Virus record (IMG/VR): IMGVR_UViG_3300044949_001174
Span: 1-35,588 of that record
DNA from: a virus
Direction: 5' to 3' (one strand)
Length of the DNA stretch: 35,588 nt
Shown: positions 1 to 35,588 of the stretch, one piece after another
Position numbering within the stretch: the stretch's first letter is position 1
Layout of the letters: the number at the start of each line of letters is the position of its first letter
Position numbers and translations under genes: made by a program
The notes under the pieces: generated by a model
Databases searched by the model: none
What the model was told of the DNA's origin: nothing
The model's input: only the letters and a program-made list of their open reading frames with translations

Positions 1-389
1 GCCCAATCATGATTCCAATCTGTGATGTTGTACGAATCCAAGTACAGGAGAGATACGTGGCCGTGCATCGTATCAAGAGCTTCGACAGAATCTGATTCAA
101 TAACTTCTGCATGCTTAGTAGATGCACGCGCTAGCTCACAAGCCTTTGGATCAATGTCAATTGAAATCAGTTCACCTTTCCCACGGATGTCAATGTAGTT
201 ATCAAACAACAAGGTAGAGCAGCCATCGCCTGTATAGTTGTTTTCCTCTCGGTACGTACCAGTCTCAACAATGATTGGCTCGTCACACGAGTCAAGGTGT
301 GCAAAAATTTTTTCAAAGGTTTCTTTACGGGCGCCTAGCTGTGCTTTAAGAGGAGCAAAGTAAGTATCCCAGGTACGCTTCTTGGTCAC
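1..389 (-). CDS. Class I SAM-dependent methyltransferase-like protein (3' end outside window)
   Basis: The frame is open from a GTG at 389 to the window edge, about 129 residues, so the C-terminus is missing. The segment IIVETGTYRE is a plausible SAM-binding motif I region, followed by NYTGDGCSTLLFDNYI, then ISIDIDPKACELARA, where the acidic strand end (DID) would be motif II, and LLYLDSYN as a motif IV-like strand. This order is that of a Rossmann-fold methyltransferase. The substrate cannot be told. There is no in-frame ATG upstream before a stop, and the GTG overlaps the TGA of the 53-residue gene before it (GTGA), which suggests translational coupling. It is the last visible member of a minus-strand run of very small genes. 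A sugar or small-molecule methyltransferase is as likely as a DNA or protein one. Confidence 0.6.
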   Translation of the reverse strand, partial: MTKKRTWDTYFAPLKAQLGARKETFEKIFAHLDSCDEPIIVETGTYREENNYTGDGCSTLLFDNYIDIRGKGELISIDIDPKACELARASTKHAEVIESDSVEALDTMHGHVSLLYLDSYNITDWNHDW

Positions 390-547
390 AGGTCTACGCG
401 TGTGTATGGTACGTCCTGTGATTGTAGCTCCCTTTCGTACTCGTCAGCCTCAATGGTCTCCACATCCTTGTACGCCAGGTTGACAAAACAACCAGTGCGG
501 CACTCTTCGTCAAAGTCAAAATAGAACCGAGTTAAATTTGCAGTCAT
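386..547 (-). CDS. Small acidic protein, 53 residues
   Basis: ATG at 547 to TGA at 386-388, beginning MTANLTRFYFDFDEE and ending VPYTRVDL. No known domain is recognised. It starts 3 bases after the TGA of the 35-residue gene upstream, and its stop overlaps the GTG start of the methyltransferase-like gene (GTGA). The pattern FYFDFDEECRTGCFVNLAY is amphipathic and protein-like, with two cysteines four residues apart. The uninterrupted frame, ATG start and exact junctions on both sides support a real gene. Function unknown. Confidence 0.6.
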   Translation of the reverse strand: MTANLTRFYFDFDEECRTGCFVNLAYKDVETIEADEYERELQSQDVPYTRVDL

Positions 548-550
548 TTT

Positions 551-658
551 TCAAAATCGAAACTTAGTTAAGAATTGTAACAACCATTTCCAAATTGCTG
601 GCACAAGCCAGCCAAAACAAGAGTAGTACCCCTGGACACCAAGTAAAAACTTGTTCAT
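551..658 (-). CDS. Tiny hydrophobic protein, 35 residues
   Basis: ATG at 658 overlaps the TGA of the preceding 34-residue gene (ATGA), and its own TGA at 551-553 lies 3 bases before the next ATG. The product is rich in aromatic and aliphatic residues (GYYSCFGWLVPAIWKWLLQF), with a lysine/arginine C-terminus. It could be a short membrane-associated helix. No family is recognised. Support comes from the overlap geometry on both sides rather than homology. Confidence 0.5.
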   Translation of the reverse strand: MNKFLLGVQGYYSCFGWLVPAIWKWLLQFLTKFRF

Positions 659-759
659 TGGCGGGATGCGACCTCCATGAAAAACAGGTAAGCATCCATG
701 CTAATGACTACAAACATAGCCCCAAGGATTGAAGCAATTGCGTAGTTGAATCCGTCCAT
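655..759 (-). CDS. Tiny single-pass membrane protein, 34 residues
   Basis: ATG at 759 to TGA at 655-657. The product has one clear transmembrane segment (YAIASILGAMFVVISMDAYL) and a short charged tail. An AAGGA ribosome-site-like motif lies about 10 bases before this ATG. An in-frame ATG at 777 would give 40 residues but has no visible ribosome site. It heads the minus-strand run of overlapping mini-genes. Its size and layout recall the tiny membrane subunits of photosynthetic complexes, but no specific one can be recognised. Confidence 0.5.
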   Translation of the reverse strand: MDGFNYAIASILGAMFVVISMDAYLFFMEVASRQ

Positions 760-802
760 GGCAGTAGGTTCCTTCATCTGTTAGACTAATGGTAATACAC
801 AA

Positions 803-816
803 AACCATCGATGGTT
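803..816. promoter_or_regulatory. Perfect 14-bp palindrome over the nuclease start codon
   Basis: AACCATCGATGGTT is identical to its reverse complement and contains the ATG at 811. It could be an operator or a dimer-binding site that also blocks initiation. No strong Shine-Dalgarno sequence precedes this gene. A chance palindrome of this length is possible. Confidence 0.4.
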
Positions 817-1665
817 GCTAGACTAAATACGTCAGATCCTTGGATTAATGCCAAGGAAGAGCAACCAGAACTCATGCGGTCGTTGAATAGGACCGCAGCC
901 AGAATCTCACTTAACGGTCGACGTCACTATACAACGCCGTTACCCACTGGTCCTGCGCCCTCCGTAACCACTATCATTAGCGAGACAGCTTCCGAAGCAA
1001 ACAAGCGGAAGCTTGAAATGTGGTCCAAAAATAACCCAGGTGTCAAAGAAGCTGCCGCCGAACGAGGGACCGCTATCCACTATGGCATGGAACAATACCT
1101 CAAAGGAAATAAAAATCCAGAGATTAAAGATGAGTATGCAGACTTTTGGGCGGGCATGCCAGCAATTCTTGATCAGTTTCAGGAAGTTCTCTGGGCGGAA
1201 TCCCCTGTATTGGAACGGTTTAATTTTACTGTTGGTTCTGATGATGTGGCTCGCGTCTGGGGTTGCGATTCAGAAGGCCGTGCTTGGGCTGGCGCTCCTG
1301 ACATTATTGCTGTTGCCAATAATAAACTGACGCTTGCCGACCTGAAGACCAGCGTCAAACCCTACAGTCGCAAGTGGCCGAAAGATTTGGAAAAGGGGTC
1401 CCAAGAATGGAGAGACCTGCTTGGTGGTCATCTTAAGTTTAAAAAGACCTGTAAGCAACTTGCCGCTTATGACATTGCTATCGAACAGACTCTTGGCATG
1501 ACCGTACAACAAGCAGCAATCTTGGTATCAACGCCTGTACGTACACAAGTCTTTAAGATCTCTCGTAATTTTCTTAACATGCTCCGAGAAGATTGGTACA
1601 AACTTGTAGATGAGTACTATAAACAGATTGAAAACTGCGGTGTCTATGATGCGGATTTAATTTAA
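811..1665 (+). CDS. PD-(D/E)XK nuclease, RecB/Cas4-like exonuclease
   Basis: 284-residue protein with the RecB-family nuclease signature in order: RGTAIH at about residues 85-90, GAPDII at 161-166 (catalytic Asp), LADLKTS at 175-181 (the D-x-K active-site pair) and QLAAY at 216-220. Members of this family trim or process DNA ends in phage recombination and replication. No helicase domain is present, so it is a stand-alone nuclease. It opens the plus-strand replication block, with the primase-helicase about 900 bases downstream. The ATG lies inside a perfect palindrome. The stop codon overlaps by 4 bases the end of the convergent gene at 1662-2099. Nuclease fold confidence is high; the exact biological role is inferred. 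Confidence 0.85.
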   Translation: MVARLNTSDPWINAKEEQPELMRSLNRTAARISLNGRRHYTTPLPTGPAPSVTTIISETASEANKRKLEMWSKNNPGVKEAAAERGTAIHYGMEQYLKGNKNPEIKDEYADFWAGMPAILDQFQEVLWAESPVLERFNFTVGSDDVARVWGCDSEGRAWAGAPDIIAVANNKLTLADLKTSVKPYSRKWPKDLEKGSQEWRDLLGGHLKFKKTCKQLAAYDIAIEQTLGMTVQQAAILVSTPVRTQVFKISRNFLNMLREDWYKLVDEYYKQIENCGVYDADLI

Positions 1666-2099
1666 AACTTAGACATCATACTGGCAAGGCCTTTTAAAAA
1701 GATATCTTTACGTCCTTCTACAGATCTTTGACGCTGTTGGCGGCCTTTTGATGCTTCAAGCCGAGATAAAAGAATATCAAACTTGTCAAGATCAAAATTA
1801 GTAGCCGCATCTGGACTTGAAGGACTTATCTCTGATTTAGGTAAATCAAAAACTTCTGAGTTGTCTTTAGTTGTTTGTGTTGGAGTTGAATTACTGGTTG
1901 CCGTATTAAATAACGCTGTAGTTGGTGTTGGCCCAAGTCTTCCTGTTTGTGCAAGACTAGCAGCTTCTTCTTTTGTGTATGCAGTTGGACCAGACTGCAT
2001 TTGCCTTTTTTTTACAGCAGCAAGTCCGCCTCCTGCTGTACCATATGAACCTGAAAAACCCAATCCTGCAAGTTTTTTTTGATTTCTTTTTTTAGACAT
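1662..2099 (-). CDS. Low-complexity basic/Ser-Thr-rich phage protein
   Basis: 145 residues starting MSKKRNQKKLAGLGFSGSYG, with a basic N-terminus, a Gly-rich patch, a Ser/Thr/Pro-rich middle that is probably disordered, and a helical charged C-terminus (DLDKFDILLSRLEASKG). No domain is recognised. It sits on the minus strand, convergent with the nuclease and divergent from the small gene at 2152, so it has its own transcription. The composition is reminiscent of minor virion or assembly proteins, but that is a guess. Confidence 0.6.
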   Translation of the reverse strand: MSKKRNQKKLAGLGFSGSYGTAGGGLAAVKKRQMQSGPTAYTKEEAASLAQTGRLGPTPTTALFNTATSNSTPTQTTKDNSEVFDLPKSEISPSSPDAATNFDLDKFDILLSRLEASKGRQQRQRSVEGRKDIFLKGLASMMSKF

Positions 2100-2151
2100 A
2101 TCTAAACCTATTATTTTTTATCCTATAACAGATAAATGTATTTAGAATCCA

Positions 2152-2334
2152 ATGACCTACAACCCCCAAGGGAAAATGGAGTGTCGGAAGCGGCTAGCAT
2201 GGACGATTGCCTGTGAACGAGCCGTTGTTACAAAAGAAGATGCGGTAACAATCTATAACAGACTCATGGATGAATTTAATGGAATAGATAAGAGAAATAA
2301 ATACAAACAAGCTGAGTCTAATAAGTCTCAGTGA
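2152..2334 (+). CDS. Small charged protein, 60 residues
   Basis: ATG at 2152, product MTYNPQGKMECRKRLAWTIA... rich in charged and helical segments (KEDAVTIYNRLMDEFNGIDKRNKYKQ). No family is recognised. It lies between a divergent minus-strand gene and the small gene before the primase. Its helical, non-random composition and the absence of a better frame support it as coding. Confidence 0.55.
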   Translation: MTYNPQGKMECRKRLAWTIACERAVVTKEDAVTIYNRLMDEFNGIDKRNKYKQAESNKSQ

Positions 2335-2402
2335 TTTAACGATATCTTAGGAAGCGTCCTGGGTTGGTGGCCGTAGGATAAAAAGACAAGCCAAAAACCC
2401 TC

Positions 2403-2588
2403 ATGCGCACCCACGTCATCGGCGTGGGCGAATGGATGCATACCCTTGTTAGCCGCATGGCCAATGCGGCGGATGGGGATTTGTTTTGTCTTCCAACGCC
2501 TATGCATTTACATGCGTACAACTTGATAAAAAACGATCGATACCCAGATCGCAGCTTTAGAATCTTTCTTACCTACCCAACGAAATGA
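2403..2588 (+). CDS. Small conserved-looking phage protein upstream of primase
   Basis: 61 residues beginning MRTHVIGVGEWMHTLVSRMAN and ending RSFRIFLTYPTK. Its TGA overlaps the primase ATG (ATGA at 2585-2588), which indicates translational coupling. Histidine and tryptophan content and predicted helices (HAYNLIKND) look protein-like. A competing frame on the other strand (2336-2521) lacks this overlap logic. Function unknown; possibly an accessory of the replication protein. Confidence 0.6.
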   Translation: MRTHVIGVGEWMHTLVSRMANAADGDLFCLPTPMHLHAYNLIKNDRYPDRSFRIFLTYPTK

Positions 2589-5218
2589 CGCCGAGTATGA
2601 ACCAGCAGGCAGTAAAACCGGGCGAAATTCGGCTCGATCTCATTCCTATTGACTGGCCCTTGACCCCACTGGGTCCCAACAAAGATCCCTACGTCATGGG
2701 ATGGCAGAACAAACCTTTTACTAAAGAAGAAATTGAAAATGAAATTATCAACGGAGAATGTAAAGCTATCGGATTACTTGGTGGTCCTGCCTACAACCAT
2801 CCTTATGGTCTCGTTTGGGTTGATGTTGACGGACCATCCGTCTATGAGCTCATCGAACAAATCTCAAACCTCCCAATACTCGATGCGTTGCCTCCCACCC
2901 TTACCATCCTCAGTGGTAAAGCAGGCCGAGAGCGTCGCCTCTACAAAGTAAGTAAAGAAAAACAAAAGCATTTCATTCGTAACAAATACACATGGACCTC
3001 GCAGGGGTCCATGGAAAAACTTGAAATCCTATGGAAGCGGCACCAAGGTGTATTGATGGGTGCGCATCCAGATACGCAAGGTTATTTCACTGCCGAAGGT
3101 TTGGGATTTGAATGGGCAGACAAGTTGCCTGAACTTCCGGACTGGGTACTAAATGGCATCATTACTAGGAATGCAAAGCAAGGGCGTCCTGCTGAAGAAG
3201 TCTCACGCATCATCGGTAACTCGTTCGCAATCACCAGTCGCATTGGATTGGAACGGGATATGCAATTGGCAGTTGCTGCGATGTGGGCACTCCCCATTGA
3301 GGCAGTCGATGACTACGACATTTGGATTGCGATCGGACAGTCGCTCCATGAGTTGGACGAATCCCTGCTTGATCAATGGGATGAATGGTCCAAACAAAGT
3401 GACAAATACAAAGAGAACGAATGCCATAAGCGTTGGTTATCCTTTACAAAAGGTGGTGGCCGGGGCATTGGTACGCTTTACCATCTGGCTGAGCAGAATG
3501 GTTGGAAACGTCCGCAGGAAGACAAGGTTTCCTCCCCTGACGATGCTACGATCAATCTGGCGGCAAGCATTCTTCCCGAAATCGAAAGAAATGTGGAAGA
3601 AGAAATGAATCGCCTTCTCAACACTGCAACTCCAACCGACACAACTCTAATGAATACCGAAGATTATGGTGATGATGTACAACCTAAAAGCACCAAGAAA
3701 AATAAAGAAAAGGAACTCAGGCAACCTAAGAATGAAGTTGCGGACAAACTACTTGGAATCTATGCAAACAATCTGCTCTTTAGTCTTCCGCACAATCAAT
3801 TCTTTATGTATGACCCTAGCCAAGGTCTGTGGAACAAAGTAAGCAAAATTGAAATGCTTGGTGATATCCGTTCCAAGCTACAAGCTCTTATTACTAGTGG
3901 TTGGTTACGCGAAGGGTTTAGCTTTCAAATGCTTGATGATATGTTCAAGCAACTGCAAGCAATGGTCCCGTGTGATAAATGGCACGAGGCAACGGATGTC
4001 CTTCTATTCACCAATGGTGTACTTGACGTCACAACAAAGGAACTTCGGCCGTTTGACCGTAATTTGCATATGACGCAACAGATGCCATATGCCTATAACC
4101 CTCAAGCAACCTGCGAACCGATCATTGATTGGCTTCGTTACACGCAGCATGGTTCTGAAAAACGTACGCAAGTTCTTCGTGCATGGCTGCGAGCAACTCT
4201 TCTTGGTCGCCACGAACTCCAGAAGTTTCTTGAGTTGGTGGGTCCTGGTAAATCTGGTAAATCAACCTACGCAAACCTATGTGTTGCACTGGTAGGTAAA
4301 CGTAACGTCTGCTCCACAGAACTAGAACAGATTGAAAAGAACCGATTTGAAACTGCAAGTTTCATGGGTAAGAAAATCATTCTGTTCCAAGACTCTGACC
4401 GTTATGGTGGCAGTGTTTCAAAACTAAAAGCAATCACTGGTGGTGACTGGATTCGTTCTGAGTTCAAGTACCAAGCAGACCAACTGGAGCCCTTCCAGTT
4501 CCAAGGTGTTGTCATCATTACTGCTAACGAAGCAATTCAATCCACCGACTACACCTCTGGTCTTGCTCGTCGCCGCCTCACTATTCCGTTCGACCGCCCC
4601 TTTACTGGTGGGCAAGCGCAACAACGTACCTTAATGGGTTTCGATAGTAAAGGTACTCCTGAGGGAGATTTTGCACCCTTGCTTCCAGGGCTTGTCAACT
4701 GGATCCTGGATATGTCTGAGTCGGAAATGCGTGACTACTTGATGGAGACATCAAAGCACGTTGACTTCTTCCAGGCTTATGAGAAGGATCAAGCCATTCG
4801 TTCCAACCCAATTTTAGATTGGCTGGATAAACGCGTTATCTTTGTACCTGGAGCAGAAGTTGCTATGGGTACTTGTAAGCCTTCACCAGGAGGCGTAAAT
4901 TACTATGTCGACTGGACTACGCAAGTGTATCCGTCTTACGCAGAGCATTGTCGTAGTGCCAATGTTGGTGTATCGGGGCGTTCTCGCTTTGAAGTCTTAC
5001 TTATGGACATCTGTAAAAACCAACTGAAACTAAATGTCTACGCAACCAAAAAAACCAATGGGTTGGTAATTCACAATATCTTGATACGTGATGGTGTCAG
5101 GGATGACTATAAGTGTTACCCCTCCATCCTGGAAGTAGCTGCAGACCCTGCCAAATACAAAGAAATGTACGGTGTTAACCCTGCGATAATGGAGGAATAC
5201 ATTGCGACAAACCATTGA
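2585..5218 (+). CDS. Bifunctional primase-polymerase / SF3 (D5-type) helicase
   Basis: 877-residue replication protein. The N-terminal prim-pol domain (about residues 15-190) carries the metal-binding DVD at 80-82 in GLVWVDVDG and a conserved HPDTQGYFT segment. A PriCT-like helical linker follows (DIWIAIGQSLHELDESLLDQW...). The C-terminal half is a D5_N plus superfamily 3 helicase. Walker A is GPGKSGKST near residues 553-561, Walker B-like KKIILFQDSD near 595-604, a sensor IITANEA near 643, and an arginine motif ARRRLTIPFDRPF near 660. Such fusions synthesise primers and unwind DNA at phage or plasmid origins. ATG overlaps the stop of the small gene upstream, and its own TGA overlaps the TTG start of SpeD. 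No DNA polymerase is seen in this window. Confidence 0.92.
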   Translation: MTPSMNQQAVKPGEIRLDLIPIDWPLTPLGPNKDPYVMGWQNKPFTKEEIENEIINGECKAIGLLGGPAYNHPYGLVWVDVDGPSVYELIEQISNLPILDALPPTLTILSGKAGRERRLYKVSKEKQKHFIRNKYTWTSQGSMEKLEILWKRHQGVLMGAHPDTQGYFTAEGLGFEWADKLPELPDWVLNGIITRNAKQGRPAEEVSRIIGNSFAITSRIGLERDMQLAVAAMWALPIEAVDDYDIWIAIGQSLHELDESLLDQWDEWSKQSDKYKENECHKRWLSFTKGGGRGIGTLYHLAEQNGWKRPQEDKVSSPDDATINLAASILPEIERNVEEEMNRLLNTATPTDTTLMNTEDYGDDVQPKSTKKNKEKELRQPKNEVADKLLGIYANNLLFSLPHNQFFMYDPSQGLWNKVSKIEMLGDIRSKLQALITSGWLREGFSFQMLDDMFKQLQAMVPCDKWHEATDVLLFTNGVLDVTTKELRPFDRNLHMTQQMPYAYNPQATCEPIIDWLRYTQHGSEKRTQVLRAWLRATLLGRHELQKFLELVGPGKSGKSTYANLCVALVGKRNVCSTELEQIEKNRFETASFMGKKIILFQDSDRYGGSVSKLKAITGGDWIRSEFKYQADQLEPFQFQGVVIITANEAIQSTDYTSGLARRRLTIPFDRPFTGGQAQQRTLMGFDSKGTPEGDFAPLLPGLVNWILDMSESEMRDYLMETSKHVDFFQAYEKDQAIRSNPILDWLDKRVIFVPGAEVAMGTCKPSPGGVNYYVDWTTQVYPSYAEHCRSANVGVSGRSRFEVLLMDICKNQLKLNVYATKKTNGLVIHNILIRDGVRDDYKCYPSILEVAADPAKYKEMYGVNPAIMEEYIATNH

Positions 5219-5577
5219 GCAACGGTCGTCATTTGATCCTTGACCTTTATGGTTGTGATCAAAACCTTTTAGATAACTATGAGGAGCTCCAGCGTTTGCT
5301 GGAAGCTTCTCTTGTTTTGGCGGGAGCAAATATCTTACGTATCTTTGGTGAGAAATTTGAGCCGCAAGGCGTTACCTTGTTGGCACTACTGTCTGAATCC
5401 CACGCATCTATCCACACGTGGCCAGAAGTAGGATATGCGGCAGTCGATCTATACACCTGTGGTGATACCACGCTTACACATCGCGCTGCAGAATTCTTGA
5501 AAACAAAACTCAAGGCAACAACAGCGGAAGAAAAAGAGCTCGTGCGATCAATTGAACCCGTTAATTGTGTAGAGTAA
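5215..5577 (+). CDS. speD: S-adenosylmethionine decarboxylase proenzyme
   Basis: 120-residue prokaryotic class 1b AdoMet decarboxylase. It makes decarboxylated SAM, the aminopropyl donor for spermidine. The self-cleavage site is E61-S62 in LLSESHASIHTWPE, where the serine becomes the pyruvoyl group. His67 and Cys82 (DLYTCGD) match the processing and catalytic residues of the family, and the GRHLILDLYGC N-terminus is typical. Length is at the short end of the family but complete. The only in-frame start is TTG at 5215, overlapping the primase stop (TTGA). A GGAGGA lies 19 bases upstream, too far for normal use, so expression is probably by coupling. speD is a known auxiliary gene of cyanophages; here it is embedded in the replication operon. 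Confidence 0.92.
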   Translation: MSNGRHLILDLYGCDQNLLDNYEELQRLLEASLVLAGANILRIFGEKFEPQGVTLLALLSESHASIHTWPEVGYAAVDLYTCGDTTLTHRAAEFLKTKLKATTAEEKELVRSIEPVNCVE

Positions 5578-5594
5578 ATCGGAATTATTCCGAT
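5578..5594. promoter_or_regulatory. 17-bp palindrome just before the glycosyltransferase start
   Basis: ATCGGAAT-T-ATTCCGAT lies between the speD stop and the ATG at 5598. As RNA it can form a 7-bp stem with a UUA loop that covers the ribosome-binding position. As DNA it could be an operator. No separate Shine-Dalgarno sequence is visible. Confidence 0.45.
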
Positions 5595-5597
5595 CTA

Positions 5598-6860
5598 ATG
5601 ACTAAGAAAGCAAAACTTTTGTGGTGTGGTGACATTGTTGCCATGACCGGATTTGCACGTGTAACTGAAAATGTTATCTCTCGTCTGAAAGACGACTTTG
5701 AAATTGTTGTTCTTGGTAACAACTGGTGGGGTGATCCAACGCCACTCCAGCAGGAGTACAAGATGTACCCGTCATCTAACCGTCATCAAACCGCACCCTT
5801 TGGTGAGCAACGCATCCGTGAGATTGTTGAACGTGAACAACCCGACGTGGTATTTACGATCAATGATATGTGGATCATCAATGAGCAATACAATCAAATT
5901 AAGGATCTGCACAAGGCTGGCAAGTTTAAATTTGTTGGCTATGCACCGATGGATTCGTATGCATGGACAGGTTGCTTAGCAGATACTGCCAATGACTGGG
6001 ACGCTGTGGTCTCGTACACAGAATTTGGTGCGCATGAATTTATGGCTGGTGGTATTACCAGGCCTATCGCTATTATTCCGCATGGTGTGACTCCTGGTCA
6101 GTTCTATCCAGTAGATAAGGCAGAGGCACGCCGCAAGCTGGGACTTAAAGAAGACAGCTTCATTGTTTTCAATGGTAACCGCAATCAATTCCGCAAACGA
6201 ATCGACATCACAATCAAAGCATTTGCTGCGTTTGCGGTAGATAAACCTGATGCAATGCTTTACCTGCACATGGGACTCAAGGACCAAGGCTGGGACATCA
6301 TGGAGGTGTTTGCACGTGAGATGACACGTGTGGGTCTTGATCCAAATGGACGCATCATTATGACGTCAAATCAACCCAGTCCTCCGAATGTATCGGTGGA
6401 AATGTTGAATGACATCTATAACGCATGTGATGTGGGTGTCAATACGTGTAAAGGTGAGGGCTGGGGTCTTGTCAACTTTGAACACGCTGCCTGTGGTGTG
6501 CCGCAGGTAGTGCCTGACCATACGTCATGCAAAGAGATTTTTGAGGGCTATGGCGAACTGATCCGTTGCGACCACATTGATGTGGATACCAACTACGCAC
6601 GTGAGATGCCATGCCCGTCCTCTGACCACCTTGCTGAGATCTTGACGTACCTGTACCAAGACAAAGGCATTCGTGAATGGGTTGGTACACGCTGCCGGGA
6701 ACGTGTGCTAGATCCACAGTTCTCATGGGACACAGTTGCGTCTCAATTTGGTGGCATCTTTGAGGAGGTGTTGTCCCAAGAATCTGAACCTGTGGCAAAA
6801 CCTAAAGAAAAACGGAAGGAACGAAAGGACCGTACGAAGACCCGAAAGCTCGGTAAGTGA
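5598..6860 (+). CDS. GT4-type glycosyltransferase (GT-B fold)
   Basis: 420 residues from ATG 5598 (MTKKAKLLWCGDIVAMTGFARV). A TTG at 5565 would add 11 residues but reads through the speD end and is less likely. The N-terminal lobe has the glycine-containing loop TGFARVTENVISRLK. The C-terminal lobe has FNGNRNQFRKRIDI (the sugar-nucleotide-binding Arg/Lys region of GT4 enzymes) and EGWGLVNFEHAACGVPQV, the E-x7-E motif. The tail is very basic (KPKEKRKERKDRTKTRKLGK), which could bind nucleic acid or another acidic partner. The acceptor is unknown: modified DNA bases, virion proteins and host surface sugars are all possible. It follows speD by 20 bases and closes the replication block. Confidence 0.85.
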   Translation: MTKKAKLLWCGDIVAMTGFARVTENVISRLKDDFEIVVLGNNWWGDPTPLQQEYKMYPSSNRHQTAPFGEQRIREIVEREQPDVVFTINDMWIINEQYNQIKDLHKAGKFKFVGYAPMDSYAWTGCLADTANDWDAVVSYTEFGAHEFMAGGITRPIAIIPHGVTPGQFYPVDKAEARRKLGLKEDSFIVFNGNRNQFRKRIDITIKAFAAFAVDKPDAMLYLHMGLKDQGWDIMEVFAREMTRVGLDPNGRIIMTSNQPSPPNVSVEMLNDIYNACDVGVNTCKGEGWGLVNFEHAACGVPQVVPDHTSCKEIFEGYGELIRCDHIDVDTNYAREMPCPSSDHLAEILTYLYQDKGIREWVGTRCRERVLDPQFSWDTVASQFGGIFEEVLSQESEPVAKPKEKRKERKDRTKTRKLGK

Positions 6861-6878
6861 CGTTTGACGGTACGCATG

Positions 6879-7137
6879 TACTGTGGAAAACGTACGGAGA
6901 GGGGTAAAACAATGAATACCGTCCTATTCAAGGATGAATACAGCCTTATCTAACCCTCTATAGGGTTTCATACGTTGTTAAAACAGTGTTGCATTTGTGG
7001 AAAAAATCATGAAGCCACACAGAGGTGCAACACTTTTTCAACACAGTATGAAACCCTATATCTAAGTAAATAAGGCGGTATTCATCCCTCCACAAGCCGG
7101 TATTCACAGTTTCTCTTGCGTACACTTCCCAACAGTG
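6879..7137. repeat. Large imperfect inverted repeat (about 120-nt arms)
   Basis: The gap between the glycosyltransferase and the next gene is a near-symmetrical inverted repeat centred at about 7009. Matching blocks, left and right: TGAATACCG 6913-6921 / 7098-7106; GGATGAATAC 6932-6941 / 7078-7087; TATAGGGTTTCATAC 6959-6973 / 7046-7060; AGTGTTGCA 6985-6993 / 7026-7034; GTGG 6997-7000 / 7015-7018. A weaker outer match ACTGT(T)GG is at 6880-6886 / 7129-7136. The tip is an A-rich 14-base loop. TGAATAC occurs twice in each arm, in opposite orientation. No credible gene lies inside. Candidates are a replication origin next to the primase operon, a structured RNA, or a small mobile element. Confidence 0.85.
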
Positions 7138-7170
7138 GTACAGTGTCATGGTCCCCACCACCAGGAGGTC

Positions 7171-7599
7171 ATGGCACGCACCTACCTAGAGATGCTTCCG
7201 CTTTGGTACGTACAGGACCAGCTAGAGCTCTCTGACCAATACGCGACAGGTCTTGCGTGGAAGACGCAAGCACGTGGTCACAAGCCCGGTGACATGGCTG
7301 GCCGGCAGCATGGCAAGTACTGTTACGTCTCTCTTTGCGGCGCACGGTACCAAGCGCATCGCATCGTGTACTACTTACGTACTGGTAGCGATCCAGGGAA
7401 CGCAGACGTCGTTCACGAGCCCTCCAACGTCACGTACGACAACCGTCAGGAACTAGCCCTCAAACAACGCCGCACCCGTCCTGCGCCTTCATACCGACGC
7501 CGCACACGTAACGCCGAAGGAGAGTTGGTCTACAACCTGGAGAACGGCATGTCCTTCCACAAGTACCAACGCCTTATCGGCAACCCACTCAGTTCCTAA
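7171..7599 (+). CDS. HNH-like protein with degenerate active site
   Basis: 142 residues from ATG 7171 (MARTYLEMLPLWYVQDQLEL), with AGGAGG only 2 bases upstream; a GTG at 7135 would add 12 residues but lies in the inverted repeat. The part GKYCYVSLCGARYQAHRIVYYLRTGSD followed by VVHEPSNVTYDNRQEL has the layout of HNH homing nucleases (aHR-vwyl-tG then DH-NGN--DNR-NL). The usual Asp-His pair is Val-His, and the NGN element is SNV. It may be an inactive nuclease that keeps DNA binding, or a divergent family. A basic region (RRTRPAPSYRRRTR) and a C-terminal LENGMSFHKYQRL follow. It begins right beside the inverted repeat and is followed 2 bases later by another zinc/HNH-type gene. Confidence 0.65.
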   Translation: MARTYLEMLPLWYVQDQLELSDQYATGLAWKTQARGHKPGDMAGRQHGKYCYVSLCGARYQAHRIVYYLRTGSDPGNADVVHEPSNVTYDNRQELALKQRRTRPAPSYRRRTRNAEGELVYNLENGMSFHKYQRLIGNPLSS

Positions 7600-7601
7600 T
7601 C

Positions 7602-8321
7602 ATGGCCAACTACACCAAACGCATCAACGAACTGGCTTCTGTACTGTCGCCTTTCCGGTACGTCGCCAACATTGAGTTACTTACGGATGCACAGTTAAGT
7701 GCACACGGTTATTACAGGGGCTTCATATGCCCTCATGGGCATACCATTCGTGACAAAACCTATCATTGGTGTTACGAATGTGTTCGTAAAATTTCCAATA
7801 ACAACTGTGGTTTTGACATCAACTATATTGATGGCTTGTACAAACATCGCTTGCTATCCATCTGGAGCAAGATACCTGTAAAAGATTTTGAAGAGTGCTG
7901 GGAAACACCTGCGTTAACAAAGTCGCGCATTCGTTTCCCTTCCTATCGTTCTGCTAACAGTAAAAACCTAGCTGAAAACATTAGTGCACATAAAGTCATT
8001 TATCAATGTGCATGGGGAGATGTCGGCAAAATGGTTGTAACACGTACGTGCCGCAATAAAGATTGTCTTAATCCTTTGCATATGATTTCAAGTTGGAATC
8101 GCACCTTCCCACCCGTTGAAATCCAACCGTTTCATCACACGTTTGATCCCAGCAAATTGATGCACGCTGCAGATAACCAGCTAAAAGAAACACCTGAACC
8201 CATTATGAAAGCCAAGTACAAACAAACGATTCAACATCCGTTGGTGAACAAAAACACCCCGGATTATGATGATACACAGGAGCTGTATTACGGTTCATAT
8301 GCCCAGGAATTCAGTAGTTAG
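7602..8321 (+). CDS. Zinc-finger HNH/His-Me-type endonuclease-like protein
   Basis: 239 residues. An N-terminal zinc site is formed by C43-P-H-G-H47 with C57-Y-E-C60. The middle has SAHKVIYQCAWGDVGK then RTCRNKDCLNPLHM, the C-x-N-x-x-C-x-NP-x-H pattern of zinc-binding homing endonucleases of the HNH/His-Me group. The histidine normally preceding the first cysteine of that loop is absent (VVTRTC). The C-terminal 60 residues look disordered. It begins 2 bases after the previous gene and overlaps the next by 23 bases. It could be a nuclease or only a DNA-binding relative. Confidence 0.65.
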   Translation: MANYTKRINELASVLSPFRYVANIELLTDAQLSAHGYYRGFICPHGHTIRDKTYHWCYECVRKISNNNCGFDINYIDGLYKHRLLSIWSKIPVKDFEECWETPALTKSRIRFPSYRSANSKNLAENISAHKVIYQCAWGDVGKMVVTRTCRNKDCLNPLHMISSWNRTFPPVEIQPFHHTFDPSKLMHAADNQLKETPEPIMKAKYKQTIQHPLVNKNTPDYDDTQELYYGSYAQEFSS

Positions 8322-9207
8322 TCAAGAGCAACGCACTAAAAATAATCCATTAGTACTTGGTACTTTTGACCAGCTTTCGCTGCGTTATTTACGTGGTAAT
8401 CTTGGTGCAAAGTACCAAGTAAAAACCAACGGGTTTGGCGGCGGTACGTACAACAACTGGTTCCAGGTCAACCTTTCGGCCCCTGCTTGGATCATTGTTA
8501 CCAAAGGGCCGCCGCGCCCTACATACATCAACGTCAGTGTTTATGATCTCAACAATATACCTCAAACAGATCTGCCTGTATTCCAGGCTGATTCACTGAC
8601 TGATGGTGTCAACAATCTAGGGGATGTGTACATTCCTTACCTTAATACGGTAATGAGTGTTCAATCTGATCTTTACAACACCTTTGATAGGTTGCGGCTT
8701 GATCGTGGTGATGACCGATACTTTCCTTTAGGCGTTGGTAGCTATTTAATTTGCATCTCGTCTACACGCAACGAACCCCTTAACTACGAAGTTGGTGTTG
8801 TTATCGAGCCTGCTTCTACCACTCAAGAAGGATTCTGGGAACTTGAAGATGTAGATGGTAGTGTTGCACTACAAGAATACACAATTGATGTTCCAGAGAT
8901 TGTTAGCCCTGTAGACACTGCAGTTATTATTCCCCCCAATAGCGGCGCATTTACTGAAGCTCTTTGTGTCATTGAATCTCCAGGGGGCAGTGTTACCGTT
9001 GGCACTAACTCCACTTGGTTAATTGGTACGCGCATTCCAAGTAGCAATATCAATGACTTCAAAATTGATTTAGAACCAGGTGATGATGCATACTACGATA
9101 CTATTCATGACCACTCCTTGTCTGATTGGCAAACTGCTTGGAGTAGGGAACATCAAGATACCGATCGGTTCCCTGAGGTCTTTATTCCGTTAACAAACAG
9201 ACCATGA
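8299..9207 (+). CDS. Probable virion structural protein (beta-rich)
   Basis: 302 residues from ATG 8299 (MPRNSVVSQEQRTKNN). Longer in-frame starts back to 8266 lie further inside the preceding gene and are less likely. The protein is beta-rich, with segments such as NNWFQVNLSAPAWIIVTKG and YINVSVYDLNNIPQTDLPVF and many Asn/Gly/Pro turns, typical of a tail or capsid-surface protein. It has no signal peptide or membrane span. The C-terminus carries DDAYYDTIHDHSLSDWQTAW. It is followed by two tiny coupled genes. The assignment rests on composition and context; no family is recognised. Confidence 0.6.
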   Translation: MPRNSVVSQEQRTKNNPLVLGTFDQLSLRYLRGNLGAKYQVKTNGFGGGTYNNWFQVNLSAPAWIIVTKGPPRPTYINVSVYDLNNIPQTDLPVFQADSLTDGVNNLGDVYIPYLNTVMSVQSDLYNTFDRLRLDRGDDRYFPLGVGSYLICISSTRNEPLNYEVGVVIEPASTTQEGFWELEDVDGSVALQEYTIDVPEIVSPVDTAVIIPPNSGAFTEALCVIESPGGSVTVGTNSTWLIGTRIPSSNINDFKIDLEPGDDAYYDTIHDHSLSDWQTAWSREHQDTDRFPEVFIPLTNRP

Positions 9208-9326
9208 TCAAAAAGCTACTTGCTTTATTCCGTAAAAAACCACGTAAATATTATCCGCATGTTGCTTGGTTGCGCTATTGTATGGAAAATCCATCGGCAC
9301 CAGGGTGCCGCATGTATGACGTATGA
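9204..9326 (+). CDS. Small basic protein, 40 residues
   Basis: ATG at 9204 overlaps the stop of the preceding gene (ATGA) and its TGA at 9324-9326 overlaps the next ATG. The product MIKKLLALFRKKPRKYYPHV... ends with WLRYCMENPSAPGCRMYDV, where two cysteines and the Pro-Gly-Cys turn look structured. The basic amphipathic N-terminus could touch a membrane or nucleic acid. Function unknown; overlaps on both sides support it as a gene. Confidence 0.6.
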   Translation: MIKKLLALFRKKPRKYYPHVAWLRYCMENPSAPGCRMYDV

Positions 9327-9463
9327 CTCTTTTAGATCCTCCTCAAAAACCCAAAGAACCTAAACCAGTGCCTTCCAAAATTACGGAAGCCACTGAAGAA
9401 GATTGGCAAGACTTTTTTGCCGAACAAGAAAACCTGGATTACCTAAGAGAATTTGACCGATAG
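9323..9463 (+). CDS. Small acidic protein, 46 residues
   Basis: ATG at 9323 overlaps the previous TGA (ATGA); stop TAG at 9461-9463. The N-terminal half is Pro/Lys-rich (DPPQKPKEPKPVP). The C-terminal half is acidic and helical (TEATEEDWQDFFAEQENLDYL). No domain is recognised. It could be an adaptor to a virion partner. Confidence 0.55.
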   Translation: MTLLDPPQKPKEPKPVPSKITEATEEDWQDFFAEQENLDYLREFDR

Positions 9464-9486
9464 AATAAAGAAAAACCACACTTACC

Positions 9487-9675
9487 ATGAACGTAAACAA
9501 CTATATTGAAGCTGCTCTCGCTGTTCATGCAGCGGCTTCTGTTATTACCGCCTTAACACCAACCCCAAAAGATGACGCGCTTGCAGTAAAAGCTTACCGC
9601 ATCATCGAATTGTGCGCCTTGGTTGTGGGTCGCGCCAAAGAACCCGGCACTGAGAAGCGTCGCCGCCGTCGTTGA
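9487..9675 (+). CDS. Small helical protein with Arg-rich tail, 62 residues
   Basis: ATG 9487. Two hydrophobic helical segments (YIEAALAVHAAASVITAL and IIELCALVVGRA) are separated by a Pro/Asp turn, and the protein ends in KRRRRR. Two short helices and a positively charged tail are compatible with a holin-like or membrane-associated protein, and it lies next to the convergent endolysin gene (2 bases apart). The hydrophobic stretches are alanine-rich and weak, so a soluble helical hairpin is also possible. Confidence 0.5.
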   Translation: MNVNNYIEAALAVHAAASVITALTPTPKDDALAVKAYRIIELCALVVGRAKEPGTEKRRRRR

Positions 9676-9677
9676 GT

Positions 9678-10682
9678 TTAGTAATCCCAACGAACGTGTG
9701 GCTTGCCTTCTCTGATACCAAGATGCACAAAACCTTTTGGTGCGCCGTAGCCTAATGAGTAAGGCCAATTTTTATCACACCAACTTTGCACTGTGTTGAT
9801 ATCCACACCATCAACGTAAAAATCAACGGCTCCTTTTGATGGAGCACTGTAAGTATGTTCACTGTTTTTAGCGCCACCTACTTGTGTATTAATGGGTTCT
9901 GGGCGAGAAGCACTTGTGATAATTAATGGTTTGTTACCAAATTGCTTACGTACTTTCTCAAGGAATAAACAAAGTTCTTTTGCCGTATCACATTGATACT
10001 GTTTGGTGAACCGACGAGCCTCTTGATTAAGAGTTAATTCACCATAGGTAATGTTAGGTGTGATTCTATATGTGAATGGGCTCCAAGGAGTAAAGTTACT
10101 TGCGTGCGGATCGGCATCTTTTTTCTCTCCAATGTTTTGGAGTTGTCGATCCATGATCTGAATTAGTTTTGTACTGTAGTCTGGATCAGTAGCGTACCCT
10201 TCTTTGACTAGTAGACGTGCACATTCATTCCTACTAACTGCCCTGTTAACACCTTTGTGCCCATCAAAGTCTTTGTACCAACGATCAACAAGGTATAAAA
10301 CACATGTTTTTAAATCTGGAAAATCAATAAATCCAGCCTTGATTGTGATCCACTGACCGTTGATAAATTCCTTTGTTTCAACCGTAGAGCCAGATCCTTT
10401 TAATCCAAAGTAATTGTTTTTACCAGAAGTGTGTTGACCCCAGCCAGACTCAAGTGCCCACTGTGCAGCTACACATTCAGGAAACTTGGCACTAGCTTCT
10501 TTTGCGGTTTTAACAACAACGTCCCAAGTAATGGTGCTTTCCTTGGCTGGTTTATTGCGATACTTAACAGAAAAAGACTCCAGGATTTCAGGTGTTAACT
10601 GAGATTGGAGCCAATTCCATGCGTCAATTTGATGTTGTTCTTTATTAAAGAACGTTGCAGCATCTGTTAGTTTAATTGCCAC
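9678..10682 (-). CDS. Endolysin: glucosaminidase plus M15-like peptidase
   Basis: 334 residues from a GTG at 10682. The N-terminal domain (about 50-185) is a glucosaminidase (PF01832-like): AAQWALESGWGQHTSG with catalytic Glu at about 78, then KNNYFGLKG and a FIDFPDLKTCVLYL segment. The C-terminal domain (about 225-334) looks like an M15 D,D-peptidase of the Peptidase_M15_3 type: SASRPEPINTQVGG, SEHTYSAPSKGAVDFYVDG (zinc His and Asp) and GFVHLGIR (third zinc His). The enzyme should cut both glycan and peptide bonds of the cell wall. It has no signal peptide, so it needs a holin or other release. A 9-bp inverted repeat (10684-10723) ends next to its start codon and may control it. Confidence 0.88.
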   Translation of the reverse strand: MAIKLTDAATFFNKEQHQIDAWNWLQSQLTPEILESFSVKYRNKPAKESTITWDVVVKTAKEASAKFPECVAAQWALESGWGQHTSGKNNYFGLKGSGSTVETKEFINGQWITIKAGFIDFPDLKTCVLYLVDRWYKDFDGHKGVNRAVSRNECARLLVKEGYATDPDYSTKLIQIMDRQLQNIGEKKDADPHASNFTPWSPFTYRITPNITYGELTLNQEARRFTKQYQCDTAKELCLFLEKVRKQFGNKPLIITSASRPEPINTQVGGAKNSEHTYSAPSKGAVDFYVDGVDINTVQSWCDKNWPYSLGYGAPKGFVHLGIREGKPHVRWDY

Positions 10683-10683
10683 G

Positions 10684-10723
10684 ATACTACTACCGGTTGT
10701 TTTATTTTAACTGATAGTAGTAT
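10684..10723 (-). promoter_or_regulatory. Inverted repeat upstream of endolysin start
   Basis: ATACTACTA (10684-10692) and TAGTAGTAT (10715-10723) are perfect 9-bp arms separated by 22 bases, ending one base before the GTG start of the endolysin on the minus strand. In mRNA the stem would cover the position of the ribosome site. No U-run follows, so a terminator is less likely. The alternative is a protein operator. Confidence 0.5.
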
Positions 10724-10731
10724 TGTATATC

Positions 10732-11103
10732 TTAAACCTCAACGTAACCAAGTGGATGCGGTAACGGCGGCAAAGGATCCGGTACGTCCCAAGGAAGTCC
10801 TGATGCTTTGTTTAATTCCGCATCAACGCGTGCTGCCAAGGCGTTTTCAATTTCCTTAACGCGGTCAGATGTCAATGCATCTTTGCACCAACCCATGACT
10901 GTTTCTTTGTTGAGGCTGAGATACGGAATCCATTTTTCACGTTCAGCGGGGGCAAGCTCAACAATGCCAGAAGTACTGACTGTGTACTTGCCTGCCATCT
11001 GATACGCAAACCAATGGATTGCCGTGACTTCACTACCTGGGTAAGAAGCACTATCCGGAAGTCTCCGATCTAACAATGAAATTCCCCAAGTAGTTTTAGT
11101 CAT
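10732..11103 (-). CDS. Small tail/virion-associated-like protein, paralogue A
   Basis: 123 residues, MTKTTWGISLLDRRLPDSASYPGSEV. It shares a pattern with the protein at 11324-11647: T-x-W-x-I-x-x-L-x-R-x-LPD near the start, V-x-x-x-HW, then a G-rich beta segment, a P-(F/Y)-x-x-L element, W-x-x-x-x-L and an acidic IE-x-AL helix. I associate this layout with short cyanophage proteins of the DUF7936 type. This copy has a longer Pro-rich C-terminus (PDPLPPLPHPLGYV). It lies in a minus-strand cluster between the fibres and the endolysin; role unknown, tail accessory possible. Confidence 0.65.
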   Translation of the reverse strand: MTKTTWGISLLDRRLPDSASYPGSEVTAIHWFAYQMAGKYTVSTSGIVELAPAEREKWIPYLSLNKETVMGWCKDALTSDRVKEIENALAARVDAELNKASGLPWDVPDPLPPLPHPLGYVEV

Positions 11104-11106
11104 TGC

Positions 11107-11289
11107 TCAACCTTCAACAACTTCAGGATTAACGGCAGTAACTTGTTCTTCCTCTGGCGCAAACTCAAGAGTCTCGATCAGTTGGCCGATGAGGTTGCCA
11201 GCGAAAGCCACAAGGTTGCCGTCACCAGTGGCACGTGCAGCGCCAAAAGAATTGATAGCGGAGATTAACTCAGCTTTAGTGCAAGCCAT
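11107..11289 (-). CDS. Small helical protein between paralogues, 60 residues
   Basis: ATG 11289, product MACTKAELISAINSFGAARATGDGNL... with two short helices and an acidic tail (EFAPEEEQVTAVNPEVVEG). It lies between two related genes with 3 bases to the downstream start. No domain is recognised. Confidence 0.6.
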   Translation of the reverse strand: MACTKAELISAINSFGAARATGDGNLVAFAGNLIGQLIETLEFAPEEEQVTAVNPEVVEG

Positions 11290-11323
11290 AACGAAGCAAT
11301 AACTTCAAAAACTATAACAAAAA

Positions 11324-11647
11324 TCACCAGGGGACACCAGTAGAAGAAGTTGGGTGCAGTTTGGCTTGAATTTGATTGTACAGTGCTTCTTCAATCGAAA
11401 CAACTTGATCAACGCCAAGTGTTGCCAGGGTCCAATTCACCACTTCTTCCTTGGTGAGTTCACTGAAAGGAGTGAAGTTATCAGGGTTGGGTTCACCAAG
11501 ACCAACGCTGCCGTAACAACCGGCAGTTTCACCGTCTTCTTCCAAAGATGCAGTCCAATGGACGGTGTATACAGCACCATCAGGACAGGTGTCACCATCA
11601 GGAAGATGACGTTCGAGGTTGGCAATATTCCAAATAGTATTAGCCAT
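11324..11647 (-). CDS. Small tail/virion-associated-like protein, paralogue B
   Basis: 107 residues from ATG 11647 (MANTIWNIANLERHLPDGD); a TTG at 11653 would add two residues. It shares the T-x-W-x-I-x-x-L-x-R-x-LPD start, V-x-HW motif, YGSVGL beta element, PFSEL-T-KEEVVNW segment and IEEALYNQI helix with the gene at 10732-11103, so the two arose by duplication. This copy is closer to the compact form of the family. Function unknown; the position beside fibre genes suggests a tail role. Confidence 0.7.
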   Translation of the reverse strand: MANTIWNIANLERHLPDGDTCPDGAVYTVHWTASLEEDGETAGCYGSVGLGEPNPDNFTPFSELTKEEVVNWTLATLGVDQVVSIEEALYNQIQAKLHPTSSTGVPW

Positions 11648-11698
11648 GATCAATGATATTTTCTTTTATTTTACCAGGTGTGATTAGAGAAGGTGACT

Positions 11699-11893
11699 TC
11701 AACACCTGGTGCCGGTATACCCACAATCGGAGCAATGAACGCTCCATTGAGGCGGCCAACTTGTAAGACACATTGATGGGTTGGAATCCATCAGCTCAGA
11801 ACCGCAATCCGGGCAGGCAATCCCGTTCTTGACGGGTCCGGTGGTGAAAGTCCACGCTTGCCTGTTGTGGTCTTCTAGGGATGTCAGAGTCAT
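11699..11893 (-). CDS. Small zinc-ribbon protein
   Basis: 64 residues with two CxxC knuckles: CPDCGSEL in the middle and HCSDCGY near the C-terminus, about 26 residues apart, typical of a treble-clef/ribbon zinc site. The N-terminus (LTSLEDHNRQAWTFTTGP) is polar. Nothing indicates an enzymatic function; it may be a scaffold or nucleic-acid-binding peptide. It lies 12 bases after the fibre gene stop in the same direction. Confidence 0.65.
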   Translation of the reverse strand: MTLTSLEDHNRQAWTFTTGPVKNGIACPDCGSELMDSNPSMCLTSWPPQWSVHCSDCGYTGTRC

Positions 11894-11905
11894 AAGTGAG
11901 TAGGG

Positions 11906-13756
11906 CTACGAGGTCTTGAGTGCGGCGACTACAGCTTCCAAGGTCTCAATCCTGGCGGCTGCCTCTTGCAGCGCTTTAAGCATTGGCGTAATTAACTGGG
12001 TATAATGAACTCCACGAAGCTCTGGATTTCCATTTACATAGTCGTAGAAACACAGTTCTGGGGCTACAATTTCTACTTCTTCTGCAATTAAGCCATATTC
12101 AAGTTCATCGTAAGTGTCTTCTGTGTAATTCTCATCTTTATCTTTCTTGCGCCTATTAAAACTGACAGGTTTTAGTTGGTACAACCAATCAGTACTTTCA
12201 ATGGCATTGATGTTTGCTTTGCTTGCCTTAATAGAGCTTACGTAGCCCATCAAGCCAGTATCGTCGATGTATAGATCTCTGTTGGTCGCCCCAACGGTGT
12301 CACCAAAAACATCGCCCCAAATGACGCTGCCATCATTTTTGATGGTCATTCGTGGCGTCGGGCTGCTCGCTCCGTCGGCGGTAGTGGAGAACACTAGCCT
12401 GCCCGGCATGTCGTTAGCGCCGGGGGTGCCGTCAAGAAAAGAACTAATAGAAGCTGCAGTTACAAACTCTGTTCCATCGCTTCCAGAAAAGAAAATGGCT
12501 CCAAAAGTAGATGAATTTGTGTCATTAGCAATTAAAGTATTGCTTCCCAGGGTTGACCCACCTGAGGATCCTAAGAAAATAATTGGACCATTTGAGTTTT
12601 CGTTTCTAACAACAGAGAGTCCTCCGGTGCTTGCATCTGTACCTTCTACTTGCAGCCGTGGAGCCAGTGATGAATTATTAAAGTTCGTACGCGCACTAAA
12701 CGTGCCAACTAACAACCTGCCGGAGCTGTCGATGCGGGCTTTTTCTCCGCCAGCGGTGCCAAGCGCCAGGCCGGTGACATTGTTTGAAGCACGAAGGTGA
12801 AGTACGCCAGCATCATTAAACAAGCGCCCAATTTCAACTCCGCTTCCATTCCCGAACCAAGTGTCTCCGTCTACGGAAAGCTTCAGTGTGGGGCTAATAG
12901 TGCCAATCCCTACGTTGCCTGCCGAAGTGATGTACATACGCGTGCCAGCCGTGCCCGCGTTAAACGTGGTAAAAGACATATTGCTGCTGTTTGCGCCATT
13001 TCTTGTAGCAACAATTCTCATTTCTCCCGCGTTGTAGTCAATCAACGCACCATTTGACGCAGACCAGTCTGTAGCATTACTAGTTGCGCGGATTGCACCT
13101 GCAACAACTAACCTTTCGTCTGGTGCAGAAGTCCCCAGACCTACTTTCCCGTCAGAAAGAATCACCAGGCTATCAACTGGTGCGCTGCCGTTAAAGCTGA
13201 CGGCTTGAGTGGAACCTGCGGTACCAGCGCCGACAATGTTGACCGTACCAGTGCTCCCAACAATTAAACGCCCAGTGCCACTAGTCGAGATGGCTACTTG
13301 GTCTGCGCCGGGGGAATAAATGCCGGTGTTTGGATCTGAAGCAAAACTAATCGATGGGGTTCCTGAAGTACCTAATGCAAAAACACCCGATGTGATGGTA
13401 TAGACACCACCGCTGATATTGGTAAAAGTGCCGCTAGTAAAGTTTGCGTTTCCACCAGTGACAGTAGCACCTGAAATTTGAGTAGTAAAAACACCGGATA
13501 CAAAATTAGCAGTCGTGCCAGATGTCGTTGTTCCTGTTAACGAGACAAACGTTCCACTGGTGAACTGCGCCGTAGTGCCAGTGACGGTAACACCTGAAAT
13601 TGTTTGGCCTCGTACGATGTCCCCAGAGATAGTACCTGTTGCTGTTACGTTTCCTGTAAAAGTAGGATTCTGAACTAACCCAGAAATTGTAACGCTCTTA
13701 TCAACACCAGCATCGGTGAAAGTAATTGTATCACACTTTAAAATTCCGTAAGCCAT
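11906..13756 (-). CDS. Tail fibre/spike with C-terminal S74 intramolecular chaperone
   Basis: 616 residues. The first ~120 residues contain TG-rich beta repeats (GTTAQFTSGTF, GATVTGGNANFTSGTF) like those of the neighbouring fibre. The middle has repeats such as GKVGLGTSAPDERLVVAG, GNVGIGTISPTLKLSVDG and GRLLVGT, a beta-strand pattern common in S74 fibres. The last ~110 residues match the peptidase S74 chaperone: SSIKASKANI (Ser/Lys region near the self-cleavage site), YGLIAEEVEIVAPEL, GVHYTQLITPMLKALQE and a final coiled coil. The chaperone trims itself off after the fibre trimerises. It is likely a host-recognition component. The preceding fibre gene ends about 36 bases upstream of its ATG. 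Confidence 0.85.
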   Translation of the reverse strand: MAYGILKCDTITFTDAGVDKSVTISGLVQNPTFTGNVTATGTISGDIVRGQTISGVTVTGTTAQFTSGTFVSLTGTTTSGTTANFVSGVFTTQISGATVTGGNANFTSGTFTNISGGVYTITSGVFALGTSGTPSISFASDPNTGIYSPGADQVAISTSGTGRLIVGSTGTVNIVGAGTAGSTQAVSFNGSAPVDSLVILSDGKVGLGTSAPDERLVVAGAIRATSNATDWSASNGALIDYNAGEMRIVATRNGANSSNMSFTTFNAGTAGTRMYITSAGNVGIGTISPTLKLSVDGDTWFGNGSGVEIGRLFNDAGVLHLRASNNVTGLALGTAGGEKARIDSSGRLLVGTFSARTNFNNSSLAPRLQVEGTDASTGGLSVVRNENSNGPIIFLGSSGGSTLGSNTLIANDTNSSTFGAIFFSGSDGTEFVTAASISSFLDGTPGANDMPGRLVFSTTADGASSPTPRMTIKNDGSVIWGDVFGDTVGATNRDLYIDDTGLMGYVSSIKASKANINAIESTDWLYQLKPVSFNRRKKDKDENYTEDTYDELEYGLIAEEVEIVAPELCFYDYVNGNPELRGVHYTQLITPMLKALQEAAARIETLEAVVAALKTS

Positions 13757-13792
13757 TTTGTTGTCTCTTTTTGTTTATTTTAGCCGAGAAAA

Positions 13793-15589
13793 TTACGGAA
13801 GAATAATTAGTGGACCTTGGATTACAAACCCACTTGCGCTACCGGAAACAACGCCAGAACACACAATGGCTGGGTTTGCTCCAGAAGGTGTGGTTACTCT
13901 TAACGTCGCTCCTGTAATTGACGTAAAAGTACCCGTTGTGCTGCTAACAGTTACTGCATTAACTGATGTGCCGGTAACCGTAGCGCTTGAAATACTGGTT
14001 GCAAAGTTGGCAGTGTTACCTGTAACAGTTGTACCAGAGAGATAAGTAAATATTCCACTAGGTGAAACAACATTACTTCCACTGATTGTCCCTGAAGAAA
14101 CAATGCCTCCTGTGGAAAAAATACCCGTACCTAATACTGATAAATTACCGGAAACAACAGTGTTAACAAAAACAATGTTTGTGAAAACACCAGATACGGC
14201 CGAAATTAATCCGGCTTGCATGGTGTCGCCGGTAATAACAGCTCCACTTACATTCTGGAATCTTCCTGACGTACTTAAAACAATATTGCCAGTGATTGTG
14301 ACACCGGACACACTAGTGGTAAATGTACCGACTTGACCTGTTAAGTTTGTTGCAAGTACTGTGTTACCGGTAACGGTGGCACCTGAAACACTAGTAGTGC
14401 CAACGACTGTAACGCCTGTGACATTTGTAAATTGACCTGCGTTACCAGTGACCGTTGCGCCAGAAACACTGGTAGTTCCGATGACGGTGGCGCCTGTGAC
14501 CGTTGTAAATTGTCCGGCATTACCTGTTACTGTTGTACCCGACACGCGGCCAAAGTTACCAGTAACCGAAGTAACAGTCCCTGCGTCAACAATGGTACCT
14601 GTAACAGTTGCTCCTGATAAGTTCGTAAACGAACCAGAAACTCCTGTTATTATTCCAAAGTTACCGGCATCTCCTGTAATTGTTTGACCGGAAATAATTT
14701 GGGTAAAGACACCAGAAATCCCACTGACGTTACCAAAAGCACCCGTATTGCCGGTTACAGTTGCTCCCGAAACACGTGTAGTAAATGTCCCCGAAACTCC
14801 AGTGGCATTAGACACTAAAAGTGTATTGCCCGTAATTGTGGCACCTGATACCTGAGTAGTAAATACACCAGAAACACCAGAGACTGTTGAAAACTGTGCA
14901 GTAGTTCCAGTAATTGTGATTCCCGAAAGGGTTCCAGTGACACGTACGCTGTTTGCAAATTGTGCAATACCCGTGACCGTTAATCCACTTGCAACAGATA
15001 AGTTCCCGCTAACGTCAAGAATTGGCGTTCCCAAAACCTGGAACGTACCAGTGGTTGCGGCAACGGTTGTTCCTGTGAATGTAGTACCAGTTACGTTGGT
15101 AAACGTGCCGTTTGTAAAGAAAGCACTTACACCACTTGTTGTGGTGCCAGTAAGACTTGTAAAGTTTCCCGTTGGGAAAGACGCAGTAGCTCCTGTCGCC
15201 AGGGTTGTGAAGGTACCTGTTACTGCATTGACTTGACTACCTTGAATAAAAGTGCCTGTTACGGTGTTGCCACTGATCGTACCGCTGACAGTGGCATTGT
15301 TCTGTACAACAATTCCACTGAACGTACCAAGTCCAGATGCAGCTACTGTATGGAGACTGGTATGACCCGATACAGTTAAATTACCTGTGATCGTTACGTT
15401 GCCACTGATTACTGCACCGCTACTTGGCGCATAATATAAATCTAAATAATCCCTGAATTGAGAAAAGGTAATCTTTTTGTTGCGCAGTGACGGGTCCACC
15501 TCAAAAACGTGGACCAGGGTCATGACATCCTGGTCTACAATTTCGTTCGCTGCAATTGCAGGAAATTCGGTAATACGGCGGTTTGCCAC
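13793..15589 (-). CDS. Repetitive tail fibre, Thr/Gly/Val/Ser-rich
   Basis: 598 residues from a GTG at 15589. The N-terminal ~55 residues (MANRRITEFPAIAANEIVDQ... then KKITFSQFRDYL) resemble the anchoring part of phage fibre proteins. The rest is dozens of short degenerate units of the form SGATVTGN...F..VSGVFTT, a beta-solenoid-like pattern with almost no charge. The C-terminus ends SGFVIQGPLIILP with no chaperone domain, so folding may rely on the S74 domain of the next protein or on a separate factor. It is a likely long fibre subunit. The repeats are prone to recombination. Confidence 0.8.
   Translation of the reverse strand: MANRRITEFPAIAANEIVDQDVMTLVHVFEVDPSLRNKKITFSQFRDYLDLYYAPSSGAVISGNVTITGNLTVSGHTSLHTVAASGLGTFSGIVVQNNATVSGTISGNTVTGTFIQGSQVNAVTGTFTTLATGATASFPTGNFTSLTGTTTSGVSAFFTNGTFTNVTGTTFTGTTVAATTGTFQVLGTPILDVSGNLSVASGLTVTGIAQFANSVRVTGTLSGITITGTTAQFSTVSGVSGVFTTQVSGATITGNTLLVSNATGVSGTFTTRVSGATVTGNTGAFGNVSGISGVFTQIISGQTITGDAGNFGIITGVSGSFTNLSGATVTGTIVDAGTVTSVTGNFGRVSGTTVTGNAGQFTTVTGATVIGTTSVSGATVTGNAGQFTNVTGVTVVGTTSVSGATVTGNTVLATNLTGQVGTFTTSVSGVTITGNIVLSTSGRFQNVSGAVITGDTMQAGLISAVSGVFTNIVFVNTVVSGNLSVLGTGIFSTGGIVSSGTISGSNVVSPSGIFTYLSGTTVTGNTANFATSISSATVTGTSVNAVTVSSTTGTFTSITGATLRVTTPSGANPAIVCSGVVSGSASGFVIQGPLIILP
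13900..15330 (-). repeat. Degenerate coding repeats in fibre gene
   Basis: Within the fibre gene, short units encoding SGATVTGN/TGTT-like strands recur throughout, with irregular spacing. DNA copies such as two near-identical stretches around 14377-14535 (encoding GATVIGTTSVSGATVTGNAGQF) differ by only a few bases, showing recent local duplication. Confidence 0.7.
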
Positions 15590-15632
15590 CTATCTACTGC
15601 GCAATTCTTTCCTTTATTATAGTGCGGCTTAT

Positions 15633-15929
15633 TTAGCGCACCCTAACCTCAAGACGTGGCAATAAATTAGTACCTAAGTACCAAAGTCCTTGAATTCCTG
15701 TTACAATTCCACAAGAAAGCAGCAGTACCAACAGCAATTCTGCCACGGTTAAATTACGCCGCACATAAACAACTTGCGGTGGAATATCCATAGGTAATCG
15801 TTGGGGTACTGTTTGTTGGATGGCTAGCTCCATGGCACGTGCTTTCATTTCAGCCAACATCTCAGGAGTAATCTGTCCTTCCAGAGTCTGTTGCATGGGA
15901 GGTTGGCTAGGTGGAATTTGCTCTTCCAT
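15633..15929 (-). CDS. Membrane-anchored small protein, 98 residues
   Basis: Start at ATG 15929 (MEEQIPPSQPPMQQ); a GTG at 15935 adds two residues. The N-terminal half is Pro/Gln/Met-rich and helical (PEMLAEMKARAMELAIQQ). One transmembrane segment is near the C-terminus (ELLLVLLLSCGIVTGIQGLW), followed by a basic tail. The single span, N-terminal soluble part and location beside fibre and lysis genes make a spanin or holin-related role possible, but no motif proves it. Confidence 0.6.
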   Translation of the reverse strand: MEEQIPPSQPPMQQTLEGQITPEMLAEMKARAMELAIQQTVPQRLPMDIPPQVVYVRRNLTVAELLLVLLLSCGIVTGIQGLWYLGTNLLPRLEVRVR

Positions 15930-15980
15930 GATCACAAAGTTGTTTACAAAAGACTAGCATTTAATTGATCGGAGTGCAGC

Positions 15981-16391
15981 ATGCCGTACGGACTACGCAA
16001 AGGCTTGGAAGACATTGCCTACGAACTAAAAGGAATCAGGAATATTCTTGGTTCCATGTGGCACAGTCGGTACTCAAACGCTGAGACTGACATTGCCAAT
16101 CCCGAAATGTTTGCAGATGAATACATTTCGACAGAAGAATGTGGCAAGCGTCTAGGAGTCTCCGATCAAACCATTCGCAACTGGATTGCAATCGGTAGAA
16201 AGAACCCTGATAAAGGCTGGGTAGAAGGCATTCATTATGTCAATGTTTCTCCTGACGTCCACAAAAAAGCAGTTTTGCGTATTCCATGGAATCGCCTCAT
16301 TCAGTCTTTTGCCAAAAACGAAAACATCAATCTTAAAAACCTGCGTGCGCAGTATCACTTATACCATGCAACCAAAGAGGTTCTTGAGTGA
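15981..16391 (+). CDS. Helix-turn-helix DNA-binding protein (MerR/excisionase-like)
   Basis: 136 residues. The region ISTEECGKRLGVSDQTIRNW (about residues 49-68) is a winged-helix HTH of the MerR/excisionase type, and GWVEGIHYVNVSPDVHKKAVLRIPWNRLI resembles the wing and following strand that read a target site. The N-terminal 45 residues are helical. A GGAG site precedes the ATG. Its stop overlaps the ATG of the next gene (TGATG), the start of a plus-strand group through dcd. It is a likely phage regulator; no integrase is nearby, so a role as an excisionase is not supported. Confidence 0.75.
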   Translation: MPYGLRKGLEDIAYELKGIRNILGSMWHSRYSNAETDIANPEMFADEYISTEECGKRLGVSDQTIRNWIAIGRKNPDKGWVEGIHYVNVSPDVHKKAVLRIPWNRLIQSFAKNENINLKNLRAQYHLYHATKEVLE

Positions 16392-16858
16392 TGGCACATC
16401 GTTTTAAGGGAATTGATATCAATGCCATTACTATCGATAACCATGAGGAGCTACTGCCCAAATCCCTGGCAGATCAAGTGGAAATGTTCTTACCACCCTG
16501 GGGTTCTTTCGATGATGGTTGCTTGCGTCGCTACCTAGAAAACTTAAAAAACTATGAAGAAGAGGATGCCAACTCTGGCATGACCTTAGCCAATCGATTA
16601 CGACTGGCATTCAAAGATCTGAACCCAGACACAATCTGCGGTAAATTTCCACAAGCGGAGTTGCCTCTTAAACGTCGGTTGCGATGTGTTGCTGAGTATT
16701 TGATCAGGTCTGGAGAATTTGATAAGGTGCGAGATGAGCAAGGAAAACTCTGCAAGAAACGCGGCGTGCTTGGCAAGTTGGTTGTCTTGTACCAGCCAAC
16801 TCCAAAGCTGTTAGAATCTCTGCATCGTCAAGGGCTATTAAAAAGTGGATCGCCGTGA
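16391..16858 (+). CDS. Protein of unknown function, helical
   Basis: 155 residues from ATG 16391 (MAHRFKGIDINAITIDNHEEL), which overlaps the previous stop. It is rich in helices (LADQVEMFLPPWGSFDDGCLRRYLENLKNYEEED) with a basic C-terminal part (LPLKRRLRCVAEYLIRSGEFDKV, then KRGVLGKLVVLYQPTPKLLESL) that looks like a winged-helix fold. Coupling to the HTH gene suggests a shared regulatory or DNA-related role. Confidence 0.6.
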   Translation: MAHRFKGIDINAITIDNHEELLPKSLADQVEMFLPPWGSFDDGCLRRYLENLKNYEEEDANSGMTLANRLRLAFKDLNPDTICGKFPQAELPLKRRLRCVAEYLIRSGEFDKVRDEQGKLCKKRGVLGKLVVLYQPTPKLLESLHRQGLLKSGSP

Positions 16859-17234
16859 GAAGTTAATTGCGTCAGTCATTGGTCCTGAACTAGACGAGAC
16901 CAAGGCAAAGATGCTTGATACTACTGTCAAGCTCATCCTTGGAGACATGGGCGCACAGTACGTCAAGTTTTGGGATGCAGAAGGTCCTGGCGTTTTGGTA
17001 TTTCAGCCTGACAATAAAGAGCGCTCTATATTCTTTTGGACGTTAAAAGAAATTCACGCAGCAGAAGAAGATTGCGAACATAACAATAACGGTGATCTTG
17101 CCGAGACATTGCGACGCATTCTTGCCGCTGCACAAAAGATTGATCCGATGGAAAAAGCAGGATATATCATCAATGATGACAAGGGTCTTCGCTATTTGGA
17201 AATAGCGTATAACGACATCGTTAACAATGACTGA
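16845..17234 (+). CDS. Protein of unknown function, acidic
   Basis: 129 residues from GTG 16845, overlapping the previous gene by 14 bases. It has alternating strands and helices (VKFWDAEGPGVLVFQPDNKERSIFFWTL) and an acidic helical middle. The stop overlaps the next ATG region by 8 bases. No family is recognised. The start is chosen because the open frame begins there and no better in-frame start is near. Confidence 0.55.
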   Translation: MDRREKLIASVIGPELDETKAKMLDTTVKLILGDMGAQYVKFWDAEGPGVLVFQPDNKERSIFFWTLKEIHAAEEDCEHNNNGDLAETLRRILAAAQKIDPMEKAGYIINDDKGLRYLEIAYNDIVNND

Positions 17235-17826
17235 GAAAGGTATTCGCGGCGTATCTGCCAGGGTTGAAGGCGCAGAACTTATCACCAACGCAGACTTGGT
17301 GCATGCTGCCAACGAACTTTTAGGCGGCATTGACTTGGATGTAGCGAGCTCCAAAGTTGCCAATGAGTACGTACAAGCGACTGAATACTACACACCCGTG
17401 GATGATGGGTTAAATAACCAACAATGGTATGGAAGCTGCTATTTGTTTCCACCAGCGGGATCATACTTCTGGGACCAAAAGAACCAACGGTGGAAGATGA
17501 CACGCGCTTCGTCGCTGACGTTGACTTCTTCGCATGCCGTATGGTTCCGCCGAATGTACCATGCATGGCTAGCAGACGAGATTGAGCAAGGGCTTTACTT
17601 CAGTAACTGCCCTGACATGATTCGATACGAGCCAAAGATCTTTAAATTCCCTATGTGCGTTCTACGTACCGTCCCTTACCTGCTCCGTAATCTTGATGGG
17701 AATGTAGAGAAAAAACAAACGTGCACGTCTTTTTTGGTTTACTTGCCTCCCAAAGATCGCTCAGGAGATGCAGTAGAACACTTCTGTAAAATCTACGGCG
17801 AACGTGGCCATCTCCTTGTAGACTGA
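17227..17826 (+). CDS. DNA N6-adenine methyltransferase-like (phage Dam family), variant active site
   Basis: 199 residues. The N-terminal part IDLDVASSKVANEYVQATEYYTPVDDGLNN matches the DLDVAAS-...-YYT--DDGL pattern of the phage Dam family (PF05869-like). At the position of the catalytic NPPY/DPPY motif it has YLFPPAGSYFW, so the Asn/Asp and Tyr are missing. The later part (SHAVWFRRMYHAWLADEIEQGLYFSN) is like the family's target-handling half. I associate this FPP variant with cyanophage proteins. It may be inactive as an adenine methyltransferase or act on another substrate. It lies 18 bases before dcd in the same direction. Confidence 0.65.
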   Translation: MTEKGIRGVSARVEGAELITNADLVHAANELLGGIDLDVASSKVANEYVQATEYYTPVDDGLNNQQWYGSCYLFPPAGSYFWDQKNQRWKMTRASSLTLTSSHAVWFRRMYHAWLADEIEQGLYFSNCPDMIRYEPKIFKFPMCVLRTVPYLLRNLDGNVEKKQTCTSFLVYLPPKDRSGDAVEHFCKIYGERGHLLVD

Positions 17827-17844
17827 ACAAGCTATCGAGGTCTT

Positions 17845-18432
17845 ATGAGCGTCCTGGCCGATTGGGAAATCAAAGAGCGTGCCGAAAAAGAACAAATGAT
17901 CGAACCCTTTGTTGATCGTCTGATCAGCAAAGAAGATGGTCGACGTTTGTTAAGTTATGGACTTAGTTCTTACGGATATGACATTCGTTTGTCCCCTAGC
18001 CAGTGCTTGATTTTTGGTAAGACTCAAACCGGTGATTGCGACCCAAAAGCCTTTGACGAAAGTATTTTAAAACCTGCGGAACTCTTGGAAGATGAACGCG
18101 GCAAATACTTTCTTCTTCCTCCGTATGGGTATTGTTTAGGCGTTGCACAAGAACGTTTGAAGCTGCCTCGTGATATCACTGTTGTTGCAGTTGGTAAATC
18201 TACGTACGCACGCTCAGGAATCTTAGTCAACATCACGCCCGCTGAAAGTGGGTGGGAAGGTTACTTGACGCTTGAGATCAGTAACTGCACTGGTCTATTC
18301 AATCGTGTCTATGCAAACGAAGGTATCACTCAACTGCTTTTCTACCGTGGTAATCCTTGTGAAGTCAGCTACCAAGATCGGAAAGGTAAGTATCAAGACC
18401 AACCAAATACCGTAGTATTTCCACAGGTTTAA
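17845..18432 (+). CDS. dcd: dCTP deaminase
   Basis: 195 residues. Family marks are SSYGYDIRLS near residue 42-50, GKSTYARSGILVN near 118-129 (Arg123 in RSG) and TPAESGWEGYLTLEISN near 131-147 with the catalytic Glu134. It converts dCTP to dUTP, feeding thymidylate synthesis; some homologues also hydrolyse dUTP. Length matches the trimeric Dcd/dUTPase fold. An in-frame ATG is used with a modest AGG ribosome site. The stop overlaps by 4 bases the end of the convergent gene at 18429. Confidence 0.9.
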   Translation: MSVLADWEIKERAEKEQMIEPFVDRLISKEDGRRLLSYGLSSYGYDIRLSPSQCLIFGKTQTGDCDPKAFDESILKPAELLEDERGKYFLLPPYGYCLGVAQERLKLPRDITVVAVGKSTYARSGILVNITPAESGWEGYLTLEISNCTGLFNRVYANEGITQLLFYRGNPCEVSYQDRKGKYQDQPNTVVFPQV

Positions 18433-18752
18433 CTACGTCCAAACGATTGTTTGGGTTTGTCTGCATACGCGGTAGACCCTGCACGCCCACCACTGTCACC
18501 AGCCGTGGCACTGGTGGGTTCGTTAATCAGTTGGTTCTTCTGATATTTGCCAGCAGCACGTGCACTCTTCATAAAACGGTCAACGCGTGCCACTGCTCCT
18601 TTTGACGCGGAACCAACGACACCTCGTTCTTGCGGTCGCACGTACCGCAAATCTACGTTGTAAGCTCTTCCAGGGTTCAGATCCGTTGGTACCCCAGCAG
18701 AAGTGCCGGAGTCCTTGGCTGCGTCGTAAGTCTCTGATCTAAACTTGCTCAT
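18429..18752 (-). CDS. Low-complexity basic protein, 107 residues
   Basis: MSKFRSETYDAAKDSGTSAG... rich in Ser, Gly, Ala, Lys and Arg (VARVDRFMKSARAAGKYQKNQ). No domain is recognised; it is probably disordered. The composition is like small virion or DNA-binding proteins. A TATAAT lies 7 bases before its ATG on the minus strand. It overlaps the dcd stop by 4 bases. Confidence 0.6.
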   Translation of the reverse strand: MSKFRSETYDAAKDSGTSAGVPTDLNPGRAYNVDLRYVRPQERGVVGSASKGAVARVDRFMKSARAAGKYQKNQLINEPTSATAGDSGGRAGSTAYADKPKQSFGRS

Positions 18753-18758
18753 ACTATC

Positions 18759-18764
18759 ATTATA
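18759..18764 (-). promoter_or_regulatory. TATAAT -10-like element
   Basis: Exact TATAAT on the minus strand, 7 bases upstream of the ATG at 18752, in the 37-base divergent gap with the plus gene at 18790. Transcription starting from it would begin at or near the ATG (leaderless) unless another start is used. No clear -35 was identified. Confidence 0.35.
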
Positions 18765-18789
18765 GAAAGGATATATCGCTAAGAAAACA

Positions 18790-19155
18790 ATGCGGCCCTC
18801 AATGTTTTTGCAAGAGTTTGCAGCAAATAATGATCAAGTAAAGTGCCGTTGTATTGGCTTTGAGGATTTTGGTGCACCCCTTGATACCGTAGCCAACGAC
18901 GTACCTCTTCAAGATATGTATAACACGGGTTTAGTTGCTCCCATGGATGGCATGCAACGTAATCCATTAAATATTGAAGGCCAAGGTTTGTACGGTCAGC
19001 GTCCAGGCTTAACGGGTTATATTCCTTCCATGGAAGAAGGTATGGAATTATATGGCGCCACTCCTAAACCCCCTGGTATTCAAGGTGATATTGAAGGTGA
19101 GCCAGATGATGTCGAACTCCTGCTTTCCGCCAAACGCAAAGGTTTGCTGCGTTAA
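18790..19155 (+). CDS. Protein of unknown function, 121 residues
   Basis: ATG 18790, product MRPSMFLQEFAANNDQVKCRCIGFEDFG. It has Gly/Pro-rich loops (GQGLYGQRPGLTGYIPSMEEG) and a C-terminal acidic/basic tail (DDVELLLSAKRKGLLR). No family is recognised. Alternating turn-rich segments suggest a virion component. It is divergent from the gene at 18752. Confidence 0.55.
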   Translation: MRPSMFLQEFAANNDQVKCRCIGFEDFGAPLDTVANDVPLQDMYNTGLVAPMDGMQRNPLNIEGQGLYGQRPGLTGYIPSMEEGMELYGATPKPPGIQGDIEGEPDDVELLLSAKRKGLLR

Positions 19156-19188
19156 ATTTGCTAGGCTGTCTCAGTCGGCATTTTTACA

Positions 19189-19515
19189 ATGGACATGTTT
19201 TCCCCTGTTGACGAAACCAATGGGTGTGTAGATGGCGTTTGTCCAGTACCATGGGTTACAATTAAACCACTTGAAACAACTCCCGCAATCAAAGAGGATG
19301 TTGTAAATCATCCCTCGCATTACACCGATGGGGGCATCGAATGCATCGAAGCCATTGAGGCGGCTTTAACCAACGAAGAATTCCGTGGTTACTGCAAGGG
19401 AAATAACATAAAGTATATTTGGCGTGAGCGCCACAAAGGCGAAACAGAATCACTGAAGAAAGCACAGTGGTACCTAGATCGTCTTATTCAATTGGACGAA
19501 AGTCAAAAGGGATGA
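19189..19515 (+). CDS. DUF3310 protein (putative nucleotide kinase-like)
   Basis: 108 residues. The core VVNHPSHYTDGGIECIEAIEA then GNNIKYIWRERHKGETESLKKAQWYLDRLI is the DUF3310 pattern (NHPSHY, ECI, KY-WR-KGK--E-LkKA-WYL), common in phages that take over nucleotide metabolism. The N-terminus contains two cysteines in a short loop (NGCVDGVCPVPW). Biochemical activity is not established. Its last bases overlap the convergent NblA-like gene by 13 bases. Confidence 0.85.
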   Translation: MDMFSPVDETNGCVDGVCPVPWVTIKPLETTPAIKEDVVNHPSHYTDGGIECIEAIEAALTNEEFRGYCKGNNIKYIWRERHKGETESLKKAQWYLDRLIQLDESQKG

Positions 19516-19799
19516 GCGTAATGTAAATCGTCGTCATCGTCCGACTCGTCCTGCATACAAGCCAGGGCGAGTTCACTGAGTTCCAACTCGCTAGGCAGAT
19601 CCCACTCAATATCAATCCCTTCAGAACACATGATTTCTTTGACGGCTGCCCATTCCATCATCCGTTGGAAGTACAAGTTTAACAGTGCCGCCTGCAGTTC
19701 TTCCCAACACATCTCCTCTGTTTGCAGCTCAGCTTTACGCATGGCAAACTGAAGTTCTAAAGGTAATTCAAACTCTTTACGTGTGGATTCGTTCTCCAT
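19503..19799 (-). CDS. NblA-like phycobilisome degradation protein with acidic extension
   Basis: 98 residues. Residues 10-57 (FELPLELQFAMRKAELQ through FQRMMEWAAVKEIM) align without gaps to cyanobacterial NblA. The F-x-L-x-x-E-x-QF start, a K near the turn, the EEL/EQL of the second helix, Q-x-M and a C-terminal K all fall in the same places. NblA is a small helical adaptor that directs phycobilisomes to a Clp protease. An acidic tail of about 40 residues (LPSELELSELALACMQDESDDDDD) is extra. In a phage it would mobilise amino acids or weaken light harvesting during infection. Recognition is by pattern, not by a search. Confidence 0.65.
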   Translation of the reverse strand: MENESTRKEFELPLELQFAMRKAELQTEEMCWEELQAALLNLYFQRMMEWAAVKEIMCSEGIDIEWDLPSELELSELALACMQDESDDDDDLHYAHPF

Positions 19800-19832
19800 G
19801 GAAAGCCTGAGTACTGCATTTATTCTAGGACG

Positions 19833-20462
19833 CTAGTCACTTGAAAAGGCAGAGGCGTCGTCAAGCTTGAAACGGTTAGCAAATTCTGCAAGCGCATAGG
19901 GATTGATTGTCGCTTCCAAGGTTCGGATTGCTTCCGTCTCATGGGGCTTTGCACCATAGCTTCTGAACGCACGCAGCAGTACGTCTGTGGCAACCCAAGG
20001 CTTGGCTTCAACGTCGGCAAGGAATAGGTTGATCTCTTCTCTGCGTCGTTCCAGGAGACCACCGATGACTTGGTGGTCTGCATCAAAGACCCACCGTGCA
20101 ATTTCTTCTGTTACGCCAACGTAGTCATCGACTTCAAGACAGTCAATAATGGAGCTGTACAAGAAACTTTCCCAACCAACCGAATGACAGAACGAAAGTA
20201 ATGCTTGGTGCATGCACTCATCTAAGCCTAGGTTCAACTTCAGAAGTTCGGTGTTTAAAACGGTGAGTTCATCGACAAGATACTCCAGGGCTTTGCGTTG
20301 TGTGCAGCACTGGGTTTTCTTGACAACACTGCCGTCAGGATAATACTGTGTACCAAATCCAATCGTGTAAGGCTCTGCACCCGTCTGTGGATCTGGGTAA
20401 GCAAGTTCATTGAAACCTTCATAACGACAGATTAAATCAATCGCTTGCCTGTAATTATCCAT
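19833..20462 (-). CDS. GH24 T4-type lysozyme (muramidase)
   Basis: 209 residues from ATG 20462 (MDNYRQAIDLICRYEGFNEL). A longer frame to 20591 would be in the same strand as the basic-peptide gene and lacks similarity. The catalytic set is E15 (RYEGF), D24 (YPD) and T33 (YTIGFGT), the E-8-D-T layout of phage lysozymes. The rest (ALLSFCHSVGW, LLERRREEINLF) follows the family. The C-terminal ~55 residues are extra. It cuts the glycan of peptidoglycan. A perfect 9-bp palindrome lies 1 base before the ATG and may be an operator or a translation switch. Confidence 0.85.
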   Translation of the reverse strand: MDNYRQAIDLICRYEGFNELAYPDPQTGAEPYTIGFGTQYYPDGSVVKKTQCCTQRKALEYLVDELTVLNTELLKLNLGLDECMHQALLSFCHSVGWESFLYSSIIDCLEVDDYVGVTEEIARWVFDADHQVIGGLLERRREEINLFLADVEAKPWVATDVLLRAFRSYGAKPHETEAIRTLEATINPYALAEFANRFKLDDASAFSSD

Positions 20463-20463
20463 A

Positions 20464-20483
20464 GGGGTAACAAGTGTTACCCC
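20464..20483 (-). promoter_or_regulatory. Palindrome GGGGTAACA-AG-TGTTACCCC before lysozyme start
   Basis: Perfect 9-bp arms with a 2-base centre end one base from the ATG at 20462. On the minus strand a TATACT lies immediately upstream of it. This layout fits an operator at the transcription start or an RNA hairpin that hides the ribosome site. Confidence 0.55.
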
Positions 20484-20499
20484 CAAGTATACATAATTT

Positions 20500-20622
20500 T
20501 TACTTGCCTTGGCCGCGAGACAATTTACGTCCGTGGCTAGGACGTGAATGCTTGCCGTCGCCTTGACGAGTTTTCTTAGGTTTGGACTCAATTAAGATCG
20601 TGGTGGACTTAGGCTTTGCCAT
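20500..20622 (-). CDS. Small very basic protein, 40 residues
   Basis: ATG 20622 to TAA 20500-20502. The product MAKPKSTTILIESKPKKTRQ ends in KHSRPSHGRKLSRGQGK, a Lys/Arg/Ser/Gly-rich tail of the kind seen in tiny phage proteins (KKTRQG..HSKPSHGRKK-like). It likely binds nucleic acid or sits in the head. It overlaps the longer lysozyme frame, which starts downstream at 20462, so it explains that stretch better. The ATG is followed by a Lys-rich, protein-like codon pattern. Confidence 0.65.
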   Translation of the reverse strand: MAKPKSTTILIESKPKKTRQGDGKHSRPSHGRKLSRGQGK

Positions 20623-20648
20623 GTCTAGAAATGAGTGACCTACGCAGC

Positions 20649-20891
20649 TTAACGGGTTTTTTGCTGAAGATACAGATCATTAGCAGCATTTATATCTGCA
20701 ATTACGTTTTGAAGCTCACTGACAGCAATCATGGCTTGCACTGCTTCCTGGGAACCAGGTTGAGCATTTCTTAAAATGCCAAGATTTCGGTTTAATTCCT
20801 GACGAAGAGTTGGATATTGACCACCTGTAGCCTCTGGTGTTTCAGCCCAGGTTCTTAAGTTTTTGTGTTTTCCTGCTAACTGCATCACCAT
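20649..20891 (-). CDS. Protein of unknown function, helical, 80 residues
   Basis: MVMQLAGKHKNLRTWAETPE... then two helices (LRQELNRNLGILRNA and VQAMIAVSELQNVIADINAANDLYLQQ), compatible with a coiled coil. No family is recognised. Its start overlaps the end of the gene at 20885-21181 by 7 bases. Confidence 0.6.
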   Translation of the reverse strand: MVMQLAGKHKNLRTWAETPEATGGQYPTLRQELNRNLGILRNAQPGSQEAVQAMIAVSELQNVIADINAANDLYLQQKTR

Positions 20892-21181
20892 TTCACCTTA
20901 TGTGACCAGTACCGTGCCGACATTTTATCAGGGTTGGAATCCTGGGCATTATGCCTGGCGTAATAAGATTTCTTACGTGCTTTATCCTTTGCTGTTGTTG
21001 GGTTTTTACCAGCGCCTTCTACGCCTTGCTGACCGAACCGAATAATCTTTTCTTCGCCTCCTTCACATGCTTTGACAACGTGTGATTTAGTTGCATGACC
21101 AGGAGTTTTTCTTGGCTTATTGCACTCCATGGAATCCTTGTGGATCTTGGCGGCACTAGCTGCTTTTTTGTGCTTACTCAT
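20885..21181 (-). CDS. Conserved phage basic protein with ARYWSxKVKW end
   Basis: 98 residues. The Lys-rich N-terminus (MSKHKKAASAAKIHKDSM) precedes GGEEKIIRFGQQGVEGAG and the C-terminal KARKKSYYARHNAQDSNPDK then SARYWSHKVKW. The SYYARH...KxSARYWSxKVKW motif recurs in short phage proteins (DUF5872-like). It could bind nucleic acid or be a small virion protein. Function not established. Confidence 0.75.
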   Translation of the reverse strand: MSKHKKAASAAKIHKDSMECNKPRKTPGHATKSHVVKACEGGEEKIIRFGQQGVEGAGKNPTTAKDKARKKSYYARHNAQDSNPDKMSARYWSHKVKW

Positions 21182-21183
21182 GA

Positions 21184-24042
21184 TTAATACTTGGGTGTCA
21201 GGCCTTTAAAGGCACTGGTAAAACTGCCAAGAAAGCCTTGGCCTGACTCTGATTTTGCAGTTACTGTATCTTCGGTATCATCGTCATCGTACAAGCTGAA
21301 ATAAGACCTATTTTTTGTAGAAGAGCTTGTTTTCTTTTCTGTTTCTTTAGGTGTTTTTTCATCGGCAAATAATGTTTCAACAGAGCCAAGGGCTTCAAAT
21401 GGATCACTACTGCTTAATCCACTAAATATACTACCCTCTTTAAACCCTTTACCAGCTTGCGTTAAAAGTTCCATGTCTTCTCGGTTTACATCCGGCATAA
21501 ATTCTTTGTAGAAATCATCTTCTGTTCCGGCAAAACCTGCATTCTTAAACACGGTATAAAGTTCAGTTTCATTTGGGTTAACACGTGCCGCAGTGTCTTC
21601 AGGACGCTCAATATAGTCTACGCCAAGTTTTTCTTGTGTTACTTTTTCTTTCTTCTCGTTTAGATACTTAATTGCTTCACGTATTTTTGTTGCTTCTCCC
21701 GTTTGAAATGCTTCTTCAATATATGTTTTTACTTCTTCTATGCCCATGTCTTTACCTGAAAGGCCCATGGATTCAAGTATTTTTTCCCATTCGGGTTTGT
21801 TTTGTGTAGGGTCAATACCTTCTAGCATCTTATCCGCATATTCTCGAGGCGTTACAAAATTCAAAAAAGAAACATTGCCTAAACTTACTTTCTCATTAGC
21901 AATAGCCGGCAGAATACTGTCATCAATAAACGATTGTGCAGCAGTTAATGACAATTTATCACGTGCAGGGTCAAATCCTTGATGGATACCATACACTTGA
22001 TAATGTAGCTTCGCAAACTGTGTTTTATCGTTTATGTTGTAACCGTATAAATAAGCTAATTGATTCCAGGTAACCGGTGGATTTGTACCTGACACAATTT
22101 GCTCACCATTCTTTTTTGCTGTTTCCCAATCTTTGTTTACTTTTGTTGCTTGTACAGCATGTTGATCAATACTTACATCGCCTCCAGAGGGATTGAAATA
22201 AAACTCTGAATCAAATCCAGACGTTCCTGATGTTTTAATTTTGTCTAACCATTGTTTTGCACGTAAGTCTGCCATACTTTTTAAAGAGTTTAATGCGCTT
22301 TGTGTTTGAAAAATGTTTTCTTCTCCCTGCGTTACATCCATATAACTCATAAACTCTGACATGGAACGAGATGTGTTAAAACGTGGGTTTAAATAACGTT
22401 TAATATAATCTTCTGCAAATTCTTTATCCACTACATATTGCTTAGAGGCATCTTGCCAATCCGAAAAAGAAGCGCCTTCTTCGTAACGTTTTGTCAGTGT
22501 TTCATCAAACCATTTTTGCCAGTTGTATACTGAATTTGATCTTGAGGGAATGCCAGTAATTGCCGACAATTGTTTCTCCAAACTCTCTTCTGTTTTCTCT
22601 TGATTTTGTCCACCCAAAGAAAGAATGCCGCCTACACCTGTGTCTCCTAAAAGCGAGTTAGCTAGCTCTTGATTCATGTTGAAGATTTCATTAAAACCAG
22701 ACATGCCGCTATAAAAATCGTACTGCTGTTCTTTAGCGCGTTGCTTCTTATATTCTTTCAATGTTTCATTAAATGTATCTACTGTTAATGATCTAAATTT
22801 ATCGGCTGCTTCTTGTTCTTTTGGCCCAAGAACACTAGATAATTTACCTTCAAGTATTGTTTCTCCTCGCGACATTTTTGCTTGTGTACGAAGTCTTTCT
22901 GGTATCTGTGTAATATTTGGAATTGTTAAGTAACCACTTGCTCTATCTGCTGCATCTTCTGGAGATAGCGAAGAAATCCATTGCTTTAAAAACTCAGGAT
23001 CTTGTGCAGCTTCCCACTCTTTTAAACTACCGTAGGAACCAAGGCCCATTACCTGGTCGCGGTATTGTTGGTACTGCGCATCAGTTACTGGTACTTCTTT
23101 ATACTCTTCTGCTTGCTTTGCTTTAGTAACTGCGTTGCCACGCTCACTTTTGCCGTTAACAACTGCGTAGTTATATTGTAAAAAAGTGTTTTGATCATAT
23201 CTGCCTACTAAGGAAACATTTTCGTAAAGTTTCCCACCGATATTTATAGTTCCGCCAAGTTCTTTTTGCCATTGATTAAAAGCATCTTTACCTTGTTGTG
23301 TTGTCATGTAATAACTAGGATCAAACGCACCCATTGGTGGTTGATAAGCTTTATTGCTTGTTGGATCCCATTTAGGGACTTTGCCATAGTAAGCATTGAC
23401 TACGTTTTGTACTACACCTGAGTCACTTAAAATTTTTGATTCTGTATACCCTAGATTATTTATACCATTTGCAATGTCTTGAAAATTAGTGCCATCGCTA
23501 CTGTTATATCTTTTAGCAAAATCTTTAAAATTTTGTTGTGCTCTTGTTCCTATTGACTCGGTATTAACTAAAAGAGTTCCATCAGGTTGTATTGAGAATT
23601 GTCCTCCCCCTGGCAATATACGCGATTCATTTTTACCTGCGTTATTCCAATGGTTTGCACCCCATTCTTCTTTTGTAAGTTTATCTAATCTTGGTAAAAC
23701 ACGTCCTTCTTTACTACCATAATTAGTCCAATGATCTTTTCCCCAAGCTGTTCTATTCGTTGGATATGTTTTTGGTAAAACACGTCCTTCTCTACTACCA
23801 GACTTAGTCCAATGGTCTTGTCCCCATTTTTGAATTTCATCTGCTTTATCAGAGCCGACAGCGTTTTTTAAATCTGGATATGATAATACGTATCGAACGT
23901 AATCTGGTGTGCCTGTTGCTTCATACGTTTTTAATAAATCAGGATTGTTGTTGACATAAGCATCGTAATCAGGTATGCCAGCATCAACGTAAGCTTTTGT
24001 TAGATCGTCATATGCATTTACGTAATCAGAGAAAATACCCAT
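21184..24042 (-). CDS. Large virion protein with N-terminal W-H-W repeats
   Basis: 952 residues, the largest gene here. The N-terminus has two YxxxxPDL modules (YVNNNPDLLKTYEATGTPDY, YVLSYPDLKNAV), then three 18-residue units with an exact 27-residue period: W73-P90, W100-P117 and W127-P144, of the form WG-x-(D/N)HW-xxx-G-xx-E(G/S)R(V/I)LP. The body is helical and Gln/Glu/Lys-rich, with coiled-coil stretches. The C-terminus is acidic (SLYDDDDTEDTV) then hydrophobic. No membrane span is evident. The size and position in the minus-strand virion block suggest an internal or tail protein injected with DNA or a tape-measure-like role. It lies 3 bases from the HNH gene upstream. Confidence 0.7.
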   Translation of the reverse strand: MGIFSDYVNAYDDLTKAYVDAGIPDYDAYVNNNPDLLKTYEATGTPDYVRYVLSYPDLKNAVGSDKADEIQKWGQDHWTKSGSREGRVLPKTYPTNRTAWGKDHWTNYGSKEGRVLPRLDKLTKEEWGANHWNNAGKNESRILPGGGQFSIQPDGTLLVNTESIGTRAQQNFKDFAKRYNSSDGTNFQDIANGINNLGYTESKILSDSGVVQNVVNAYYGKVPKWDPTSNKAYQPPMGAFDPSYYMTTQQGKDAFNQWQKELGGTINIGGKLYENVSLVGRYDQNTFLQYNYAVVNGKSERGNAVTKAKQAEEYKEVPVTDAQYQQYRDQVMGLGSYGSLKEWEAAQDPEFLKQWISSLSPEDAADRASGYLTIPNITQIPERLRTQAKMSRGETILEGKLSSVLGPKEQEAADKFRSLTVDTFNETLKEYKKQRAKEQQYDFYSGMSGFNEIFNMNQELANSLLGDTGVGGILSLGGQNQEKTEESLEKQLSAITGIPSRSNSVYNWQKWFDETLTKRYEEGASFSDWQDASKQYVVDKEFAEDYIKRYLNPRFNTSRSMSEFMSYMDVTQGEENIFQTQSALNSLKSMADLRAKQWLDKIKTSGTSGFDSEFYFNPSGGDVSIDQHAVQATKVNKDWETAKKNGEQIVSGTNPPVTWNQLAYLYGYNINDKTQFAKLHYQVYGIHQGFDPARDKLSLTAAQSFIDDSILPAIANEKVSLGNVSFLNFVTPREYADKMLEGIDPTQNKPEWEKILESMGLSGKDMGIEEVKTYIEEAFQTGEATKIREAIKYLNEKKEKVTQEKLGVDYIERPEDTAARVNPNETELYTVFKNAGFAGTEDDFYKEFMPDVNREDMELLTQAGKGFKEGSIFSGLSSSDPFEALGSVETLFADEKTPKETEKKTSSSTKNRSYFSLYDDDDTEDTVTAKSESGQGFLGSFTSAFKGLTPKY
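23611..23826 (-). repeat. Three coding repeats, 27-residue period
   Basis: Units encode WGQDHWTKSGSREGRVLP, WGKDHWTNYGSKEGRVLP and WGANHWNNAGKNESRILP. The first two share DNA such as GGTAAAACACGTCCTTCT (plus-strand sense), pointing to recent duplication, while the third has diverged. The linkers between units differ. Confidence 0.8.
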
Positions 24043-24045
24043 TGT

Positions 24046-24384
24046 TTAACACTCACCAAAAATAAAAACAGACTGCTGCCGAATCCAGGCTTCAATCCTA
24101 GCAAGAGATGAGGAAGAGAAAAAGGATTGTTTTTCATACCACTTCTTCATATCCTCTGATCCTTTGTTTGCATTACAACGCCTGCAACAAGGAATCAAAT
24201 TATGTCGATTCGAAGAACCAGACTTAAACCTTGGAATAATGTGATCAAGACTTGACGCCGAGTCACCACAGTATCCGCATTTGTAGTCCCAGGCTTCATA
24301 TATACTTTGTCTAAAACGTTTTTTGGCAAGTTTTGGAGTTAATTCAACTAGCAGCGCGAGGGGCTCGTGCTCGTTGCAAAACAT
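24046..24384 (-). CDS. HNH endonuclease
   Basis: 112 residues with a complete HNH signature: CGYCG (zinc), then LDHIIPRFKSGSSNRHNLIP and CCRRCNANKG (second zinc pair with the final His/Asn positions in place). This layout is the McrA/HNH-type nuclease. It is inserted between virion genes on the same strand with only 3 bases to the downstream gene, typical of a free-standing homing nuclease, though a packaging nuclease is another role of this family. The N-terminal EHEPLALLVELTPKLAKKRFRQSIYEAW would supply DNA contacts. Confidence 0.85.
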   Translation of the reverse strand: MFCNEHEPLALLVELTPKLAKKRFRQSIYEAWDYKCGYCGDSASSLDHIIPRFKSGSSNRHNLIPCCRRCNANKGSEDMKKWYEKQSFFSSSSLARIEAWIRQQSVFIFGEC

Positions 24385-24419
24385 GCTGTCAATGGCCGTT
24401 AACTTATTCTAAGCTCACC

Positions 24420-25964
24420 TCATGGTTGTGAACGATTGCCATACTGATCAATCATCGTAAAATTTTGTACTTCAATCCGATCTGTTGCAAAGTTAAACAG
24501 ACGTTGCAACATCGGGTACACAGATAACGATTGGCAGTTGTAAGGAGGTACATCCATCTTTGAGAGTGACTCCCTGGCAAGTTTATCTTTTTTAATGGCG
24601 TCTATTTCACTATCTGTCTTTGCCACTAGTTGTCTTTCCCATTCAGCCATACTTTCTATGTCTGTTGGGAAGTCAGATGGCTCAGGAGGAAATACTCGAT
24701 CTGCAAACTTAAGCGAATAGATATGTTTGCAATAACGCAGCTCGTCTAAGACGGGTGACCATCTGTCCTCAAGAGTTACTAATGTACTTTGTGGGATGGA
24801 CTCGCTATCAAGTGTTTCCGTAACAGATGTGTAATCTGCAAAAGTTGGCATACCATCTGCAGATGATCCTTGCGTACCAAGGTTGTTGGGATTGCGTGTG
24901 TAGGTGCCTCCAAAGTCTGCATAAAGTCCTGGGCTGTCTCTCGTCGCATCACGACTGATAACACGGTCTGTTGTGACTTGATTCGTCAAATCAAACGAAG
25001 GAGGTGCTGTAATCTCTAGTGTGAGATTGATGGAGGGATCTACTTGCGCAGGAGTTCTCAAGATACCGTCACGCTTGGTAAGCTCAAAACGACCTGGTTT
25101 AACCGTAGCAATATTAGTGCGTGGGAATAACTTCCTTGGATTTTCCGAGGATACATAGAAGTAGTCTCGCCGTGTGAAGTCTTGGCACGTGCAACTGTAT
25201 CGCGCACCAGAGTTTAGATAACGTCCTGGAGTAAATCCAATAGGCGAAGGAGTTACAAAGTTTTCATCTGGGGTTGCTTGTACCGAACCCGATTTTCGGA
25301 ACTTAAGAATACCGGTGTTTTCGTTGATGTCTAGTAACACTGCAGATACGTAGCCGTACCGTGTTTGCGTATTGGGATTGATCGTATCAACTTCAATCAA
25401 CTCACCACCGGAAACAACAATGCGATCCTCGAATACTTCTGAGATCAAAGGCTTTTGTCCACCAGGGAAAAAGAAAGGTGGTGGCAGTGGGTTTGATGTG
25501 CTCCAGGTGCCTGTCAGTTTTACGTACCAATAGTTCTTGTCTTCTGTGACTGATTCAACAGATAAGTTACTGGTACTTACAGGGTCGGTGTATAAGTCAG
25601 TTCTGATGGCTCCTGCATAGCGCCACAAGCACCAATGCATGCCAAGCTCTCGGCTCTTCGTTGGAAAGCCAATAAACGCTCCCTGGATAACAATGGGAGG
25701 ACTAGGAGCAAAGACAACGTCTGGAATGTTGTACTCAAACTCGTATGTAAAGTATTGTCCGTTTGAATATATTTCGTAACCCCTACGCCAACGTGCCCAT
25801 GCTGACTCCCTATCAATCGTCCAAATTGAACCAGGGAGTGATCCTTTGGAAAACTCCCCTTGAATTGGTTTTACTTCCTTGGGATTAATCTGATCTTTTA
25901 CCTTGCCAAAGTCACCAAAAGAATTTGTTCTTTGTCCGCCGAAAGAGTTGCCTCTCTTTGACAT
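24420..25964 (-). CDS. Virion structural protein with CxC motif
   Basis: 514 residues. The start MSKRGNSFGGQRTNSFGDFG is low complexity; the body is beta-rich with Pro/Gly loops. A SWIM-like YSCTCQDFTRRDYFYV lies at about residues 260-275, which could form a small zinc or disulphide knuckle. The C-terminal part is helical (MAEWERQLVAKTDSEIDAIKKDK). It is a probable minor capsid or tail protein, upstream neighbour of the HNH gene and 2 bases from the downstream stop at 25967. No named family is recognised. Confidence 0.65.
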   Translation of the reverse strand: MSKRGNSFGGQRTNSFGDFGKVKDQINPKEVKPIQGEFSKGSLPGSIWTIDRESAWARWRRGYEIYSNGQYFTYEFEYNIPDVVFAPSPPIVIQGAFIGFPTKSRELGMHWCLWRYAGAIRTDLYTDPVSTSNLSVESVTEDKNYWYVKLTGTWSTSNPLPPPFFFPGGQKPLISEVFEDRIVVSGGELIEVDTINPNTQTRYGYVSAVLLDINENTGILKFRKSGSVQATPDENFVTPSPIGFTPGRYLNSGARYSCTCQDFTRRDYFYVSSENPRKLFPRTNIATVKPGRFELTKRDGILRTPAQVDPSINLTLEITAPPSFDLTNQVTTDRVISRDATRDSPGLYADFGGTYTRNPNNLGTQGSSADGMPTFADYTSVTETLDSESIPQSTLVTLEDRWSPVLDELRYCKHIYSLKFADRVFPPEPSDFPTDIESMAEWERQLVAKTDSEIDAIKKDKLARESLSKMDVPPYNCQSLSVYPMLQRLFNFATDRIEVQNFTMIDQYGNRSQP

Positions 25965-25966
25965 GA

Positions 25967-26755
25967 TTAGAAGAAACCGCCTTCAGCGTAGACGTGTGCG
26001 CCAGGGATGTATCCAGATGCGTTAGGACCGTCAGGAAACACCCCTACGTACAAACGGTCGCCACGTTCCAGGTAAATACCACGGTTGCGTAACGGAGCAC
26101 CAGCAGAGAGCCCTGAGGCGTTACCAGCGGCTGGGTTGGGTGCCGCAAGTTGTGGCATCACATCAGAACAATCAACTTGTTGTGTGTTGGCAGGAACACG
26201 CTTGGCAAGTACAACTTTGTAATCGCCACTCGCTGGGATGGGCTGCGTGGTACCACGGGTCTGATAGACGACAAACGTTACTTCTGGCTGGTACGGACCA
26301 ACGGTACCGCCGTAAGAAAAACCACTTGCGTCAGGCGTCGCAACACCAGAGTACCGAATGGTTCCCATGGTACCGGTAATTGCCGTTGCTCCTGTATAGG
26401 TGTAGTACCCAAGTCCACTCTCTGCTGCTGGAGTGTTAAGTCCAGTGGCCGTAATGAAAACAGTCTGGCCACTTACCAGTCGGATGCGTGTGCCAGTGGT
26501 TGTGGAATCAAGAGTGTAATCAGGGTTGCGATAGTAGTCATTACGAACAATAGTGATGGAGTCAACAACGCCACCACTATTATTGTCTTCTTGAAGTGCA
26601 GCATCCATATCGACAAGAATCGAAGGAGCTTGTCCGCCTTGCACAAAAAGTGTGTTAGCGGATGCGCTACCAACGGTTTGAGTCGTGACTCGTACCGAAT
26701 CAAAAAGAGGCCTGTCAACTAACAGGGGCTGCTTATTTGTATTTGTCGAAGCCAA
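25967..26755 (-). CDS. Virion structural protein, beta-rich
   Basis: 262 residues. The best start is TTG at 26755 (MASTNTNKQPLLVDRPLFDS), as a stop lies just upstream in frame and the next Met is about 50 residues in. It is rich in Thr/Gly/Ser/Val beta segments (GYYTYTGATAITGTMGTIRYSG) and ends GAHVYAEGGFF. A TATAAT lies 25 bases upstream. Composition resembles capsid-decoration or tail proteins such as the gene at 31146. No enzyme motif is seen. Confidence 0.6.
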   Translation of the reverse strand: MASTNTNKQPLLVDRPLFDSVRVTTQTVGSASANTLFVQGGQAPSILVDMDAALQEDNNSGGVVDSITIVRNDYYRNPDYTLDSTTTGTRIRLVSGQTVFITATGLNTPAAESGLGYYTYTGATAITGTMGTIRYSGVATPDASGFSYGGTVGPYQPEVTFVVYQTRGTTQPIPASGDYKVVLAKRVPANTQQVDCSDVMPQLAAPNPAAGNASGLSAGAPLRNRGIYLERGDRLYVGVFPDGPNASGYIPGAHVYAEGGFF

Positions 26756-26779
26756 GGGTCTACAGCACTAATATCCACC

Positions 26780-26785
26780 ATTATA
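26780..26785 (-). promoter_or_regulatory. TATAAT -10-like element
   Basis: Exact TATAAT on the minus strand upstream of the TTG start at 26755. A well-spaced -35 was not found, so this is weak evidence for a promoter in the short gap after the gene at 26794. Confidence 0.3.
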
Positions 26786-26793
26786 CCTGAGTT

Positions 26794-27513
26794 TCAATAA
26801 CCAGGTGTAGATAATGGATTGGTTATAACACCTAGATTCTTGCTCATGCCACCTAAAAATTCTGCAAATCGTTGACCTGCATTTTTAGGTTGTGGTGCAC
26901 TTTGCATAGCTTGCTGCATCAACTTGATACCCATTGCTTCTTCAAGCGTAGGTCCGTATACAGACGGAGCAGCAGCAGTCGTTACTTGCGGCCTATCTTG
27001 TGTTTGTCCTGTATCCATACCAACGGAACCAAAAATACCAAGACCTTTATTAAAAAGTTTTGTTTCTAAAGGATCATGGTAATAATTACTTTTACCCGGA
27101 ATAGGCATGTAATCATTTGGTTGTTTACGTCCGTATGCAGACACACCTTTAAAAGACTGTGCCCCTTTAGAACGCTTGAATTGTTCACCAACTAACGCAG
27201 GATCGTTAATGATGTTGCGGATACGATTGTATTCTTCTTGTCCGCCTAGTTTTTGAGCACCAAAAGCTGGGTCCGCTAGCTGTTGCATTGAATAATCAAA
27301 CACAGCTTCGTACTGTCCTGGGGCCTTGGCAATGTTCCTAACATCAATGCCTCCCCAGTTTCCAGCTAAACGCCGAGCGAGTACATTAGCAGCAACTGCT
27401 GCCATGTCTTCACCACGGCCTCCACGGTATCCTTCTAACCCAGAAAGAACCGTAAGAGCGTTTACTTCTTCAGGTTTTAAATTAAAGAGCTGTTGTACGG
27501 TTTTTGGTGCCAT
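26794..27513 (-). CDS. SleB-like cell-wall hydrolase / virion-associated
   Basis: 239 residues, with AGGAGGATAT before the ATG. The N-terminal ~130 residues carry LSGLEGYRGGRGEDMAAVAA, VLARRLAGNWGGIDVRNIAK and APGQYEAVFDY, the EA-RGE-xx--AVA-VV-NR...P-QF layout of the SleB/Hydrolase_2 family of peptidoglycan hydrolases, with a Glu near residue 27 as candidate catalyst. A later SNYYHDP could be the family's aromatic end motif. The C-terminal 80 residues are disordered. It may open the wall during DNA entry. It is placed among virion genes rather than with the lysis genes, which fits that role. Confidence 0.6.
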   Translation of the reverse strand: MAPKTVQQLFNLKPEEVNALTVLSGLEGYRGGRGEDMAAVAANVLARRLAGNWGGIDVRNIAKAPGQYEAVFDYSMQQLADPAFGAQKLGGQEEYNRIRNIINDPALVGEQFKRSKGAQSFKGVSAYGRKQPNDYMPIPGKSNYYHDPLETKLFNKGLGIFGSVGMDTGQTQDRPQVTTAAAPSVYGPTLEEAMGIKLMQQAMQSAPQPKNAGQRFAEFLGGMSKNLGVITNPLSTPGY

Positions 27514-27526
27514 ATATCCTCCTGAA

Positions 27527-27733
27527 TTATTCTCCTACCCAATTTGAATCTGCTTTGAGTCCAGGAATAAAAACAGTCTGTACTGCGGCGACAAGACTGA
27601 TCTTCGTGGCTAAACGCTTAACAAAATTAGGGCAGAGAATCATTGGTTTAAAAGCAACAACACTGGCCCCCGTAGATCAAAGATCTGTGTCCAGTAGGTT
27701 GGGCTTACATGCTGAGCAATGCCAAGTAGTTAT
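27527..27733 (-). pseudogene. Decayed small gene: ATA at start position and internal TGA
   Basis: A single frame runs from 27733 to the TAA at 27527-27529 and reads ITTWHCSACKPNLLDTDL-stop-STGASVVAFKPM, then ILCPNFVKRLATKISL and a hydrophobic/basic end. The first codon is ATA, sitting where the upstream gene's AAATAA stop would give ATGA if one A were G. The only interruption is TGA at 27677-27679, which would be CGA by one transition. An internal ATG at 27643 could still give a 38-residue product. CSAC suggests a lost zinc site. Function unknown. Confidence 0.55.
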
Positions 27734-28875
27734 TTGCCTGTTGAGTTAAGAAAGGTTTGAAACTTCTTAAGCATTTCTGGGTCGGTTTGTAGTCCTTGTG
27801 CGCCGTACGTTTCCGTTGGAGTAATGGATTGTACCGCAGGAAAACCTTGTGGAGTGTTCACACCTGGTGGAGGTGTGAATGTAATTTGTTGTGGTGTTTG
27901 ATAACCAAAAGCTTGCCTAGCTGCTTGACCTGCATCTTTACTCAGTAAACCTTGTTGGATTACATCATAACCAACAGCGCCTGGTTTTACTTGTTTCGCA
28001 AGATCAGGATTTGCTGCGGCCCAAATTGCCATGCCTTGGTCACGTACCTTAGCACGCTCATCAGCAATCGCTTGCTTTTGCATGTCGGGATTAGCTTTCA
28101 CCATCGCCTCAACCCTGGCACGCTCCCGTTCGTACTCACGGTTTTGTGCAGCGTACGGATCAATAGGTGCAAAAGAACCTGCACCGGAAAAGCCACCCCC
28201 TCCACCTTGTGCTGCTCCTGGAGAACGTGGTGCAGTGTCTTGAATAAAACGACCTTGCGTTCCAGGGGCGTTAAGAGAGTTTAAAGTGGCGCTACTTCCA
28301 GTTCCATTCAATAATTGCCAACCGTAATCATCGCCACCCCAATAGACAGGTTTACCGTTTAATACGGCTTGCGTGCCGACAGGCCTTGATCCACTGGTCT
28401 TACTAGAAGGTCTTGTATTAGGAATAAAAGGAGCAGCTAAAAACCCTAAAGGAGTTGCCATTTCTAATGCGCCACCCCACCCTTTGTTTTCTTGCTCTTT
28501 CCCAAACTGTTGGATAGCTTGCGGTGTAATTTGCCCAAAAAATCTATCAACTGCGGGGCCAACTCTGTTTAATGCGCCTTCGATTTGATCAGTAGCGGCA
28601 ATTCCAACTCCCAAAGTACCGCCACCAACAACTGCAGTGCCCCCTACAGCATAAGGAGAAACCCCTTTTGTTGCTACTCTTGCCGGAGGTGAGGGTAGTC
28701 CAGGGGCTTGTACGGGTCTACCCGGAAAACTCCGAAGAGGTTGAGTCGGAGTAAATCTAGTTGGAAGATCACGAGGTCCCAGCTTTCCTACAGACCTATT
28801 AAGAACAGGTGCGATTAAATCACCGCCCTTTTTCTTCATTGCTTGTTGCAATAACTGCTGTATAAAATTGGGCAT
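27730..28875 (-). CDS. Virion/ejection-like protein, Gly/Pro-rich
   Basis: 381 residues from ATG 28875, which has GGAGGT 4 bases upstream; a TTG at 28887 would add 4 residues. The N-terminus is helical (MPNFIQQLLQQAMKKKGG), then Pro-rich, then a hydrophobic Gly-rich stretch (AVGGTAVVGGGTLGVGIAAT) that could insert in a membrane. A VLNGKPVYWGGDDYGWQLLN segment lies near the middle and a helical charged region (YERERARVEAMVKANPDMQK) follows. The mixture of hydrophobic Gly-zipper and helices fits internal/ejection proteins. Role inferred only. Confidence 0.65.
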   Translation of the reverse strand: MPNFIQQLLQQAMKKKGGDLIAPVLNRSVGKLGPRDLPTRFTPTQPLRSFPGRPVQAPGLPSPPARVATKGVSPYAVGGTAVVGGGTLGVGIAATDQIEGALNRVGPAVDRFFGQITPQAIQQFGKEQENKGWGGALEMATPLGFLAAPFIPNTRPSSKTSGSRPVGTQAVLNGKPVYWGGDDYGWQLLNGTGSSATLNSLNAPGTQGRFIQDTAPRSPGAAQGGGGGFSGAGSFAPIDPYAAQNREYERERARVEAMVKANPDMQKQAIADERAKVRDQGMAIWAAANPDLAKQVKPGAVGYDVIQQGLLSKDAGQAARQAFGYQTPQQITFTPPPGVNTPQGFPAVQSITPTETYGAQGLQTDPEMLKKFQTFLNSTGK

Positions 28876-28877
28876 AC

Positions 28878-29372
28878 TTACCTCCAAACCTCATGTAAAT
28901 AAATGCGTGAACCAACAGCAGTGTCGGCAGGACCAGGTATTGCCTGGATGAATTCAGCACCAGAACGTTCGTAACGATAACGAGCCTGGAACGGATCTTT
29001 GTAGTTTGGAACGTAAAGAATCTGTGCAAGTCGATTGGTTTCGTAGAGATAGATCTCGTCCCAAACCTTCAAAGATTCCCTGGCATTGCTGGAGCGAATC
29101 GTACGATCCACATCACCAACGATGTTCTCAATGCGAGTAGAAGGCGAAGTAGCAACTTCGGTTTTCTTCTCGGCAGTATCGCAACGACCAAGTTGAATAA
29201 TAACTTTGTCGTAGAAGTATGAATCCGGGATGGTATTCATAGCTTCTTCAAGTCGGCTGTAGTCTCCTGCAGGCACAGTAACTGTAAAGTATCCTAAATG
29301 ATACCTCACCCTACTCTTATCAAAATCAGATAAATGCACAGCCGTCGTTCCTGTATACTTATTGTAAAACAA
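28878..29372 (-). CDS. Tail/virion-like protein, 164 residues
   Basis: The open frame begins at a TTG at 29372 (MFYNKYTGTTAVHLSDFDKS); the next Met is 45 residues on. Mixed alpha/beta, no known motif: YFTVTVPAGDYSRLEEAMNT, IIQLGRCDTAEKK, LYETNRLAQILYVPNYK. Its stop lies 2 bases before the ATG of the next gene downstream. It is divergent from the HNH gene at 29381 with 8 bases between starts, showing that the HNH gene was inserted tightly here. Confidence 0.6.
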   Translation of the reverse strand: MFYNKYTGTTAVHLSDFDKSRVRYHLGYFTVTVPAGDYSRLEEAMNTIPDSYFYDKVIIQLGRCDTAEKKTEVATSPSTRIENIVGDVDRTIRSSNARESLKVWDEIYLYETNRLAQILYVPNYKDPFQARYRYERSGAEFIQAIPGPADTAVGSRIYLHEVWR

Positions 29373-29380
29373 AAAACCCA

Positions 29381-29875
29381 GTGGAAACCCGTCAACTCAA
29401 CCCGCTAACCGGAAAGCCTTTTAAGTTTGGAGACGTGCGTGAAGACGGGTTTATTTTCCGACAGTGGGGTAAACTTCGAGCAGACGGCTACAGACAACCC
29501 CTTTGGATGTCGCCCGAAGCATTTGCACGTAATCGAAAACAATGCAAAGAACAACAAAGGATAAAAACAAAAGAACTAAGAAAGTGGTTAAACACAGTAA
29601 AATTATTCTATGGATGTGCTGTATGTGGTTACAATAAAATTGCGGAAGGTTTAGATTTTGACCACCTTGAAAATAAAAAATTTAATATAGGCGGAGAAGT
29701 AAAAACTAGCAAAGAACGCTTACTTAAAGAAATACAAAAATGCCAAATACTTTGCGGCACATGCCATAATATTAAAACGCGCGCACCAATTAGTTATTAC
29801 ACGCTTCGCAAAAAAGATAATGAAGAAAAACCAATTGATATATTTTTGTTTTTAGAACACGAGAAACGCATATGA
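29381..29875 (+). CDS. HNH endonuclease (free-standing, opposite strand)
   Basis: 164 residues from GTG 29381. Core: CAVCGYNK (zinc), LDFDHLENKKFNIGG and CQILCGTCHNIKT (zinc plus the final His/Asn), a complete HNH set. Flanks are basic and contain helices (NRKQCKEQQRIKTKELRKWL). It is one of only two plus-strand genes in the 21-35 kb minus-strand virion block, squeezed between 29372 and 29876 with no spare sequence, as expected for a mobile homing nuclease. Target unknown, probably at the insertion point. Confidence 0.85.
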   Translation: METRQLNPLTGKPFKFGDVREDGFIFRQWGKLRADGYRQPLWMSPEAFARNRKQCKEQQRIKTKELRKWLNTVKLFYGCAVCGYNKIAEGLDFDHLENKKFNIGGEVKTSKERLLKEIQKCQILCGTCHNIKTRAPISYYTLRKKDNEEKPIDIFLFLEHEKRI

Positions 29876-30610
29876 TTACACATTCATTGGGTTTTGTAAA
29901 ACTCCTAGGCCTTCCATTGCTTGCATCATTTGTTCCATCGTTGCGCGATGATCAGTGCGTTGCGGGGGATTAAGTAATTGTTGCATCATTGTTGTTTGCA
30001 TTTGATCTTGCATATAACGTTTTAAAAAATCCTGTCGTGTTTCTGCAGTATCTGCATCAGCAGTAGCGCCTGGACTAACAGCTTGACCAGTGGGAACTAA
30101 GACTTCTGTTTCTGCTTCAGGACGATCAACATTGCCATGACCAACGCGGAAAAGAACTTTGCCACTCGGATCCAAGGCCTCAGAAAAATACCCATACCCT
30201 CCACCACTGCCGCGACGAATTTTACCTCCTGCTACACCAGGGAGATAAATAGATGCGTCTTCTACAGCTCCTTTATCAAACCTATTCTTGCCTTTAAAAG
30301 GTACATAGAAATCAAATGAGTCCCAGCCGGGATGTCTGCTATGACTATGGGCACCTGATGCACGTTCTAATAAATCAACTTTGTCCGCAAGATTTGCTGT
30401 TGGATCCCATCTTCGCCCTGATACTGCAGTATTTGAAAATTCAACATTACGTCCCAAAGCGTTGTATTGATTTGCTACTGCGTCCATCGCTTTAACGCGC
30501 TCTGCAATCGGTAATGATTGCAACATCTTTAGATCAATGTGATAGTCCGTACTACCACCGATCTTTGCGCTGGGACCTGTATATCCAGAACGATGAACGG
30601 AATATGCCAT
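29876..30610 (-). CDS. M23-like peptidase domain protein
   Basis: 244 residues. The segment HSHSRHPGWDSFDFYVPFKG, then IYLPGVAGGKIRRGSGGGYG and FRVGHGN, follows the H--DF..P--G--V-----GGGYGN...GHx layout of M23 zinc metallopeptidases (LytM/lysostaphin type), though the second zinc His spacing is unusual. The C-terminal ~60 residues are Met/Gln-rich helices (LKRYMQDQMQTTMMQQLL) as in virion proteins. It may act as a virion-associated wall-degrading or structural protein. It sits downstream of a terminator at 30637-30662, so it starts a separate transcription unit. Confidence 0.55.
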   Translation of the reverse strand: MAYSVHRSGYTGPSAKIGGSTDYHIDLKMLQSLPIAERVKAMDAVANQYNALGRNVEFSNTAVSGRRWDPTANLADKVDLLERASGAHSHSRHPGWDSFDFYVPFKGKNRFDKGAVEDASIYLPGVAGGKIRRGSGGGYGYFSEALDPSGKVLFRVGHGNVDRPEAETEVLVPTGQAVSPGATADADTAETRQDFLKRYMQDQMQTTMMQQLLNPPQRTDHRATMEQMMQAMEGLGVLQNPMNV

Positions 30611-30636
30611 GTTGTTTTATTTCTTATTTTACGAGC

Positions 30637-30662
30637 AAAAAACCCCCGGTTTCCCAGGGGTT
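30637..30662 (-). terminator. Rho-independent terminator (minus strand)
   Basis: On the minus strand AACCCCTGG-GAAA-CCGGGGGTT forms a 9-bp stem with one T-G pair and a GAAA loop, directly followed by a T tract (the two Ts closing the stem plus four more). It lies just after the HhH gene (30679-31110), the last gene of the capsid run, and before the M23-like gene. Confidence 0.85.
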
Positions 30663-30678
30663 AGATAGGAGATAAGTA

Positions 30679-31110
30679 TCAAACTCTGATCAAGTCTGCT
30701 GCTAAAACCGCGTCCCAATCAACCCGTTTAATTTGCTTTAACTGTTCAAGATTGTTAAACCTTTCACCCGATAAGGACATCTGAAGATCTTTAATCTCTC
30801 GAGCTGTTTTCAATCCGATACCCTTAATATGATCAGCGATCATTTGTGGGGTAGCGCCATTGATGTTAAGGCGTGTGTCCGGGGGAAAAGTGCGTGGTTC
30901 TTCCTGCGATGCTTTATCTTTCACACGAAGAGTTTTTACTTTCTTCGTGGCTTCTTCATCAGGTGTGAGCTCAGTTTTGTAAGCGGTGTAAAGGCGACCG
31001 TCCTGGTCTTTGACCATGAACCAATCGCCTTGATCCCATTCGCTTACAATCTCAACACGTGCACCTGTCTTTTTATGCTGATAAAGCATATCTGCAGTTG
31101 GTGTAGACAT
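30679..31110 (-). CDS. Helix-hairpin-helix protein in the virion operon
   Basis: 143 residues. The C-terminal ~65 residues, LNINGATPQMIADHIKGIGL then KTAREIKDLQMSLSGERFNN and LEQLKQIKRVDW, match the ComEA-type HhH domain (LNIN-A---L---pGIG-k-A--I). The N-terminal part has a small beta-barrel-like segment (RVEIVSEWDQGDWFMVKDQD). HhH domains bind DNA non-specifically, unusual next to capsid genes. A role in genome packaging, head-completion or DNA delivery is inferred. It is followed by a strong terminator. Confidence 0.75.
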   Translation of the reverse strand: MSTPTADMLYQHKKTGARVEIVSEWDQGDWFMVKDQDGRLYTAYKTELTPDEEATKKVKTLRVKDKASQEEPRTFPPDTRLNINGATPQMIADHIKGIGLKTAREIKDLQMSLSGERFNNLEQLKQIKRVDWDAVLAADLIRV

Positions 31111-31145
31111 AAGACCAGTTGTTCACTGGTCTTAGTTTAACCTAA

Positions 31146-31958
31146 TCAGCTAACAACGCGACCAGTGAGGTACATGTCGATATCTTCGTAACCAGGTGCA
31201 ATATCAGGTTGGATGTAGCATACTTCCACCACCAGATAACCAGTGCGGCTAGCAGCACTATCAGCGGCAGAAATGTAGAAGCTGCCAGAAGTCGTGGTGC
31301 TATTAGCGGTTTCCTTTGCGAACACTTTGAAAGTGGTCGAGCTGGTCACAGAGTAATAAGCGTTACCAGGAAGAGGACCAAGTACGCCAGAGCTCAGAAT
31401 GAAAGGGTTAGTGCCATAACCCGCAGTACCACCAGCGAAGTAAATCTCGCCAGCTTGGGTACCAGATACGGTAGAGGTGAGGTTAGCTTGTGCCACACCT
31501 TCACCAACGCCCGAAGCAGCGGTGGGGTTACCACCATTGCTACGACCGAAGGAAATCACGTTGCCAGTTGCGGCATACACACCAGAAGCAACCGTGCCAT
31601 CCCAACCAGAAGCAACGGAGATCGCAGTGCGATACACGTAGGCAGGAAGGGTGGAGTCGCCAGAGATCACCATGCCGGTGATGTTGGGACGAGTGTCGTC
31701 TTGGCGGTAAGGCGAAGGAACGATCACATCAGCGGTCGTGGTTGCGGCAGTAGTGCCAGTGCCACCAGAGATGCCTGCAACGGGCACGTAGCCACGCTGC
31801 TGGAAGTAACGGTAGCCAGGGGTAGCCAGTACCGAAGTGGGGCCTGCGTTGGAACCTGTGTCAGTACCAGCGGCATTGGGGTTGATATTACGATACCAAC
31901 CGTTGAGTGCATTATTCCAGTTACCTGGATAAATCTTTTTAGCCGTTAAATAAGTCAT
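31146..31958 (-). CDS. Capsid-associated structural protein
   Basis: 270 residues. Starts MTYLTAKKIYPGNWNNALNG; rich in Gly, Ser, Thr and Ala, with beta strands (AISVASGWDGTVASGVYAAT, FKVFAKETANSTTTSGSFYI) and an end EDIDMYLTGRVVS. It follows the major capsid gene by 27 bases. The composition and context fit a head-decoration or head-fibre protein. The codon pattern, many GCT/GTA/ACC, is like that of the highly expressed capsid gene. No named family is recognised. Confidence 0.7.
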   Translation of the reverse strand: MTYLTAKKIYPGNWNNALNGWYRNINPNAAGTDTGSNAGPTSVLATPGYRYFQQRGYVPVAGISGGTGTTAATTTADVIVPSPYRQDDTRPNITGMVISGDSTLPAYVYRTAISVASGWDGTVASGVYAATGNVISFGRSNGGNPTAASGVGEGVAQANLTSTVSGTQAGEIYFAGGTAGYGTNPFILSSGVLGPLPGNAYYSVTSSTTFKVFAKETANSTTTSGSFYISAADSAASRTGYLVVEVCYIQPDIAPGYEDIDMYLTGRVVS

Positions 31959-31985
31959 TTATCTTTCCAGATATGTTTGTTGTTA

Positions 31986-33143
31986 TCAGATGTTGCCGTC
32001 ATCTTGGATGAAGCTGAATGCAGTGGTAATGAAATCGGTGTTAAGGATTTCGAAACCAGCGTACAGTTGCCAAATCAGAATGATGAAGCGGCTGAAGTCG
32101 TCGTTGTTGTTGATCAGAACCTGAGCATTCGGGCCGCCGATACCAACGCCAACGGCTTGAGGACCGAAGAAGTAACCTTGTGCAACTTCACGAGAAGCAT
32201 AGGTACCACCAGTGCCATCAAAGGAAGCACTGATGCTCTTGCTTGGGAAGTTGGTCGATTCGAAGAACTTCACACCTTCGAACTGAACGCCGGTCGGCAT
32301 CACAGGTTCACCAGCCAGGAAGTAACCTTGGCCAGCCTGAGGACCCATGTAGAAGCTGGCGTTGTTAGGCATCATGGGATTACCCATGTACATGCCTTGA
32401 CCAGGGTTACCAGCGTAACGAGCGATCTCACGGAAGTCAGGATCACGACGCAGGTGCATCATGAAGACGGGATCGCAGATGCAACGATACAGACCATCAG
32501 AGAAGGTCGGAACGTTACGCTTACGCAGGTCCTTAACAACGTTCAGCAGGTCGGTACGAACCTGGAATTGCTGAACATCGGCAGTGTACTCAGTGGCGGT
32601 ATAAGCAATACGACCAGAGGAATCTTTGGTCTTACCACCAGCAAAGTAGTAACCACCTTGCGAAGTAGAGGCGGCACCATTGGCTTCAGCTTTGGCGAGT
32701 TCATCAAGGAACACGCGGTCACGCCAACGGCGATAGTCGTCGAGCAGCGTCAAGCTACCAATCGACTGGTGGAACATATTAAGGTTGCCGGAATCCAGGA
32801 GAAGGCGCTGGGCCGTAATCAGGGTCTCACGAGCAATCTTGAAGGTCGAAGGTTGAGTAGGATCACCCGGGTCCGCAGGACCGGTGTATTCCTTCAGCAC
32901 AACAAGCACCTTCTCTTTGGTGATGTTGCGGCTGTTGGCAGTACCGATGGTCTGGTCGGACACACGCTCACGGCTGTCCTTGGTACCAGGGGTACCCCAG
33001 AACTTATAGCGATCTAACTGAACGGTTTGACCAGGCTGCCGAGTGAAGTCATGAACGACCACAGGCTCGACTGCCATTTCTGCGATATACGCAGGATGGG
33101 GACGGTAAAGTTCCGCACCTAAAATCTTGGGAAAATCGTTCTC
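31986..33143 (-). CDS. Major capsid protein, exon 2 (interrupted by group I intron)
   Basis: The minus frame is open from the proposed splice site at 33143 to the TAA at 31986. It encodes ENDFPKILGAELYRPHPAYI then AEMAVEPVVVHDFTRQPGQT and on to SFIQDDGNI, 385 residues. A naive start would be the ATG at 33077 (MAVEPVVVHD), but the 66 bases upstream are open in frame and read as protein, so the gene continues into the intron. Its size, compact soluble composition, preceding scaffold-like gene and adjacent capsid-associated gene support the capsid role. Exon 1 is probably GTG TTT at 33972-33977. No HK97-family motif was searched. Confidence 0.75.
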   Translation of the reverse strand, partial: ENDFPKILGAELYRPHPAYIAEMAVEPVVVHDFTRQPGQTVQLDRYKFWGTPGTKDSRERVSDQTIGTANSRNITKEKVLVVLKEYTGPADPGDPTQPSTFKIARETLITAQRLLLDSGNLNMFHQSIGSLTLLDDYRRWRDRVFLDELAKAEANGAASTSQGGYYFAGGKTKDSSGRIAYTATEYTADVQQFQVRTDLLNVVKDLRKRNVPTFSDGLYRCICDPVFMMHLRRDPDFREIARYAGNPGQGMYMGNPMMPNNASFYMGPQAGQGYFLAGEPVMPTGVQFEGVKFFESTNFPSKSISASFDGTGGTYASREVAQGYFFGPQAVGVGIGGPNAQVLINNNDDFSRFIILIWQLYAGFEILNTDFITTAFSFIQDDGNI

Positions 33144-33971
33144 CTGGTCTCTAGTTTCTTAGAGGGGTGGACTATCTCTTCATCCCTGTGGGATGCCGGA
33201 CGCTAAATCTGGTATTACGTAACAAGATCGTGTTACACCCAGTAGTCTCTGCACCTTCCAATCACGACTTGATTGGCTTGGCTCAGGATTACCCTCGTCT
33301 TTACGTTAGGGCTTCCCTGAATTCATCCGGTTTGCACCCATCGATTGCTCGGTGGGGTGACAACGTTGAGCGTTCAGTTGAGGCATGTTATGCTTTGGAA
33401 ACTTGTTCATGAACAAAATGAATCCAAAACTTGTTCCAGGATTTGGTAATCTTTACTTAACAGAAGAAGGAATCGCTTTTGAAAAACAACTTGATCCCGA
33501 CAATCAAGAATATTTTAAAAAGATTCCTATTCGATCAACCAGTGTTTATGACCGTATTTCAGTTCTTGTAAATGGAAAGAGGAAAAGGTTTCATCTTCAC
33601 GTCTTGATGGCAGTTGCCTTTTTAGGATTAGATCTGCGTTCCCATGGAACCAGTAACTTTTCCTTACAGGTTGATCACAAAGATAATGACAAGAGGAATA
33701 ATCGACTTGACAATCTAGAGATCGTTACCAAACAAGAGAATTTAACAAGAGCCTGGAAAAACGGTTGCTATAAAAACAATGGCTTTGCCAGTAAAGGAGC
33801 ATCGAAGAAAACGTTGAGAAAGTTTTCTTCAAATGACGTGACTCAAATCAAATCTTTAAAAGAAGCAGGACTTTCGTATAGAAAGATTGCGGAAAAGTTT
33901 GACTGTAATCACGGAGCTATTTACCAAATCTTGAAAGGTTATACCTACCAGGATCTGAACTAGCTATCAAT
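33144..33971 (-). ncRNA. Group I intron in the capsid gene (about 828 nt)
   Basis: On the minus strand, core elements occur in order: P (AATTCAGGGAAGCCC, 33310-33323), Q (AATCCTGAGCCAAGCC, 33275-33290), a CCAATCA/TGATTGG P6 hairpin, R (GGTGCAGAGACTA, 33243-33255), P8 GTAACA/TGTTAC, CATCCC/GGGATG and S (AAGAGATAGTCC, 33169-33180), then a P9 hairpin CTCTA/TAGAG. R and Q match the Anabaena tRNA-Leu intron nearly exactly. The IGS GAACGCT (33369-33375) pairs with exon GGTGTTT over 7 bp with a U-G pair at the splice site. P3 is not resolved. The splice sites are predicted. An HNH gene lies within the P1 loop on the opposite strand. Confidence 0.85.
33409..33963 (+). CDS. HNH homing endonuclease in P1 loop, antisense to intron
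   Basis: 184 residues from ATG 33409 (MNKMNPKLVPGFGNLYLTEE); an ATG at 33385 adds 8 residues. HNH core: FHLHVLMAVAF, then VDHKDNDKRNNRLDNLEIVT with the H-N-H residues. The C-terminal HTH is KKTLRKFSSNDVTQIKSLKE then AGLSYRKIAEKFDCNHGAIY, a resolvase-like DNA-binding end typical of homing nucleases. The gene is on the plus strand, while the intron and capsid are on the minus strand. Its stop lies 8 bases from the predicted 5' splice site, so the whole gene sits in the loop of P1. This orientation is unusual for intron nucleases. Confidence 0.85.
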   Translation: MNKMNPKLVPGFGNLYLTEEGIAFEKQLDPDNQEYFKKIPIRSTSVYDRISVLVNGKRKRFHLHVLMAVAFLGLDLRSHGTSNFSLQVDHKDNDKRNNRLDNLEIVTKQENLTRAWKNGCYKNNGFASKGASKKTLRKFSSNDVTQIKSLKEAGLSYRKIAEKFDCNHGAIYQILKGYTYQDLN

Positions 33972-33977
33972 AAACAC
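33972..33977 (-). CDS. Predicted capsid exon 1: GTG TTT
   Basis: GTG TTT at 33977-33972 follows GGAGGA with 9 bases of spacing. Unspliced translation stops after five codons (TAG at 33960-33962). Splicing at 33971/33972 to 33143 joins MF to ENDFPK in frame. Predicted from pairing and frame only. Confidence 0.45.
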
Positions 33978-33986
33978 CTTGGTTTA

Positions 33987-33992
33987 TCCTCC
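33987..33992 (-). promoter_or_regulatory. Ribosome-binding site of the capsid gene (GGAGGA)
   Basis: GGAGGA on the minus strand, 9 bases before the GTG at 33977. It is the best ribosome site in the gap between 34077 and the intron and is what supports a GTG start for the capsid gene upstream of the intron. Confidence 0.6.
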
Positions 33993-34018
33993 AGTGTCAG
34001 TGTTTTTATCGGGTGAAA

Positions 34019-34041
34019 GATAAAGACACATGTGTCTTATC
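34019..34041. promoter_or_regulatory. Palindrome GATAA(A)GACACATGTGTCTTATC upstream of capsid gene
   Basis: The 14 bases AGACACATGTGTCT (34024-34037) are a perfect palindrome, extended on both sides by GATAA/TTATC. It lies in the leader between the gene at 34077 and the capsid start. There is no T-run. It could be an operator, an RNA processing site or a stabilising hairpin for capsid mRNA. Confidence 0.4.
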
Positions 34042-34076
34042 TAACACAAATTTTAGCAGGTACTAGACTTAAACGT

Positions 34077-34523
34077 CTACATATACTGCAAAGTTGGTGT
34101 GGCAGTACGTGCCATCAAGGTATTGCTGGATCCATAACGCTCTGGATCCTCACCTTGAATGACGTTCATAACACCGCCGCCAATCGTGCCACCAAGTGCG
34201 CCTGCACCAAGAACACCTAATCCAGTGCCAAGTGCAAACTCAGCCTTGGGACTAGTAGAGCCAGCCTTAACAAGCCTACTCATGTAGCCTGGCCCAAGAG
34301 TTGCCCCTACTCCTGCACCTAAAGCACCGGCGCCTAACGCTTCCGCAATTAGACGACCGGGACTTTTTTCTTGTGCTTGGCCGGTAACAACGTTTCCAAG
34401 GGTGGCAAGACCTGCAGCGGCGGCACCTGCACCAAGAGTGGACAATGTGGGGTCCATTGCTGCATTTATTAATGCTGCTTTACCCTTTGAAAGTAACGGA
34501 TTGAATTTACCGGCTAGCTTCAT
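34077..34523 (-). CDS. Gly/Ala-rich (glycine-zipper) virion protein
   Basis: 148 residues. Glycine-zipper stretches LGAGAAAAGLATLGNVV, EALGAGALGAGVGATLG and LGTGLGVLGAGALGGTIGGG alternate with helical segments and could span or deform a membrane. The start follows the scaffold-like gene's TGA by 4 bases with GGAG upstream. The position between the scaffold and the capsid gene suggests a minor head or ejection protein. No family is recognised. Confidence 0.65.
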   Translation of the reverse strand: MKLAGKFNPLLSKGKAALINAAMDPTLSTLGAGAAAAGLATLGNVVTGQAQEKSPGRLIAEALGAGALGAGVGATLGPGYMSRLVKAGSTSPKAEFALGTGLGVLGAGALGGTIGGGVMNVIQGEDPERYGSSNTLMARTATPTLQYM

Positions 34524-34527
34524 GACC

Positions 34528-35523
34528 TCACTCCATCACAAACAATTTGTTTGCAACAACTTGAGGTTGAGCTTGGTTCAGTAAACGCCAGGCGTTTGCC
34601 GGATCTATATCCATCTGTTGCTTAAAGCTGCCCCAGAAGTTTTCAGGACGCTGGGGAGCAGTTGCAGAAGGAGGTGCTGGCATGTACGGATTCACCGAAT
34701 CGATTGGTGCCGTGCGATAACCAGGAGTCTCAAGTTCGGTCTCACTTTCGTACACAGGGCACGGACCTTCAGGACCAAAGAACTGCAGGGTGTAATCGCT
34801 GAGAACATCAGGGTTCGTCAGGATTTCATTGTATGCAAGATTCTCTTGGTGCTCATTGACTGCAAAACCGGCATAACCAGTTAACAGACCTTGTGCTTGT
34901 TGGCCCCATGCAACAGCACTATCTAACATTCCCTCAAGATTAAGGGCGTATTGATTGAGGATTGCTGGTGCATTCCAACCGTAGTTACTTACTACGAACT
35001 TGCTTTCGTTGTTTAGGTTCAGATAATCCGCGATTGCCGTTTGTACTTCCCCGGTCGGATTTAGTCCGTCGAGCGTTGAGTAAATCGCCGAAGAAATTTG
35101 GGAAGAGTTGGGCGAGTATGTCTGGTTGGCTTGCCAGGTCTGCGGAGCCGATTGATACGTACTTTGGCCGTTCGTTTGTCCGTAATTGGCCGGACTGTAG
35201 GTCGTCGGTGCTGACGGTTGACCCTGGAACGGGGATTGAACTGGGCTGCTCAGAAGGCCCACCACCTTGTTGAATGCCGACTCCCATGGATTGCTCTGGC
35301 TCTCCGATTGGGATTGGGGGGCGTACTGAGACGGGTTTGATTGGTAACTGGGGGCCGCCTGTGGTACTGCTTGGGGGTAGCTCGTACCCACCTGATACGG
35401 GGCTGGTTGTCCCACTGGAGCTGCTGGTGCTGCTTGGTAGCTCGGCACCACGTAGCTGCTTGGAGCCACCGCTGCCGGAACTTGGCTCGTCTGTGGGATC
35501 GATTGGACGGTAGCGTCCTGCAT
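34528..35523 (-). CDS. Scaffold-like protein, Gln/Pro/Ser-rich
   Basis: 331 residues from ATG 35523 with AAGGAG 7 bases upstream. The first ~150 residues are disordered Gln/Pro/Ser/Tyr/Ala repeats (YQAAPAAPVGQPAPYQVG). The C-terminal half is helical (TAIADYLNLNNESKFVVSNYG, ILNQYALNLEGMLDSAVAWG) and ends in a hydrophobic/charged helix. Placement directly upstream of the capsid genes and this composition fit a capsid-assembly scaffold. A second open frame covers its first 540 bases on the same strand (see 34985-35588), so part of this region may be coding in two frames. Confidence 0.65.
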   Translation of the reverse strand: MQDATVQSIPQTSQVPAAVAPSSYVVPSYQAAPAAPVGQPAPYQVGTSYPQAVPQAAPSYQSNPSQYAPQSQSESQSNPWESAFNKVVGLLSSPVQSPFQGQPSAPTTYSPANYGQTNGQSTYQSAPQTWQANQTYSPNSSQISSAIYSTLDGLNPTGEVQTAIADYLNLNNESKFVVSNYGWNAPAILNQYALNLEGMLDSAVAWGQQAQGLLTGYAGFAVNEHQENLAYNEILTNPDVLSDYTLQFFGPEGPCPVYESETELETPGYRTAPIDSVNPYMPAPPSATAPQRPENFWGSFKQQMDIDPANAWRLLNQAQPQVVANKLFVME

Positions 35524-35588
35524 AACTCATCTCCTTTTGTAAAGCTTCTAAAGTTCGATACAGATATGGCGTTAAATCCAATCTTGGA
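34985..35588 (-). CDS. Overlapping reading frame, 5' end outside window
   Basis: Open from the window edge (reads PRLDLTPYLYRTLEALQKEM) to a TAA ending KQRKQVRSK, at least 200 residues, in a different frame of the same strand as the scaffold-like gene. The first ~22 codons lie upstream of the scaffold start and read as a normal helix. The middle is Pro/Ser/Gly-rich, and a later part (YVSIGSADLASQPDILAQLF then PNFFGDLLNARRTK) also looks like protein. It could be the end of an upstream gene overlapping the scaffold by about 540 bases, or an accident of the stop-poor composition. Confidence 0.4.
   Translation of the reverse strand, partial: PRLDLTPYLYRTLEALQKEMSYAGRYRPIDPTDEPSSGSGGSKQLRGAELPSSTSSSSGTTSPVSGGYELPPSSTTGGPQLPIKPVSVRPPIPIGEPEQSMGVGIQQGGGPSEQPSSIPVPGSTVSTDDLQSGQLRTNERPKYVSIGSADLASQPDILAQLFPNFFGDLLNARRTKSDRGSTNGNRGLSEPKQRKQVRSK

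Follow-up and report, generated by a model that had tools for sequence, protein, structure and literature searches.

On comparative sequence evidence, a true and conserved dual-coding overlap of two head genes is very likely present in the S-EIV1-like cyanophages, where the 5' half of a putative scaffold or other head-assembly gene (b) would be written in the +1 frame over the 3' end of the gene that very probably encodes the portal protein (a). The window analyzed here is the entire virus record IMGVR_UViG_3300044949_001174 of 35,588 bp, in which the overlap sits at the contig end on the minus strand. The nearest named relative of the window is Synechococcus phage S-EIV1 (KJ410740), with 72.8% identity over 67% of the query; no other record in a set of 50,697 from phages gave a match. 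The window represents part of the genome of an S-EIV1-like cyanophage, and this group is widespread among viruses of cyanobacteria. Searches by tblastn with a, b and the capsid protein against the 50,697 phage records likewise returned S-EIV1 only, with no distant homologues, and since S-EIV1 is the sole isolate match, there is no outgroup for polarizing the origin of the overlap.

Layout of the two frames and their conservation

The gene order on the minus strand is portal (a), b, c and major capsid, and frame a runs without a stop from the contig end (35587) to a TAA at 34987-34985. The features referred to in the text are the following.

34985..35588, minus strand: 3' part of gene a, with the C-terminal 200 codons visible and the remainder past the contig end
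34528..35523, minus strand: gene b, 331 aa, with ATG at 35523 and stop at 34528, a putative scaffold or head-assembly protein
34985..35523, minus strand: probable dual-coding overlap of 539 nt, in which b is read at +1 relative to a
35531..35536, minus strand: ribosome-binding site AAGGAG of b, with 7 nt between site and ATG
35524..35588, minus strand: visible end of a stretch of a with lowered synonymous diversity, covering about 100 codons upstream of b
35248..35289, minus strand: segment NPWESAFNKVVGLL of b (residues 79-92), in codon columns 90-120, where constraint on b dominates
35078..35152, minus strand: segment IGSADLASQPDILAQLFPNFFGDLL near the C-terminus of a, in codon columns 150-180, where constraint on a dominates
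34077..34523, minus strand: gene c, 148 aa, between b and the capsid gene
31986..33077, minus strand: major capsid protein, 363 aa, matching phrog_1357 major head protein (E 3.5e-17)

A sequence-only reading of the window had proposed two same-strand frames open over about 540 bases, together with a ribosome site and start at 35523 for b; both proposals are borne out, with 539 nt shared and AAGGAG at 35536-35531, and FPNFFGDLLNARR was found in frame a at the place given by that reading. Frame b contains an in-frame TGA two codons upstream of the ATG, and in every relative it extends at most one codon upstream of the ATG; given this TGA, b must start at the ATG at 35523 or within the frame that follows. 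The same-strand +1 arrangement would in principle allow b to be made as a fusion with a through ribosomal frameshifting instead of from its own start, but this is highly improbable, as the start and ribosome site of b are invariant in 133 of 133 loci and the TGA closes the frame before the ATG.

The comparison covers 230 loci in the final count (133 unique complete, 86 duplicates and 11 partial), which were fetched by b, by a, by divergent b and from genomes; the sample consists of the best 80 matches per scan, and every locus lies inside the S-EIV1 clade. Scanning the genomes of bacteria and archaea with the alignment of a added a single locus, L232, which is included in the 230. Among the matches listed, both frames are open in all 133 unique complete loci, the overlap measures 509-641 nt (median 554), and the ATG of b is invariant (133/133), while b lies in the +1 frame of a at every locus examined. 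At the ribosome site of b, CAAAAGGAGATGAG is identical in 133 of 133 loci and is followed by TT in 128 and by CT in 5. No locus with one gene but without its partner was found among the 230, whichever protein had fetched it. Full-length homologues of b occur in at least 80 IMG/VR loci, and the b of S-EIV1 shares 64% identity over residues 1-331, with homology reaching the ATG inside a. Two observations that the sequence-only reading had named as contrary to an overlap, stops in the second frame in relatives and an upstream gene ending before 35523, were thus not encountered: the second frame is open in 133 of 133 relatives among the matches listed, and a, with a full length of 754-794 aa in 44 representatives, spans the overlap in relatives.

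Chance of open frames and selection on the overlap

When the protein of a was held fixed and its codons were redrawn from upstream usage, frame b stayed free of stops in 4.8% of the window's draws and in a mean of 6.6% across 85 relatives. None of 1000 permutations of a's own codons left b open in the window, and a mean of 0.7% did so for the relatives; redrawing the codons of b never left a open (0/1000 in each of the 85). For one sequence alone, the open b frame is therefore only moderately surprising, and the weight for dual coding comes from the 133 of 133 relatives and from the substitution pattern.

The substitution pattern was studied in the 44 representatives whose a is full-length, which were aligned at the protein level. 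Upstream of codon -100, diversity at the third positions of a is about 0.5 (roughly 0.41-0.66 by window); it takes the values 0.30, 0.24, 0.255 and 0.147 from about codon -100 to b, and reads 0.069, 0.326, 0.077, 0.213, 0.045, 0.270 and 0.369 in the seven well-covered overlap windows to codon 175. With a tree made from DNA outside the overlap, parsimony counts 13.06 changes per third position of a upstream and 3.98 within the overlap, and the count per first position rises from 2.94 to 5.65. Synonymous-site conservation in relatives, which had been suggested as a check, is therefore strong.

Dual-frame dN/dS (w) was estimated from 250 of 946 pairs, with each difference classed as silent or not in each frame and with intervals obtained by codon resampling, which are somewhat too narrow because the sequences are related. 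Within the overlap, the estimates are 0.59 (0.47-0.74) for w_a and 0.34 (0.27-0.41) for w_b, both below 1. The control in upstream a with a fake b gave w_b of 0.88 (0.72-1.07) and 0.82 (0.66-1.03), and that in downstream b with a fake a gave w_a of 1.32 (0.93-1.81). A contrary control was provided by the 100 codons of a immediately ahead of b, where w_b is 0.51 (0.31-0.91) though the frame is closed there; a constraint of a non-coding kind exists just before b and could inflate the signal near its start. Because selection is purifying in both frames, unlike in the controls, and both frames are open in 133 of 133 loci, the stretch is very likely dual-coding, which supports the earlier proposal of two-frame reading over about 180 codons.

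These values bear directly on the version of the gene given in GenBank, where the S-EIV1 record places b (AHV82225) at 59863-60264, after the stop of a. It is very unlikely that b starts there and that the overlap encodes a only, with b open by chance. The record itself and the 5-7% chance of an open b in a single sequence under upstream codon usage would agree with such a start, but homology of b begins at 59287 and reaches the ATG inside a, w_b in the overlap is well below 1, and the conservation of synonymous sites in a is confined to the overlap and the roughly 100 codons ahead of it. Moreover, a later start would lack a ribosome site in 123 of 133 loci, GGAG, GAGG or AGGA being present before the first possible start of b after the stop of a in just 10 of the 133. 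The S-EIV1 annotation of b is therefore short of about its first 190 residues, half of the protein, and the actual S-EIV1 overlap is 554 nt, with the same start and ribosome site.

Constraint is partly segregated along the overlap, where the two frames mostly alternate, with b dominant over about the first 120 codons and a over about codons 150-180. Gene b is strongly held in codon columns 0-30 and 60-120 (w_b 0.11, 0.21 and 0.13); in columns 90-120, w_b is 0.13 and w_a is 1.04 (0.48-3.89), with no constraint on a, and in columns 150-180, w_a is 0.26 (0.14-0.43) and w_b is 0.67 (0.36-1.08), so that purifying selection on b is less firm there. The stretch held by b contains NPWESAFNKVVNLL, and that held by a contains IGSADLASQPGILAQLFPN. 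In low-confidence models, the NPWESAFNKVVGLL segment holds the sole predicted helix in the overlapping half of b, and the IGSADLASQPDILAQLFPNFFGDLL segment of a holds predicted helices at 719-725 and 729-734. The absence of constraint on a in columns 90-120 and the low-complexity tail of its product would suit an overlap that encodes b only, in which a is cut short or is a passenger frame. There is, however, no stop in a before the shared end in 133 of 133 loci, redrawn b never leaves a open, and w_a is below 1 overall and 0.26 in columns 150-180, so that coding by b only can be given very little credence.

An attempt to derive the age of the frames from codon usage was abandoned. Correlations with S-EIV1 late genes were poor for both overlap parts (0.04 for a and -0.23 for b); the overlap part of b correlated at 0.56 with downstream b, and that of a at 0.17 with upstream a. 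By this measure b is slightly more at home, but composition confounds the comparison, and no claim on age is made.

The stretch of low synonymous diversity before b begins sharply at GTTGATAGCATTGAAGCA, about 300 nt before b (for example, L001:4701-5000), and no other open same-strand frame was found in these approximately 100 codons, which hints at a cis-element before b. A cis-acting DNA or RNA element, such as an internal promoter, an RNA fold or translation coupling, could be proposed as the explanation of the low synonymous diversity as a whole. The conserved stretch contains TTGATA, and one weak promoter-like match was found in L001, with 0.8 expected by chance; no copy of the conserved stretch with few mismatches was found elsewhere in S-EIV1. 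Set against synonymous shuffles in 11 of the 44 representatives, RNA folds were somewhat favored: mean z lay between -1.5 and -1.9 in three windows and between -0.3 and -0.9 in the controls. Both-side changes occupied 17 cells in the fold versus 5.1 in shuffles. Single sequences, however, gave fold z values of just -0.75 to -1.42, just 5 of 85 pairs ever showed both-side changes, and no Rfam match was found near the start of b; the evidence for RNA structure at the start of b is suggestive at best. As an element would neither hold two frames open over more than 500 nt nor yield codon-phased selection in both, it is unlikely to account for the pattern by itself, although it may well coexist with dual coding.

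Gene identities, expression and known overlaps

Gene a very probably encodes the portal protein. The 200 residues in view align with positions 543-697 of the 701-position profile phrog_20475, a virion structural protein (E 4.3e-38), so the upstream gene does not stop ahead of 35523. Portal families are matched as well: phrog_64 by 25 of the 30 members of a examined (best E 2.9e-5) and, weakly, phrog_533 by 12 and phrog_104 by 3. Searches of Pfam gave no portal match and no other match of weight, and no PDB match was obtained by sequence. With a model of a as the Foldseek query, the top 28 rows were all portals or portal/neck/tail complexes (E from 4.7e-5), at TM-scores of 0.11-0.17 and with a poor AlphaFold query model (mean pLDDT 38). 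In S-EIV1, a (57537-59840) lies between the terminase (54080-56620) and the capsid homology (60934-62007). The last core helix of the a model spans residues 570-586 and the ATG of b falls at codon 586, which suggests that the portal core ends about where b begins.

For b, no PHROG, Pfam or PDB match of weight was found, and none to a known scaffold; the absence of a PHROG is perhaps due to the shortened annotation. The model of b (mean pLDDT 41) predicts disorder over residues 1-149 save a few helical residues, and a long helix at 185-236. Outside the b-held and a-held stretches of the overlap, the product of a is rich in Gly, Ser and Pro and of low model confidence, as expected of disorder, and that of b is rich in Ala, Ser, Gln and Pro, also of low model confidence; the overlap is thus predicted to encode disordered tails of both proteins, with the disorder and helices giving weak evidence in view of the poor quality of both models. 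Gene b sits between the portal and major capsid genes, two genes ahead of the latter, and this gene order and the predicted long helix suggest a putative scaffold or other head-assembly protein. Scaffold gene, the label used in the sequence-only reading, is a putative one: b resembles a scaffold only in position and in the helix content predicted by the low-confidence model, and no family or structure match backs the label. In the b gene of locus L005 (2041-3084), a 21-residue stretch (around GYANFAVNE..EN) is apparently tandem-duplicated and is present as a single copy in other relatives.

The proposed arrangement is that of a portal gene with a long disordered C-terminal tail, over which the 5' half of b would be written in the +1 frame. 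Both proteins would most likely be made from one mRNA, with ribosomes on a running to its stop inside b and other ribosomes presumably initiating b independently at the strong internal ribosome site. The portal is normally present in 12 copies and the scaffold in far more, and starting b internally, possibly aided by an internal promoter, would then be expected to raise its amount above that of the portal. A more speculative reading, doubtful at present, is that the portal tail and the N-terminal half of the scaffold bind each other and nucleate procapsids, while an element within the gene (the frozen 300 nt) sets the scaffold-to-portal ratio; if it were true, the overlap would be kept for regulation and co-evolution and not for space saving in a genome of about 80 kb.

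In phage lambda, the scaffold Nu3 starts internally in C, in the same frame, in a gene block between portal and capsid. This appears to be the nearest known system in function: here too, a scaffold-type candidate from the portal-to-capsid block starts within an upstream head gene, but b lies in the +1 frame at every locus, unlike the in-frame Nu3, and the upstream gene is the portal. The pair of a and AHV82225 in S-EIV1 (KJ410740) consists of the same genes with an overlap in the DNA, although the record annotates none. PMC6139136 describes the spanin genes Rz/Rz1, in embedded and overlapped architectures, as the established out-of-frame same-strand pairs of tailed phages, which are often unannotated; the shifted same-strand frames (in lambda, Rz1 is read at +1 relative to Rz) and a Pro-rich product are shared with the present case, whereas spanins are small lysis proteins and the genes here are head genes sharing 509-641 nt. 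The holD/rimI pair of enterobacteria is a co-directional overlap conserved in relatives, but of at most 56 bp, and among 338 cellular genomes, 0 of 715 co-directional overlaps of at least 60 bp were accepted as real (PMC2478687). In a survey of virus genomes, +1 overlaps have a median length of 14 nt (PMC8903798). No earlier description of the portal/b overlap was found in the literature searched. The kind, out-of-frame phage overlaps, is known, and what would be new is the gene pair, in a long (>500 nt) and clade-wide example. The reference genome of an abundant cyanophage lineage is also corrected, as b regains about its first 190 residues, and the many relatives make the overlap a good natural case for how two frames share constraint.

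Neighboring genes of the head region

No family match was found for gene c at a threshold of 0.001. The major capsid gene of S-EIV1 is 87% identical to that of the window (L082:7638-8789 corresponds to KJ410740 60859-62010); instead of a single gene, the S-EIV1 record shows two CDSs there, AHV82227 in antisense and the partial AHV82228. An antisense frame over the capsid gene of the window (31977-33017, plus strand, 346 aa) was considered and rejected as a candidate, being stop-free in 15 of 109 unique capsid genes and not conserved. An HNH endonuclease gene (window 33385-33963, plus strand; HNH_3, E 3.4e-10) is inserted between c and the capsid gene; of the 61 loci measured, 13 have a gap of about 1 kb here and the other 48 one of 139-192 nt, indicating that the HNH gene is patchy in its occurrence.
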